Shown here piece by piece: positions 1-64,000 of a DNA stretch of 64,000 nt (position 1 is the first letter of the stretch; each line of letters starts with the position of its first letter). Where the stretch lies: positions 1-64,000 of the forward strand of contig JADIMJ010000065.1 of NCBI GenBank assembly GCA_017694835.1. The letters run 5' to 3'. The notes beneath the pieces were generated by a model. The model was not told where the DNA came from. It searched no databases and was given only the letters and a program-made list of their open reading frames with translations. Source of the DNA: Candidatus Cryptobacteroides gallistercoris (lineage in GTDB: Bacteria; Bacteroidota; Bacteroidia; Bacteroidales; UBA932). Made by a program: the position numbers and the translations under genes.

Positions 1-94
1 CCCTTCTCTGAGGGCAAGCATCCAACGCGCGGGATTTGCTCTTCTCGACGATAACCTCGCGCCCTTTGCGAACTAATTGTTGAATTGTAGGCAT
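1..94 (-). CDS. rpsL: 30S ribosomal protein S12, N-terminal part (truncated by window edge)
   Basis: Reverse strand from ATG at 94 translates [31 protein letters not shown], the S12 N-terminus. Absent from the ORF track because partial. Confidence 0.93.
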
Positions 95-146
95 AAATGA
101 TTGTAAATCTATAATTTATGTTTCCTCCCCATACATTATGGGGGTG

Positions 147-154
147 CAAAGATA
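147..154 (-). promoter_or_regulatory. Candidate Bacteroidales -7 box (TATCTTTG) for rpsL
   Basis: Reverse complement of caaagata matches TAnnTTTG, about 53 bp upstream of the rpsL ATG. Confidence 0.4.
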
Positions 155-268
155 ATCATAATATTTTAAATGCCAATAGGATGGGATAAATAATCTTAAC
201 AAAGAAATCCACAGAAATTTTCATACGGCCGTTAATTTGGTTATTTTTGCAAATAAAATTCTTGTAAG

Positions 269-1030
269 ATGAAAAATTTATCATTTATCTCTGCAATGCT
301 GTGTGTGGCAGCACTGTCAGTCTCCTGCTGCGGACAGCCAGAAATTGAAACGACGACTGTCGGGCTGTCGGAAGAAATTGCCCTGGCAGACGGACGGGAC
401 AACAGGCTCTCCGTGGAAATTTCAGCCGAATACCCCGTCTTCAAAACCGGAAATGAAGCGGGAATGACGATTTCCTCTGAAATAACCGGGGCCCTTTTCG
501 GTGAAGAATACATGTCCATGGACCCTGAAGCTGCCGCAATTGCGTACAAGGAAGCTCTGGGGCAGGAGTACAGGGAAGAGAACCTGCAGTTGCTTGAGGA
601 TGAAGTATTTGAAGGCAGCGCCTCACTGAACTGGGATGACATTGTATCCGGATCTGTCGAGGGCAGGAAAGACAACATTATCTCATATGTTGTCGAGCAT
701 TATGTCTTCAGGGGCGGAGCACATGGCATGACAAGCGTAACCGCATATAACTTTGACACCAGAAGCGGAAAAGAAATAAAGGAAACCGACTTCTTCAAGA
801 AAGATTATGAAGAAAAGCTCACCAAGCTCCTCACCGCACGCCTGCCTGAAGCTGTCGGCGGGCCCGAAAATATGGAAATGCTGTTCATCGCTGAAGTTGA
901 GCCGAACGACAACTTCTGTATCACAGAAGACGGCGTCACCTTTATATACAATCATTACGAAATAGCTCCATATGCCATGGGGGTCATCAGGATAACCATT
1001 CCGTGGAATGAGCTCGAAGGTCTATATTGA
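269..1030 (+). CDS. DUF3298/DUF4163-type lipoprotein (RsiV-like)
   Basis: Signal/lipobox start (MKNLSFISAMLCVAALSVSCCG); YVFRGGAHGMTSVTAYNFDTRSGKEI typical of DUF3298. Confidence 0.75.
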   Translation: MKNLSFISAMLCVAALSVSCCGQPEIETTTVGLSEEIALADGRDNRLSVEISAEYPVFKTGNEAGMTISSEITGALFGEEYMSMDPEAAAIAYKEALGQEYREENLQLLEDEVFEGSASLNWDDIVSGSVEGRKDNIISYVVEHYVFRGGAHGMTSVTAYNFDTRSGKEIKETDFFKKDYEEKLTKLLTARLPEAVGGPENMEMLFIAEVEPNDNFCITEDGVTFIYNHYEIAPYAMGVIRITIPWNELEGLY

Positions 1031-1049
1031 TATTGATCTGACATTTGTG

Positions 1050-1095
1050 CATCGCGCCCGTTGGAGTCACTTTGCTCTATCCGACGGGCGCGATG
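1050..1095 (+). repeat. REP-like palindrome, copy A
   Basis: catcgcgcccgttgga-gtcactttgctcta-tccgacgggcgcgatg; 16-bp stem with one G:T pair. Confidence 0.8.
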
Positions 1096-1221
1096 AAAAT
1101 ATTGTCCAAGCCCTTTCCGTCTATAATGATCGTAGCTCTTGCGAAATTTTGAAACAATTTACAACTTTGCGTATATTGGATGCAGACAGGTGATTTATTG
1201 AAACAACAACATATCCACGGA

Positions 1222-3678
1222 ATGAAAATTTTATCGACTTTATTGGCCCTTGCCCTCATGGCAGGCTACACCGCGGCTGCGGATGCAGAAAATACAGAAG
1301 ATGCAGGACGCAACACTCCAAGGCCGAATTATGAGCTCGCGGAAAGATTCTCCCAGAAGAAGATTTCGCAGATGGTATTCTCCACGAAGGTGACTCCCTA
1401 CTGGTTCAGGGACTCGGACAAGTTCTGGTATGAATGGAAGACTCCGGAAGGCACACAATATTACATAGTGGACGCAAAAAGCGGGAAAAAGCAGGCTGTG
1501 TTCGACATGGAAAAGCTTGCCATGCAGATTACACAAATCGTCAGGGATCCGTTTGACGCTCAGCATCTGCCCATCGCCGCACTTGAGCTGAAGGACGACA
1601 GGACATTTGCGTTCAGAATCAAGAGCTCTGTTCCGGAGACAGACTCCGCCCGCATAGAAAGATTCGGAAAGAAAAAGACATATTCATTTGAATATGACAT
1701 AGCATCAGGCCGGCTGACCGACATTACGGGAAATGAAGAGGAAGACATGTACCCGGCATGGGCGAATGTTTCCCCTGACGGGCAGATAGGGATTTTCGCC
1801 AAAAACGCCGACCTGTACTGGATGGATGCCGAGAATCTGGCAAAGGCGGCAAAGGATGAGAAGGACAGCACGCTTGTCGAGCATAGGATTACTTCCGGCG
1901 GCACTGCCGAATTCGGCTGGGGAGGCGACAGCTACATGGGCTGGACGGAGCAGGACACCACGGCAAGGGTATTCCCCTATTATCTCGTATGGTCTCCGGA
2001 CTCAAGGCATTTTGCAGCGATGAAATACGACATGAGCCCGGTAAAGGAATTCTGGGTCATCAATTCCCTCAGCAATCCGCGCCCTACCCTCGAGACATAC
2101 AAGTACCAGATGCCGGGGGAACCGGGACCGAAGGAATATCTCTATGTCTTTGAGACTGAAGGAATGACAGGGAGTCAGGTAAAGATAAATGCATTCAAGG
2201 ACCAGTCGACGGACTTCGAGACAATGCCGTACATGGACAGGGATGACTATGAGGATTTCATCTCGCGCAAATGGCTCGGAGACAATGACGGCTTCTACAT
2301 CCTCCGCCAGAGCAGGGACCTGAAGCGGCTGGACATCTGCCGCGTGGACATCGGGGCTGACTCTACAAGGACCGTCATCTCAGAAAGGATGAACACCTAT
2401 GTGGAATACAGGCCGCTGAGACTCGTGAACGGGGGACAGCAGATGATCCACTGGTCGGAGCGCAACGGCTGGGCCAATCTATATCTCTACAACGCTGACG
2501 GGACACTGGCCAATCCAATAGCCGAAGGGGCATTCCATGTCGAGGAAATCCTTGCAGTCAACGAAGACGAGAATTATGTGATATTCAGCGCCTGCGGATA
2601 CAACAGGGACGAGAATCCGTATCAGATGCATACATTCCGCGCCGGTCTTGACGGCAGCGGACTCAGGCAGATTGACATGGAAGACATGGATGTGAAGGCC
2701 TATGCAAGAGACAACGGGAAATATATTGTCTGCAACTATTCCCGCGTGGATGCCGTCCCGGCTGCGGCTCTGTACGGAAGCACTGGAAGAAAGATTGCCG
2801 ACCTGGAAAAAGCCGACCTTTCAAAGCTTTTCGAGGCAGGATACAGACTCCCGGAAAGGTTCACAGTAAAGGCAGCCGACGGAGTGACGGACCTCTACGG
2901 AGTGATGTACAAGCCGTTCGACTTCGATTCAACAAAGGTATATCCGATCATCGAATATGTATACCCGGGGCCTCAGATAGAAGCCAACAACATCTCCTGG
3001 AGCGCCGGGATGACCCGTACCGACAGGCTGGCGCAGATGGGATTCATCGTGATTACGGTCGGGAACAGGGGCGGCCATCCGAACCGCTCAAAATGGTATC
3101 ACAACTACGGCTACGGGAATCTCCGCGACTACGGCCTTGAAGACCAGAAGACAGCCGTGCAGAGGCTGGCGGCCAGATATCCTTGGATAGACGGGACCAG
3201 AGTAGGCATCCACGGGCATTCGGGCGGAGGCTTCATGTCCACTGCGGCAATCCTCAAATATCCGGATTTCTACACTGCCGCCGTCTCATGCGCGGGGAAT
3301 CATGACAACAGCATCTACAACCGCTGGTGGAGCGAACAGCACCACGGGATACTGGAGAAAATCACCGAAACGGGAGACACGACATTTGTCTATAAGATAG
3401 ACACCAATCCGGAAATAGCCTCCAACCTCAAGGGACACCTCCTGCTTGTGCACGGGGACATTGACAACAATGTGCATCCGGCAAACACAATCCGGGTCGT
3501 CAATGCCCTTATACGCGCCAACAAGAGGTTTGACCTGCTCCTGCTGCCCGGACAGAGGCACGGGTTCGGGGACATGAACGAATATTTCTTCTGGAGAATG
3601 GCCGACTGGTTCTGCGAGCACCTCCTCGGGGAAAGCCAGTCAGACAGGGTCGACATTATCCAGCTTAACAACGACTGA
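1222..3678 (+). CDS. S9 family peptidase, dipeptidyl peptidase IV type
   Basis: N-terminal beta-propeller and C-terminal alpha/beta hydrolase with GHSGGG nucleophile elbow and LPGQRHGF His region; start at MKILSTLLALA. Confidence 0.9.
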   Translation: MKILSTLLALALMAGYTAAADAENTEDAGRNTPRPNYELAERFSQKKISQMVFSTKVTPYWFRDSDKFWYEWKTPEGTQYYIVDAKSGKKQAVFDMEKLAMQITQIVRDPFDAQHLPIAALELKDDRTFAFRIKSSVPETDSARIERFGKKKTYSFEYDIASGRLTDITGNEEEDMYPAWANVSPDGQIGIFAKNADLYWMDAENLAKAAKDEKDSTLVEHRITSGGTAEFGWGGDSYMGWTEQDTTARVFPYYLVWSPDSRHFAAMKYDMSPVKEFWVINSLSNPRPTLETYKYQMPGEPGPKEYLYVFETEGMTGSQVKINAFKDQSTDFETMPYMDRDDYEDFISRKWLGDNDGFYILRQSRDLKRLDICRVDIGADSTRTVISERMNTYVEYRPLRLVNGGQQMIHWSERNGWANLYLYNADGTLANPIAEGAFHVEEILAVNEDENYVIFSACGYNRDENPYQMHTFRAGLDGSGLRQIDMEDMDVKAYARDNGKYIVCNYSRVDAVPAAALYGSTGRKIADLEKADLSKLFEAGYRLPERFTVKAADGVTDLYGVMYKPFDFDSTKVYPIIEYVYPGPQIEANNISWSAGMTRTDRLAQMGFIVITVGNRGGHPNRSKWYHNYGYGNLRDYGLEDQKTAVQRLAARYPWIDGTRVGIHGHSGGGFMSTAAILKYPDFYTAAVSCAGNHDNSIYNRWWSEQHHGILEKITETGDTTFVYKIDTNPEIASNLKGHLLLVHGDIDNNVHPANTIRVVNALIRANKRFDLLLLPGQRHGFGDMNEYFFWRMADWFCEHLLGESQSDRVDIIQLNND

Positions 3679-3680
3679 CC

Positions 3681-4229
3681 ATGAAAACTTTGCCCGAATG
3701 GATTGTCACACGCGTCGACGGGAAAATCGCAGCCGTCTCGACTGACTACAGGCTTTTTGCTGCAGTGGCCGGGAAAATCGCAAAGATGCCGGCAGGCAGA
3801 ATCAATGAAATCACCTGCACAAAAGTGCCGTCGGAAGAGATTTTCCGGCTCGCGGACACAGCAGCCGCAGATGATTTCCTTCTGTTCGGGACAAAGTTCC
3901 AGAATATGGTATGGGAAAGGCTTTTCAGCCTCAGGTCAGGCAAGAAGCGCCTTATGAGCTATACGGAATTCGCAGAATACTGCGGCTGTCCGGGCGGCGT
4001 ACGGGCTGTGGCCCATGCAGTGGCAATGAATCCGATTCTTGTCATCATCCCGTGCCATCTCATCATCCAGAAAGAAGCCATGGACAGAATCCATGAGACG
4101 GAAAAAGAGGCGGAGTCCTCCCTCTTCGGGACGGACGGACTCCGCCTTGATACTTCTCTGCATTTCGGGGAGTACAGGCTCGGCCCGGAAATGAAAAGGA
4201 TGCTGATAGCAGCCGAATTCAACCAATAG
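3681..4229 (+). CDS. Divergent methylated-DNA-protein cysteine methyltransferase-like (MGMT fold) protein
   Basis: GTKFQNMVWERL...SYTEFAEYCG...GVRAVAHAVAMNPILVIIPCHLII: MGMT-like, but PCHR reads PCHL. Confidence 0.75.
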   Translation: MKTLPEWIVTRVDGKIAAVSTDYRLFAAVAGKIAKMPAGRINEITCTKVPSEEIFRLADTAAADDFLLFGTKFQNMVWERLFSLRSGKKRLMSYTEFAEYCGCPGGVRAVAHAVAMNPILVIIPCHLIIQKEAMDRIHETEKEAESSLFGTDGLRLDTSLHFGEYRLGPEMKRMLIAAEFNQ

Positions 4230-4253
4230 GCCACGGCCGCCTTTTCAGCCGTT

Positions 4254-5930
4254 CTACTCTTCTTTGTCGGCATTTTGCCCGGATTCATTCTTCTTGTACT
4301 TGAAGCGGCGGATTTTCTGAGTCGCGGTCTTCTCGAAAGGCTCTTTCATCACCTCGACTTCCTTGATTTTCGAGAATTTGTTGACATGCTTGTTGACATA
4401 GTTCAGGATGGCCTGTTTCCTTGCCTCAAGCTTCTCGAAGAACTGGTCCTCACCTTCCTGGTTCCAGTCTATTATATTGTCATTGAGCTGGACAAGAGCC
4501 ACGAGCCGTCCGTCCCGTTCCATGACAAGGGACTCGCTGACATCTTCCATATTGTTGATGACATTCTCTATTTCCTCCGGATATATATTCTCTCCGGACG
4601 GTCCGAGAATCATGTTGTTGAGACGGCCCTTGATATAATACCGGCCCTTGTCGTCGACCGTCGCAAGGTCATTGGTCCGGAACCAGCCGTCATCAGTGAA
4701 TACGGAACGCGTCCTCTCAGGGTCCTTGTAATAGCCAAGCATCACATTGTCGCCTTTCGCCACAATCTCACCTTCGCCTGTCTCCGGATTGACATTGATG
4801 AGCTTGACGGACACGCCGTATGCGGCAACTCCCGTAGAGCCCGGTTTAGTATACTTCACTCCCGCATTGCAGATGAGCGGGGCAGTCTCGGTAAGGCCAT
4901 AGCCGATGGCATACGGGAATTTGGCTTTCTTGAGGAACTCTTCCACATGAGTGTCAAGCTTTGACCCTCCGATGCCGAAGAACTTCAGCCTGCCGCCGAA
5001 CGTAGACCGGAGCTTGATGCCTATTATCCTGTAGAGCAGCCACGGCATTTTCCTCTGCATCCAGCGGAGGACACGGCTTCTCCTGATGGTAGGCACGATG
5101 CTGTTCCGGAAAATCTTCTCGATGATGAGAGGCACTGACAGCATTATCGTCGGCCGGGTTTCCTTCAGGGCCTTGGTCAGAATAGACGGTGTAGGCGGCT
5201 TCTGTATGTAATACACGCAGGCCCCGCAGAATATCGGATAAAGCACGCCTATGCTGAGTTCGTAAGTATGCGCCATCGGAAGAATGGAAAGCCACACATC
5301 CTTCTCGCCGCATTTCTGTGCATGCAGTGATGCGATTATATTGGCACATAAATTCCTGTGGCTCAGCATCACGCCCTTGGCATTCCCGGTCGTTCCGGAA
5401 GTATAGATGATTGTAGCCAGGTCATCGGGCTGAGGCTGGCGAACACGGCCGTCGCAAGTAAACGAAGAATCGTCCCTCTTTATCAGAGAGAAATCCTCGA
5501 TGTCGATGACAAGAACCATCTTGTCCATGCATTCCCGGCTGAGCTTCGGCAGCATGCGGCGGGAAATGAAAATGGCCTTGCTTCCCGAATGCTTCAGGAT
5601 ATTGGTGACCTCGTTTTCCGAAGAATCCGGAAGTATGGGCACCGAAACCCGTCCGAACGGCACAAGAGAGAACATGGCGACAGTCCAGTTGGGCATATTC
5701 TGGGAAAGTATCGCCACCCTGTCCCCCGCCCCTATGCCATACCGGGACAGCCGCGCAGAAATCTCGTCGCATTTTTTCCGGAATTCGCCGTATGTATAAC
5801 GCATGTCGGAATCAAGCATGATTGACATGGTATTGCGCTCATACATCGCGGTGGAATATTCATACAACTTGCCGAGAGTGTCGATGTAACGCTCCCTGAG
5901 CTTCATCAGTTTCTTGTAGATAAAATTCAT
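4254..5930 (-). CDS. AMP-binding long-chain acyl-CoA synthetase
   Basis: IIYTSGTTGNAKGVMLSH AMP-binding signature, GYGLTETAPLI, and a C-terminal ATQKIRRFKYK tail. Confidence 0.9.
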   Translation of the reverse strand: MNFIYKKLMKLRERYIDTLGKLYEYSTAMYERNTMSIMLDSDMRYTYGEFRKKCDEISARLSRYGIGAGDRVAILSQNMPNWTVAMFSLVPFGRVSVPILPDSSENEVTNILKHSGSKAIFISRRMLPKLSRECMDKMVLVIDIEDFSLIKRDDSSFTCDGRVRQPQPDDLATIIYTSGTTGNAKGVMLSHRNLCANIIASLHAQKCGEKDVWLSILPMAHTYELSIGVLYPIFCGACVYYIQKPPTPSILTKALKETRPTIMLSVPLIIEKIFRNSIVPTIRRSRVLRWMQRKMPWLLYRIIGIKLRSTFGGRLKFFGIGGSKLDTHVEEFLKKAKFPYAIGYGLTETAPLICNAGVKYTKPGSTGVAAYGVSVKLINVNPETGEGEIVAKGDNVMLGYYKDPERTRSVFTDDGWFRTNDLATVDDKGRYYIKGRLNNMILGPSGENIYPEEIENVINNMEDVSESLVMERDGRLVALVQLNDNIIDWNQEGEDQFFEKLEARKQAILNYVNKHVNKFSKIKEVEVMKEPFEKTATQKIRRFKYKKNESGQNADKEE

Positions 5931-6010
5931 ATTTCAAAAAATAACGGTGCAAAGTTAACACATTTTTGCATGGCCTCATTCTGTTCCACCGGGAGTCATA
6001 CGCGGCGGAG

Positions 6011-7417
6011 TCATCTGCAGAGATCCAGATAAGCCCTGAGGGCCACACGGTAATCAATACTCCTGTCGACATATTCGTCGGAAGCCTGCCTGAGCCGGGA
6101 CTGTGCCTGAAGCAGCTCGGAAAGCGGCGACATTCCAGCTTCATGATATGCCGTCAGTTCCGAGACACTGGCCTCGGCCGCACTGACGCTCTCGCGGGCA
6201 ACAAGCATCTGCTCCCAGGAGGACTCCAGGTCAAGCCAAAGTTTCCTGACCTGCAGGACCAGCCGGGCATTCAGATACTCCTGATCATTCCGGGCCTTCT
6301 CAATCTGGGTGTCATACCTCTGCATCTTGCGCGAAGTCTTGCCCCAGTCCGACAGAGGAATCTGTACCATGGCATAGACAGCCCCGTTCATACGGCCGTC
6401 AGTAATCATGCGGTTGTATCCGTACGAGACCCCGACGCCGATTTGCGGAAGGGCCTCCCCCATAGCCATTTCCTTCTCCAGTTCCTTGGCCCTGACAGAA
6501 ATATCCAGCAGCCTGCTTTCTTCCATGCCCGCGGCTATCTCCTCCTCCGGACGGTAATATGCCTGAGGAGGAGAAAGTGAGTCAAGCCTGTCCGTAAGGA
6601 CAATGTCGTCAATATATGGTATCGAGTCATTGCGGACAGTACTGTAAGGATTATACTGGAGTCCGACGGAATTGAACAGATTCATCTTTGCAAGCCGGAT
6701 TCCGTTCCTGACCTGGATTTTTCCGGACTTCAGTTCATTCTGCCGCAGGCTGACCTGAAGAAGTTCATTCCTGGTGACAAGGCCTGCCGCATATGCCGAG
6801 GATACATCTTTATACAAGGTGTCCACAAGAGACTGGAGCTGGTCAAGAGTCTTTCTCTTTTCCTCAAGGGAAATCACCTGCCAGTAGCTTTTCTCTATTT
6901 CCTCCTCTGTCCTGCGCCGCGTCATGTTCTGCTGCAGCCCGGCAGCCTCCACGCCAAGGGAGGCAAGCCTGTTCCCGTTCACGATGCGTCCGCCTGCAAA
7001 TACAGGCTGCATCACTGAAACCGTGGCGGAAACTCCATGCCTCAAGGTAGAATACACAGGGTCAAACCCGTACGACGCTGCAAGCGACGACAATACATTC
7101 TGGAGATTCTGGCTGAAATCAGACTTCCCGAATATGTCCGTGACACCGATTTCAAGCATGGGGTCAAAGGCATAGAAAGCGAACGCATTGACGGACACTT
7201 TCGGGAAATACTCGGCAAAAGCCTCCTGTTTCTGCGCACGGGCGGCATATACGTCCAGTCCCGCATTGCGGACCGCGGCACTGTTCTCAAGGGCAAGTGC
7301 CTTGCAGTCTTCAAGCGACAGCATATACCGGGGCTTTTCCGAGGCAGCTGTCCGGAACGACAGACTTGAGAATATGGTAAAGACGGCAACAAAAGCCGGA
7401 ATGACACTATTTTTCAT
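6011..7417 (-). CDS. TolC-family outer membrane efflux protein
   Basis: Repeated coiled-coil TolC-like pattern; start MKNSVIPAFVAVF at 7417, overlapping the RND stop by 11 bp. Confidence 0.88.
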   Translation of the reverse strand: MKNSVIPAFVAVFTIFSSLSFRTAASEKPRYMLSLEDCKALALENSAAVRNAGLDVYAARAQKQEAFAEYFPKVSVNAFAFYAFDPMLEIGVTDIFGKSDFSQNLQNVLSSLAASYGFDPVYSTLRHGVSATVSVMQPVFAGGRIVNGNRLASLGVEAAGLQQNMTRRRTEEEIEKSYWQVISLEEKRKTLDQLQSLVDTLYKDVSSAYAAGLVTRNELLQVSLRQNELKSGKIQVRNGIRLAKMNLFNSVGLQYNPYSTVRNDSIPYIDDIVLTDRLDSLSPPQAYYRPEEEIAAGMEESRLLDISVRAKELEKEMAMGEALPQIGVGVSYGYNRMITDGRMNGAVYAMVQIPLSDWGKTSRKMQRYDTQIEKARNDQEYLNARLVLQVRKLWLDLESSWEQMLVARESVSAAEASVSELTAYHEAGMSPLSELLQAQSRLRQASDEYVDRSIDYRVALRAYLDLCR

Positions 7418-10400
7418 TGGCCACAGCCTCCTTTTCATTGGATGAAGACACATTGTCGGCATTTTTGAATATCTGCCAGTATGAAACCGGCATTATGAGA
7501 GTAATCAGTATGATGGATAGCATTGTGCCGAAACAAATGACAACGCCCATCGGCATCCACAGGGCGTCCCCGCTGATTATCATCGGAAGCACTCCGAGGG
7601 CTGTCGTGCATGAGGTAAGGAAAATCGGACGCATCCGTCTCTTTCCCGCCTCAACCGAAGCAGACTTCACGTCCCAGCCTTTTTCAAAACGGAGTTCCTC
7701 CGCATATTCGAACATGAGGATCCCGTTGCGCACGATGATGCCGACAAGGCTTATGAGCCCGAGCACTGAAGTCAGCCCGAAGTCAAGGCCGAAGAGCCAC
7801 AGTCCGAAAAAGGCGCCGAACAGGCACAGGGAGCTCAGCACAAGCGTAAGGACGGCAATGGACACTTTCTTGAAATGCACAAGCAGGAAAAGGAACAGTA
7901 TGGCGACGGCACAGAAGAAGGTCACAAGAATCTCAGGCCCGACCTGTCCGTTCATCGAAGACAGCCCCCCGTATGAAATCGTGATTCCCTCCGGAAGCCC
8001 CGGCTCTATCTTTTCTTCTACATATCTTTTGATTTCCCTCATGGCTTCCGGCTGGCTGTAGCTGTATTTCATGTCCGCGGCTACAGTTATGGTCTCCACG
8101 CCTCCCGTCCTCAGATAAGTGTCCGGCCTCCACTGCGGCACTATGTCCGCAATCTGCCGGAGAGGGACCGACACGCCCGGAACATTCGTGGCCACCATCT
8201 GATTGGCAATCACATCATAGGACATGGTGTCCGACACTGCCTCGCTGTAGAGGTTGACCGGTATTTTCGCATCCCCTTCCCATACCGAAGCGATGGGAAT
8301 TGAATTGAATGCGCCCGCAAGGGCCAGGGAGAGCATGGAACGGCTTACTCCGAGACGGGACGCCTCGTCCGGATCGAGGGAGACATCGACAAAAGAAGAT
8401 GTTCCGTCGGCACTGCTGTGGATCCACTGCAGCCTGTCGTCAAGGCTGGCATACATGAAATGCCTGATTGTATCGGCCACAGACTGAAGCGCATAATAGT
8501 CATCCCCCTTTATCCTGACTTCGACAGGAGCCGATACTGCCTGGTAGTCCATCTGCTTGAAACGGACGACCGCGTCAGTAAAATAATGCTGATAGTCGGC
8601 CTCATAGTCGCGGAGGACGGATTCGGTGGCTTTCACTGAAGTCGTGTTGACTATGAACTGGGCAAAATCCGGGGACGGCGTCTGCGGGGCATAAGTGGCA
8701 TGGAACCGTGGGGAACTCGTGCCGACAAATGATGTGACAGATGTTATTCTCTTGTCTTTCAGCAATATTTTTTCAAGGGAATCGCTCACTTCCTTTGTCC
8801 GGTCGATTCCGGAACCGCTTTCAAGATAAATCTCCACCACAAAGCACTCCCTCGCCGCCTTGGGCATGAGCTGGATATTCACATTGAAGAACATGAGGAT
8901 ACCGAGAGCCACGGCTGCAGCTCCGGCCAAAATCGTCAGCTTCGGATGCCGGAAACACAAGGTCTCCATCTTTTCGTAGCCGTTCTGCATGGCATTGAAA
9001 AAGAAAGTCTGCCCTCTGGATATGATGCCTTTGTCAGTATTCTTCGCAGATTTTATGTACCTGACCTCAAGCGACGGCACGACAAGGACGGCATACGCGA
9101 GTGATGCACCGAGTGCAATGGCGATGACCCATGGGAAATTCGTCACGAAATCGCCCAGATAGCCCGTAATGAGCACCTTGGCCGGGAAAAACATCACGCT
9201 GATTGCAAATGTTGCGGTGAACATCGGCATGAAGAGTTCCTTGGCGCTTGCACAGGCAGCCTCAATCCTGCCCATTCCGCGCCCGAGCTTGTCCATATAT
9301 CCGTCCATGTTGATAATCGAGTCGTCCACAATCATTCCCAGCACTACAATAAGGGCGGCAAGAGAGACGGTATTCAGGTCTATGCCTGTCAGGAACATGA
9401 TGGCAATGGCCACAGCCGTGCAGACAGGGACTCCTGAACTTGCAATCAGCGCCGACTTCATCGGGAAGAGCATCAGCATCACCAGTATGACGACAATCAT
9501 TGAAATGACAAGGTCCCTGAGAAAAGAAAGGACAGACGAGCCCACGACATGCGGCTGGTCAGTAATCTTGCTGACATGCACGCTGTCAGGCAGTGTCTTA
9601 CCGAATTCCGACAGTACCTCGTCCACATCCCGCCCGAAAGCTACGATATTGTTGTCCGGACGCATCTCGACAGAAATGATGACCGCCGTATTCCCGTTGT
9701 GCGAAACAAGCGAAGACGGTTTCTTCCACCGCCTTTCGACAGTGGCAATGTCCTTCAGCCGGAGTATATTGCCCTGCGGGTCAGAATAGACGATTTTTTC
9801 GGCTATCTCCCTTTCGGAGGCGACGGTATTTTCAATCCGGATCGGCGACGACGCATACCCGGTGCTGAAATTGCCGCTTCCCAGCTGCAGCCCGGAAGCC
9901 TGACATGCCAGCATTATCGATGAAGGACTGATGCCGTACGCGGAAAGGCGTTCCATGTCGAGGGTTACAGCAATCTCATCGTTCTGGCCCCCGATTATCC
10001 TTGCGTTGGCCAGTTCGGGAATCGTCTGAAGCCGGAGACTGAGCTCCTCGGCATATCCCTTCATCTCGGAATAGCCTTTGTCGTCAGACTCAAGCGCTAT
10101 CAGAAGCGACGACACGGCACTGAAATCGTCCATCACCGCCACGGCAAGCACACCCGGAGGCAATGTCTGCCTTACGGCATCCAGCTTCAGCTTTATCTTT
10201 GACCACACTTCATTCTTGGTCGACGCCGGTGTTGTCAGGTCAGTGTATATATAGCACATCCCGTTGCGGGAATAAGAAGAAGTATTGTCCCTGCTTATTT
10301 CCGAAAATGAGAACAGAACGTCTTCCAGCGGTTCCGTGAGCTGCTTCTCAACTTCTTCCGCATCAGCCCCGGGATAGATTCCTGCAATCAGTCCGTTTTT

Positions 10401-10535
10401 TATTTCAAAGGTCGGGAATTCATCCTTGTTCATGTAGACGAGGCCGGTGATGCCGAGCGCAATCAGGATTGCCACGGCAAAATAGACCATTTTCTTATGA
10501 TGTATCGCCCCCTTGACGATATCAGAAACATCCAT
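7407..10535 (-). CDS. RND-family efflux transporter permease (AcrB/CusA-like)
   Basis: 1042 aa; MDVSDIVKGAIHHKKMVYFAVAILIALGITGLVYM and TM motifs typical of RND permeases. Confidence 0.92.
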   Translation of the reverse strand: MDVSDIVKGAIHHKKMVYFAVAILIALGITGLVYMNKDEFPTFEIKNGLIAGIYPGADAEEVEKQLTEPLEDVLFSFSEISRDNTSSYSRNGMCYIYTDLTTPASTKNEVWSKIKLKLDAVRQTLPPGVLAVAVMDDFSAVSSLLIALESDDKGYSEMKGYAEELSLRLQTIPELANARIIGGQNDEIAVTLDMERLSAYGISPSSIMLACQASGLQLGSGNFSTGYASSPIRIENTVASEREIAEKIVYSDPQGNILRLKDIATVERRWKKPSSLVSHNGNTAVIISVEMRPDNNIVAFGRDVDEVLSEFGKTLPDSVHVSKITDQPHVVGSSVLSFLRDLVISMIVVILVMLMLFPMKSALIASSGVPVCTAVAIAIMFLTGIDLNTVSLAALIVVLGMIVDDSIINMDGYMDKLGRGMGRIEAACASAKELFMPMFTATFAISVMFFPAKVLITGYLGDFVTNFPWVIAIALGASLAYAVLVVPSLEVRYIKSAKNTDKGIISRGQTFFFNAMQNGYEKMETLCFRHPKLTILAGAAAVALGILMFFNVNIQLMPKAARECFVVEIYLESGSGIDRTKEVSDSLEKILLKDKRITSVTSFVGTSSPRFHATYAPQTPSPDFAQFIVNTTSVKATESVLRDYEADYQHYFTDAVVRFKQMDYQAVSAPVEVRIKGDDYYALQSVADTIRHFMYASLDDRLQWIHSSADGTSSFVDVSLDPDEASRLGVSRSMLSLALAGAFNSIPIASVWEGDAKIPVNLYSEAVSDTMSYDVIANQMVATNVPGVSVPLRQIADIVPQWRPDTYLRTGGVETITVAADMKYSYSQPEAMREIKRYVEEKIEPGLPEGITISYGGLSSMNGQVGPEILVTFFCAVAILFLFLLVHFKKVSIAVLTLVLSSLCLFGAFFGLWLFGLDFGLTSVLGLISLVGIIVRNGILMFEYAEELRFEKGWDVKSASVEAGKRRMRPIFLTSCTTALGVLPMIISGDALWMPMGVVICFGTMLSIILITLIMPVSYWQIFKNADNVSSSNEKEAVANEK

Positions 10536-10553
10536 AGCCTTCTCCTCCGTACA

Positions 10554-11573
10554 TCATTCCACAACAGTGACGGACATTCCCCCGCTGACCTTCTGGACAC
10601 CTTCCGTTATCAGAAGGTCTCCTTCGGAAAGCCCCGAGGCCACAAGCACTCCTCTGCCGGAAAAGCCTCCGACAGTAATGTATTTCTTCAGGACCAGGTT
10701 CTCCGACACTGTCCAGACATACCTTCCGGACTCATCGGTCCTTACAGCCGAGGCCGGCACAACAATACCTTCTTCTCCTTCAGGAAACGAAACTTTGCAT
10801 ACCATTCCCGGCATCAGTCCCGGAACTGCCGATACCGGATCAAGCCTGCACATATAGCTGTGCGAGACAGGAGACGCCACCAGGCCTTTGGTAACAAGGG
10901 ACGCGTCAAAACCCAAGCCGGAAAGGGCAGGCACGGAAACACGGGCAATCTGTCCGGAATACAGTGAGCCGACCTCGCCTTCAGGGACAGGAATCTCAAT
11001 TTCAACGGCCGATATGTCCAACAGACGCACGAGAGGTTCCGCTGGAGACAAATCTACGCCTTCCTCGGCAAAGACATCGCCCAGAACTCCGTCAAACGGG
11101 GCCCTGACGGTACATCCGGCAAGGGCACTGTCCGCGGCTTCGGCTGAGGCCCTTGCCCTGTCAAGCTGAGTCTTTACCTCAACAGCCTTCACGTCGGGCA
11201 CACTGCCGCTTTCATGCACCTGCATAAGTCTTGAATAACCGTCCTCTGCCTGCTCCAGCGCAGCATGAGCCATTTTCCAGGTGCTTCTGACAGCAGGAGA
11301 CTCGACAACGGCTATCGTATCCCCTTTCTTTACCTCCTCGCCTTCACAAGCCAGGAGAGACACCAGCGTTCCTGAATACGGGCATGAAAGGACAGCGGAC
11401 TTTGCCGGCCGGACAGTCCCGACATAATTGCGGGATGCCGCATCAGTAATTTTTTCAACTGGGACAACACGCACAGGGACAGGATTATGATGCTCTGTAC
11501 CGGATCTCCCCGCACAGGCAGACAAGAGCAGGACCGGAAGGAAAATTGCCGGAGACAATAATTTACTTTTCAT
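10554..11573 (-). CDS. RND efflux periplasmic adaptor (MFP) lipoprotein
   Basis: Lipobox LSACAG, biotinyl-lipoyl-like hairpin, VRAPFDGVLGDVFAEEGVDL. Confidence 0.9.
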   Translation of the reverse strand: MKSKLLSPAIFLPVLLLSACAGRSGTEHHNPVPVRVVPVEKITDAASRNYVGTVRPAKSAVLSCPYSGTLVSLLACEGEEVKKGDTIAVVESPAVRSTWKMAHAALEQAEDGYSRLMQVHESGSVPDVKAVEVKTQLDRARASAEAADSALAGCTVRAPFDGVLGDVFAEEGVDLSPAEPLVRLLDISAVEIEIPVPEGEVGSLYSGQIARVSVPALSGLGFDASLVTKGLVASPVSHSYMCRLDPVSAVPGLMPGMVCKVSFPEGEEGIVVPASAVRTDESGRYVWTVSENLVLKKYITVGGFSGRGVLVASGLSEGDLLITEGVQKVSGGMSVTVVE

Positions 11574-11591
11574 AGCAGCCTGAAGTCAAAT

Positions 11592-12101
11592 TTATCTGTT
11601 CTCCTTTGCCACACAGTCCACGGAACTTTCAGTTATCCTGTAGGTTATCCCCTCATGGACACAGGTTCCGGCATATTCAAGCCTGAATATTATGACATCC
11701 GAATACCGTTCTCCGTACCCGGACACATCGACATCCATTTCAACCGCATCTGCCGCAAGCACTCCGTTGCCGAAGTTCACCTGAAGCCGCCTCGCTGCCG
11801 GAGAAAGCCTCAGAAGCCTGCCGTCCGCATTGGCATCAAAAACAACTGCCCCTCCGGTCACCGGACGCATCGTCAGAATCATGTCCCCCGAGGACTTGTC
11901 CGCCGTCACGATGTCAAGCTGGCCGGCCTCCGCCGGTACAGAAACTGTCAATGTATCATCCGATGATGCAAGAACGACCGTCCCGCTTGTCGAATAAGAA
12001 TAATTGCCTCTGAATCTTGACGGACCTTCCTTGGAGCATCCCGTCATCAGAACCAGCGCCACAGCAGCTGCGGCGGCCGGCATCCAACCTGAAATTTTCA
12101 T
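11592..12101 (-). CDS. Hypothetical lipoprotein in RND operon
   Basis: MKISGWMPAAAAAVALVLMTGCSKEG lipobox; same strand between TetR and MFP genes. Confidence 0.65.
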   Translation of the reverse strand: MKISGWMPAAAAAVALVLMTGCSKEGPSRFRGNYSYSTSGTVVLASSDDTLTVSVPAEAGQLDIVTADKSSGDMILTMRPVTGGAVVFDANADGRLLRLSPAARRLQVNFGNGVLAADAVEMDVDVSGYGERYSDVIIFRLEYAGTCVHEGITYRITESSVDCVAKENR

Positions 12102-12117
12102 ATTCCTATATTTTAAT

Positions 12118-12155
12118 TGTCTCATCATACAGTTGCCTCATTATACAGTTGTCAT
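12118..12155. repeat. 16-bp tandem repeat (2.4 copies)
   Basis: tgtctcatcatacagt / tgcctcattatacagt / tgtcat. Confidence 0.75.
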
Positions 12156-12207
12156 ATTCTTCATGAAGATTATGGGACCTGATATAATCCTGTCCGTCAT
12201 GAAGTTT

Positions 12208-12825
12208 CTATCTGACATTCTTGGATACAAGAAGCTCTACCATGGTCTCGTAAGTAGCCTTCATGGTCTCATAGTCACCTGAATGAAAGAATTGCATTTC
12301 AATGCCTTTCAGCAATATGGACAGCAATTTCGCAAAGGCTTCGGGATTGACGGCATCAGAAAGAGCACCGGCCCTGTGTCCCTCGTCGCACAGATATCTG
12401 AAATACTCCGTTTCCCACCGGTCAAAATCCTCCCGCGCGGCATCAACGACTTCAGAAATCTCGTTCTGTCCGTAGGTATATGCGGAATTCATATATTGTA
12501 TGTAGACTTTCGCTGAATGAAGCAAAGCCATTCTGGTCGTCAGATATGAGACAAGCTGAGTCTTCATGTCTTCTGAATATCTGTTCCTTACTTCCTGGAG
12601 GCCATCCCGCACTATGCTGAACTCCTTCTGAAGAACGGCCTGGAAAATTGACAGCTTCCCGTCAAAATAATAATATACCGATGTCTTCGCCCTATGTGCC
12701 CTTCGGGCGATTTCGTCAACTGATGTCTTTTCGTATCCGAATCTGCCAAAAAGCCAGAGAGCCGAATCGACTATTGATTCCCTTACTTTTTCTGAATTCT
12801 TCATCATCCTGTCAATTTTACGCAA
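12208..12825 (-). CDS. TetR/AcrR family transcriptional regulator
   Basis: N-terminal HTH: RESIVDSALWLFGRFGYEKTSVDEIARRAHRAKTSVYYYFDGK. The start may be 12807 (MMKNSEK) instead. Confidence 0.92.
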   Translation of the reverse strand: MRKIDRMMKNSEKVRESIVDSALWLFGRFGYEKTSVDEIARRAHRAKTSVYYYFDGKLSIFQAVLQKEFSIVRDGLQEVRNRYSEDMKTQLVSYLTTRMALLHSAKVYIQYMNSAYTYGQNEISEVVDAAREDFDRWETEYFRYLCDEGHRAGALSDAVNPEAFAKLLSILLKGIEMQFFHSGDYETMKATYETMVELLVSKNVR

Positions 12826-12848
12826 TTATCCTGTCAATTTTGCACAGA
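12805..12848. repeat. 22-bp tandem duplication at TetR start
   Basis: catcctgtcaattttacgcaat / tatcctgtcaattttgcacaga. Confidence 0.75.
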
Positions 12849-12904
12849 AAAATTTTTCCTGCAAATTTTCGACCAAAACAGTTTTTCAGTACAAAATAAA
12901 GCGA

Positions 12905-12954
12905 AAGAAAAGAGGTTGCCCCAAAAGAAATCCTCCTCTTTTGAGCCAACCTCT
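12905..12954 (-). terminator. Rho-independent-like terminator of the 12978..13358 gene
   Basis: aggttgccccaaaaga...tcttttgagccaacct hairpin followed on the minus strand by a T-rich tract. Confidence 0.65.
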
Positions 12955-12977
12955 CCTTCTCCTGTCTGTACCGAACG

Positions 12978-13358
12978 CTACTGAAGTGAATCCAGAGGCA
13001 TGCCAACGCCTTCCATAAAGCCGTCTATGAATCCCGGCAGCCGTTCCATGAATTCCTGGACACCTCTTTTGGTCTGCTCGATGCCTTCTCTCATCTGAGC
13101 TCCATAATACCTCCCGAGCGCCTTGTCTATGGCTTCCTGCTCCTCGGGAGTATAGGATTCCTGGTCAGATTCATATTCAAGGAGATATTCCTCAAGAAGA
13201 CTGTCTCTCTGAGCCCATTCTTCCGGCGTCAGGTTCCCAGAATTCTCCACCGCCTCATCGACAAGGCTGTTGATTTTGTCCGTAGTCGTGGCACATCCTG
13301 CCGACATAAGGATACATGCGGCCGCAGACAGCAGCCTGAACAAAACATTCTTTTTCAT
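12978..13358 (-). CDS. Small hypothetical lipoprotein
   Basis: MKKNVLFRLLSAAACILMSAGCATT lipobox. Confidence 0.6.
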   Translation of the reverse strand: MKKNVLFRLLSAAACILMSAGCATTTDKINSLVDEAVENSGNLTPEEWAQRDSLLEEYLLEYESDQESYTPEEQEAIDKALGRYYGAQMREGIEQTKRGVQEFMERLPGFIDGFMEGVGMPLDSLQ

Positions 13359-13479
13359 GATAATACCTGTATTCATATTCATTGAATAGTCTCGGCCGTA
13401 AGCGTCAGGCCTTTGAGGTCCACATATTTATTCGGGTTGCTTGTAGAAAATATCCTGCCGAACATGCAGTGCAGTAATA

Positions 13480-15261
13480 TTACAGGACCCCGAAATCCGC
13501 CACGCCGTAAGTTCCGTCTGCGCTGGTTCGCAGCGGAATAATCCGGATATGCCTCAATTCAACCGGATTGTCGAATCTCACTTCCTGGCGCACCGGATTA
13601 TTCACAATATTCTCAAACATCTTGTCCGAATAAATCCGGGTCCAGGTCTCTCCGTCACGGCTCACCTCCAGGTCATAGCTGATGATGCATCCGCCCTTGC
13701 CTTTCTTTCTCGGGGTATAATAGAACCCTTCTGCAGCCTTCATTTCCTCCAGGTCAATGACAAGGGCTTCCGAAGATTCCTTGACCAGACCGGAATCATC
13801 AGGCTCGTCCCATGCCTGCGTCTCCCCCATTATTTCATCCAGATACAGGCCGAAACCGTTCAGCACAGGGCATGCATACGATTTCTCAATATTTATGCGC
13901 ACCGCATCTGTCGTAAGCCTGTCTGTCAGAAGTATCCGCTTGTACCCTATGGTCGTGCCCTCGGCAGCCCTTGTCCAACCGCCGGAGAGGTCTCGGACAT
14001 CCACGCTGAACCGTGCCACCCTCTGCCCGAGAGGAATGTACTCCTGAAGCATTATCCTGTTGAAGGTCTTCTGTGCGCCAAGGTCCACGACGAGCGAAGC
14101 CCCGGTCACTCCGTCGTCCGTCGTCCAGTATGAATCATAGTTGTCATCAAGGATATTGGATGCGGCAAACCTCGGGCTGTCCCCTCTCACTGCTGTCGCT
14201 TCCGCCGCTGCTCCGTCCGACATGTCAGTCGCGAAGATTTTGTCAAGGGCCGCCCGGAATTCCATCAGCCTGAGAGAATCCGTACTGTGTATGAGCCCCC
14301 TCTTGTCCGGAGGGACATTCAGAAGAAGCAGCGAGTTCCTCCCCACGCTGGCATAATATATACCGAGCAGGTCGGAGAGTGACTTCACCTTGTCATTCTC
14401 TGAATCCTTGTAGAACCACCCCGGCCTTATGGACACATCGGCCTCTCCCGGAATCCAGGCCTTTCCATGCACATTTCCGCAGTTGAGGGTATCCCTGTGA
14501 GGGGATTTGCCTGGAGCAAAGCCTGCAGTATCCAGTCCTGACCAGCATGTCCGTCCCGCATATCCGGCTTCATTGCCAATCCATCGGCATCCCGGGCCGG
14601 TGTCACTGAAAATAATGGCATCAGGCTGATACTCATACACCGTCCTGTGGTAAAGGTCCCAGTCATACACCTGTACCTTCCCGTTCGGACCCTCTCCGCA
14701 TGCACCGTCAAACCATTGCTCGAACACCGGGCCATAGTCTCCGAGTGCGCTTGCCAAGGTCTGCCTGAAGACTTCATTATATTCATCCGTACCATAAGCA
14801 GGGTCATTCCGGTCCCACGGGGAAATATAAACTCCGAACTCAAGCCCATATTCGCGGCAGGCATCCGACAATTCCCTCAGCACATCGCCCTTGCCGTCCC
14901 TCCAGGAGCTCTGCGCCACAGTATGGCGACTCACAGGGTTCGGCCATAGACAGAATCCGTCATGATGCTTGGCCGTAATGATGATGCCCTTCATCCCGGC
15001 CGCCTTCGCTATGGAAGCCCACTGCCGGCAGTCCATTGCGGAAGGATTGAAGATGTCGGCATCCTCCTGCCCGGTGCCCCATTCGGCACTTGTAAATGTA
15101 TTCGGTCCGAAATGACAGAACATATTCATCTCCATCTTCTGCCATTCCACCTGCTGAGGGGAAGGCACAGCCCCGTATGGAGCAGGAGCATCAGGTCCGC
15201 AGGAAGAAAGCACCGCGTATCCTGTCAGAAGGCACAAAGCCTTGAAGAAATTTCCTTTCAT
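13480..15261 (-). CDS. Alpha-L-fucosidase (GH29) with C-terminal discoidin-like domain
   Basis: MNMFCHFGPNTFTSAEWGTG, AKHHDGFCLWP and FEQWFDGACG are GH29-type motifs; lipobox VLSSCG. Confidence 0.9.
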   Translation of the reverse strand: MKGNFFKALCLLTGYAVLSSCGPDAPAPYGAVPSPQQVEWQKMEMNMFCHFGPNTFTSAEWGTGQEDADIFNPSAMDCRQWASIAKAAGMKGIIITAKHHDGFCLWPNPVSRHTVAQSSWRDGKGDVLRELSDACREYGLEFGVYISPWDRNDPAYGTDEYNEVFRQTLASALGDYGPVFEQWFDGACGEGPNGKVQVYDWDLYHRTVYEYQPDAIIFSDTGPGCRWIGNEAGYAGRTCWSGLDTAGFAPGKSPHRDTLNCGNVHGKAWIPGEADVSIRPGWFYKDSENDKVKSLSDLLGIYYASVGRNSLLLLNVPPDKRGLIHSTDSLRLMEFRAALDKIFATDMSDGAAAEATAVRGDSPRFAASNILDDNYDSYWTTDDGVTGASLVVDLGAQKTFNRIMLQEYIPLGQRVARFSVDVRDLSGGWTRAAEGTTIGYKRILLTDRLTTDAVRINIEKSYACPVLNGFGLYLDEIMGETQAWDEPDDSGLVKESSEALVIDLEEMKAAEGFYYTPRKKGKGGCIISYDLEVSRDGETWTRIYSDKMFENIVNNPVRQEVRFDNPVELRHIRIIPLRTSADGTYGVADFGVL

Positions 15262-15409
15262 AAAAGGGGGTCGGTTAGTTGTTATTTTTCATACACATCC
15301 ATAAAGATAGGCATTTGATTGGAAACAGACAAAACTCCGGCAGGGAATTTATTCGGAATTTTATCGGCTGACATGTTTCCTGCCCGGACCGGTACTGTCA
15401 CTGGATGCC

Positions 15410-15449
15410 CGCGGCCGTTGGGAGGCATTTTGTATGTCCACCGGCCGCG
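15410..15449 (+). repeat. REP-like palindrome, copy B
   Basis: cgcggccgttgggaggcattttgtatgtccaccggccgcg. Confidence 0.8.
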
Positions 15450-15559
15450 ATATGGACAAAAATAGATATACACACCGCAGGACCTGCCAGCATAGCATAT
15501 AATCACCCTGGATTTTCTGTTATGGAGGATTTCTGTTGATACAAATGTTTGATGCAAAG

Positions 15560-15591
15560 TTTGGCCGTTTAGAGAACCGTTATTATATTTG
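15560..15591 (+). promoter_or_regulatory. Candidate Bacteroidales promoter (TTTG-N20-TATATTTG) for the toxin-antitoxin operon
   Basis: TTTG at 15560..15563 and TATATTTG at 15584..15591, consistent with TTTG/TAnnTTTG boxes. Confidence 0.6.
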
Positions 15592-15616
15592 TGTACCGAT
15601 TTTGGTACGCAAATAT
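15585..15616. promoter_or_regulatory. Palindromic operator overlapping the TA promoter
   Basis: atatttgtgtacc-gatttt-ggtacgcaaatat: 13-bp arms with one mismatch, 15 bp upstream of the antitoxin ATG. Confidence 0.7.
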
Positions 15617-15630
15617 AAATTATAAAAGTT

Positions 15631-15891
15631 ATGGCAGTCATTCAGATTACATCAAGAGAATTCAGGGAAAAGCAGGCATCTATGTTTGCTCTCGCAGACA
15701 AAGGGGAACTGGTGGTAATCAGGCGCAGGGGGAAGGTCTCCTATATGCTGACCCCTGTTTACGAAGAGGATTTTGTCCTTTCACCGGAACTTGAGAAGAG
15801 GCTCGAAGAGGGTCGCAGACAATACAGAGAGGGCAATGTCACAACCTGCACGACAAAGGAGGAACTTAATAAATTCTTGGAATCGCTATGA
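15631..15891 (+). CDS. Type II antitoxin, Phd/YefM family
   Basis: MAVIQITSREFREKQASMFALADKGELVVIRRRGKVSYML; 86 aa, overlaps the toxin start by 4 bp. Confidence 0.88.
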   Translation: MAVIQITSREFREKQASMFALADKGELVVIRRRGKVSYMLTPVYEEDFVLSPELEKRLEEGRRQYREGNVTTCTTKEELNKFLESL

Positions 15892-16166
15892 GTCTGTATA
15901 AAATAGAATTTACCCAAATAGCGATAAAGACTGTATCAAAATACAAGAAATCCAATCCCGTGCAATACAAGAAGCTCGTCAAGCTGCTTAATGAGTTGAT
16001 GGAGCATCCGAGGACAGGGACGGGACACCCGGAACCTCTTAAATCAGGCAATTCGATAACATATTGCAGAAGAATATCAAAAAACGACCGCCTGATTTAT
16101 GATATATATGAGGAGAAAGTCACCGTGTTGGTCCTGACCATAGAGGGGCATTACGACGACAAATGA
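15888..16166 (+). CDS. Type II toxin, Txe/YoeB (RelE superfamily)
   Basis: YKIEFTQIAIKTVSKYKKSNP...GTGHPEPLKSGNSITYCRRISKNDRLIYDIYE...GHYDDK is YoeB-like. Confidence 0.9.
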   Translation: MSLYKIEFTQIAIKTVSKYKKSNPVQYKKLVKLLNELMEHPRTGTGHPEPLKSGNSITYCRRISKNDRLIYDIYEEKVTVLVLTIEGHYDDK

Positions 16167-16240
16167 CTGATGCTATGGGCGGAACTAATCGAAAGCGGCA
16201 AATGATATGTCAAGACAAAGACAGCGGAACAGGCAATCAC

Positions 16241-16387
16241 CGCGGCCGGTGGACACCCGTTTGCCCCTCCACCGGGCGCGTTTTTGCGGAGTTTTCGCGC
16301 CCGTCGGTATTTTCAAAATGCCATCGGCCACACTTTTGCGGGAAAATCACGGCCGTCGGAGGCTCTTTTTACTGTCCAACGGGCGCG
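16241..16387 (+). repeat. Composite REP-like element, copy C (three palindromic modules, 147 bp)
   Basis: Modules at 16241..16280, about 16301..16327 and 16348..16387; aligns without gaps to 55302..55448. Confidence 0.85.
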
Positions 16388-16509
16388 CCAAGAAATCAAG
16401 ACGAATTTTCCTTTTATGCCATAAAATGCTCCTGACGCAGGCTTAAGCCAAGAACAGACCGGAACGGCAGCACAGCTGTGCCAGAGCGACATAACACGCT
16501 GATATATAC

Positions 16510-16536
16510 AAAAATAGCCCCACCGAAGTGAGGCTA
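16510..16536 (-). terminator. Terminator of tRNA-Gly
   Basis: On minus: tagcctcac-ttcg-gtggggcta followed by TTTTT. Confidence 0.75.
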
Positions 16537-16543
16537 AAAGCAG

Positions 16544-16616
<73 letters not shown>

Positions 16617-16722
16617 ATTTTATGCAAATTTTATTGCAAAATCTTTTAAAGAACTCTCATTCCTGTGAATGGGATTGCAAAGATATGTCAATTCTTTGAT
16701 ACCTGCAAATTTTTTATCAATA

Positions 16723-16818
16723 ATTGATTGATTTAATCAAATTAATTGAATTCATTCATTGAATGCATTAATGGTATTAATTCATTGAATGGCATTGATT
16801 GAATCAATCAAATTAATT
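16723..16818. repeat. AT-rich simple-sequence region with two 25-bp direct repeats
   Basis: attgattgatttaatcaaattaatt (16723) and attgattgaatcaatcaaattaatt (16794), flanking further attcattgaatg units. Confidence 0.75.
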
Positions 16819-16823
16819 TAATT

Positions 16824-17153
16824 TTACTGTTTCGGGACGACGGCGATGAAGTCAAGGTCGGAATCAGAGTCATTTATCAGGCTGTGGGTGTGGCCCTTGG
16901 GGCAATAGTGGCAGAGGCCGGCATGAACCGGGGATTTCTCCCCGTCCATAATTACCGAGCCGTGGCCGGATGTGATGAATATGACTTCGCAGCTGTCCCC
17001 GTGGGTGTGCATTCCGATGGAGGCGCCAGGAATCAGGGTTGACTTCATTATGCGGTTGGTGCCGTCAAAGAACATCCTGGCGCGGAGTTCCTTATCTCCG
17101 CCCTTGAAATTGGGGATGACGGAAAGTTCCGTCTTGTCAAAATCTATATTCAT
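16824..17153 (-). CDS. Cupin-domain protein
   Basis: IGMHTHGDSCEVIFITSGHGSVIMDGEKSPVHAGLCHYCPKGHTHSLIND cupin motifs. Confidence 0.88.
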   Translation of the reverse strand: MNIDFDKTELSVIPNFKGGDKELRARMFFDGTNRIMKSTLIPGASIGMHTHGDSCEVIFITSGHGSVIMDGEKSPVHAGLCHYCPKGHTHSLINDSDSDLDFIAVVPKQ

Positions 17154-17173
17154 GACCTTATGGAATTGATATG

Positions 17174-17336
17174 CTGCTGATGTCTGGAAACTGTATTATT
17201 TATACTTTATACTATGGATGTCCGGAAACTGTATTGTCGGTACATTGTTGATATCCGGACACCGCATTGTTGATATACTGTGGAGCCCGGATAATGCATG
17301 TTGATTCACTGCTGATGCCGAAAATTATATTGACGT
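17174..17336. repeat. Degenerate ~30-bp tandem repeats (about five units)
   Basis: Units like tgctgatgtctggaaactgtatt, tatggatgtccggaaactgtattg, tgttgatatccggacaccgcattg, tgtggagcccggataatgcatg, tgctgatgccgaaaattatattg. Confidence 0.6.
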
Positions 17337-18350
17337 CTCGAATTCCTTCAGGAAACGCATGTCGTTTTCAAAGTAATTGCGGAGGTCCTTGACCTGCCAT
17401 TTGAGCATGGCGATTCTCTCGACACCCATGCCGAATGCGAATCCGCTGTATTTGCTGCTGTCGATTCCGGATGCCTCGAGGACATTAGGGTCTACCATGC
17501 CGCAGCCGAGGATTTCAAGCCAGCCTGTTCCCTTGCAGATGTTGCAGCCCTTGCCGTGGCAGATGTTGCAGCTCACATCGACTTCTGCGGACGGTTCGGT
17601 GAACGGGAAATAAGACGGACGCATCCTTATCTTTGCGTCAGGGCCGAACATTTCGCGGGCGAAGAGCAGAATCGCCTGCTTCAGATCCGCGAAAGTGACA
17701 TTCTCGTCGATATACAGCCCCTCCACCTGATGAAATATGCAGTGGGCGCGGGCAGAAATGGCCTCATTCCGGAAGACTCGCCCCGGACATACGATGCGGA
17801 TCGGGAGAGGAAGTGTCTCCATGGCCCTTACCTGAACTGACGAGGTATGCGTCCTGAGCAAAATCGGGTCATGTCCGGATGTCACGAAAAATGTGTCCTG
17901 CATATCCCTGGCGGGATGTTCGGGAGGGAAATTCAGGGCCTCGAACACATGCCAGTCGTCTTCAATCTCCGGGCCTTCCGCGACATTATAGCCGAACTTG
18001 CGGAATATCTCTATGATTTCTTCCCTTACAATCGATACCGGATGCCTGGAGCCAAGCGGGAAAGGCTCCCCAGGCTTCGTGAGGTCAAAAGACGCCGAAG
18101 ATGCCGACGGGTTTTCGGAAACGGAAGTCCTGAGGGCTTCAATCTTTGCCGCAGCAGCATTCTTGAGCTGATTGAGTTTCTGCCCGTACTCCCGCTTCAA
18201 GTCAGGGGCTACAGTCCTGAATTCCTCGAACAGCCTCGTTATCTCTCCCTTCTTGCCGAGCAGACGTACGCGCGCCTCCTCTATCTCTTTGTCTGTCTTG
18301 CATGCGAGCGCATCAATGGCCGCAAGAAGTTCCTCAATTTTCTCTTTCAT
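17325..18350 (-). CDS. pheS: Phenylalanine--tRNA ligase alpha subunit
   Basis: GPEIEDDWHVFEALNFPPEHPARDMQDTFFV...HQVEGLYIDENVTFADLK...GCGMVDPNVLEASGID...GFAFGMGVERIAMLK. Confidence 0.98.
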   Translation of the reverse strand: MKEKIEELLAAIDALACKTDKEIEEARVRLLGKKGEITRLFEEFRTVAPDLKREYGQKLNQLKNAAAAKIEALRTSVSENPSASSASFDLTKPGEPFPLGSRHPVSIVREEIIEIFRKFGYNVAEGPEIEDDWHVFEALNFPPEHPARDMQDTFFVTSGHDPILLRTHTSSVQVRAMETLPLPIRIVCPGRVFRNEAISARAHCIFHQVEGLYIDENVTFADLKQAILLFAREMFGPDAKIRMRPSYFPFTEPSAEVDVSCNICHGKGCNICKGTGWLEILGCGMVDPNVLEASGIDSSKYSGFAFGMGVERIAMLKWQVKDLRNYFENDMRFLKEFETSI

Positions 18351-18371
18351 ATTCTAACTCCTGAAATTCCG

Positions 18372-18860
18372 TTATTTTTCATTCTGCGTTTCCGGATATC
18401 CTACGGCAATCACGCAGAGTATGCGCATGTTGTCCTTTATCCCGAGAAGATTCTTCAGATATGTCTCAGCATCCCCGGCAGAAGCATCCGACTTGCTGCG
18501 GGGACGGCCGTTGACATGCACCCAGCAGCTTCCGAGGTCCATCGCCGTGGCTGCAAGCTGGACGAATGTGGCGGAAATGGCGCAGTTGTCCACCCACAGG
18601 TCGGTCTTTGACTCGTCGCCCAGCACCACAATGGCTGCGGGGGCATCCTTGACAAATGCCGAACCGAAATCTCTCATCTCAGATATCGCAGCAAGGGTAT
18701 CCTTGTCCTCAATCACCATGAAAGCAGAACTTTTGCAATTCCTGGATGACGGAGCAGTCTCCGCAGCATGTATGAGGGCGTCCAGCACTTCCCTTTCAAC
18801 AGGACGGGAGTCATACTTCCGTACGCTGTGCCTCTTGGCTATAACTTCAAAAAAATCCAT
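18372..18860 (-). CDS. Nitroreductase-family protein
   Basis: MDFFEVIAKRHSVRKYDSRPVEREVLDALIHAAETAPSSRNCKSSAFMVI. Confidence 0.9.
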   Translation of the reverse strand: MDFFEVIAKRHSVRKYDSRPVEREVLDALIHAAETAPSSRNCKSSAFMVIEDKDTLAAISEMRDFGSAFVKDAPAAIVVLGDESKTDLWVDNCAISATFVQLAATAMDLGSCWVHVNGRPRSKSDASAGDAETYLKNLLGIKDNMRILCVIAVGYPETQNEK

Positions 18861-18871
18861 ATCAACAACAG

Positions 18872-19303
18872 TTACTCAAGAGCCTTCCTGAGCCTGGCCT
18901 CGGCCGCCTCGGCCTTCGCACGCCGCTTGTCCCTGGCTTTCTGCTGCTTTGCAGCGCCGCCCTTGAGATATTCATCCCACTGGTCCGGGGTAAAAATCTT
19001 CCTGAACGACTGGTCTATCGCCTCCATCCATTTGTCCTGCACTGCAATATAAATTGAAGTGTTTGAGACCTTCGACTCCCGGAGTGCCTTCATCTCATCA
19101 TCCATGGCACGATAGTCATGCTTCAGCGTGGAATCGACATAGAAGACCTGCCCTCCGTCAAGTTCCAGCAATGACTGAAGCCGGTCGGCCTCCTGCTCTG
19201 CAATGGCTTCAATATCCGGAGGTTCCGGTTCCTGGGCGGCTGCACGGAATGACACCGAGGCGGCAATAAGCGCCAACGGCAGTATTTTAAGCACCTTGTT
19301 CAT
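18872..19303 (-). CDS. Hypothetical secreted protein
   Basis: MNKVLKILPLALIAASVSFRAAAQ signal peptide; Ala/Lys-rich C-terminus. Confidence 0.6.
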   Translation of the reverse strand: MNKVLKILPLALIAASVSFRAAAQEPEPPDIEAIAEQEADRLQSLLELDGGQVFYVDSTLKHDYRAMDDEMKALRESKVSNTSIYIAVQDKWMEAIDQSFRKIFTPDQWDEYLKGGAAKQQKARDKRRAKAEAAEARLRKALE

Positions 19304-19365
19304 TTCACATCTGTTTCGCAAACTGCAAATTTACCAAATAATCGGGAAATGTCCAATGCATTTTT

Positions 19366-21105
19366 CTAATCTACCACTTCTATGACCTTGCCATGCTCCC
19401 TGGCGACGGATTCTTTCCATTTTCCGGTGTAGCCCGGATTGGAGATGACACCAGGAATGCCGTCATCATAACCGTTGGTAATGAACGAGCCGTCCGGATT
19501 CTGGCCCTTCACATTTCCGTCAATATATTTCAGCAGCAGGAAAATCTCCAGTTCGGTCCAGTCCCGGAACATCTTCTGTGCAGTTTCGACAGAATATCCG
19601 GTCAGAATGTCCCGGACTTCGGCCTCCGCTCCCGCTGTACCGGATGCCAGCACATCAAGGGCCTTGCGGTCAACCTCCCTGACGGCCTCCATCTGGGCTG
19701 TCTCAAATGCATCCGCCTTTGCCCTGACCTCAGGAGCCATTACATTGTACATGCGGTAGCAAGCATTTGCCACCCTGTTGCACACCCAGAATGCTGAAGT
19801 TGCGGAATACTCGAGCATGCTCCCGTTGTCTTCGGCAAAGCATTCCGGCACTTCAGTAATGCTGGTATACACAGGAGAGAGCCATGATGTGGCCGCATCG
19901 TCAGTGCCGAACCAGATTATGCCTCCGACCACATCGGGCAGCCATCCCCTTGACTGGCCGACAAACCAGAAGCCGGTCTGCTGTGTGGCGATAGCCCTCT
20001 CATTGGTATAGGTCTTCCCTCCGTATTCAAAATCCATCGGCCTCCACCTGTATGGAAGGGCATTTCCGCCTGCTCCGATGTCCTGCGTCATGTCCATCGG
20101 AGTCCCTTCGAAATGGTCGCGCATCACATCCGCCACATCCTTCATTGTGATTTTTTTGGACGGCTTCACAAATAGAGGGAATCTCTTGGTCTTGTCATAG
20201 CCCATGGCATAGCCGATATAATCATACGCACTGCGCTCGACAAGATTGCCGGACTCGTCCTCAAACACAAAACGACCGTCGCAGAGAATGTTGAATGCAG
20301 ACCATGCACGGGCTTCGCAGCCTCTCATGCCCCCGAAATTAAGCGGATTGTATGTGTCACAGAAGCTGAAGTCCTCGTCCGGACCGTCATACCAGCCCTT
20401 CTCCCGGGCAAAGGATATCACATCGGGAGCATACATGCAGTTCTCGGGGTCATCGAGAGGGAATGTACTGATGCGTGCCTGATTGGCATGGGCACAGATG
20501 TAGCCGTCGGGCACGCGCCTCGCCACCCAGACTATCCCCTTGTTGACATTCCTGCCGTTTTTCATCTTCATTCCCTTGCCGATGAGGTCCATCACCCAGA
20601 CCTCGTCCTTGTCTGCTATCGAGAACGACTCTCCGCTTGAGTAATATCCGTATGTATTTGCCAGGTCAACAATGACTTCAATTGCCTCCCTCGCGGTCTT
20701 TGCCCTCTGCAGGGCCACATATATGAGAGAACCGTAGTCCATTATGCCGGTGCTGTCGAAGAGTTCAGGACGCCCGCCGTATGTCGTTTCGGCGATTATC
20801 AGCTGATGCTCGTTCATGTTCCCGACTGTCTGGAAAGTATGACGGACCTGAGGGATCTCACCGAGATATTTACCTGTATCCCATTCATATATCTTCAGCA
20901 TCTCCCCTTTCTTCCAGTCCGCCGCCGGACGATAATACAACTCCCCGTAAAGCTGATGAGAATCAGCCGCATATGATACCATGCACGAGCCGTCTGCACT
21001 TGCCCCCTTTGTAACCAGCACATTGGTGCAGGCCTCCGATTCCACTGACGGCAGCATCAGGGCCGCAGGAATGAGAGCCAGCCCCAAAATCATTCTTTTC
21101 TTCAT
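19366..21105 (-). CDS. C69-family dipeptidase
   Basis: Signal peptide then EACTNVLVTKGASADGSCMVSYAADSH with the predicted N-terminal nucleophile Cys. Confidence 0.88.
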   Translation of the reverse strand: MKKRMILGLALIPAALMLPSVESEACTNVLVTKGASADGSCMVSYAADSHQLYGELYYRPAADWKKGEMLKIYEWDTGKYLGEIPQVRHTFQTVGNMNEHQLIIAETTYGGRPELFDSTGIMDYGSLIYVALQRAKTAREAIEVIVDLANTYGYYSSGESFSIADKDEVWVMDLIGKGMKMKNGRNVNKGIVWVARRVPDGYICAHANQARISTFPLDDPENCMYAPDVISFAREKGWYDGPDEDFSFCDTYNPLNFGGMRGCEARAWSAFNILCDGRFVFEDESGNLVERSAYDYIGYAMGYDKTKRFPLFVKPSKKITMKDVADVMRDHFEGTPMDMTQDIGAGGNALPYRWRPMDFEYGGKTYTNERAIATQQTGFWFVGQSRGWLPDVVGGIIWFGTDDAATSWLSPVYTSITEVPECFAEDNGSMLEYSATSAFWVCNRVANACYRMYNVMAPEVRAKADAFETAQMEAVREVDRKALDVLASGTAGAEAEVRDILTGYSVETAQKMFRDWTELEIFLLLKYIDGNVKGQNPDGSFITNGYDDGIPGVISNPGYTGKWKESVAREHGKVIEVVD

Positions 21106-21236
21106 CTTATTGTCATTTAATATGGACAGCAAAAGTAGACAATTTTCTCAAAATACCTAAATATGGCTATGCCGGTGAAAATAATACCAACATATTGCTA
21201 TGGACAAGGGAGAGTTTACGGAATACTTTTGCAGCG

Positions 21237-24203
21237 ATGAAAAAAATGATACTGACATATATGGCTGTCTTCCTTATGCCTCTGGCAGGCATAGCCCGTA
21301 CATATACTTTCTCCGGCATGGTTCTGGACAGGAGAAGCGGGGAGCCGGTGGAATTCGCCACAATAGTCCTGAAAGTATCCGGACAATGGGCTGTAGCCGG
21401 AGAAGACGGCAGATTCAGCATCAGCAATATCCCGGAAGGGAAAAATATCCTGTCGATATCATGTCTCGGCTATGCGGAATCCGCTGAGGAAATCACCCTT
21501 ACAAAAGACATCAGCGGCTACACCGCATATCTTGACGAAGACAATCTCGCCCTTGAAAGCGTCGTCGTCACGGCACAGTCAAACGAGAGCAGCGCAACCA
21601 CGAGCCGGATAATAGACAGGACAGCCCTCGACCATGTGCAGGCCATGAATGTGGCCGACATTTCCGCCCTTCTGCCAGGAGGAGTCACGACCAATCCGTC
21701 ACTGGTGTCAGAGCAGAGATTCAGCATCAGGACAGGGGGAGCGGCGGAAGCCGGCAACCCGACCTTCGGGACGGCCGTGGAAGTGGACGGGGTCAGACTG
21801 TCCAACAACGGCAGTTTCGAAGACCCTGCCGGAGTCGCCACCAACAATATATCATCCAGCGACATAGAATCCGTGGAAGTCATTTCGGGAGTACCCTCGG
21901 CAGAATACGGGGACATCAATTCCGGAATAGTGAAAATCAATACCCGCAAAGGAGTCACTCCCTATATGGTAACTCTCGCGAGCAATCCCAGGACAAAACA
22001 GATTTCCGCAAGCAAAGGATTTTCACTCGGGACAGACAGGCGGGGAAGGACAAGAGGAACCGTAAACGCAAACATTGAATATACCAGAGCCATCTCCGAC
22101 CAGATGTCCCCATATACTTCATATGACAGAAAACAGCTGTCGCTGACATGGAGCAACACATTTTCATCCGGAGCACTGGCGACAACCCCGCTGAGGGTTT
22201 CAGTCTCGGCTGCCGGCAATCTCGGAGGCTATGACTCCAAGGCCGACCCGGATGCATTCATCGGCACATACACAAAACGGCATGACAACATGCTCCGGGG
22301 AAATTTCACCCTGGACTGGCTGCTGAACAAGGCATGGATAACCAATCTGGAAATAAAAGGCTCTGCAGTATACAATGACAGGCAGACGGAGGAAAGGAAA
22401 AACTACTCCAGCGCAGCCGCCACAGTGGCCCTCCACGGAAGAGAGGAAGGGTATTTCGTGGCACAGAAATACGATACGAATCCCGATGCGGAGGCAATAC
22501 TGATTCCGGCAGGATACAGGTACAATACAATGTGCGTGGACGACAGGCCCATGAACTACAGCCTTTCCGTCAAGGCCGGATGGAACAGGACATTCGGGAA
22601 TGTCAACAACAAGGTAAAGCTCGGGGCAGAATGGACCGGAGACAAAAATTTCGGGAAAGGCCAGTATTCAGAAGACATGTCCACGGCCCCGGATTTCAGG
22701 GAATGGGACTACAGTCTGATTCCGTTCATGAACAACCTTGCCGTATATCTTGAAGAGAACATCCATATCCCTATCGGCGGCACTCTGCTCAACCTCAGGG
22801 CCGGAATCAGAGGAGAAGCCACCTTCATAAAAGGGTCTGCCTACGGAAGCACTTCAAGCTGGTCTCCGCGCCTCAATGCCAAATATGACATCATCCGGGA
22901 AGAGAATGCCGGGGATTCGTTCCTCAGAAGACTGTCGGTGCGCGCCGGATGGGGAACGGCGGTCAAGCTCCCGTCCTTCTCTATCCTTTATCCGACCCCC
23001 TCCTACAGGGACATCAGGGTATTCAACCCGACGACCTCCTCCGACGGAGAGGCATATTATGCATATTATATCAAGCCGAGAATCATTGAATACAACGGAG
23101 ACCTCCGCTGGCAGAAAAGCAGGCAGGCGGAAATAGGCATCGACGCAGACCTCGGCATCGTCAAGGTCTCGCTGTCCGGATATTACAGCAGGATTCTTGA
23201 CTCGTACTACACTGCCTCGGACTATGAACGGTTCAGCTACAACTATACCGACCAGAAAGATCTCGCATCCTGCACTATTCCCGAAGAAGACAGGGTGTTC
23301 TCGATTGACAGGGTGACAGGTGTTGTCACCGTACATGATGCGACCGGCACGATGGAGGCGCAGGAGCTCGGGCACAGTGTCCGGAACTCATTCATCACAA
23401 GCTATTACGCAGCCAACAGCATCTCCCCTGTCACAAGGTACGGAGTGGAATGGGTCCTTGACTTCAAGAAAATCCGGGCAATAAACACGACTGTGCGCAT
23501 TGACGGAAATTTCTACGTATACAAAGCCACGGACATGAATCTCATGCCGTCATATCCGTCAAATACACTGTCGGCAGACGGCAGCCCGTTCAAATATGTG
23601 GGATATTACATCGGGGGAGACAATATATCCAACGGGCGCGAGACCCGGACAGTGAACACCAACCTTACTGTCACCACACACATCCCGAAAATCAGGCTGG
23701 TCCTCTCCCTGAGGCTTGAAGCCACCCTGCACGACTACAGCAGGTATCTGAGCGACTCAGACGGAATGGTCCGCTCGTATGTCAGGGAAGGACAGCAGGA
23801 CTATTTCCCCCTTGAAGGAGCAGGCGACATCTATTCAGGACGGTACTACACAGTGATGTACCCCAAATATTATGTCAGCTTTGACAATCCGGAGCCGAGG
23901 GATTTCCTTGAAGATTTCAGGTGGGCTGCAGAAAACGACCCGCAGATGTACACGGACCTGTCCAGGCTTGTGGTCCGCTCCAACCTCCTGTACTTCTTCG
24001 CCAAGGACTACATTTCACCGCATTTTTCCGCGAACTTCAGCGTCACGAAGGAAATCGGGGACATAGCTTCCCTATCGGTCTATGTCAACAATTTCTTCAA
24101 CAATTACGGACAAGTATATTCGACGAGGTCAGGACAGTATTCTTCAGTACGGGGCTTCATCCCGTCCTTCTTCTACGGGCTGACAGTCAGGCTGAAATTC
24201 TGA
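21237..24203 (+). CDS. TonB-dependent receptor with carboxypeptidase-regulatory-like domain
   Basis: MKKMILTYMAVFLMPLAGIA signal; CarboxypepD_reg-like domain, plug (ESVEVISGVPSAEYGDINSGIVKI), terminal ...TVRLKF. Confidence 0.92.
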   Translation: MKKMILTYMAVFLMPLAGIARTYTFSGMVLDRRSGEPVEFATIVLKVSGQWAVAGEDGRFSISNIPEGKNILSISCLGYAESAEEITLTKDISGYTAYLDEDNLALESVVVTAQSNESSATTSRIIDRTALDHVQAMNVADISALLPGGVTTNPSLVSEQRFSIRTGGAAEAGNPTFGTAVEVDGVRLSNNGSFEDPAGVATNNISSSDIESVEVISGVPSAEYGDINSGIVKINTRKGVTPYMVTLASNPRTKQISASKGFSLGTDRRGRTRGTVNANIEYTRAISDQMSPYTSYDRKQLSLTWSNTFSSGALATTPLRVSVSAAGNLGGYDSKADPDAFIGTYTKRHDNMLRGNFTLDWLLNKAWITNLEIKGSAVYNDRQTEERKNYSSAAATVALHGREEGYFVAQKYDTNPDAEAILIPAGYRYNTMCVDDRPMNYSLSVKAGWNRTFGNVNNKVKLGAEWTGDKNFGKGQYSEDMSTAPDFREWDYSLIPFMNNLAVYLEENIHIPIGGTLLNLRAGIRGEATFIKGSAYGSTSSWSPRLNAKYDIIREENAGDSFLRRLSVRAGWGTAVKLPSFSILYPTPSYRDIRVFNPTTSSDGEAYYAYYIKPRIIEYNGDLRWQKSRQAEIGIDADLGIVKVSLSGYYSRILDSYYTASDYERFSYNYTDQKDLASCTIPEEDRVFSIDRVTGVVTVHDATGTMEAQELGHSVRNSFITSYYAANSISPVTRYGVEWVLDFKKIRAINTTVRIDGNFYVYKATDMNLMPSYPSNTLSADGSPFKYVGYYIGGDNISNGRETRTVNTNLTVTTHIPKIRLVLSLRLEATLHDYSRYLSDSDGMVRSYVREGQQDYFPLEGAGDIYSGRYYTVMYPKYYVSFDNPEPRDFLEDFRWAAENDPQMYTDLSRLVVRSNLLYFFAKDYISPHFSANFSVTKEIGDIASLSVYVNNFFNNYGQVYSTRSGQYSSVRGFIPSFFYGLTVRLKF

Positions 24204-24258
24204 GGGGATGACACAAAGAGAAAGGAATGAAATTATAACAGATAAAACCAGTGATATC

Positions 24259-25572
24259 ATGAAAAAATTCATCATCATCGCGCTTGCGGCCGCCTTTGCC
24301 GCCGCTGCATGCGAAAAGACACCGACCCGGGACCTGCCTGTCCAGGTATCGGTCAGTCTGACTTATGAAAACGGGCCGTTTGCGACCGAAGGCATTACAG
24401 TAAGTCTTGCAGACCTCAACGGAAGCGCAAGCTACCAGGCGCAGACCGATGCTTCCGGCACAGCCTTATTTTCAGTGCTCCCGGGCATCTATTCGGCATC
24501 GGCGACATATTCTGTCAGCGAAGGCTCGGACCTTTTTGTCTACAACGGAGTCAATTCAAATGTAGCGGTATCCGCAACAGGGGAGAACTCATTTGAACTC
24601 AACCTTGTGAAATCGGAGTCAAACCAGATTATCATCAAGGAACTCTATATCGGAGGATGCCCAAAGGACGACGGCAGCGGATATTATCATTATGACAAGT
24701 ATGTCATTCTCTATAACAATTCAGCCGAAGAAGCAACTCTGACGACAGACTTCTGCATCGGAATGTGCAGTCCGGCCAACTCAAATGCCACAAACAAATA
24801 CTATGTGGGAGGAGTCCTCTCCTATACTGACTGGATTCCGGCATACTGCTCGGTATGGTGGTTCCAGGAGCCGGTGGCAATCGCCCCTTATTCACAGGTA
24901 GTCGTAGCCCTCAACGGGGCCATCGACCACACACAGACCTACAGCCAGTCGGTAGACCTGTCCAGCCCGGAATATTATGTGACTTACGCTCCGGAAATCT
25001 ACACCAATGTCAACTATCATCCGGCTCCGTCAGCAGGCATACCGACATCCCACTATCTCCAGACATACAAATACAATGCTTTCGGAAATGCCTGGGTGCT
25101 GTCCAACTCATCGCCTGCATTCTTCGTGTTCTCGACCGAGGGCAGGACTCCGTCCGATTTCTCCCAGGACCCGGACGTAATATCGGAGGTCAATGCTGCG
25201 GCAACTGACGCAATGGTCCCTGTCGAGTGGGTAATCGACGGCATCGAAGTGTTCCGTGCCACATACGACGCCCAGAACCAGAAGAGGCTTCTGCCTTCCG
25301 TGGACGCCGGCCATGCTACATTCACCTCAGAGCTCGGATACACCCTGTACCGGAATGTAGACAAGGAGGCCACCGAGGCTCTGCCTGAAAATGAAGGTCT
25401 TCTCGTATACAACTATGCAGGAGGCACCGAAAGCGAGGCAGAAGGGTCTACCGACCCGTCCGGAATCGACGCCGAGGCATCCATCGCCAACGGGGCGCAC
25501 ATCATCTACAAGGACACCAACAATTCCTCAAACGACTTCCACCAGAGAAGGACGGCCTCGCTGAGAAAATGA
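24259..25572 (+). CDS. DUF4876-like lipoprotein
   Basis: MKKFIIIALAAAFAAAACEK lipobox, Ig-like N-terminus, NQIIIKELYIGGCPKDDGSGYYHYDKYVILYNNS. Confidence 0.75.
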   Translation: MKKFIIIALAAAFAAAACEKTPTRDLPVQVSVSLTYENGPFATEGITVSLADLNGSASYQAQTDASGTALFSVLPGIYSASATYSVSEGSDLFVYNGVNSNVAVSATGENSFELNLVKSESNQIIIKELYIGGCPKDDGSGYYHYDKYVILYNNSAEEATLTTDFCIGMCSPANSNATNKYYVGGVLSYTDWIPAYCSVWWFQEPVAIAPYSQVVVALNGAIDHTQTYSQSVDLSSPEYYVTYAPEIYTNVNYHPAPSAGIPTSHYLQTYKYNAFGNAWVLSNSSPAFFVFSTEGRTPSDFSQDPDVISEVNAAATDAMVPVEWVIDGIEVFRATYDAQNQKRLLPSVDAGHATFTSELGYTLYRNVDKEATEALPENEGLLVYNYAGGTESEAEGSTDPSGIDAEASIANGAHIIYKDTNNSSNDFHQRRTASLRK

Positions 25573-27179
25573 GGGCCCCGACTGTAATTAATCTAATCTT
25601 TCCTGTCCTGATTCTGATGCTGCTTCAGCACTCTGCATCGGGACAGGAATGGCGCGTGTATGACTTCAGGTTTGTCAGGGACATTTCGCCATGGCTCACA
25701 TCAGAGAACTATGCCGGACTCGGGACTCTTCCGACAGACAGGATTGCTGCAGCCGAAGTATTCTTCAACAAATCCGACGGCGGGCTCGCTGGAATTGAGG
25801 AATCCGATGACTCCTGGCAGGCCGGAGCATACACAGAATCAACTATCCGGCTTTCCGACAGGATTGCCTTCTGCGGCAAGCTTTCATACACCAATTTCAG
25901 GGGGAAGGACATGGGCGGACCGGTGCTGATGGACCCCTCATACAATCCTGTCAATTTCCTTGAAAGCACGGATACTACCGCCGGAATGAAGACAAAGGAA
26001 CTGTATCTGCTTCGGGGCGGGATATCATATTCATTCTCTGAAAAATGGAGCATCGGAGCAGGCATAAGCTACGAAGCCGGGAACTATGCAAAGCGCAAGG
26101 ACCCGCGGTTCCTGAATTCATGGATGGACATGGATGTCTCGGCCGGTGTCCGGTTCGCTCCTTCAGACAGATTTGCAGCGGGACTTGACCTCGAATACAG
26201 GAAAACCGTGGAATCTGTCTACGGAGACATCTACGGGACAAGCAACAACATGTATTACATCCTTGTGGACTACGGGGGATATTTCGGATACAGGGAACAG
26301 TTTGACGGTGACAACGGAATGGTGTCGACATCAGGCGCCAGGCCGATGTTCAATTCATTCATGGGAGGCTCTCTCCAGCTGGATTTCAAAGGCAGGGGCG
26401 GACTGAGGTTCTTCAATGAATTCACATACCTCCGGAGAAGCGGCTACTATGGCAACAGAGGCAGCGGGAGTGTAGTGCGTACGGAGCATTCCGGCAATAC
26501 AGTCTCCTGGAGAGGCATTATCCTGTTCGGAGGCAACGCCGCCATGCACAGGCTCACTCTCTCGGGAGACTTCAGCACCCTCGACAATTTCCGGAACAAC
26601 TATTCCGAATCCACAGTGCCGGGGGAAAGCACCGAGGTAGTCTATCACGGCCGGACCCGGACTCTTGACAGATCCGATTTTTCGGCAGAGGCAATCTACC
26701 ATGGATACTTCGGCGTCAGGGACAATTATCCTGAATGGGAGGCCGGGGCCGGAATACATGCCGAAGGCCGATACTTTACGGCTTCGTCCTACCCGTTCTT
26801 CCGCAGACAGGATGTGACAGCCTTCAGATGTGGGATTTTCATCAAAAAGAATTTCCTCAAAGGAAAAAACATCATCTCCGCAGGAGCAGAAGCCGGATTC
26901 ATGAAAGGCTTCGGCACAGCGGCAGAAGACGGGGAATATGTGTCCAGCACATCCGCTTCACCGTGGTCAGGCGACTCTTATCTCTTGCGGGACTTTGAAT
27001 TCCGCACGGCCGCAAGGCTCGGAGGCGGGCTTTCGCTCAGATACACACGGATTCTGAGGAACAACCTCGGAATCTACGCCGGCGTCAGGGACAGGCTGGA
27101 CCATACGCTGGCACCGGCCGCAGCCCTGCAGTCCGGATTCCGGAATGTGCTGGAAATCTCGGCTGGATGTACATTCTGA
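25569..27179 (+). CDS. DUF6850-like outer-membrane beta-barrel protein
   Basis: Signal peptide, alternating barrel pattern, terminal Phe; ATGA overlap with the preceding stop. Confidence 0.7.
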   Translation: MRAPTVINLIFPVLILMLLQHSASGQEWRVYDFRFVRDISPWLTSENYAGLGTLPTDRIAAAEVFFNKSDGGLAGIEESDDSWQAGAYTESTIRLSDRIAFCGKLSYTNFRGKDMGGPVLMDPSYNPVNFLESTDTTAGMKTKELYLLRGGISYSFSEKWSIGAGISYEAGNYAKRKDPRFLNSWMDMDVSAGVRFAPSDRFAAGLDLEYRKTVESVYGDIYGTSNNMYYILVDYGGYFGYREQFDGDNGMVSTSGARPMFNSFMGGSLQLDFKGRGGLRFFNEFTYLRRSGYYGNRGSGSVVRTEHSGNTVSWRGIILFGGNAAMHRLTLSGDFSTLDNFRNNYSESTVPGESTEVVYHGRTRTLDRSDFSAEAIYHGYFGVRDNYPEWEAGAGIHAEGRYFTASSYPFFRRQDVTAFRCGIFIKKNFLKGKNIISAGAEAGFMKGFGTAAEDGEYVSSTSASPWSGDSYLLRDFEFRTAARLGGGLSLRYTRILRNNLGIYAGVRDRLDHTLAPAAALQSGFRNVLEISAGCTF

Positions 27180-27205
27180 ACATTATAACAATATCGACCA
27201 AATAT

Positions 27206-30088
27206 ATGAAAAATCATTTAAGAAGAATTTGCAGGACAATGCTTGTCCTGCTGACAATGGGAATAACAAGCCTGGCGGCGGAGAGCCGGACACAGACAAG
27301 GTATCTGCATACGGAGGAAGCCGGGAAAATCTGCACGGCAGACACCATAGCCTGCGACCCCCAGGTCATAAAGGGCCGGCTTGACAACGGGCTGACATAC
27401 TATATCAGACACAACGCCAATCCGGCAGGATGTGCGGATTTCTACATTGTGCACAATGTGGGGGCCCTTCAGGAAGAGGATTCTCAGAACGGCCTGGCGC
27501 ATTTCCTCGAACACATGGCCTTCAACGGCACGAAACATTTCCCGGACAAGGGGATTCTTGAATTTCTCGCCCGCGAGGGTGTGCGGTTCGGCTACAATGT
27601 GAACGCGTACACTACCCGAACAGAGACGGTGTACAACCTCTCAAGCGTACCTCTGGTCCGGGAAAGCTTCGTAGACTCAGTACTGCTCGTTCTGCACGAC
27701 TGGTCGGGAGATATCTCCTGCGACCAGGATGCCATTGATGCGGAAAGAGGCGTCATCCGGGAAGAATGGAGAAGGCGGGACAATTCCAAGACCCGGATGT
27801 TCGAAAGCCAGTCCGCCCTTATCTACAGCGGGGCAAAACAGGCTGAAAGGAATGTGATAGGCACCCTTGAGGTAATCGACGGTTTTGAAAGGCATGAAAT
27901 CCTTGACTTCTACCACAAATGGTACCGTCCTGACCTGCAAGCCATAATCATCGTCGGAGACTTCGATGCCGGGGAAATGGAAAAGAAAGTAATCAGCCGA
28001 TTCTCAGACATCCCGTCGGCAGTAAATCCCGTCCCGAAAGAAGAGTGCCACATTCCGGCACTGGATAATCCGATATTCACTCATGTCACCGACCCGGACA
28101 TCCGCTTCCTTGCCTTCAAGGCGATGCACAGGCAGCCTTATCCATCCGTTGAGGTCCGCCGCACAGAAGGATTCATAAAGGACAGGCTCATCAGGTCCAT
28201 TATAACCGAGGCATTTTCCGCAAGGCTCAGTGAGGCGGTCAAGGCTGCCGGCTGTCCGGTAAAGCGGGCGGTGCTTGTCACCTATCCGTCCGGAACCGAC
28301 TTCTATGTCTCACAGTTCACCTTCCTTCCGAAAGAAGAAGACGGGCTGGATGAAGTCATCGGATTCTACCGCAATGAGATGGAACGATTCCTCAGATACG
28401 GCATTTCGGAAGAGGAGTTTGAGAACGCGAGATTCAAGGTATTCAAAAAGGAGCATCTGGGAATGCCGGTATTTGAACAGAATGTCACCCACAGGCAGCT
28501 TGTCACCTCTTATGTGGCCAATTTCCTGACAGGAATGCCGTATGCGCATCCTGCCGAAATGCAGGAACTCACCGGAGAAATCCTTTCAGGCATCTCATAC
28601 GGGGAAATCCCTGCTTATATCGGCAGGATGTTCGCCGACAGCGAAAAGATATATTTCTGCAATTCCGAAACAGGGAAAGAAGACATGCTTCCAACCGTGG
28701 AAAGGATGGAGGAACTCCTGCTCAGCCCGCTGCCTTCGGCGCCGGAGCCGCATTTCCTTGACTTTGACGACATAGACACTTCGGCGGCCGTCACTCCGGG
28801 GACAATAGTGAAAGTCTCCCGGGAAAAGGGAGGAGAGACATGGATACTCAGCAACGGGGCCAGAGTCTGCTGGACTCCGTCGGCACCGGTCAAGGCTTAC
28901 AGGCATCTTGACGCCGTACTGGACTTCGGGACAGGATACGGGGTATTCCCTGCCGGACAGGAAAAGATGTCAAAGATAGCCCTGTCATATATTTCCCGGA
29001 ATGCGGGATTCAGAGATTCGGATTTCGCCGATATCCGCAACAGTCCAGCCTGCTTCGGTGCAAATGTTTCATTCAGGGCATCCCAGGAACACGGATATGT
29101 GCTGATGAATTCGGACAGCGCCCATGTTGAGAACGGTTTCCGCCAACTGTATCTGCATCTCACAGAGCCGTACTTTTCCGACTGCGCGAAGCTCGAGGAC
29201 TTCAAGGACGGCAGCATAGACAACCTCAGAAAGGCTGACCCTGACAAAAGAAGGTTCAACCGGGCCATGCGGGAAGCCCGATACGGGGGACATCCGTGGA
29301 TGGAGACGGCTGATTCCGGTGACTTCAGGGCGCTTGACATGGCTTTCATAGAAGAGACATTCCGCAGGGAATACACGGACTTCAGCAACATGACGGCTTA
29401 TATTGCCAGCGACCTGGACAAGGAGACAATAATGAAACTCGTCTGCCGCTACCTGGCCTCACTGGGCAACGGAAGCAGCAGCCCGCAGTCCGGAATCCGT
29501 CCGGCAGAAGCCTGCTACAAAGGCAATGTTGTCATTGACAGCACATATTCGCTCAAGACCGTACCAAAGTCTTCTGTTGAAATCTCTTTCCGCGGCAAAG
29601 CAGCAATGTCCCCGGAAAACATGGCAGCATTTGACATCGTTGACTACATAATGTCCGCCCGTTGTCTTGACAAAGTAAGGGAAGAGCGCGGAGGGACCTA
29701 CTCGATCTCGTTCAGTACGGAATTCGAACCTGAAGACCGCGGCAGATATGAATCTTCTGTGGCGTTCGAGACCCGTCCTGAACTCTCCGAAATGCTCATC
29801 TCCGACATCCTGACCGAACTTGAGTCCATGGCAGCCTCCGGCCCGACAACCGAAGAGATGGACAACGCCGGGAAATACCTCGTCAAGGCCCGCGCCGAAA
29901 GGGCCAAGGCCCGGGAAAATTCACTTTCCTCCAAGAACCGCGACAGGATGACCCTTGCGGAAAGCGGCTTCGACCCGAACTTTGACTACGGCTCCGCTGT
30001 CGGAAAAGTCAGCGCCGGAGACATAAGGAAACTTGTCAGGAAGATACTCCGGGGGGACAGGATGACTGTAATCTACAGTGAAGACTGA
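27206..30088 (+). CDS. M16-family (insulinase/pitrilysin) zinc metallopeptidase, exported
   Basis: Inverted zinc motif HFLEH with downstream ERGVIREEW glutamate; two M16 halves; signal-like N-terminus MKNHLRRICRTMLVLLTMGITSLAA. Confidence 0.92.
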   Translation: MKNHLRRICRTMLVLLTMGITSLAAESRTQTRYLHTEEAGKICTADTIACDPQVIKGRLDNGLTYYIRHNANPAGCADFYIVHNVGALQEEDSQNGLAHFLEHMAFNGTKHFPDKGILEFLAREGVRFGYNVNAYTTRTETVYNLSSVPLVRESFVDSVLLVLHDWSGDISCDQDAIDAERGVIREEWRRRDNSKTRMFESQSALIYSGAKQAERNVIGTLEVIDGFERHEILDFYHKWYRPDLQAIIIVGDFDAGEMEKKVISRFSDIPSAVNPVPKEECHIPALDNPIFTHVTDPDIRFLAFKAMHRQPYPSVEVRRTEGFIKDRLIRSIITEAFSARLSEAVKAAGCPVKRAVLVTYPSGTDFYVSQFTFLPKEEDGLDEVIGFYRNEMERFLRYGISEEEFENARFKVFKKEHLGMPVFEQNVTHRQLVTSYVANFLTGMPYAHPAEMQELTGEILSGISYGEIPAYIGRMFADSEKIYFCNSETGKEDMLPTVERMEELLLSPLPSAPEPHFLDFDDIDTSAAVTPGTIVKVSREKGGETWILSNGARVCWTPSAPVKAYRHLDAVLDFGTGYGVFPAGQEKMSKIALSYISRNAGFRDSDFADIRNSPACFGANVSFRASQEHGYVLMNSDSAHVENGFRQLYLHLTEPYFSDCAKLEDFKDGSIDNLRKADPDKRRFNRAMREARYGGHPWMETADSGDFRALDMAFIEETFRREYTDFSNMTAYIASDLDKETIMKLVCRYLASLGNGSSSPQSGIRPAEACYKGNVVIDSTYSLKTVPKSSVEISFRGKAAMSPENMAAFDIVDYIMSARCLDKVREERGGTYSISFSTEFEPEDRGRYESSVAFETRPELSEMLISDILTELESMAASGPTTEEMDNAGKYLVKARAERAKARENSLSSKNRDRMTLAESGFDPNFDYGSAVGKVSAGDIRKLVRKILRGDRMTVIYSED

Positions 30089-30094
30089 CATACA

Positions 30095-30139
30095 CATCGC
30101 GGCCGATGGCAAGATTTTTTATCGCCTACGGCCGCGATG
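30095..30139 (+). repeat. REP-like palindrome, copy D
   Basis: catcgcggccgatggcaagattttttatcgcctacggccgcgatg. Confidence 0.75.
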
Positions 30140-30233
30140 TTTCCATTAATCAATGTCTTCCGGAACCGGGTCAGAGCAACAGGACGCACATGTTCTGGCA
30201 ACAACGGGAACTGCATGCAGTCTCTTTACTCTT

Positions 30234-30743
30234 TCAGAACACAAAACCAAGGCTTATACCAACCTGGTTAGTCTGCAGTTTTGAATTTACGGCAATATCA
30301 TTTATTCTATACGAATAGAACTCGTATTTTAATGCAATATTAAGCGCAAAATTCTTATGCATTGCAGTGCATATGCCAAACATTGGCTGCAATAACAGTC
30401 CGCCCGAAGTCTCGTATACATAGTCTATTTTGGTCCCGATATCAACGCCTGCCATCAAGTCCAGATTTTTTGCAACAGGAAAATATCCTTTGGCATTAAA
30501 ATAAATCGGAATATAAAATTCTTCATCACTGAAATTTTGTGATATGCCTATACCGGCACCGGCAAAGAAACATCTCGAGAACCTCACTCCGTTTATAACA
30601 TCTATCTTCACATAATGGAAATCCTCCTCAAGGCCGAAAGAGTACCCGAGCACCGCCTCTCCCTGATAATTGAATTTCTTTTCCTGTGCATTGACGCAGA
30701 CGGCAACAAACGCGCATAAGAGCAATAATAAATATCTTTTCAT
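30234..30743 (-). CDS. Small outer-membrane beta-barrel protein
   Basis: Signal peptide MKRYLLLLLCAFVAVCVNAQ, barrel-like strands, C-terminal ...ISLGFVF. Confidence 0.7.
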   Translation of the reverse strand: MKRYLLLLLCAFVAVCVNAQEKKFNYQGEAVLGYSFGLEEDFHYVKIDVINGVRFSRCFFAGAGIGISQNFSDEEFYIPIYFNAKGYFPVAKNLDLMAGVDIGTKIDYVYETSGGLLLQPMFGICTAMHKNFALNIALKYEFYSYRINDIAVNSKLQTNQVGISLGFVF

Positions 30744-30864
30744 GCTTCTGGAACTGTTTTAATCTTTTTAGAAATCCCTTTATGTAATAAAACAATGCAA
30801 TATATTGAAAAAAAAAATCAATCGCAAGAACATTATGGCATTCATGGTTCCCTGATACAGACAA

Positions 30865-30899
30865 AAAAGTTGCGGCGGTGAAGACAGCCGCCGCAACCG
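30865..30899 (-). terminator. Terminator distal to the PUL
   Basis: gttgcggcgg...ccgccgcaac perfect 10-bp stem, followed on minus by TTTTTT. Confidence 0.75.
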
Positions 30900-31012
30900 A
30901 CATAGGTTAATTCTCAGGCCTTTTGATTATAGGTTGAAAATACATTACGGACAAGATGCCCGCATGTAGGCCAATACTGCCGACAGGCACCGGAATGCCT
31001 GCCCGACAGTCA

Positions 31013-32686
31013 TTATTCGGAATATGGTTTCCAGGACACTTTCAAAATATCTGTCATATCCGTACTATTCCCTGCTCTGCCACTTAAACAATCATTTATA
31101 ATCTGAATTTTAAATTCTCCTGACTCATTAATATTAAATTCTTCAGTATATATTGTGGCTCTCTCTAAATCCTCTTTTGCCACCGTAATCTTATTTGTTT
31201 GCAAAATTTCATCAGTTGAATTTAAAATATTTACTGTCAGAGATAGGCCCTTTGTCAAACTCGCCGGCATTGCTGATATGCCGTAATTTACCATCAACAT
31301 ATCGCAACCACCGGAAAGTATTGGCGATGTCAATTTCCCTACTTGCGAAATATTGCCACTCAAAGTAATGACTGCTGCCGGAATATCTTCAGCATATGTC
31401 TCAGGATCCTTAAATCTGACATTCTCTGCTATCCAACCCGCATCTGATGTTCTTGTCACTGTAGTTGTCGGACTTAAACCTTCATCGTCTGTAAAGGTGC
31501 TAAAATCTGCCTCTTTCCATTCTACTTCAACTCCGCTTGCAGCATTCTGAACGATTACAAATGTCTTGGCCGGGTCTCCGGACTTGTAATTAATGCTGAT
31601 TGTTGAAGACCTCTGCGAAGTCTCGGTATTCTCTGCCACAGAGAATGTAAGCACATCCTGACGGAGAGCCTTTGTTGCAGGAACCAATGAAATCCAGGCC
31701 CTGTCATCTTCAGGAATGACCACATCATATTCAAGGTTGGTATTGACGGTCACTGACACATTTCCACCCTTTGCAGGGACCGGCTGCACATCATAGACCA
31801 CTTCAAGCTGTCCGGCTGCAAAGGAAAGTATCTTTCCTGATGTCACCCCGTCCCCGTTTACTGCAACGACATAGATGTCGGCATCCACGACCGGGTCAGG
31901 GGCCGTGATGTTCAATGTACCTTCAGATGATGAGGTCTTTGTGACTGATACGGAATAGCCGGCCACAGGAATAGCCGTAATCTTGGTGGCATCATCGGCA
32001 GCTGTTATGGTATATGGTATCTGCGCTGTCTCTCCGGCTGCTATGCCGACCTCCGTATTCTCTATATTGAGGGCGAAGCTCTGGACCTTAGGAATAGTAA
32101 TGGTACTGTCATCATAGAGAGTGAACACAACACTGTCTCCTTTGTCCTCAACGCCCTTGATGGTACCGATTCCCTCTGAGGCCACATCCCCGCATTCAAT
32201 CCATTTCTCCCCGTCCGTAGAGAACCAGAACTTACCGTCCTCTATCTTTATCTGAGGCACGCCATACTGTGCAGTGGCAGGTATCTTCTGATTATTCCCG
32301 TCAAGCAGGAACTCCCCGTTGAGAGTCCAGTAATATATTCCGTCCGTGTCTTTCTGGACCCCGATTACCGGGGAATCCCCGTCCTTCCCGTTTGCTCCGT
32401 TATATACCGTGACAGTCCCTGAGTTTGCAAAGACTATCTCCCATCCGGCATCTCCCGGAAGTTTGTTCACGGACACAATCCTGTCCTGATTTTCAAGGGC
32501 ATCGATTGCAGTCACAAGGGTCCCGAGATTGGAGGTAAGTTCATTCACCAGTCTCTCGAGTTCAGCCACCCTGTTCTCCAGGTCATCTACCCTGCCTGTA
32601 ATTCCGGAATCATCATATTTCTGACATCCGACAAAAACAGACAAAGAGAGCAGGAATATTCCTATTATTTTCAGTGTTATTTTCAT
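31013..32686 (-). CDS. Putative surface glycan-binding lipoprotein (DUF4988/PL29-N-like N-terminus plus BACON-like domains)
   Basis: Lipobox FVGCQK, coiled coil, WEIVFANSGTVTVYNGANGKDGDSPVIGVQKDTDGIYYWTLNGEFL; BACON-like repeats. Confidence 0.72.
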   Translation of the reverse strand: MKITLKIIGIFLLSLSVFVGCQKYDDSGITGRVDDLENRVAELERLVNELTSNLGTLVTAIDALENQDRIVSVNKLPGDAGWEIVFANSGTVTVYNGANGKDGDSPVIGVQKDTDGIYYWTLNGEFLLDGNNQKIPATAQYGVPQIKIEDGKFWFSTDGEKWIECGDVASEGIGTIKGVEDKGDSVVFTLYDDSTITIPKVQSFALNIENTEVGIAAGETAQIPYTITAADDATKITAIPVAGYSVSVTKTSSSEGTLNITAPDPVVDADIYVVAVNGDGVTSGKILSFAAGQLEVVYDVQPVPAKGGNVSVTVNTNLEYDVVIPEDDRAWISLVPATKALRQDVLTFSVAENTETSQRSSTISINYKSGDPAKTFVIVQNAASGVEVEWKEADFSTFTDDEGLSPTTTVTRTSDAGWIAENVRFKDPETYAEDIPAAVITLSGNISQVGKLTSPILSGGCDMLMVNYGISAMPASLTKGLSLTVNILNSTDEILQTNKITVAKEDLERATIYTEEFNINESGEFKIQIINDCLSGRAGNSTDMTDILKVSWKPYSE

Positions 32687-32753
32687 ATCAGTTAATTTTC
32701 CAGATTCCGGCTCCGGACAAGCCGGAGTCTGGAATCATATTACAATAGTTAAA

Positions 32754-33767
32754 CTATTCAGCTGTAGCCATATCGTATGTAATGGTATAGCCTGCTGGAA
32801 CTGAACCTGCATCCCTTGACCTGTTTCCATTGTCGCAAGTAACTTCAGCTTCGAAATATGCCCCGTCAGACAGAGCCTGAAGTTCAGGGAGCGGATCGTT
32901 GTCAGAACGCATTCTGAGATTAAAACACATCATAGCGCCATAGCCTTCCTCTAAGGCTTTTTCAGCCCAATACCTGACTAATGATGACGGATAATCGGTT
33001 CCAAGGTTCAAAGCAACTGGCGCAAATTCATTGGCATTAATACCATTAATATTGCATGATGTATTATACATACCAAATGATCCATGGTAGACATAATCAA
33101 TGCATGCAGCAGCCTCCGAATTTATAGTATGAGTATTCCCCCAATCAAAAACTGTAATAAGTTTGTCGGACGGCATAAGTTCATGCAGTTTTATAATAAT
33201 TCGGCTATATGAAGTATTGTTCACACTACCATACGGATAATCAGCATATTCGTCATCAAAGCCGATGCCGTCAAGACCATATTTTTCAACGGCATAAGCG
33301 AGAATAGTCGCAAACTGATCAGCCTGTGTATTTGTCATATTGGCCACACCTATTTCCTGCCAGTCACCCAGTACGGTAAGTAATACTTTTATGTCTTTTG
33401 CCTGAAGTGGCTTCACATAAGTATCTACTCCTCCATTTTCAAGAACAGGAGTAAGTTTGTCATTGAGGTAGAGCGTTGGACGGACTTCCCCTTCTTCTGT
33501 GGTCTCTTTGTGAATATTCGAGGCAAAAAGTTCAACAATGTCAAAAAATGGCAATCCATCAACTTCATAATCTCCTGCGTTCAATGGGTTTACATCATTA
33601 GTTTCCACATATACAACTGCACAAGGAGATTTATCACCTAATGCTTTAGTTATAGGAGAATTCTGAAGCAGATCTGCTTCTTTGACCTGAGGGTTCTCTA
33701 TCCTGTTGCAGGAGAGAACACCAACGAGAGCGGCAACTAATGCTGCTAATACGAAAACCTTTTTCAT
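32754..33767 (-). CDS. GH18 endo-beta-N-acetylglucosaminidase-like lipoprotein with intact catalytic motif
   Basis: EKYGLDGIGFDDEYADY matches DGxxxDxE; lipobox VLSCNR. Confidence 0.82.
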   Translation of the reverse strand: MKKVFVLAALVAALVGVLSCNRIENPQVKEADLLQNSPITKALGDKSPCAVVYVETNDVNPLNAGDYEVDGLPFFDIVELFASNIHKETTEEGEVRPTLYLNDKLTPVLENGGVDTYVKPLQAKDIKVLLTVLGDWQEIGVANMTNTQADQFATILAYAVEKYGLDGIGFDDEYADYPYGSVNNTSYSRIIIKLHELMPSDKLITVFDWGNTHTINSEAAACIDYVYHGSFGMYNTSCNINGINANEFAPVALNLGTDYPSSLVRYWAEKALEEGYGAMMCFNLRMRSDNDPLPELQALSDGAYFEAEVTCDNGNRSRDAGSVPAGYTITYDMATAE

Positions 33768-33841
33768 GATGTTAAAAATTTAAAATTTAATTAATATATG
33801 CCAGATGGCATATTGTTCTATTTCATTTTACTTAAGCTGTT

Positions 33842-35410
33842 TTACCAATCCTTTGTCCATTTGTTATATTGACTGCTTCCCTCTTTATTATCCAATCTGG
33901 CAGGGTAAATTATGCATCCGGGATCATCAAACCATGCAGAAAGAATATATCCGGGATTATTACATGCTCCTGATTCATATTGGTCCTGAATTTTTGAGCG
34001 GATATCGTAATACACCGATATGCCGTTGGGATTATATCCGTTGGCTACCCATTCCGTTACGACATCTGCCTTGGCATAGGTATAATTTGTATAAATGGTG
34101 GCATGGATACAGCCGTACCGCTTCGGTGAAAGCCCGGCGACTGGCTGGCGGGGATGGAGGTCCGACACAGGAGGGATTCCCTGATGCCACGGGTCGACAA
34201 TCTGGACAGGTTCCGCGCCGTCGCAGTAGCCCGACCATGCATAGTCGAGATATTCTCCCGGGGCTATGCCGCCCATGGATTCAGTGTCATGGAAATATTC
34301 AGTCGGCTCCTCATAGTCGGTAAGGGTCAGCAGCTTGTACTCTCCGAGTGCTTCTCGGAGGGCCTTGATGAGTTTCGGATATGATGTCCTGTTCATTTCA
34401 GGGAAACCGTTCTCAACAGCCCTGTCATATCCGGAATTCCTGTCCCAGAGGTTGATGCCGTTGATCCCGTATGTGTCTACGAATCTCTTGACGGAAGACA
34501 CGAAATCGGCTATCTGCTCGTCAGTGAAATTACAGAAGCCTATTCCCTGTCCTCCCCCTTCAATGCAGACACAGACCTTGCGGCCGCTCTCCTGCACAGG
34601 GAGGACTCTTTCGGTCGAGTGCTCCAGGACATATTTCAGGTCTGCACTCGGCTGGATGAAAACCTTTCCGGTCGCACTGTCATAACCTACGGATGCCATC
34701 CTGAGATTCACTATATTTCCCAATCCTTTGTATTCATATACTCCGGACGAAATCCGTTCCTGGAGTATCATGTCGTTCGCCAGCCGGGGGTCAAAAGCCG
34801 AAGTGTTGATATAGAATACGGTGAACATATCCTCTCCGGTGTAGAGTTCGTAGCCGTCCGGGTCCGTATATGGGGTACGGACGGTGACATCAACGAATAC
34901 GGTGCTGTCGGCAAGTTCTCCGAGGACTGATGTCCCGACGACCGGAAGGAGGTAGCGGCCGGGGGCCAGAACATTGTCGAGAGGATTCTTTGCAAAGAGC
35001 CTGAGCTGCTTCGTTGCCGACTGGGCCGTACCCTCGGGAATGTCAACGGTGCTGCCGTTGATGAATTTGTAGAACGGGGCAGGAAGAAGCGTGTACTCCA
35101 CTCCTGTATTCCGGGAGTATTCCTCCACCATTTCCTCATCCCCTGCTTTCAGCTGTATGGTCCGGGAAACGGACAGAGGGGCATTTGAACGGGCGAAAAG
35201 CCCGGCCGTAGTGAAGCCGTCGCCTTCGTTCAGGGTAACAGTCACCATATTGTCCGGAGACTGCTCCGCCCGGAGGGAAACGGCCGGACCGGCATTGACA
35301 GCCGCCATGTCCGGCTGCAGGTCTATGTACTCATGATATTCAAGGTCCGTGCATGAAGCGAGAACTGCGGACATCACAGACAGAAGAATGAATGGATTTC
35401 CTGGTTTCAT
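33842..35410 (-). CDS. DUF1735-like domain + GH18-like domain lipoprotein, catalytic motif degenerate
   Basis: TYGINGINLWDRNSGYD replaces DGxxxDxE (Glu position is Arg). Confidence 0.75.
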   Translation of the reverse strand: MKPGNPFILLSVMSAVLASCTDLEYHEYIDLQPDMAAVNAGPAVSLRAEQSPDNMVTVTLNEGDGFTTAGLFARSNAPLSVSRTIQLKAGDEEMVEEYSRNTGVEYTLLPAPFYKFINGSTVDIPEGTAQSATKQLRLFAKNPLDNVLAPGRYLLPVVGTSVLGELADSTVFVDVTVRTPYTDPDGYELYTGEDMFTVFYINTSAFDPRLANDMILQERISSGVYEYKGLGNIVNLRMASVGYDSATGKVFIQPSADLKYVLEHSTERVLPVQESGRKVCVCIEGGGQGIGFCNFTDEQIADFVSSVKRFVDTYGINGINLWDRNSGYDRAVENGFPEMNRTSYPKLIKALREALGEYKLLTLTDYEEPTEYFHDTESMGGIAPGEYLDYAWSGYCDGAEPVQIVDPWHQGIPPVSDLHPRQPVAGLSPKRYGCIHATIYTNYTYAKADVVTEWVANGYNPNGISVYYDIRSKIQDQYESGACNNPGYILSAWFDDPGCIIYPARLDNKEGSSQYNKWTKDW

Positions 35411-35413
35411 GGC

Positions 35414-36751
35414 CTATTCCTCCCCTTTGTTGATTTCTGGTATCTCAATGCCTTCCGGCCACACAAGGTCGGTCTGTGCCTGCCCGTGGTTGCCGTACAT
35501 GGAGTAGTCATGGATGGTGTTGCCCCCGCCTTCGTCGAACTTCCAGTAGCCGATGAGGTCAGGATAATTTTCGGCTTCATAGTCCGGGAGACGGTACATG
35601 TTGTCCCATATCTCCTGCTGTGTCCTCGCGACTCTCCAGACCCGCGCTTCGGCTATTTTCCCCTGAAGCGGGCGATAGTCATTGTAGGACCAGCCTATGC
35701 AGAAGCGGTAGGACTCGGCCATGCCGAGGGCCTGCATCGCAAGTGTAATCCTGTTGTCTTCACCGGAGCCTGTGACACCCACATCCTTGGCCTCATCCGT
35801 CATCTGCCCGTTCACAAAAATGCGGGCTGTGCGTGTTGCCTGGTCATATGTGCATGCCACATGATACCAGACTCCGGACTCAAGTCTCTTGGACGGGTCG
35901 GACTTGGACGGGAGCTTGCCGAACTGGGAGCCGTTTCCGCTGCCGTCGAACTGGAGCTGCTGCCGCTCGAAATTGGCGTCCCCGATACGCAGGAGCAGGT
36001 ATTGTTCCACGCCCATCACCGTAGAGATGTTACATTCGCCGAAGCCGTTGGTCGTGTCGAATTTGTCTATATTGATGAGTGCCTCGTAAGTTACTGCCGT
36101 AAGGTCGTTGTAGACATCGGCAAGCCCGCCGGGCTCGTCAAGCAGCGGGAAGTTGATCCAGTTGTCGGTCAACTGTGCGGCGACAGTGATGGCAGAAGTG
36201 CGCTTGACAAGATAATATGCTATGGAGGAACCGTCCATGGTGTCCATGTCGTCAGAAGTGACTCTGACAGGAAGGAGCCATGTCCGGTCTATCTCAAGAG
36301 CCCCGGTCTGGTCAGCGCCATCTCCGGCAAGCCCCTTGAAACCTATCGTTATCGTCTCGGATACAGTTCTGCCGGCCTCAATGGTCACTGTCCTGGCCGT
36401 AAAGTCGAGATACTGTGACGGCAGGAAGGCGTAGTCTGTGCCGTAGCGGGAGTTATATTCCGCCACAAGGGACTCGTCGACCGACACTGTGGCGGTGACA
36501 TCATTGTCTGCAGGATACGCCAGCACTACCGAAAGCTGACGGGAGGCTGTCTCCACCCGGTTTGAAAAATTGGCTATCTGCTCCTGGTCCGTCTGACTCA
36601 CATCAAGATAAATGGAGTTAGGAAAGACATGGCCGGCCGGGTCAAACCTGCCGCACGAAGCCAGGAAGGCTACAGCCGCCTGAAGCGTAACTATGCCGAT
36701 CAGGAATCCCCGCAGAACAGGACGAAGGTGATATAATATGTTTTGTATCAT
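35414..36751 (-). CDS. DUF1735-like + LamG/concanavalin A-like domain lipoprotein
   Basis: DUF1735-like N-terminus (NSIYLDVSQTDQEQIANFSNRVETASRQLSVVLAYPADNDVTATVSVDESLVAEYNSRYGTDYAFLPSQY) and LamG (VWYHVACTYDQATRTARIFVNG). Confidence 0.82.
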   Translation of the reverse strand: MIQNILYHLRPVLRGFLIGIVTLQAAVAFLASCGRFDPAGHVFPNSIYLDVSQTDQEQIANFSNRVETASRQLSVVLAYPADNDVTATVSVDESLVAEYNSRYGTDYAFLPSQYLDFTARTVTIEAGRTVSETITIGFKGLAGDGADQTGALEIDRTWLLPVRVTSDDMDTMDGSSIAYYLVKRTSAITVAAQLTDNWINFPLLDEPGGLADVYNDLTAVTYEALINIDKFDTTNGFGECNISTVMGVEQYLLLRIGDANFERQQLQFDGSGNGSQFGKLPSKSDPSKRLESGVWYHVACTYDQATRTARIFVNGQMTDEAKDVGVTGSGEDNRITLAMQALGMAESYRFCIGWSYNDYRPLQGKIAEARVWRVARTQQEIWDNMYRLPDYEAENYPDLIGYWKFDEGGGNTIHDYSMYGNHGQAQTDLVWPEGIEIPEINKGEE

Positions 36752-36762
36752 AATTTTCCGTA

Positions 36763-37680
36763 TTAAGGGTTCATTCGGGAGATGATGGAGCGGACTGTGA
36801 GCCAGTCTCCGTCATAGTGGTAATAGTCCGACTCTATGTTGTACAGGGCGAGTCCTGCCATCGGGCCAAGGATTATGGTCTGGTCCGCCATTGATGTCAG
36901 AACATCCGCCGAGGCATTCCCGCTGTCATAGAAGGCCCCGCCAAAGTCGGCGGCGAGGAGCATCTTCTCTTTCGGCACACCCGAGACCTGTGCATCAAGG
37001 ACTATGTTCCTCACTTCATAAGCATCCTCAGCAGCCTCGCTTGCAAGTACGAACAGATCAATTTTTCCGATGTCCTCCGGCGCTATGAAAGCCGGATTGC
37101 CTTCAAATGCGAGGATGCCGTCGGCCCCGGCTGCTGCGGAAAGGCGCTTCACGACAGTCTCCGATGCAGCAGCAGTCACTCCGCCGTCATCTTTCGGAAG
37201 CCCGGTGAAAGAGAAGCCGTCGAGACTGTTGGCCTCCGCTATGGAGACGGCTCTGTCAATGGCGGCAGCAAGCTGTCCGCTGTCATAAAGGAGGTCCGGA
37301 GAACCGGCAAAATCCAGCTGATAGAGGACCTTGGTGCCTACGCTCTTCATCCAGGCCATGTCCTCGGCATCGTACCGAGAGAAATTTTCCGCATTGGTCA
37401 GGGACACTATGTCAAGCGAGTCGGGCAGGCTGCGCATATAGGCCTTCTCGTTCACGGCCCCTTCCGGGGAGTTTTCAAAGCGGACATAGACGAGCCGGTG
37501 GTCACGGCTCTTGTAGTCCCGGATTGCCGCCTTGTATTCTTCCCACAGCTCAGAATCCTGCTCCCACGGCATCACCGTGTCGACCCGGACCGGTTCCGTC
37601 GCCGTCCATTTTGAGCATGACACAAGAGCGGCACACATGATGGCGGCAACTGCCATTATGAATATTCTGTATCTTCCCAT
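36763..37680 (-). CDS. GH18-like lipoprotein, catalytic motif degenerate
   Basis: ANSLDGFSFTGLPKDDGG in place of DGxxxDxE; lipobox LVSCSK; located directly after SusD. Confidence 0.7.
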   Translation of the reverse strand: MGRYRIFIMAVAAIMCAALVSCSKWTATEPVRVDTVMPWEQDSELWEEYKAAIRDYKSRDHRLVYVRFENSPEGAVNEKAYMRSLPDSLDIVSLTNAENFSRYDAEDMAWMKSVGTKVLYQLDFAGSPDLLYDSGQLAAAIDRAVSIAEANSLDGFSFTGLPKDDGGVTAAASETVVKRLSAAAGADGILAFEGNPAFIAPEDIGKIDLFVLASEAAEDAYEVRNIVLDAQVSGVPKEKMLLAADFGGAFYDSGNASADVLTSMADQTIILGPMAGLALYNIESDYYHYDGDWLTVRSIISRMNP

Positions 37681-37701
37681 TGTCTTATGTTTTGTTTCCG
37701 T

Positions 37702-39312
37702 TTATTCGCTGAGAGAGTAGTCCTTGCAGTCCCACCAGACCCTGGTGGCCATGGAGTCTCCGCTGCCGTCTGCCGACTCGGAGTTGAGGATACCCACAGC
37801 CTCGTTCACATTGGCGCCGTTGCTGCTGTATTCCTCCACAGGATAGGTAAGCCTGCGGGCATGGTGATTCAGGTCCACATTGTCCGGACCGAGATTCTGC
37901 ACGGCAGGAAGGAGTTTCGGATAGCCTGTCCTGCGGTACTCGCACCATGCTTCCGTCCCGAGAGGAAAGATGGCTATCCATTTCTGGGTGATGATCTGCT
38001 CCAGATTGGTCTCCAGGTCACCTGCGGCATCCCATGCTATCCTGCACTCGCTCATACGTCGTGTATATGAGTTGGCGCCGAGCGGGTCGGTATAGATGTC
38101 CGGCATGCTGGTGTTGTCCGCAATGTAGGTTTCCGCCCCCGAGGCCCCGCGCTCCTCAAACGAGAGGCGTATCCCGTCCTCATAGTATTGCCTTGCCAGA
38201 GCATTGTCCCCCGCCATCCTCAGATAGTATTCGGCAAGGAGGAAGTTAACCTCCGCGGCATTCATCCACAGTATCGGGGTGCCGGATTCAACTATCAGGT
38301 TGGAATAATTGTCCACGAAATTGGTCTTGCTTGACACCGTGGACCCTATGCGCACTCCGACATAATTGCCTGAGGCATTCGGGAGGAACATGGTCTCCAG
38401 TCTCGGGTCCTTGTAGCCCGTCATGTAGCACAGGATGTCTGCGCCGACCCTGTGGTCCTGCCAGTCGTTGTAGATGAGGGTCATCCTGTTCTCCGTCGGA
38501 TGCATGTATGCATTGTCCGCATTGGTCAGGATGAGACCTCCGGCTATTGCCTCTGCCGCCCTGACTGCCGCCGTCTCTGGTGCGACATAGCTGATGCGCA
38601 TCGCAAGGCGCAGCTTCAGGGAGTTGGCGTATTTGAGCCACTTGCTGATGTCGCCGTAGTAGACACGGTCATAGTTGCTCCATGCGGAGGCATCAAGTCC
38701 GGCATTGTTGCCGAATGCCTCGATCGCAGCATCAAGTTCCGCGAACATCTGCGCATAGACATCCTCCTGGGAATCGTATTTGACCGTTATGCTCTCATTT
38801 GCGAGAGCGTCGCTGTACGGCATCGGGCCGTAGGAATCTGTCACACGGTTAAGGACCGCGACCCTCAGCAGGTTGGCAAAGGCATTGGCCACCTCGTCGT
38901 CTGTGCCGCCGACTATTCCCCTGTACGGGGCATAGAACTCGGTGATGACATTGGCGAACGGCCATGCCCTCCAGTCTGCCGACGGATTGAAGGTCTCGAA
39001 GCGGGTCAGCCATGTATCCACGGTCGAACCGATGTAGCCGGCGAACGGCCCGCCGGTCAGGCTCTCGTTGAACTGGTACATGTGTTCCTCAACAGGAATC
39101 ACAAGACTCTGCATCAACACGACTTTAGTTCCGACCCTGTAGTTGTTGGCTTCCATCTGCTCCGCCGTGACCTGGTTCGGATTGGTGTTCATCATCTCGA
39201 AGCGTCCGGTACAACCGGCAAAGATCAGCACGGGACAGAGGATGAGGCAGAATCTCCTGCTCCATTCCATGCCGCTGCTTCTGACTGATTTGTGGTATTT
39301 GTTCTGTATCAT
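37702..39312 (-). CDS. susD-like: SusD/RagB-like nutrient-binding lipoprotein
   Basis: Lipobox FAGCTG, NTNPNQVT, WRAWPFANVITEFYAPYRGIV; downstream of SusC. Confidence 0.92.
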   Translation of the reverse strand: MIQNKYHKSVRSSGMEWSRRFCLILCPVLIFAGCTGRFEMMNTNPNQVTAEQMEANNYRVGTKVVLMQSLVIPVEEHMYQFNESLTGGPFAGYIGSTVDTWLTRFETFNPSADWRAWPFANVITEFYAPYRGIVGGTDDEVANAFANLLRVAVLNRVTDSYGPMPYSDALANESITVKYDSQEDVYAQMFAELDAAIEAFGNNAGLDASAWSNYDRVYYGDISKWLKYANSLKLRLAMRISYVAPETAAVRAAEAIAGGLILTNADNAYMHPTENRMTLIYNDWQDHRVGADILCYMTGYKDPRLETMFLPNASGNYVGVRIGSTVSSKTNFVDNYSNLIVESGTPILWMNAAEVNFLLAEYYLRMAGDNALARQYYEDGIRLSFEERGASGAETYIADNTSMPDIYTDPLGANSYTRRMSECRIAWDAAGDLETNLEQIITQKWIAIFPLGTEAWCEYRRTGYPKLLPAVQNLGPDNVDLNHHARRLTYPVEEYSSNGANVNEAVGILNSESADGSGDSMATRVWWDCKDYSLSE

Positions 39313-39317
39313 AATCC

Positions 39318-42300
39318 TTAGAAGTCGAGTTTGATATTGAATCCCATACTGCGCAGAGACGGCATCATGAAATAGTCGATTCCCTGGTAGTTGTTTCCGG
39401 TAGATGCCACGGCCTCAGGGTCAAACGGCGCCTTGCACCATATCATCCAGAGATTATGGCCAACTGCGGAGATGGTCAGACGGCAGACATTCCTGAACCA
39501 TCTTGCCGGAAGAGTATAGCCTACAGACAGTTCCTGCAGACGGAAATTGGTCGCGTCGTAGATATAGTACTGCGGAAGTCCGCTCTGCGCCCCTATGGCC
39601 TGATACCATTTCTGCGCGTCGACCATCTCCCTGCCGTTGACAAGCACACCTCCCGCAAGACGGGCGTCCGCTGTCGCCTTTGATGCCCCGTACAGGTCAA
39701 GGTTAGCCTGCGTGGCAGAGTAGCAGATGCCTCCTATGCGGCCGCTGAACAGTATGCCGAGACGAATGCCCTTCCAGCTGAAGTCATTGCGCCATGCGAG
39801 ATTGTAGTCCGGGAATACCGAGCCCAGATACCGGTCCACTCCGTCGTCCACTATGGAAATCTGCCCGCTGTCGTCAAGTTCGATGTACCCCTTGTCATTG
39901 CGCTTGATGGCGGATGTCGTATACAGGTCCCCGAGTGTACCCCCTTTCTTCAGGACATATTTGGCTCGTCCGAGCCCCTTGATGTCAAGCTTGTCAAGGT
40001 TTAGAGGCTCCCCGGTCAGCGGATTGACAGCGTCGGCGGCCAGTTCCCGTATCTCATTCCTGTTCCATGTGAAAGTGAAATTGCTGTCCCATGTGAACCC
40101 GTTCCATGTATGGCCGTAGCCCACACTCGCCTCTACTCCCGTGTTCCGTACATTTCCGGTCTGGAGGTAGATGGTAGTGTAGGTTGAGGACGGAGGCAGG
40201 GACGGGTCAAAGGTCTGGTTGTAGGTGTCGGCAAGATACCAGGAAAGGTTGATGTTCAGGTCCTGCCACAGGCTTGCCTCCACCCCGACCTCGTATGTAA
40301 GTGTCCTCTCAGGCTTCAGGTCTCCTATAGGATAGTGTGTCTTGTCCTTCCAAATTTTGTTTGTCGCGTCGTATTCGTATGTCGGAATGGTCAGGAAGCG
40401 CGGGAACGGCATTCCGACGGAAGCCACTGACCCCCTGATTTTCATGTAGTCCAGAATCCCCATGTCCCAAAGGGCAGTCGGCACCCACGAGAGTCCGGCC
40501 GACGGGTAGAAGAACGACGGCTGCGACGATCCTGCCAGCTGCGACGCCCAGTCATTTCTGCCCGTCACAGTGATATAGAGCATCTTCTTCCAGCCTACCT
40601 CCACGCTTCCGAAGACAGACTGCGTCTCATCGTTCCATCCGTCCTTTGTGGCACGCTTGGCCACATCATCAAGGTCCATCACATTGAACACATTGGCAAG
40701 TCCGTTGTCCTGGATGGGGCCGCCGTATGTGAAGGTATCCGTCTTTATGTTGTTGATGCTCGCCCCGACATTCGCCACAAGGCTCCAGTCCCTGCCGAAC
40801 TCCTTGTTGATATTGAGCATTATGTCGGCGTATGTCTGTGAATCGAAGCCCCTGGCCTCGGTATAGTGGCCGTTCTTGCCGCCCTCGGTTATGGTCGACT
40901 CCGAAGAAGCGTACAGCTTCTGTGTATAGAGGTTGCTTGAGTTGTCGATGCGCACGCGCCCGGACACATTGAGCCAGTCAAGGATGTCGTACTGCGCGCT
41001 CAGTGTCAGCATGTAGCGCTTCTTGTCGTTGTTCCGCAGGTTACGGTAGTTGATCCAGTACGGGTTCTGCATCCTCAGGTCGCCCACAAGGTCGTCACCC
41101 CAGAACTGCTCCATCAGCTTTGTGGCTTCGTTGTACCGCTCGAAGTTGCGGTAGATGTCAAAGTTGTTCCCCCTCGGGAAAAGGTAGGCCGGCACCAGAG
41201 GATTGGAGTACACGCCCTGGTTCGTCATGTTCTGGTCCTTCTGGATGATATAACTTGCCGAGGCGTCTAACTTCAGCCTGTCTTTCAGGAAATAGGTGGT
41301 GTTGCGGAAAGTGAAGTTGTAGCGGTCGTACCTGTTGTTGGGGATGATGCCGTCCGAGTTCACCGCCGCGGCGGAAAAATAGGTCTGGTTCTTGTCCGTG
41401 CCGCCGCTGACCGAAAACGAATTTGTGTAGGTGTGACCTGTCTCGAAGTAGTCGTTCGGGGTGTAGTTGTACCTCGCGCTCTCCGGAATGTATGCGCCCC
41501 AGCTGAAAATCCCGCCGGAACTGCTGCTCCCGTTCAGTCCCGTCCCGTAGACGGACTGGAACTCCGGGAGGACGAAAGGACTCAAGAATTCCGTATTGCT
41601 GGAGAACGACACCTTCAGCTTCCCTGCCTCCCCGGCCTTGGTCGTAATCATGATGGCCCCGTTGGCAGCCTCGGAGCCGTAGAGGGCAGCCGCAGCCGCT
41701 CCCGTCAGCACTGAAATCGAACTGATGTCTTCCGGGTTCAGGTCCGCTATGGATTCTGTCGCACCCTTGGAATCGAATTCAGTGCCGCCTCTGCCCCCGA
41801 AGTTATACATCGGTATGCCGTCTATCACATACAGGGCGTTGGAAGACTGGCTGATGGACTTGTTTCCCCTCAGCACCACCTTGGACGCTCCACCGACTCC
41901 CGACGAGGAGGTGTTGACGGTCACGCCTGCCACCTTTCCCGCAAGGGCGTTGATGAAGTTGGCGTTCTTCACTTCGGTAAGCATATCGGAGCTGACTTCC
42001 TGCACATTGTAGCTCAGGGCCTTCTCATCCCTCCGGATGCCCAGTGCCGTCACGACAGTACCTTCCAGGGCGACCGCCTCTTCGCGAAGAGTGACATTGA
42101 ATATTGTCCTTGTGCCGACCGGCAGAGTCACGGAATCGTAGCCCAGACTGCTGAAAGTGACTGATGCCGAGGCATCACTGACCGTAAGGGAAAACTTTCC
42201 GTCCAGGTCGGCCGTTGTCCCGTTGGATGTGCCGCTCTCGATTACCGCGGCTCCCGGCACGGGAAAGCCGTCTTCGCCCAGGACTGTTCCGGAAATGTTG

Positions 42301-42641
42301 ACCGGCTCAGGTTCACGCGCGTTCGTGATGATGATGTTTGACATCTGTATGTCGTAGCTGATCCCGACAGGGGTAAACAGAGCTTCGCATACTTCCTTTA
42401 TTGTCGCATCGGAGACATTGATGCTGACGGTCCGTCCCGTATCCACGCCCCTGTTGATGAAAAGATAGCCGGACTGCCCGGTTATTTCATCCATAACCTC
42501 ATTCAATGGCAAATCCCTCATGGTGATGCTGATGAAGCCTTCGTCCTGCGGCCTTGCGGACATCAGGAGAGTCCCGCAGAGCAGCAAAGACATAAAACAG
42601 AGACATCTACAGACGGTTTTGCAGAATGCCGTTTTATTCAT
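39318..42641 (-). CDS. susC-like: SusC/RagA TonB-linked outer membrane protein with N-terminal STN domain
   Basis: STN region (ITMRDLPLNEVMDEITGQSGYLFINRG), CarboxypepD_reg-like, DGIPMYNFGGRGG, Phe-terminated barrel. Confidence 0.95.
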   Translation of the reverse strand: MNKTAFCKTVCRCLCFMSLLLCGTLLMSARPQDEGFISITMRDLPLNEVMDEITGQSGYLFINRGVDTGRTVSINVSDATIKEVCEALFTPVGISYDIQMSNIIITNAREPEPVNISGTVLGEDGFPVPGAAVIESGTSNGTTADLDGKFSLTVSDASASVTFSSLGYDSVTLPVGTRTIFNVTLREEAVALEGTVVTALGIRRDEKALSYNVQEVSSDMLTEVKNANFINALAGKVAGVTVNTSSSGVGGASKVVLRGNKSISQSSNALYVIDGIPMYNFGGRGGTEFDSKGATESIADLNPEDISSISVLTGAAAAALYGSEAANGAIMITTKAGEAGKLKVSFSSNTEFLSPFVLPEFQSVYGTGLNGSSSSGGIFSWGAYIPESARYNYTPNDYFETGHTYTNSFSVSGGTDKNQTYFSAAAVNSDGIIPNNRYDRYNFTFRNTTYFLKDRLKLDASASYIIQKDQNMTNQGVYSNPLVPAYLFPRGNNFDIYRNFERYNEATKLMEQFWGDDLVGDLRMQNPYWINYRNLRNNDKKRYMLTLSAQYDILDWLNVSGRVRIDNSSNLYTQKLYASSESTITEGGKNGHYTEARGFDSQTYADIMLNINKEFGRDWSLVANVGASINNIKTDTFTYGGPIQDNGLANVFNVMDLDDVAKRATKDGWNDETQSVFGSVEVGWKKMLYITVTGRNDWASQLAGSSQPSFFYPSAGLSWVPTALWDMGILDYMKIRGSVASVGMPFPRFLTIPTYEYDATNKIWKDKTHYPIGDLKPERTLTYEVGVEASLWQDLNINLSWYLADTYNQTFDPSLPPSSTYTTIYLQTGNVRNTGVEASVGYGHTWNGFTWDSNFTFTWNRNEIRELAADAVNPLTGEPLNLDKLDIKGLGRAKYVLKKGGTLGDLYTTSAIKRNDKGYIELDDSGQISIVDDGVDRYLGSVFPDYNLAWRNDFSWKGIRLGILFSGRIGGICYSATQANLDLYGASKATADARLAGGVLVNGREMVDAQKWYQAIGAQSGLPQYYIYDATNFRLQELSVGYTLPARWFRNVCRLTISAVGHNLWMIWCKAPFDPEAVASTGNNYQGIDYFMMPSLRSMGFNIKLDF

Positions 42642-42808
42642 ATTTTTGTGAAATATTGGTAATTAGTTCAGTGCTGTGTCGTTATGGCCGGACTTTTTCC
42701 ATCCGCCTGCGGTGCTGGAGACATCGCAGGCTTTATTTTTGTCCGGCATCTTCTGTATGCGGTATCTATGTCATGGCTTCCGGGTTTTAAGTGTTAATAA
42801 TTATGTTG

Positions 42809-42887
42809 TCTGATTATGGTATTGCATCTGGTGTATTACGCCGGAATCATCTGATGTATTGCGGCCTTAATCATCTGATATAGATTG
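42809..42887. repeat. 23-24-bp tandem repeats at the fecR 3' end
   Basis: catctggtgtattacgccggaat / catctgatgtattgcggccttaat / catctgatatagattg, preceded by gtctgattatggtattg. Confidence 0.7.
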
Positions 42888-43896
42888 TACCTGTCCGCGG
42901 ATCCTTGCTGTAACTGAAGTCCGCCAGCAGGCCCAGGACTCTCATGGCGTGGTCTATGCCGTCGGAGATGCGGATCTGTCCGCTTGTACAGTCAATCTCC
43001 GGCATGTCCTGCCGCATGATGACTATGTCTACGCCATACGCCCTCTCCATCCGCCGCATGAGGGCGTCAAAACCAACATCGGCAATGTCAATGATGCCTT
43101 CAGTCCAGAGAACCGAACCGGAGGCCTCCGTCTCCTTCATCTGAAGATTCCCTCCACTGAGAATCACCATATGGTCCGGTACCATGACAATGCTCTGCTG
43201 CGGGTCAATCCTGCTGGTGACAGACACCTTTCCTTTCAGGAGCGTGGTGGAAAACTCTCCAGCCTCCTCATCTGAAAACACATTGAAGTCCGTTCCCAGA
43301 ACTTTTATGTCAGCGGCAAAAGTACTGACGGTAAACGGTTTCTTTTCATTATGGGTCACATGGAACACCGCTTCTCCCTCAAGCGCCACATTCCTTTCCC
43401 TGCCGGAGAACAGGGCCGGATAAGTCAGAGTCGAGCCTGCATTAAGGTCTACAGCCGTCCCGTCAGAGAGAGTCAGCGTCAACCGCTGTCCGCACGGGAC
43501 ACTGACTGACAGCATCTCCCGGGACAATGCATTGTCGGAGCTTCGGTGCGCAGCCCAGATGCCCAGGACAAAGAAAAGCGCAGCAGCCGCCGCTCCCATG
43601 AAAACACCCGCAGCGGTGCCGATTCTCTTTCTCGCCCCGGGCACTTTCTTGCTCCATGCATATGACGGCCGTTCCGTATCAGTCTGCATCACAAGCATTT
43701 CGTACTCTATGCCGGCATCCCTGAAGATTCTTGCGTTTTCATCGCTCTCTCCCACCCATGCATCGAGAGCCTTTTTTCCAGCATCGTCAAGTTCTCCCCT
43801 GAAATACCTGAATATCTGTTCCTTCATGTCATTGTCTTTCCGAATCATCTCCATTTTCTTTTCAACACTTTTATTCAATCTATTCATCTTCTTCAA
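42871..43896 (-). CDS. FecR-family anti-sigma factor
   Basis: SVPCGQRLTLTLSDGTAVDLNAGSTLTYPALFSGRERNVALEGEAVFHVTHNEKKPFTV. Confidence 0.95.
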   Translation of the reverse strand: MKKMNRLNKSVEKKMEMIRKDNDMKEQIFRYFRGELDDAGKKALDAWVGESDENARIFRDAGIEYEMLVMQTDTERPSYAWSKKVPGARKRIGTAAGVFMGAAAAALFFVLGIWAAHRSSDNALSREMLSVSVPCGQRLTLTLSDGTAVDLNAGSTLTYPALFSGRERNVALEGEAVFHVTHNEKKPFTVSTFAADIKVLGTDFNVFSDEEAGEFSTTLLKGKVSVTSRIDPQQSIVMVPDHMVILSGGNLQMKETEASGSVLWTEGIIDIADVGFDALMRRMERAYGVDIVIMRQDMPEIDCTSGQIRISDGIDHAMRVLGLLADFSYSKDPRTGTIYIR

Positions 43897-44004
43897 ACCG
43901 ACATCTATATAAGCGTATCAGAAGCAAAAAATTTCCGAAAAATTTAACTTTTTTGAAAATTTCCATACATTTACCTGAATTTTGCGGACCAAGACAAGTG
44001 TGAA

Positions 44005-44550
44005 ATGGGAGAAAAAGGGTTGTCGGATGATATCCTTCTGGGTCTTTACAGAGAACGGGAAAGATATATCGCAGTCGCATTCAGATACCTTCAGGACAGG
44101 GAGAAAGCGAGGGATGTCTTTTCCGACAGCTATGCATATGTCCTTGAACACAGGCACACCTTGACCGGAGACCTCACGAAGATGAAAATCTATCTGATGC
44201 AGACCGTCAAGCACAAATGCCTCGACGCGATGAGGCACGACGACGCTGCCAGAAAAGCCTGCGCCAACCTGTATGAGAACAGCATCAGGATGCTCCCAGG
44301 TGACAATATTACCCAGAATGTAATCAGACAGGACATCTACGCCCTTATCAGGGACACCGGCAACAAAATAAGCCGCAGAACCCTTGACATCTATGTGTCA
44401 AGAAAGTTCCACGGCCTGTCACACAAAGAATTGGCCGGACGGTTCGGCATCACCCGCAGCCGGGTGGCAAAGGAAATCTCAAAGGCCGGCAAAGTCATCG
44501 ACGAAATCATCCGCCGGTATTTTCATTACGGGTCAGAGCAACAGACCTGA
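44005..44550 (+). CDS. ECF-type RNA polymerase sigma-70 factor
   Basis: Sigma2-like start (LYRERERYIAVAFRYLQDREKARDVFSDSYAYVLEH) and sigma4-like region (FHGLSHKELAGRFGITRSRVAKEISKA). Confidence 0.9.
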   Translation: MGEKGLSDDILLGLYRERERYIAVAFRYLQDREKARDVFSDSYAYVLEHRHTLTGDLTKMKIYLMQTVKHKCLDAMRHDDAARKACANLYENSIRMLPGDNITQNVIRQDIYALIRDTGNKISRRTLDIYVSRKFHGLSHKELAGRFGITRSRVAKEISKAGKVIDEIIRRYFHYGSEQQT

Positions 44551-44669
44551 GACAAGAGGTGCACATTGTGCAGGCGAGGCTGTCAGGCGGGGCCATTACC
44601 CTGGACTTTATTTTATGGTGAATGTTATTTCGTAGTTGTCTTCCAGCCTGTGGCCGTTGTTCTTTGCAG

Positions 44670-45128
44670 TCAGAAATTATAGGACACTCCGACATGCCAT
44701 CCGGGATTCCCTAATCCGCCATTCTGCCATCTGAACCGATTGTGGTCCCAGCCTGCACTTACTGAGAACCTCCAAATGTCAACCCCTATTGAAGGATACC
44801 TTAACCTTGACCCGAGCTTCTCTCCATTGTATTCTGAATAGCCGTAAAGCGCTACGCTTATCACATCATATCCCAAACTATTGACTACTATATTTCCCAG
44901 TTTGCTTTTGTTTGTAGAGTATCTGATCCCATCGACCTTAGTTACATCAAGTCCGTTTTTTTTGCCCCATGACAATGCGGCATCACATTCCTTCTCAACG
45001 CTCGCCGCCGACATGTTTACAGACATCGGGCCTGTTGTGAGCTTCGTAGCTATCACATAGCTTGCCCCCGAATATGATGTTGTCGTAATATCAACCCAAC
45101 CTGTCGGCAACAAGGCGGTCAAGCTCAT
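44670..45128 (-). pseudogene. Barrel-like C-terminal fragment, possibly a truncated or frameshifted gene
   Basis: No signal peptide, barrel-like C-terminus GWHVGVSYNF, overlaps the next ORF out of frame. Confidence 0.4.
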
Positions 45129-45324
45129 GACTCGCCTTTAGGTCAAGCTCATTGTTACCGGATATTGCTGCAGTGAAAAACTTGTTCAGAAGTTCAAGTC
45201 TGTCATTCAGCACTATCAATATATGGTATGCCGGCTCATCTTCATATTCCGGATAGGAGTTCCGGTATTGTTCTAATGCTGATGTCAGGCTGAGATTGTC
45301 TCTCTGGTCTCTCTTTATCCTCAT
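45091..45324 (-). CDS. Small hypothetical protein
   Basis: MRIKRDQRDNLSLTSALEQYRNSYPEYEDEPAYHILIVLND. The longer ORF start lies inside REP-like copy E and is unlikely. Confidence 0.4.
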   Translation of the reverse strand: MRIKRDQRDNLSLTSALEQYRNSYPEYEDEPAYHILIVLNDRLELLNKFFTAAISGNNELDLKASHELDRLVADRLG

Positions 45325-45344
45325 TGTCTGTATATAATTACAAT

Positions 45345-45384
45345 CGCGGCCGGTGGAAGCCATTTTGCATATCCACCGGCCGCG
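45345..45384 (+). repeat. REP-like palindrome, copy E (perfect 13-bp stem)
   Basis: cgcggccggtgga-agccattttgcata-tccaccggccgcg. Confidence 0.88.
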
Positions 45385-45420
45385 CTTTACTTTAATCGGC
45401 TAAAATGTCTTACTCTGCCA

Positions 45421-47613
45421 TCATTTCCTGTCCCTCACAACTATCTGGCCGTCCTTCACATCGACTTCTATTACGGAATCCCTGTGCACGCGGCCGTCGA
45501 GAATCTCCTTGGCGAGCAGGTTGACAAGCTCACGCTGCATGAGCCTCTTGATAGGACGGGCACCATATGCAGGTTCATAGCCTTTGGTGCTCATATAGTC
45601 AGTGAACCCTTCCGTGAATGTGATTGAGACACCGTTCTGGGAAAGCTTCTTCTTCAGGTCGTTCATCTGGAGATGAAGGATGTCACGGATGTCTTTCTGG
45701 GACAGGGGCTCGAACATGATGATTTCGTCAATCCTGTTGAGGAATTCAGGACGCACGGTTTTCTTAAGGATGTCTATGACATCTTTCTTGCACTCAAGCA
45801 GCATTTCGTCCCTTTTTTCCCTTGCGGCCTTCTCGGCAGACGGGTCAGCATCCTTGATGCCGATGACCGGAAGCCGGTCCATATAGCCCTGGATGATTTC
45901 AGCGCCGACATTCGAGGTCATGATAAGAATCGTGTTCTTGAAGTCAACTGTCCTTCCCTTGTTGTCGGTAAGCCGTCCGTCATCAAGCACCTGAAGCAGG
46001 ATATTGAATACATCCGGATGCGCTTTCTCTATCTCGTCGAGCAGAATGACAGAATACGGCTTGCGTCTCACGGCTTCCGTAAGCTGTCCGCCCTCGTCAT
46101 ATCCGACATATCCCGGAGGCGCACCGACAAGGCGGCTCACCGAATGACGCTCCTGATACTCGCTCATGTCTATTCGGGTAATCATGTTCTCGTCATTGAA
46201 CAGGAATTCTGCCAGGGCCTTGGCCAGTTCAGTCTTTCCGACACCTGTGGTACCCATGAACAGGAATGAGCCTATCGGCCTCTTCTCGTTCTGCAGCCCG
46301 GCACGGCTTCTCCTCACTGCATCGGACACGGCAGCTATCGCCTGGTCCTGGCCCACCACTCTCTTGTGAAGTTCATCCTCCATGCGGAGCAGCTTCTCCC
46401 TCTCGCTCTCAAGCATCCTTTTCACCGGTATGCCCGTCCACTTGGCCACGACTTCGGCTATGTCTTCAGGCGTGACGGACTCGGTGATGATAGGGTCCTT
46501 TATTGCCGCCTGCCTTGCGGTCAGGTCGTCTATCTTCTTTTTCGTCTCTGCCATCTTGCCGTAGCGGATTTCGGCTACCTTGCCGTAGTCCCCCGCCCTT
46601 TCGGCATTCTGGGCCTGAATCTTATAGTCCTCTATCTTCTGGCGGGCGTCCTGAAGTCCGGAAAGTATGCCTTTCTCCTCGTCCCATTTCTTCATCAGCT
46701 CCTCGCGCTGACTGTTCAGGGAAGCGAGGTCTTCCTTGATTTTGTCCATCTTCATCGAGACTCCCTCCCGCTTGATGGCCTCCTTCTCGATTTCAAGCTG
46801 GCGGATCTTGCTGTTGAGGTCATCTATAGGCTCCGGCACGGAATTCATTTCCAGCCTCAGCTTTGACGCAGCCTCATCCACAAGGTCAATGGCCTTGTCC
46901 GGAAGAAACCTGTTGGTAATGTACCTGTGTGAAAGTTCCACGGCCGCAATGAGGGCATCATCCTCTATCCGGACCTTATGGTGGTTCTCATATCTTTCCT
47001 TCAGTCCCCTCAGGATAGATATGGACTCGGCCGGAGTAGGCTCGTCCACCATGACCATCTGGAATCTTCTCTCAAGGGCCTTGTCTGTCTCGAAATACTT
47101 CTGGTATTCATCCAGGGTAGTCGATCCGATTGTCCTCAGCTCGCCCCTTGCAAGGGCAGGCTTCAGGATATTTGATGCGTCCATGGCTCCGGAAGTCCTT
47201 CCTGCACCGACCAGAGTATGTATCTCATCTATGAAAAGAATGATTTCTCCGTCGCTGTCAACGACTTCCTTGACCACTCCCTTCAGCCTTTCCTCAAATT
47301 CTCCCTGATACTTTGCACCCGCAATCAATGCTCCCAGGTCAAGAGAATATATCTTCTTGCTCTTAAGGTTCTCCGGGACCTGACCGTCGACAATCTTCTG
47401 GGCAATGCCCTCTGAGATGGCCGTCTTTCCCACACCAGGCTCGCCCACCAGTATAGGGTTGTTCTTGGTCCTTCGGCTCAGAATCTGGAGCACCCGGCGG
47501 ATTTCCTCGTCCCTGCCGATGACAGGGTCAAGTTTTCCCTGCGCCGCCTTCTCGTTGAGATTGACGGCGAACTTGCTCAAATTTTCAAACTTGCTGTTGG
47601 TATTGTTCTCCAT
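45421..47613 (-). CDS. clpB: ClpB-type AAA+ disaggregase lacking the N-terminal Clp_N domain
   Basis: Starts at [58 protein letters not shown]1, middle domain and NBD2 present; 730 aa. Confidence 0.9.
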
Positions 47614-47753
47614 AATTTTTCTCCTTTTGTTCTGTCCGTACGCTGCATGACTTCAATTGCTGCATCTTCATGACGGGGAAATACCATACAGGAATAGCCG
47701 TCTGCCCGAACGGACAAACGGCTATAATCAAAATATATTCCAACGCCCCGCAG

Positions 47754-47770
47754 ACTGACATTTTGTCAGT
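47754..47770. promoter_or_regulatory. Perfect palindrome upstream of clpB (candidate operator)
   Basis: actgaca-ttt-tgtcagt between clpB and secG. Confidence 0.4.
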
Positions 47771-47804
47771 TCTACAAAGCTTTATTCTTCTGTTTCAAAA
47801 AGTT

Positions 47805-48185
47805 CTATTCGGCATCTGCAGCCGGAGCTTCCTGGGCCGGAACTTCCTGGGCCGGGATTTCAGAAGCCGGGGCATCCTGAGGAAGCGGTGCGAAATCAGG
47901 AGTCCTGCCTGCTTCATTCTGCTCCACATTGTCGAAGAAATCATCCCCGCCGCGGTTTCCGGTGGTGAAAGTTGTCACTATTGAAAGAACAAATATGAAT
48001 GCTACAAGTCCCCAGGTGACTTTCTCGAGGATATCGGCTGTCTTGCGCACACCGAAAGTCTGGTTACCGACAGCAAAGTTGCTGGCAAGTCCACCCCCCT
48101 TGCTGTTCTGAAGCAGCACAACTACAGTCATAAGCACGCTTGCCAGAATGACCAGCACTGTAAGAATAGTAAATACGACACCCAT
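47805..48185 (-). CDS. secG: Preprotein translocase subunit SecG
   Basis: MGVVFTILTVLVILASVLMTVVVLLQNSKGGGLASNF. Confidence 0.93.
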   Translation of the reverse strand: MGVVFTILTVLVILASVLMTVVVLLQNSKGGGLASNFAVGNQTFGVRKTADILEKVTWGLVAFIFVLSIVTTFTTGNRGGDDFFDNVEQNEAGRTPDFAPLPQDAPASEIPAQEVPAQEAPAADAE

Positions 48186-48190
48186 AATCG

Positions 48191-48769
48191 CTATTTTTTA
48201 ATTTCTTGGTCCAATTTTTCAATAAGGGCTGCAAAGTAAGCATTTTTTTCCGGATATGCCAAAATTAGTTTTGAATAAATGTCCTTTGCCTGTTCATAAT
48301 AGCCCTGATCGGCATATATCTGCGCCAGAGTCTCCGTATAGAAAGCCAGGCTCTCGCCTGCGGCCCCCCCTTTCTCTCCTGCATAGTCTCCTGCATGCGG
48401 ATGGAAGCTGCCGAATACCGGATCCTCCTGTTTCCTCACCATGTCATATTCTTCCTGAGAAAAATAATCTCCGCCGGCCACATGCACCCTGCGGGAATTC
48501 ATGCCGCTGCTCATTTTCCTGAGCAGGCCGGCCAAATCCCCGTCAGAACAATCCCTGCCTGACGGGTCACGGAGAATACCGGCAATGATTTTTCTGGAAG
48601 GCACATACATGGCGGCATCCGAATACTGGGACAGCCCCCAGCCTTCACCTCCGGCAGAATACATTCTCCGGCAAAGTTCTTTCCTTGCGGCCCCGAACCA
48701 GGGATAGAGGCTGACGACTCCGGCCAGCTCTTCCATGGACAACTTTTTCAGCTCAATGAATCCTTCCAT
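48191..48769 (-). CDS. Hypothetical TPR-like protein
   Basis: AFYTETLAQIYADQGYYEQAKDIYSKLILAYPEKNAYFAALIEKL. Confidence 0.7.
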   Translation of the reverse strand: MEGFIELKKLSMEELAGVVSLYPWFGAARKELCRRMYSAGGEGWGLSQYSDAAMYVPSRKIIAGILRDPSGRDCSDGDLAGLLRKMSSGMNSRRVHVAGGDYFSQEEYDMVRKQEDPVFGSFHPHAGDYAGEKGGAAGESLAFYTETLAQIYADQGYYEQAKDIYSKLILAYPEKNAYFAALIEKLDQEIKK

Positions 48770-48790
48770 AACCTCAGCCTCCGATGCCGT

Positions 48791-49372
48791 TTACCAGTTG
48801 GCAACAGTCGCATTGAATATGTCCTCGACAAGTGTCTCTATTATATCCGTGCACAAAGTCGACTCCACCGCATCCAGCGACTGCATGGAATCATAGTCCG
48901 CATATGCGGAGAAGGACTTTTCAAAATCATCCTCGGGATACTTCCTGTTCATGAAATATATCTTCACCGTCACGGTCAGCCTGTTCTGGGCGGCGACCTC
49001 GTCCGCCGTCACTGCCGTTGCGCGGACATCATATCCTGTTATCTCCCCCGTTATCTCAAGGTCTCCCTCCATGTCCACTTCCTCAAGTCTGGTAAGGCGC
49101 CTGAACTGGTCCCTGAGCGCCTCGGTAAGCTCGTTGCTCAATGTCGGATTGACCCGGAGCGCCTTATATTCAAAATAATTGATTGTAACAGTATAGACAT
49201 CCGGCTGGATGGATGTGCCGGAAAAAGAATATATGCCGCACGAGTGGAAAACCGGGACGGAGACCGCAAGCACGATGACCGCCGAAAGCAGCGGAAGCCA
49301 CCTCCTGAATCTGTTTCCCGTTATCTCTTTGCTGCTGATTTTCTCCTTGTTGTTTCTGATTATCTTTCTCAT
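48791..49372 (-). CDS. lptE: LptE-family LPS assembly lipoprotein
   Basis: HSCGIYSFSGTSIQPDVYTVTINYFEYKALRVNPTLSNELTEALRDQF. Confidence 0.82.
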   Translation of the reverse strand: MRKIIRNNKEKISSKEITGNRFRRWLPLLSAVIVLAVSVPVFHSCGIYSFSGTSIQPDVYTVTINYFEYKALRVNPTLSNELTEALRDQFRRLTRLEEVDMEGDLEITGEITGYDVRATAVTADEVAAQNRLTVTVKIYFMNRKYPEDDFEKSFSAYADYDSMQSLDAVESTLCTDIIETLVEDIFNATVANW

Positions 49373-49412
49373 TGGTCTGCCGTTGTCTTTAATTGGTCTG
49401 CCGTCGTCATTA
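49371..49412. repeat. 21-bp tandem duplication at regulator-lptE junction
   Basis: attggtctgccgttgtcttta / attggtctgccgtcgtcatta. Confidence 0.8.
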
Positions 49413-50687
49413 TTCGGCTATGTTCTTGAGTTTCCGGTAAAGGGTCCTTTCTGAAATGCCGAGCTCGGCGGCAGCAAGTTTCCGGTTACCGTTATATTTT
49501 TCCAACGCTTTTCTGATAAGGCCCTCCCCCGCCTTCTCAAGGGAAAGGCTGTCCGGCTCCTCATGATGTTCTCCTGACGGACGCACGGACCCGTCTCTGA
49601 GATTTATGACCGCCGCAGGCGTTATATCCGGGGCATCAGGCTGTTCAGGATCCTGCCAATCGGCATCTTCCGGGTCTCCGGGAGCAACGGGTACATCCGC
49701 CGTATGGGCGGAAAGCCTGCCTGCCGGCATGCCGGAACTGCCGCCAAGCACCACTTCCTTAAGATAGTCCACTTCCTGCCGCAGCTGGTATATCATTCTT
49801 ATGACAGCCTCCCTTTCCGACGGACTGACCGTCTCCTCTGCCATCCTTGACTTGACAGGCAGCATGCTGTGGTCATCCTTGGGTATATACATGGAGAGCA
49901 CGTCCGCATTTATCTCAAGGCGCTCTGCCTTTGAAGTCAGTTTCACGGACTCAAGGGCAGAGACGGTCTCTGCCACATTCTTGAGCTGACGGATATTGCC
50001 CGGCCACCTGTAACTTCTGAGCAGCGCGACCGCATCCGGAGACAGCGACACTTTCGCCATTCCGTATTTTTCAGAAAAATCCGAAGCGAACTTTCTGAAC
50101 AGCAGATGAATATCTTCCTTGCGCTCTCTCAGGGCAGGCATTGTTATCACCACGGCAGCAAGCCTGTAATACAGGTCTTCCCTGAATTTGCCGCGGGAAA
50201 CCGCATGCATGAGATTGACATTTGTGGCAGCCACAACCCGGACATCCGTCTTGAGCACTTTCGACGAGCCGACTCTGATGAACTCGCCGGACTGCAGCAC
50301 CCTCAGGAGCTTTGCCTGCGAAGCCAGAGGAAGTTCCCCGATTTCGTCAAGGAAAAGCGTACCGCCGTCCGCCTCTTCAAAATACCCCCTCCGCATCTCC
50401 GCGGCTCCGGTAAAGGCGCCTTTCTCATGTCCGAAAAGCTCCGAATCAATCGTTCCTTCAGGAATCGCCCCGCAGTTGACGGCAAAATACTTTCCTGTCC
50501 TGCGGCGGCTGAACTGATGGATGATTTTCGGTATGTTCTCTTTTCCCACCCCGCTTTCTCCGCTGATGAGCACAGTAAGGTCAGTAGGGGCGACAGCGAC
50601 AGCAATCTCAAGGGCCCGGTTAAGCCCCGGATCATTGCCGATGATATCAAATTTATTCTTAAGAGTCTGGAGTTCCTGATTTGTCAT
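49410..50687 (-). CDS. Sigma-54-dependent (AAA+ / Fis HTH) transcriptional regulator without receiver domain
   Basis: SGESGVGKE, GAFTGA loop, DGGTLFLDEIGELPL, C-terminal Fis HTH AAAELGISERTLYRKLKN; start MTNQELQTLKNKF. Confidence 0.93.
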   Translation of the reverse strand: MTNQELQTLKNKFDIIGNDPGLNRALEIAVAVAPTDLTVLISGESGVGKENIPKIIHQFSRRRTGKYFAVNCGAIPEGTIDSELFGHEKGAFTGAAEMRRGYFEEADGGTLFLDEIGELPLASQAKLLRVLQSGEFIRVGSSKVLKTDVRVVAATNVNLMHAVSRGKFREDLYYRLAAVVITMPALRERKEDIHLLFRKFASDFSEKYGMAKVSLSPDAVALLRSYRWPGNIRQLKNVAETVSALESVKLTSKAERLEINADVLSMYIPKDDHSMLPVKSRMAEETVSPSEREAVIRMIYQLRQEVDYLKEVVLGGSSGMPAGRLSAHTADVPVAPGDPEDADWQDPEQPDAPDITPAAVINLRDGSVRPSGEHHEEPDSLSLEKAGEGLIRKALEKYNGNRKLAAAELGISERTLYRKLKNIAE

Positions 50688-50752
50688 AATGCGCAAAGTT
50701 AAGAAAAGGCATGAAAAATAGCGCAGGAATACCGAAAATTTAAAATAATGAT

Positions 50753-50760
50753 TATATTTG
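50753..50760 (+). promoter_or_regulatory. Candidate -7 box TATATTTG upstream of the 50828 gene
   Basis: Matches TAnnTTTG; 67 bp upstream of the start codon. Confidence 0.4.
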
Positions 50761-50827
50761 CAATGATTACGCGCCGGAAAAAGCGTGCAGTCGTTTATGA
50801 AAAACAAACCATTAATTTATATTTGAA

Positions 50828-52474
50828 ATGAAAAAAGGTATCAAACTTTTGTCATCTGTCGTCCTCGGACTGGCAGCAGTTGCCTGCAGCTCCCCGGAAA
50901 AAATGGCAGACATGGCGGAGAACGTGACTGTTAAGTGCGACCCTGCCGTACTTGAAGTTGTAGCCGGAGAAATCGATGCTACTGTTTCCGTTACTTATCC
51001 TGCTGACTATTTCCATCCTAAGGCTATTCTGGAAGTGACTCCGGTACTGGTCTATGAAGGAGGAGAGGCAGCCATGGAACCATTCATGTATAAGGGAGAA
51101 AAGGTCCTCGACAACTACAAGTCCATCTCTTCCGAAGGCCAGACCGTAACTGAAAAAGTACATTTTACATATGTACCTGGCATGGAAAAGGGCTATCTTG
51201 AGCTCCGCGGCGTCGTAATACACAAGAAGAAATCAGTCAACCTTCCGGTGAAGAAAGTCGCTGACGGCACCAACACCACATACATGCTCGTAAACAAAGA
51301 AGGCAAGCTTGACTACATTCCTGACAGCTATCAGGAAATCATCAAGCAGACGGCTGAAGGCCAGATTCTCTATACCATCAACAGCTCAACTGTCAGAAAC
51401 AGCCAGCTCAAGTCAGAGTCTATCAAGAGCTTCCAGGAGGCACTTGATGAAATCAACGCCAACGAGCGCAAAGAAATCGTAAGCACTGACATCATCGCCT
51501 ACGCTTCACCTGACGGAGGAGAGGAACTCAACGCCAAGCTTTCCGACAAGCGTTCCACTTCAGCGGAAAAGGCTTACGGCAAGGTTACAAAAGGCCATGA
51601 GGTAGAGGCTCCGGTAAACGTGAAGAGCATCGGACAGGACTGGGAAGGCTTCCAGGAACTCGTCGCCCAGTCTGACATCGCAGACAAGGACCTTATCATC
51701 CGCGTGCTTTCAATGTACAGCGACCCGGCTGTCCGCGAAAAGGAAATCAAGAACATGTCTGCAGTATACCAGACACTTGCAAAGGAAATCCTTCCTGAAC
51801 TCCGCCGCGCAAGATTCATCGCAAACGTAGAGTTCACCAACTACTCCAACGAGGAACTCCTCCAGCTCATCGAAGAAAACATTGACGTGCTTGACGAAGA
51901 GGCTCTGCTCCGCGCAGCATCAGTAGCCAAGGAAAATTCCGCAAAGGCTGACATCTACAAGAAAGCCATCAATAAATACGGCAGCGACCGCGCACAGTAT
52001 AATCTCGCTGTAGTATATCTCAAGGAGAACAAGCTTGATGCAGCCAAGTCTGCCCTTGCGGAAGTCAAGGACCAGAACGCATACTGGCAGAACGCCATGG
52101 GCGTCGTAGCCCTGAGGGAAGGCAATGCGGCTGAAGCTGCCAAATACTTCAATGCCGCAGGCACCCAGACAGCAAAGGAAAACCTTGCAGTGCTTGACAT
52201 CCTCAACGGCAACTATGCTGCCGCTGCCGAGAAACTCGCAGATGCACAGGGATGCTGCCACAACAAGACTCTTGCATACATCCTTACCGGACAGCTTGAC
52301 AAGGCCGCAGCATCGGCAAAATGCGCAAGCCCGAGCGTTTCTTACCTGAAGGCAATCATCGCCGCACGCCAGGGCAATGCAGAAGAAGTCAAGGCTAACC
52401 TTGAGGCTGCAGGCAAAGTCGAGGCTCTCGCAGAAAGGGCAGCAAAAGACATTGAATTCGCACAGTACAGGTAA
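50828..52474 (+). CDS. TPR/OmpA-like lipoprotein
   Basis: Lipobox AVACSS, OmpA-like AYASPDGGEELNAKLSDKRSTSAEKAY, C-terminal TPR-like repeats. Confidence 0.75.
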   Translation: MKKGIKLLSSVVLGLAAVACSSPEKMADMAENVTVKCDPAVLEVVAGEIDATVSVTYPADYFHPKAILEVTPVLVYEGGEAAMEPFMYKGEKVLDNYKSISSEGQTVTEKVHFTYVPGMEKGYLELRGVVIHKKKSVNLPVKKVADGTNTTYMLVNKEGKLDYIPDSYQEIIKQTAEGQILYTINSSTVRNSQLKSESIKSFQEALDEINANERKEIVSTDIIAYASPDGGEELNAKLSDKRSTSAEKAYGKVTKGHEVEAPVNVKSIGQDWEGFQELVAQSDIADKDLIIRVLSMYSDPAVREKEIKNMSAVYQTLAKEILPELRRARFIANVEFTNYSNEELLQLIEENIDVLDEEALLRAASVAKENSAKADIYKKAINKYGSDRAQYNLAVVYLKENKLDAAKSALAEVKDQNAYWQNAMGVVALREGNAAEAAKYFNAAGTQTAKENLAVLDILNGNYAAAAEKLADAQGCCHNKTLAYILTGQLDKAAASAKCASPSVSYLKAIIAARQGNAEEVKANLEAAGKVEALAERAAKDIEFAQYR

Positions 52475-52500
52475 TCTGACGCTGCAGTTCACGAAAAAAG

Positions 52501-52532
52501 GAAGTGGTCCGGAAGGATCACTTCTTTTTTTT
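52501..52532 (+). terminator. Rho-independent terminator
   Basis: gaagtggtcc-ggaa-ggatcacttc followed by TTTTTTTT. Confidence 0.88.
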
Positions 52533-52609
52533 CGTATTCCCTATTTTAACATGGCCTACAATATATGATTTACCTGAATTAATGCCTATATTTGAAACAA
52601 AAACAAAGC

Positions 52610-53944
52610 ATGAACAAGACACTGGTAACAGCTTGCCTGTCCATGGCCGTCATGGCCGTAGCAGCATCTTTCAGCGAAAGAGAAATTTATGCCGCGGATT
52701 ACACTCCTGCCCCGGAAAACCTTGCATCACGGGAAGCATTCAGAGAAGACAGATTCGGAATATTCATCCATTGGGGCGTATACTCCATGCTTGCCACCGG
52801 TGAATGGACCATGACCAACAGGGACCTGAACTACAAAGAATACGCAAAGCTTGCCGGAGGCTTCTTTCCGGCATCATTCAATGCAGAAGAATGGGTGTCG
52901 GCAATCAAAGACGCCGGAGCAAAATACATCTGTTTTACCACAAGGCATCATGACGGTTTCTCCATGTTTGACAGCGGCGTCACAGGATATGACATCATGG
53001 ATGCATCTCCGTTCAGGCGAGATATTGTGAAGGAACTTGCAGACGAATGCCACAGACAGGGCATTGAAGTACATTTCTACTATTCGCTGATTGACTGGGG
53101 ACGGGAAGATGCCCCGAGGGGAAGGACCGGACTCGGTACTGGACGCCCGCTTGACACTGTGGACAAGGACTCATACTACGATTTCATGAAAGCCCAGCTC
53201 ACCGAATTGCTGACAAACTACGGACCTGTCAGGGCAATCTGGTTCGACGGGCACTGGGACCAGGACCAGAATCCGGACTTTGACTGGCGATATGATGAGC
53301 TGTACGGACTTATACATTCCCTGCAGCCCGGCTGTCTCGTGGGCAACAATCACCATCTTGCTCCGTTCTATGGAGAAGACATCCAGATTTTCGAAAGGGA
53401 CCTGCCCGGAGAAAACACCGCAGGCCTGTCCGGACAGGAAGTCAGCGACGCCCTGCCCCTGGAGACCTGCCAGACAATGAACGGCATGTGGGGATACAAG
53501 ATAACCGACCTTGACTACAAATCCGTCGGGAATCTTGTCCAGTATCTTGCCGGAGCAGCAGGCAGAGATGCCAATCTGCTCCTCAATGTCGGGCCTCAGC
53601 CGGACGGCAGACTTCCGGAGCAGGCCCTTGACAGGATGAAAGGCATGGGAGAATGGCTCCGGGAATTCGGACATACCATATATGGCACGAGAGGAGGAGA
53701 AATGACTCCCCGCGACTGGGGCGTCATGACCCGCAGGGACAACATCCGCTATGTACACATCATGAACTGTCATGACAATACTCTATTCGTCCCGTTCACA
53801 TCCGGGAAAGTCCGCAAGGCAGTATGCCTCAACGACGGCAGGACACTTGAATTCCGCCAGGACAAGGACGGAGTTCTCCTGAAGCTCGGACGCATCCCGA
53901 CAGAAACGGACATGATTGTGGAACTGACGCTCAACACCATTTAA
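52610..53944 (+). CDS. Alpha-L-fucosidase (GH29)
   Basis: REDRFGIFIHWGVYSMLATGEW, TTRHHDGFSMFDS, VRAIWFDGHWDQ. Confidence 0.92.
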   Translation: MNKTLVTACLSMAVMAVAASFSEREIYAADYTPAPENLASREAFREDRFGIFIHWGVYSMLATGEWTMTNRDLNYKEYAKLAGGFFPASFNAEEWVSAIKDAGAKYICFTTRHHDGFSMFDSGVTGYDIMDASPFRRDIVKELADECHRQGIEVHFYYSLIDWGREDAPRGRTGLGTGRPLDTVDKDSYYDFMKAQLTELLTNYGPVRAIWFDGHWDQDQNPDFDWRYDELYGLIHSLQPGCLVGNNHHLAPFYGEDIQIFERDLPGENTAGLSGQEVSDALPLETCQTMNGMWGYKITDLDYKSVGNLVQYLAGAAGRDANLLLNVGPQPDGRLPEQALDRMKGMGEWLREFGHTIYGTRGGEMTPRDWGVMTRRDNIRYVHIMNCHDNTLFVPFTSGKVRKAVCLNDGRTLEFRQDKDGVLLKLGRIPTETDMIVELTLNTI

Positions 53945-53948
53945 TGCC

Positions 53949-55196
53949 ATGGACGACAACAACTACATCCCGACCGCACAATACAATTATGTCATCGGCA
54001 AACACTATTTAAGCACTGATGACCCCAATCTGGCGACAGTATTCTATGAAATAAAGCATCTTGAAGCACGAATGGCTGACCCTGAGGGATTTTTCTTCAA
54101 TACCCTCACAATTATGGTGGAACTGAACAGATTCGCAGCCTCTGCAGGGCTCTCTGACGAACCTCTCCTGGAAGACATTCTGGAACGCCTGAGGACATCA
54201 GTAAAAGGACCTGCGGAAGACCCGATGTGCTACGCGGAGATGGACAATGCCATTATCAGGATACATGATTGCATTCCGGACATCTGCCGCCTCGCAGAAA
54301 TGGCAAAAGGCGGAAACAGAGAATCTGCCGCCCCGGAGCCAAATGACACAAAAGAGTCAGAAGAGACAAAGAGGTCAAATGCGACAAAGGACACAAAAGA
54401 CCAGGAAAGTCCCTGCACAATTGACGAGACAGAAGGTGATCCGGGAAAAGAATTGAGGGTCCGGGCTACGGAGCGCACCATGGACATGTCCGTCAGCAAC
54501 ACCGAATATGGAGACATGGATATTCCTGAGAAGGACCTCAGGAAAGGATTCCGGTTTGAAGTTCCGCACTTCCCTGATTCAGCCTTCGAAATACTTGAGG
54601 CCTCAGAGGACAAAGTCAGAGTACAATGGTGCTCGCACGAATATGAGATACCGTTGGGCAACACCGTCACGACCCAGAATATCCTGCTCGACAATCCGTA
54701 TTTGAGTGTGGATGAAATGCGTATGCGATTCGAATATCGGGAAATCCCGCTTTACGCAAGAACCATAAGACTGTTGAACAAAATCATGGATTTGCACAAA
54801 GCCATGGACCCGAGAAAAGCAGACACTACCAAAGCCGAACAAAAAGTGCTCGATATGCTGGACGAACTCATATATAAAAACGGCAGGACAGACCTGTATC
54901 CGCTCAAAGCCCTGCTTGATGCATCCAACAACTGGAGCACCGGCCAAATCGTCCGCATAAGCCACTTCAGGCACATTCTTCTGGAAGGCATCGACAAAGG
55001 ATGCCTTGCCCCGGACCAGGAGGAAGCTTGGGACTGGATAGAGAACGCCGCCAAGAACAATGACCCGGCTGAATTCATGGATGACACCGAACGCTGGTAC
55101 GATATACTGATGACTGCCACTGAAGAAGGCAACACAATTGCCAGAGACATCATGGACCGGATATGGGAACCGGAACAGACTATTGACGAGGACTGA
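53949..55196 (+). CDS. Hypothetical protein with charged low-complexity linker
   Basis: 415 aa, 4 bp after the GH29 stop; linker NDTKESEETKRSNATKDTKDQ. Confidence 0.65.
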   Translation: MDDNNYIPTAQYNYVIGKHYLSTDDPNLATVFYEIKHLEARMADPEGFFFNTLTIMVELNRFAASAGLSDEPLLEDILERLRTSVKGPAEDPMCYAEMDNAIIRIHDCIPDICRLAEMAKGGNRESAAPEPNDTKESEETKRSNATKDTKDQESPCTIDETEGDPGKELRVRATERTMDMSVSNTEYGDMDIPEKDLRKGFRFEVPHFPDSAFEILEASEDKVRVQWCSHEYEIPLGNTVTTQNILLDNPYLSVDEMRMRFEYREIPLYARTIRLLNKIMDLHKAMDPRKADTTKAEQKVLDMLDELIYKNGRTDLYPLKALLDASNNWSTGQIVRISHFRHILLEGIDKGCLAPDQEEAWDWIENAAKNNDPAEFMDDTERWYDILMTATEEGNTIARDIMDRIWEPEQTIDED

Positions 55197-55256
55197 TGAG
55201 GACTGACGAGAACTGATAAGAACTAATGAGGACTAATGAGAACTGACGAAGACTGA
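55184..55256. repeat. Decanucleotide tandem repeat (about 7 copies)
   Basis: tgacgag gactgatgag gactgacgag aactgataag aactaatgag gactaatgag aactgacgaa gactga. Confidence 0.9.
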
Positions 55257-55301
55257 ACCAAATTTTCGGCACATATTTTATGTCGCAAGGTCATTCTTGT
55301 G

Positions 55302-55448
55302 CGCGGCCGTTGGGAGGCATTTTTGCTGTCCAACGGCCGCGGTTTTGCGGGGTTTTCGCGCCCGTCGGCATTTTGAAAATGCCAACGGCCACACTTTCGC
55401 GGGAAAATCGCGGCCGTCGGACACTGTTTTATATATCCACCGGCCGCG
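55302..55448 (+). repeat. Composite REP-like element, copy F (three palindromic modules, 147 bp)
   Basis: Modules at 55302..55341, 55362..55388 and 55409..55448; ungapped alignment to 16241..16387. Confidence 0.87.
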
Positions 55449-55505
55449 GCCACAAAAAGAGGTGCAAGAAATTGATTTTTAATTTCTTACACCTCTTGTC
55501 CTTTG

Positions 55506-55593
55506 CGGTGAGAGGGGGATTCGAACCCCCGGTACGGTAATCCCGTACGGCAGTTTAGCAAACTGCTGGTTTAAGCCACTCACCCATCTCACC
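55506..55593 (-). tRNA. tRNA-Ser (GCT)
   Basis: GGTGAGATGGGTGAGTGGCTTAAACCAGCAGTTTGCTAAACTGCCGTACGGGATTACCGTACCGGGGGTTCGAATCCCCCTCTCACCG, long variable arm, anticodon GCT. Confidence 0.95.
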
Positions 55594-55799
55594 TTTGAAA
55601 GGGATGACAAAGTTATATCAAAAGTTCCTTTCTGCCAAATAAAATTATGAAAACCGCCTGAAGGAAGAAAGCCGGGGGCGACCCAAAAGGAGGAATTTCA
55701 GGGCTTGCGAAGATAAGAAAACCGCAGTGCACTGATGTACATGAGGATTTTCGCATCAAACATAACGCAGAAAATACCCTTTTGAGTCATGCTCCGGAA

Positions 55800-56759
55800 T
55801 TACTGCTTGGCGATGTTTTCCCGCATGTCGGTGTCGGCCTGGATATTCTTGATGCGGTAATAATCCATGATGCCGAGATTTCCGGTACGGAAGGCTTCCG
55901 CCATGGCAAGAGGAATCTGTGTCTCCGCCTCTATGACTTTTGCCCTGGCTTCCTGAGCCTTTGCCTTCATTTCCTGTTCAAGAGCGACGGCCATTGCCCT
56001 GCGCTCTTCGGCCCTGGCTTGCGCGATGTTCTTGTCAGCTTCAGCCTGGTCCATCTGGAGGACGGCGCCGATGTTCTTTCCGATGTCGATGTCGGCTATG
56101 TCTATCGAGAGGATTTCGAAGGCTGTGCCGGAATCAAGTCCCTTGTTGAGGACGACCTTTGATATTGAATCAGGATTCTCAAGCACCACCTTATGGCTTT
56201 GTGCCGAACCGATGCTGGACACGATGCCTTCGCCGACTCTTGCAAGTACTGTCTCTTCTCCGGCGCCGCCGACAAGCTGGCGTATATTGGCACGGACCGT
56301 CACTCTGGCCTTAGTGATAAGCTGGATGCCGTCCTTGGCCACGGCGGTCACAGGCGGGGTATTGATGACCTTCGGGTTGACGGACATCTGTACAGCCTCG
56401 AACACATCGCGTCCGGCGAGGTCAATTGCCGCAGCCATCTTGAAGTCAAGGGAGATATTGGCCTTGTCAGCCGATATCAGGGCATTGACGACATTCGGAA
56501 CATTGCCTTTTGCAAGATAATGTGCTTCAAGCTCATTCGCATCAAGCTTAAGCCCGGCCTTGGTCCCTGTGACCATTGCCATAACTATTGTGCTTGGCGG
56601 TACTTTTCTCCAGCGCATAAGAACCAGCTGGATGAGAGAGATGCGGACTCCGGAAATGAGCGCCTGGAACCAGAGCGTCACCGGGAAAAACCAGAGGAAA
56701 ATAATCAGGCCGACTATCGCTATAGCGACCCATACTGCAATCATTGCCATGTCAAACAT
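55800..56759 (-). CDS. floA: Flotillin-like protein FloA (UPF0365)
   Basis: [51 protein letters not shown]. Confidence 0.93.
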
Positions 56760-56790
56760 AACTTTTATCTTTAATTTTAATCAGGAATAT

Positions 56791-56878
56791 CCATTGTCTC
56801 TATCATAAATATCAATGCTTCTATCAGAAAAACACATTGCTTCTATCAGAAAACCCGTTACCGTTATCGGAAATACCT
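56791..56878. repeat. 22-bp tandem repeat, four copies, upstream of floA
   Basis: ccattgtctctatcataaatat / caatgcttctatcagaaaaaca / cattgcttctatcagaaaaccc / gttaccgttatcggaaatacct. Confidence 0.85.
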
Positions 56879-56928
56879 GTGGCGTCAGTCTGGACTATCC
56901 GTTGCCGCACAGGACAGGGGCCAGGGCG

Positions 56929-57399
56929 TCAGAAATCTTTCTCCACCGGCTTCACATATATTTTCTTGTCCTCAATCATCACTACTTCTATGTCAATCCC
57001 CGGGTCAATGATTCCTTCGAGGGACTTGACTTCATATACTGTCCCGTCAATCCTTGCCATCCCCATAGGAGCCAGTCTTGTCATGGTCACTCCGACATCA
57101 CCGGCAGCAAGCTTGTGCTCATCGAAAAACTGAATCTTGGAGTCGATGTTGGTGTTCAATGCAAGTTTCTTCCATGTCTTGGCCCGGAGGACATAGATGG
57201 TGAGCCCGAGGAGCAGCACGGCATTGACGACAGTCACAACTGTGCCTCCGGTCGGACCGAATTCATGAAAAGCATAGAAACAAGACCCGCCCAATGAGAC
57301 AAGGCCCAGGATTCCGGCAACACCTATTCCGGGAATCAGAAGGATTTCCGCAAGGATAAGGACCAGACCTACCGCAATAAGAATAATTACAAATGCCAT
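56929..57399 (-). CDS. NfeD-family protein
   Basis: TM-rich N-terminus (LAEILLIPGIGVAGILGLVSLGGS) and OB-fold-like C-terminus (GMARIDGTVYEVKSLEGIIDPGIDIEVVMIEDKKIYVKPV). Confidence 0.9.
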   Translation of the reverse strand: MAFVIILIAVGLVLILAEILLIPGIGVAGILGLVSLGGSCFYAFHEFGPTGGTVVTVVNAVLLLGLTIYVLRAKTWKKLALNTNIDSKIQFFDEHKLAAGDVGVTMTRLAPMGMARIDGTVYEVKSLEGIIDPGIDIEVVMIEDKKIYVKPVEKDF

Positions 57400-57435
57400 A
57401 AGACTTATTTTACTTTCATTTTTACATCTGCCGGA

Positions 57436-57469
57436 AAAATGTCAGTTGACTGAAAATGTCAGTTGACGG
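57436..57469. repeat. 17-bp tandem duplication containing a stop codon
   Basis: aaaatgtcagttgactg / aaaatgtcagttgacgg. Confidence 0.85.
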
Positions 57470-59345
57470 GCAGAGTGACAACTGAAACCTCCCGGACTCC
57501 TGCCGCCCTGACCGCAGCGGCGGCTTCTTCTGCTTTCCGTTGCCCCGACAACGGCCCGGCGACATATTCAACCGCTTCACCGTCTTCTACCCTGGCTATA
57601 TCCCGTGCCCCGAACTGCTCCAGCACCGACACGGCCGTCTCCGGAAGAACGCCTTCGGCAGGAACCATCCTCAGCTGAAAGACATTGCTGTCCTCCTGTT
57701 CTTTTTCAAGAGTCCTGGCCTCCGACATCCTGATGACCTGACCGTCCTTGAACGGAACGATATAGGCCGTCTTGAAACCGGCTTTCTTCACTGTATTCAG
57801 CTTGGAGAGGACATCATTGTAAGTCCTGAATACACCGACCCTGTAAATGTATTTCCCTGTCGCCGTCCTGGATTCGAATACAGGGGACAGGCCGTTGAGC
57901 TGGCGTACCGTCGCCTTCCGGGCCAATGAAAATATCTGTATCTGATACACCAGACCCGGGGGAAGGGCATTGTCCTCGGCGAATCTTCCTTCCGGAAGAA
58001 CCATGAAGGAATAGTCGAACTTTTTTTCAGGCTTGCGGAATTCCATTGGAGGCATTGTGCCTGCATTCATCCTTGTGAATACGAACCCTGTCGAAGCCCC
58101 GACTACCTCCCTGTCCGATTCAGCCTGTATTTTGTCAGGGTCTATCACAACTCCATTGAAGAGAAATTCCATTTCAATTTTCTGCAGGTCTTCCATTGCC
58201 TTGTCAAGCAATGCCTGTAGCCTCGGCATGCTCCCGCTGTTGGAAGCTATTCTGTCCGACAGGGCCTTTTGCACATCTTCCTGCTCACTGGCGGCAAGCT
58301 CCTGCCTGTCTTTGTCTATGGCGGACATGCAGCTGTACAGGGAATCCCTGCACGACCGGACCTCCTCAACTTTCTGCATATATCTCCTTATGTCCAGATT
58401 GTCCGGCATGGTATCAGCGGCGGATGAAGCCCCGGGAGCGGCAGAGACCAGGTCTTCATCCGGATCAAGGGCGCAGATCCGCCTCAATTCGGTAATGTCC
58501 CTGACCTCCTTTCTGACTGGCATGGGGTCATATTCAAGGACATAGACAGAGACACTGTCCAGCCCGCAGTCCCTGTTCGACGCAAAAATCGAATATCTGC
58601 CGTCGGCCGTGTTCATATACAGAAAATCATCCGCAGGCGATGAATACGGGAAGCCGAGATTGACCGGTTCCCCCCACTCTGATGAAGCCTCGTCCCAGAC
58701 TGTCATATAGATGTCAAATCCGCCGGCCCCGTAAAGTCCGGATGACGCAAAATACATGGTCCTGCCGTCCGGTGACAGCATAGGATATATCTCATCGGAA
58801 GAAGATGTCATGGACTCGGTAAGCAGGGACGGAAGACTCCACAACGAATCCGCGAATTCCGTCATATAGACATTCATTGCCCCGGAAGCGTCAGGCGCGG
58901 AATAGTAGATTCTGTTCCCGGGTTCTTCCCGCAATGCGGACTTCGGAAGATATGTGGCCCTGCTGAAACGGCTCGTCCCGGCAGTGTCAAGCTGATTTGG
59001 CACCGGGACCCAACTGCTGTCTTCAAGAGGATAGAACAGATAAAAGTCTTCAAGAGAAAAAGTATGACGGGCAATCACTTTGGGTTCGCTTACAAACCCG
59101 GTCATGCTCATGCAGTTTTCTGCAAGAAGAAGCTTTTCCTCCGCGGCAATCTTTTCAAGAGAATCGGTGGCCGCGGCTGATGCTTTCCTGTATGCCGCGG
59201 CTGATTGTTCAAACTCGTATTCCATGCGGAGAGAATCGGCAAGCTCCGTCAGACGCACGGCACTGCTGTCTCTGGCCTGAAGTGCAGCGACATTCAGAAC
59301 CATTGCGGCCACAGCCGCGGGAATACAGGTCAAATACAGTTTCAT
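57459..59345 (-). CDS. PD40/beta-propeller and SPOR-like domain exported protein
   Basis: YPMLSPDGRTMYFASSGLYGAGGFDIYMTVWD (PD40) and SPOR-like repeats (GLVYQIQIFSLARKATVRQLNGLSPVFESRTATGKYIYRVGVFRTYND). Confidence 0.8.
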   Translation of the reverse strand: MKLYLTCIPAAVAAMVLNVAALQARDSSAVRLTELADSLRMEYEFEQSAAAYRKASAAATDSLEKIAAEEKLLLAENCMSMTGFVSEPKVIARHTFSLEDFYLFYPLEDSSWVPVPNQLDTAGTSRFSRATYLPKSALREEPGNRIYYSAPDASGAMNVYMTEFADSLWSLPSLLTESMTSSSDEIYPMLSPDGRTMYFASSGLYGAGGFDIYMTVWDEASSEWGEPVNLGFPYSSPADDFLYMNTADGRYSIFASNRDCGLDSVSVYVLEYDPMPVRKEVRDITELRRICALDPDEDLVSAAPGASSAADTMPDNLDIRRYMQKVEEVRSCRDSLYSCMSAIDKDRQELAASEQEDVQKALSDRIASNSGSMPRLQALLDKAMEDLQKIEMEFLFNGVVIDPDKIQAESDREVVGASTGFVFTRMNAGTMPPMEFRKPEKKFDYSFMVLPEGRFAEDNALPPGLVYQIQIFSLARKATVRQLNGLSPVFESRTATGKYIYRVGVFRTYNDVLSKLNTVKKAGFKTAYIVPFKDGQVIRMSEARTLEKEQEDSNVFQLRMVPAEGVLPETAVSVLEQFGARDIARVEDGEAVEYVAGPLSGQRKAEEAAAAVRAAGVREVSVVTLPVN

Positions 59346-59411
59346 TTTCCTCTCACAGCTCATTTACAGCCAACAAAAATAAGAAATACTTTATTTATAA
59401 GAAAAAAATAG

Positions 59412-59419
59412 TAAATTTG
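59412..59419 (+). promoter_or_regulatory. Candidate -7 box TAAATTTG upstream of secDF
   Basis: Matches TAnnTTTG; 95 bp upstream of the start codon. Confidence 0.4.
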
Positions 59420-59513
59420 TGCCCTATTTTGCGGTTGGCAAGCGCCTTGCCGGCCGATGACGACCTGATAAACCCGGTTAAGAATAAAACAAATAATCAA
59501 ATTATAGAACATT

Positions 59514-62500
59514 ATGCAAAGTAAAGGTGCTATCAGATTTGTGGCTATCGTTCTTGCCATCGTATGTCTCTGGCAGCTTTCGTTCACCCTTGTGACCAAG
59601 ATTCAGGAAAACAAGGCTGCGAAATATGCTGAAAAGGCAGTGGCAGAATACCAGAAATCAGCAGAATTCAGCAATGTGCCGGCTGAAGACCAGGCCTACT
59701 GCCTTGATTCCATCAGAAAGGAACAGAACAGGAGATACATTGATTCCGTATCCACTGAGAAGGTCTACCTCGGCTACACTTACAAAGATGTGAAGGAGAA
59801 AGAGATCAATCTTGGTCTGGACCTCAAGGGCGGTATGAACGTCATGCTGCAGGTCCAGCTTGAGGATCTTGTGCGCGCTCTGGCAGGCAACAATGACTCT
59901 CCTGAATTTTCACAGGCCCTCGCCCTCGCAAACGAGCGCAGCGTCAACTCCAGGGCCGATTTCATCACCCTGTTCCAGGAAGCATGGAATGAAGTCGGCA
60001 AAGGACAGAGGCTTGCCCAGATTTTCGGCACATACGAAATGAGGGACAAGATAGGTCCGGAGTCCTCCGACGATGATGTAATAGCAATCATCAGGGAAGA
60101 AGCGGAGAGCGCCATCTCAAATTCATTCAATGTATTGAGAAACCGTATCGACCGTTTCGGAGTGACACAGCCGAGCATACAGAAGCTCGGGAACAGCGGA
60201 AGGATTCTCGTGGAGCTCCCTGGTGTCAAGGAGCCTGAGCGTGTAAGAAAACTCCTCCAGGGAACAGCGTCCCTTGAATTCTGGGCAACTTATGACAACA
60301 GCGAAATATATCCTTTCCTGCAGCAGGCAAATACGACATTGGCCCAGATTCTGGCCGAAAGCGCTCCAGCCGAAGTGCAGGACAATGGTGAAAGTGTCCG
60401 GGACAATGCCGAAGAGTCAGCACCGCAGTCTGTCGCCGATTCACTGATTTCCGCAGGACTCCAGAGCCAGAGCACTGAGGCAGCGGAATATGAACAGTTC
60501 AAGAAGAACAATCCTCTTTTTGCCGCCCTCAATCCGGCAATGTTCAACGGCAGGCTTGCTTCAGGTGCCTGCATAGGATATGCAAACTATGCGGATACCG
60601 CCAAAATCAACCGCTGGCTGAAGATGCCTCAGATCGAGGCCCTTTTCCCGCCTGAGTTCAAGGCATACTGGACAGTCAAGCCGTCTTCCTACATCGAGGG
60701 AGGAAACACTTTCGAGCTTGTTGCAATCAAGGCCACTTCCCGCGACGGCGAGGCTCCCCTTGACGGAGGGGCAGTGACCGATGCCCGCGTGCAGTACGGA
60801 AGCAACGGGGGTAATCCGAATGTATCCATGACAATGAACGCCGAAGGCGCGAATGTATGGGCAAGGATGACAAAGGACAACATCGGCCGTCAGATAGCCA
60901 TTGTCCTTGACGGGATGGTATATTCCTATCCTGTCGTAAACACTGAAATCACGGGAGGAAGTTCCGAAATCACCGGAAACTTCACACTTGAAGAGGCAGA
61001 AGACCTCGCCAATGTGCTCAAGTCAGGTAAACTTCCTGCCCCGGCAACCATCATACAGGAGCAGGTCGTGGGCCCGTCTCTCGGAGCCGAATCCATCAAC
61101 GCAGGTCTCATATCCTTCGTGATAGCCTTCCTACTCGTGCTGGCATACATGGCATTCTTCTACCATGGCGCAGGACTCGTGGCCGATGTGGCATTGCTCT
61201 GCAATGTGCTTCTGCTTCTCGGCTCCCTCGTGTCATTCGGTGCAGTGCTCACTCTCCCTGGCATCGCAGGTCTCGTCCTGACTCTGGGTATGGCAGTGGA
61301 CGCCAATGTCATCATATATGAACGCATCAAGGAGGAACTCCGTTCAGGCAAGGGCCTGAGCAAGGCAGTTGCCGACGGATATTCCAATGCATATTCAGCC
61401 ATCATCGACGGACAGCTGACCACCATCATCACCGGTATCGTGCTCTTCATTTTCGGTTCCGGTCCTGTCCAGGGCTTTGCAACAACCCTCATCATCGGTA
61501 TCATCACATCAATCCTGACATCGATATTCATCTCAAGGCTTATTTTCGAAGACAGGCTCGCAAAGGGCAAGAACATCACATTTGACAACAAATTTACCCG
61601 AAACCTGCTTCAGAATACCCACTTCAATTTCCTCAACAAGAGAAAATACACCTATACTATCTCGGGAATTGTCATAGTAATCTGCATTGTGTCAATGTTC
61701 ACAAAAGGATTCACCTATGGCGTGGACTTCACCGGAGGCCGTACTTTCGTGGTAAGGTTTGACCAGCCGGTAGAGGCAGAGGAAGTTAGGGAAGCAGCAA
61801 TTGAAGCCTTCAGCGCCGCTGACGCAGCCGACGAGAGCCAGAGCTACGGTTCTGCAGTCGAGGTGAAGCAGTTCGGAGGCGAAAGCCAGATGAAGATCAC
61901 CACCCAGTACAAGGTTGACCAGGAATCCACCGAAGTGGATGCGGAAGTGGAGCAGATTCTCTACAACGCATTGAAAGGTTTCTTCGCTGAAGACCTGACA
62001 ATAGATGAATTCACTTCAACCCTTGAGAATCCGAACGGTATCATCAGTTCAGACAAGGTGGGACCTACAATTGCGAATGACATGAAGAGCGATGCAATCA
62101 TAGCCGTAGTAATCGCGCTGTTTGCCATCTTCGTCTACATCGCATTCAGGTTCAAGAAATGGACATGGGGATTCGGCGGTGTCATGGGACTTGCCCACAC
62201 GGCTATAATAGTAATCGGTTTCTTCTCCCTCTTCTCGGGAGTCCTTCCGTTCAGCCTTGACGTGGACCAGACCTTCATCGCGGCCATCCTGACCATCATC
62301 GGATATGCAATCAACGACACCGTGGTCATCTTCGACCGTATCCGTGAGTACAAGACCCTGCATCCTAAGATGCCTCTTGACATCAATGCGAATGAGGCCC
62401 TCAACAGTACGCTCTCCCGTACGATGAATACCTCCCTGACTACCCTCGTGGTAATGGTGGCAATCGCCATCTTCGGAGGTGAAGTCATCAGAGGTCTTGC

Positions 62501-62633
62501 AGTCGCCCTCATCCTCGGTATCGCCATCGGAACATATGCATCCCTCTTCATCGCCACACCGCTCATGTACGACGTGACAATGTGGGCTGAAAGGAGAAAG
62601 GCAGCCAAGGAAGAAGCCAAGGCAAGGAAATAA
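59514..62633 (+). CDS. secDF: Protein translocase subunit SecDF (fused)
   Basis: LGLDLKGGMNVMLQVQLEDLVRAL, SecD and SecF halves both present, 1039 aa. Confidence 0.97.
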   Translation: MQSKGAIRFVAIVLAIVCLWQLSFTLVTKIQENKAAKYAEKAVAEYQKSAEFSNVPAEDQAYCLDSIRKEQNRRYIDSVSTEKVYLGYTYKDVKEKEINLGLDLKGGMNVMLQVQLEDLVRALAGNNDSPEFSQALALANERSVNSRADFITLFQEAWNEVGKGQRLAQIFGTYEMRDKIGPESSDDDVIAIIREEAESAISNSFNVLRNRIDRFGVTQPSIQKLGNSGRILVELPGVKEPERVRKLLQGTASLEFWATYDNSEIYPFLQQANTTLAQILAESAPAEVQDNGESVRDNAEESAPQSVADSLISAGLQSQSTEAAEYEQFKKNNPLFAALNPAMFNGRLASGACIGYANYADTAKINRWLKMPQIEALFPPEFKAYWTVKPSSYIEGGNTFELVAIKATSRDGEAPLDGGAVTDARVQYGSNGGNPNVSMTMNAEGANVWARMTKDNIGRQIAIVLDGMVYSYPVVNTEITGGSSEITGNFTLEEAEDLANVLKSGKLPAPATIIQEQVVGPSLGAESINAGLISFVIAFLLVLAYMAFFYHGAGLVADVALLCNVLLLLGSLVSFGAVLTLPGIAGLVLTLGMAVDANVIIYERIKEELRSGKGLSKAVADGYSNAYSAIIDGQLTTIITGIVLFIFGSGPVQGFATTLIIGIITSILTSIFISRLIFEDRLAKGKNITFDNKFTRNLLQNTHFNFLNKRKYTYTISGIVIVICIVSMFTKGFTYGVDFTGGRTFVVRFDQPVEAEEVREAAIEAFSAADAADESQSYGSAVEVKQFGGESQMKITTQYKVDQESTEVDAEVEQILYNALKGFFAEDLTIDEFTSTLENPNGIISSDKVGPTIANDMKSDAIIAVVIALFAIFVYIAFRFKKWTWGFGGVMGLAHTAIIVIGFFSLFSGVLPFSLDVDQTFIAAILTIIGYAINDTVVIFDRIREYKTLHPKMPLDINANEALNSTLSRTMNTSLTTLVVMVAIAIFGGEVIRGLAVALILGIAIGTYASLFIATPLMYDVTMWAERRKAAKEEAKARK

Positions 62634-62652
62634 ATGACTTGACATACCATAG

Positions 62653-62687
62653 AACAGGCGGGCCTGATGACCCGCCTGTTTTTTTTT
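62653..62687 (+). terminator. Rho-independent terminator of secDF
   Basis: aacaggcggg-cctgatga-cccgcctgtt followed by a T run. Confidence 0.93.
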
Positions 62688-62905
62688 ATTCGGACCCATG
62701 ACATCTCCGCATTCCGTTTCATGAGATGTCATTATGCCGTTCTGCTGCATGACATCACATGGCATGTCCTCTGCACGGGGCGGCATCCTGTCGGCGCATC
62801 CTGTTGAAAACTTTATGTTGACCGCCCGTCTATTTTCAGTATCTTTGTCTTTCCCCGGAACTCCGGAAGCAAGTGAAATCACCCGAAAAAAAATACCGCA
62901 CAGCC

Positions 62906-64000
62906 ATGTCGTTCGTCCACCTTCATGTCCATACGCAATACTCCATCCTCGACGGCCAGTCATCAATCGAGAATCTCTTCAACAGGGCCGAAGAGCTCGG
63001 GATGCCGGGTCTCGCCATCACAGACCACGGAAACATGTACGGAGTCAAGGAATTTTTCAAATTCGCGAAAAAGCATCCTTCCGTAAAGCCCATCATCGGA
63101 TGCGAGATATATGTGACAAGACATTATGACCACAGGCTGAAGGACAAGGACCACAAGGAATATTACCATCTCATCCTTCTAGCCAAGAATTACAACGGCT
63201 ACAGGAATCTCATGAAAATTGTGTCTGCGGGACACATTGAGGGCATGTACTATAAGCCTAGGGTCAGCCACGAGGTGATTGAAAAATACTCCAAGGACCT
63301 GATATGCTGCTCCGCCTGCATCGCCGGAGAAGTGCCGAGGAATATAATTGACGGAGACCTTGCGGCAGCAGAAAAGGCCATAGAATGGCATAAGAAAGTA
63401 TTCGGGGACGACTACTACCTTGAAGTGCAGCTGCATCGCACTGAAGTGCCGAACCAGTCACAGGAAGTATGGGAAAGGCAGAAAATCGCGCTTGCCGGCA
63501 TCATTGAACTGGCGAAGAAGACCGGTGTCAAGATTGTGGCCACCAATGACGCCCACTTTGTCCGCAAGGAGGACGGCCCGGCGCACGACAGGCTCATCTG
63601 CCTGACCACAAACGCATATCTTTCAGACGAAAAAAGGCTCAGATATACACAGCAGGAATACCTCAAGAGCGAAGAGGAGATGGCCGCCCTGTTCCCTGAC
63701 CATCCTGAATTCCTGTCAAACACCCTTGAAGTCTGCGACAAGATTGAAACGTATTCCATTGACAGGGGACATGTCCTGCCTGTATTCAAGATTGACCCTG
63801 AATTCATGAACGACATTGACAGTCATCTTGAAAAATACAAGGATGTAATAGATGCGGGAAGATGCGACAAAGACGGGAACGACAGGGGCGAAGGCTTCAC
63901 GCATTCCGTCGCCTATCTGTGCCACCTGTGCTATGAAGGGGCAGCCCGGAGATATGGGGAGCTCAACGCCGAACAGGCAGAACGAATTGACTTTGAACTG
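62906..64000 (+). CDS. dnaE: DNA polymerase III subunit alpha, N-terminal part (truncated by window edge)
   Basis: From ATG 62906: MSFVHLHVHTQYSILDGQSSIENLFNRAEELGMPGLAITDHGNMYGVKEFFKFAKK, PHP domain. Not in the ORF track because the stop is outside the window. Confidence 0.97.
   Translation, partial: MSFVHLHVHTQYSILDGQSSIENLFNRAEELGMPGLAITDHGNMYGVKEFFKFAKKHPSVKPIIGCEIYVTRHYDHRLKDKDHKEYYHLILLAKNYNGYRNLMKIVSAGHIEGMYYKPRVSHEVIEKYSKDLICCSACIAGEVPRNIIDGDLAAAEKAIEWHKKVFGDDYYLEVQLHRTEVPNQSQEVWERQKIALAGIIELAKKTGVKIVATNDAHFVRKEDGPAHDRLICLTTNAYLSDEKRLRYTQQEYLKSEEEMAALFPDHPEFLSNTLEVCDKIETYSIDRGHVLPVFKIDPEFMNDIDSHLEKYKDVIDAGRCDKDGNDRGEGFTHSVAYLCHLCYEGAARRYGELNAEQAERIDFEL

Follow-up and report, generated by a model that had tools for sequence, protein, structure and literature searches.

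A dispersed 147-bp composite of three REP-like palindromes in Candidatus Cryptobacteroides gallistercoris and its relatives, probably mobilised by a RAYT-like transposase

Results

Two copies of the composite lie beside tRNA genes

The window, meaning the whole 64,000-nucleotide stretch of DNA that was analysed, belongs to a MAG of Candidatus Cryptobacteroides gallistercoris (G000; 2.02 Mb, 130 contigs, 89% complete). It holds two copies of a 147-bp composite, each with a gene on the plus strand to one side and a tRNA on the minus strand to the other, together with single 40-bp REPs of the same family.

1053..1092, no strand: single 40-bp REP of the composite's family, missing from the corresponding position of sister locus L091
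15410..15449, no strand: single 40-bp REP of the composite's family
16241..16387, no strand: 147-bp composite, copy 1, three REP-like palindromes forming an inverted repeat about the core
16241..16280, no strand: REP1, the 40-bp outer palindrome of copy 1, with arms of 13 bp and a tip of 14 bp
16297..16331, no strand: core palindrome of copy 1, in which mismatches are conserved, with a conserved 16-bp linker on each side
16348..16387, no strand: REP3, the other outer palindrome of copy 1, in the opposite orientation to REP1
16515..16536, minus strand: intrinsic terminator of tRNA-Gly (z -4.6), between the tRNA and copy 1
16543..16616, minus strand: tRNA-Gly (GCC), neighbour only
45345..45384, no strand: single 40-bp REP of the composite's family
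55302..55448, no strand: 147-bp composite, copy 2, with an orthologous copy in BRZ_SA bin115 (L073:1627-1773)
55457..55497, minus strand: intrinsic terminator of tRNA-Ser (z -8.5), between the tRNA and copy 2
55505..55593, minus strand: tRNA-Ser (GCT), neighbour only

The two copies (16241-16387 and 55302-55448) align without gaps over 147 bp with 118 identities, exactly as an earlier sequence-only reading had counted by hand. Its figure of about 73/80 proved exact as well, the best 80-column stretch (columns 42-121) containing 73 identities, and the core stretch that it quoted is identical at 69 of 75 positions. The proposed layout of two outer REP-like hairpins around a conserved core was borne out, with many more copies in the genome. 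BLAST against the same genome returned 51 matches, of which over 20 reach E <= 1e-13. This excludes chance and confirms that the element is a real unit, not random clustering. Just before copy 1, two small overlapping plus-strand ORFs (15631-16166) resemble, by eye, a toxin-antitoxin pair of the YefM/YoeB or RelBE type. A 90-aa ORF running through the element (16163-16435) failed the codon-score filter of gene calling and was rejected as a gene.

Copy 1 lies 3′ of tRNA-Gly as described, about 155 bp away, with the intrinsic terminator in between. The further suggestion of a discrete small RNA or tRNA trailer was not supported: terminators intervene at both window copies, most copies are not adjacent to a tRNA, and an Rfam search of the window returned tRNAs only, with no family matching the composite. 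No promoter-like site was found near copy 1. Moreover, the element is missing at orthologous tRNA-Gly loci of relatives. The tRNA-Gly 3′ region of G143 is homologous up to approximately the edge of the composite and lacks it, while the sequence 3′ of the orthologous tRNA-Gly differs in G270 and G307 and is also without a composite. Since terminators precede the element and the tRNA-Gly sites of relatives lack it, the tRNA link is incidental and the composite is most probably no part of a tRNA or small RNA gene. As residents of convergent gene-tRNA intervals, the window copies need no role in tRNA processing. At several other loci in G000, G270 and G307 a composite lies within ~175 bp 3′ of a tRNA, and in the raw tally the 3′ side is commoner than the 5′ side.

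The composite is an inverted repeat whose hairpin tips invert in place

Sixty-five full-length copies (63 distinct) were collected from four genomes with oriented profiles. Fifty-two are 147 bp long, 11 are 146 bp, one is 149 bp and one is 168 bp. The composite divides into REP1 (columns 1-40), linker 1 (41-56), core palindrome (57-91), linker 2 (92-107) and REP3 (108-147), with palindrome centres spaced 53.5 bp. REP3 repeats REP1 in inverted orientation on the other side of the core, which makes the composite as a whole an inverted repeat. This alternating orientation, with linkers conserved at 82% and 91%, is that of a BIME. Within the linkers, conservation is strong at the T/A runs. Arms and core reach ~88-93% conservation and outer tips 60-67%. 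The centre had been described as better conserved than the flanking loops; across 50 distinct copies this stands (60% and 67% in the outer loops, versus 91% in the core arms). The outer stems, at 88-93%, equal the core. Neither hairpin foot carries an invariant tetranucleotide such as GT[AG]G; the nearest motif is NYGG within the stem, read as GTGG in only part of the copies. We therefore file the composite as atypical and not as a canonical GTAG REP. One copy (L086:1310-1475) has ~20 extra G-rich bp in the REP1 tip.

In about one third of copies the similarity continues for 14-30 bp past the 147-bp limits, with GGTCATTCTGAAG on the left and GAAATCAACATGGATTTTCCGTTGATG on the right, which suggests that the mobile or dispersed unit may be larger in a subfamily.

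The drawn stems pair in 91% of cells over 50 copies, compared with 37-50% when the stems are slid, and two-sided stem changes are more numerous than in shuffles. As a sign of RNA structure this excess is confounded. In 15 of the 50 copies the REP1 tip (columns 14-27, window 16254-16267) is inverted in place, and in 6 of the 50 the REP3 tip is (columns 121-134, window 16361-16374), a model with tip inversion gaining 152 and 81 log units, respectively, against null maxima of 13 and 4. Inversion of a whole hairpin yields two-sided changes by itself, and such changes are therefore not readable as RNA covariation. Furthermore, core pair 60/88 (window 16300, 16328) stays mismatched, as C.C in 33 and G.G in 9 of 50 copies (Fisher p = 1.4e-4). 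Small inversions tied to hairpins are known in chloroplast genomes (for example PMC6005162).

Composites are dispersed between genes in a few related genomes

Further composites were found both in the window's own genome and in relatives. Counted by hand as covariance-model places of at least ~100 bits with strands merged, which gives minimum figures, near-full-length composites number at least 21 in G000, at least 43 and at least 33 in the sister species G270 and G307, and at least one in a third such species, G143. Among 400 genomes of the genus, BLAST found matches in nine only, mostly weak, with few or none outside the main carriers. A pattern scan of named genomes was positive for three uncultured Bacteroidales MAGs, BRZ_SA bin115 and SI.B16 bin204, which we take to be G270 and G307, and E20 bin140, which is possibly G143. 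The composite was not matched in phage, plasmid and viral contig collections.

None of the composites falls within a called gene, and the many extragenic copies are accompanied by single REPs, as is typical of REP/BIME families. Among 49 copies whose interval could be classified, 19 lie between convergent genes, compared with 21% expected from intergenic length, and 30 in tandem or divergent intervals; these classes rest on crude gene calls and some of the 49 loci are orthologous. In G000, six of the 21 composites counted lie no more than 500 bp from a contig end, where 1.4 would be expected. On contig C76 of this genome (L018:733-4344), a ~3.3 kb segment lies between two direct composites. 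The segment is absent from BRZ_SA bin115 (L064), where one composite is found, suggesting composite-to-composite recombination.

Orthologous sites are found in different states

The interval between the SAM-synthetase and 5S rRNA genes carries a single REP in G000 (L135), a composite in G143 (L140), two composites in G270 (L136) and a composite-RAYT-composite arrangement in G307 (L101). These four states reveal that both composite and RAYT change state at one site. The G143 composite has the same outer junctions as the G000 single REP, and arm-to-arm deletion (147 to 40 bp) would be the simplest link between them. At the L024 site, G143 has a terminator and the next gene with the element absent. 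No site was found that is cleanly empty and shows a diagnostic junction or a target duplication.

A RAYT-like transposase gene is flanked by composites

A gene for a Y1 protein of 289-311 aa lies between composites on both sides in G307 (L101) and BRZ_SA bin115 (L100). In both, 7 bp separate the stop codon from the downstream composite (TGA AGTTACC and TGA AATGACC), and the upstream composite lies ~220 bp (L101) or ~375 bp (L100) before the start codon. The ~1.3 kb RAYT block is homologous between L100 and L101 and the outer flanks are not, placing it at two different chromosomal sites. At each locus the two flanking composites have the same orientation, not the inverted one of classical RAYT flanks, although any single composite is already close to a palindrome. 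In L101, part of the RAYT 3′ end is found again next to a composite.

The protein scored 30.6 bits with Pfam Y1_Tnp (cut-off 23). With NCBIfam REP_Tyr_transpos it scored 34.2 bits (E 2.1e-8), under the equivalog cut-off of 80, as for a divergent relative. N50 H51 x H53 and Y110 are invariant in 16 relatives, and the protein is C-terminally extended. Searching PDB with its sequence and profile gave nothing meaningful. RAYT relatives occur in 344 of 400 genomes of the genus. The cognate RAYT (~90-100% identical) was found in G270 and G307 only, the two genomes with the most composites among the matches listed. It was not found in G143, and Pfam family and protein searches found no RAYT in the 89% complete MAG G000. 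Since G000 contigs break at composites and the genome is incomplete, a composite-flanked RAYT could easily be lost in assembly; alternatively, the composite family may be a relic there.

Related RAYTs are accompanied by unrelated hairpins at similar spacing

Repeats were present within 450 bp downstream of 9 of 25 RAYT relatives, compared with 9 of 289 other genes. Tandem hairpin arrays lie beside RAYT relatives in other species of the genus (loci L141-L151, L104-L108 and L060), with a period of 52 bp in G197, G364, G245, G341 and G016 and of 51 bp in G112, and reach ~19 units (L148). Hairpin sequence and length differ between species, the linker T run is not present in all arrays, and the hairpins are also dispersed genome-wide. 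When eight repeat types were searched as a joined query, each had its best match in its home genome, where copies are dispersed (147 matches in G341). The types from G197 and G341 are similar.

Discussion

Taken together, the data establish a dispersed intergenic family that is confined to a few related species, varies in presence at orthologous sites and is linked to a RAYT-like gene, with a repeat type matched to each RAYT genome. We consider it very likely (probability about 0.85) that the composite is a non-autonomous element of the REP/BIME type, REPIN-like, and mobilised in trans by a RAYT-like HUH/Y1 transposase. Work on TnpA_REP of E. coli, S. maltophilia and Marinomonas (PMC8266576) provides the basis for the hairpin recognition and cleavage proposed here, along with RAYT genomics (PMC2817692, PMC3116915, PMC6006769). 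By analogy, the transposase would recognise folded hairpins in single-stranded DNA, cleavage and joining by its Tyr would occur near the hairpin foot, and the 147-bp unit would be copied in trans to new intergenic sites. Recombination between arms would later trim composites to single 40-bp REPs and could also flip hairpin tips. The E. coli TnpA_REP does recognise folded hairpins in single-stranded DNA.

A different account, to which we give little credence, would make the composite a bidirectional terminator or mRNA 3′-end stabiliser maintained by the host between convergent genes. A T run follows each outer hairpin, reading inward, the linker T/A runs are strongly conserved, and REP1 contains one terminator-like site. 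The excess of copies in convergent intervals (19/49) and the position of both window copies, each with a plus-strand gene on one side and a minus-strand tRNA on the other, also fit. However, both tRNAs already have strong terminators, the remaining 30 of 49 copies occupy tandem or divergent intervals, sites are empty or reduced in close relatives, and the T run is missing from some linkers of related RAYT arrays. Linkage to the RAYT would also be left unexplained. By analogy with E. coli REPs, termination may instead be a secondary effect of the composites.

Still less probable is that the composite is a MITE derived from some ordinary DDE insertion sequence, or else a repeat spread passively by recombination, and that a RAYT merely inserted beside copies of it. 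Inverted ends, the flanking DNA common to some copies and the failure to find a RAYT in G000 would suit such an origin. Nevertheless, target duplication was not seen in the flank lists, the RAYT cassette is bracketed by composites at two sites, the 7-bp spacing being the same at each, and related RAYTs display the same pattern with unrelated hairpins.

A structured small RNA or tRNA trailer, for which the position 3′ of tRNA-Gly and tRNA-Ser, the 91% stem pairing in 50 copies and the excess of two-sided changes over shuffles might speak, is highly improbable given the intervening terminators, the lack of an Rfam match or nearby promoter-like site, the absence of the element at orthologous tRNA-Gly loci, the inverted tips (15/50 and 6/50 copies) and the core pair that stays mismatched. 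For annotation, a supposed tRNA-linked small RNA is thereby removed.

REP dispersal by domesticated Y1 transposases has been best studied in Gammaproteobacteria. The RAYT-mobilised element proposed here resembles the REPs, BIMEs and RAYT (TnpA_REP) of the REPtron described by Nunvar et al. 2010 (PMC2817692) in its short inverted palindromes, conserved spacers, intergenic location and limitation to certain species, in the flanking of a Y1 HUH transposase gene, in a copy number that is highest in the genomes with the cognate RAYT, and in the RAYT 3′-end stretch beside a composite in L101, as described for BIMEs. It differs from them in having three hairpins in a fixed 147-bp unit and no invariant GT[AG]G foot, and its RAYT differs in the same orientation of the flanks (classically inverted) and in a length of ~290 aa with a C-terminal extension. 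In layout the composite comes close to the REPIN, a REP doublet dispersed as a unit of two inverted REPs (Bertels and Rainey 2011, PMC3116915), but its spacer holds a third conserved palindrome and the unit measures 147 bp. Subclass 2.6 of TnpA_Y1 (Quentin et al. 2018, PMC6006769) shares the Bacteroidetes host, NH[LIV]H, the lack of GT[AG]G, and atypical hairpins beside the gene with copies elsewhere. Its median length is 179 aa with YIH[QN]NP, whereas the protein here has ~289 aa with YVLRNP and fits no row of Table 1 in that study, which gives no REPs for its long subclasses that have C-terminal domains, 2.1 and 2.3 (PMC6006769). The new details are thus the missing invariant GT[AG]G foot, the C-terminally extended RAYT, the tips inverted in place, and the sister-RAYT arrays of unrelated hairpins at a 51-52 bp period.

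At one locus, sister species carry a single REP, one composite, two composites, or composites with a RAYT between them, which bears on how REP multimers arise, and this large genus offers many transposase-hairpin pairs of different sequences with one spacing. Together, these allow a direct test of what spacing and multimers contribute to REP copying. We tentatively propose, though we judge it somewhat improbable as a whole, a distinct RAYT-REP lineage in which a C-terminally extended Y1 transposase has as substrates hairpins set a constant five or so helical turns apart, at 52 bp in the arrays of five species, 51 bp in a sixth and 53.5 bp in the window's fixed trimer. What is conserved for recognition would then be the spacing and not the sequence or length of the hairpins, and the enzyme would act on phased multimers and not on single REPs. 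The periods of 51-52, 63 and 115 bp are all near whole helical turns, a correlation and not a shown constraint. The 63-bp period belongs to a second RAYT-like gene of G307 (L099:1372-2271), 54% identical to the first, which has its own, different hairpin repeats upstream. The 115-bp period is that of a tandem array in the window's own genome (L034:2139-2535), related to the L099 hairpins and representing a second REP family there.
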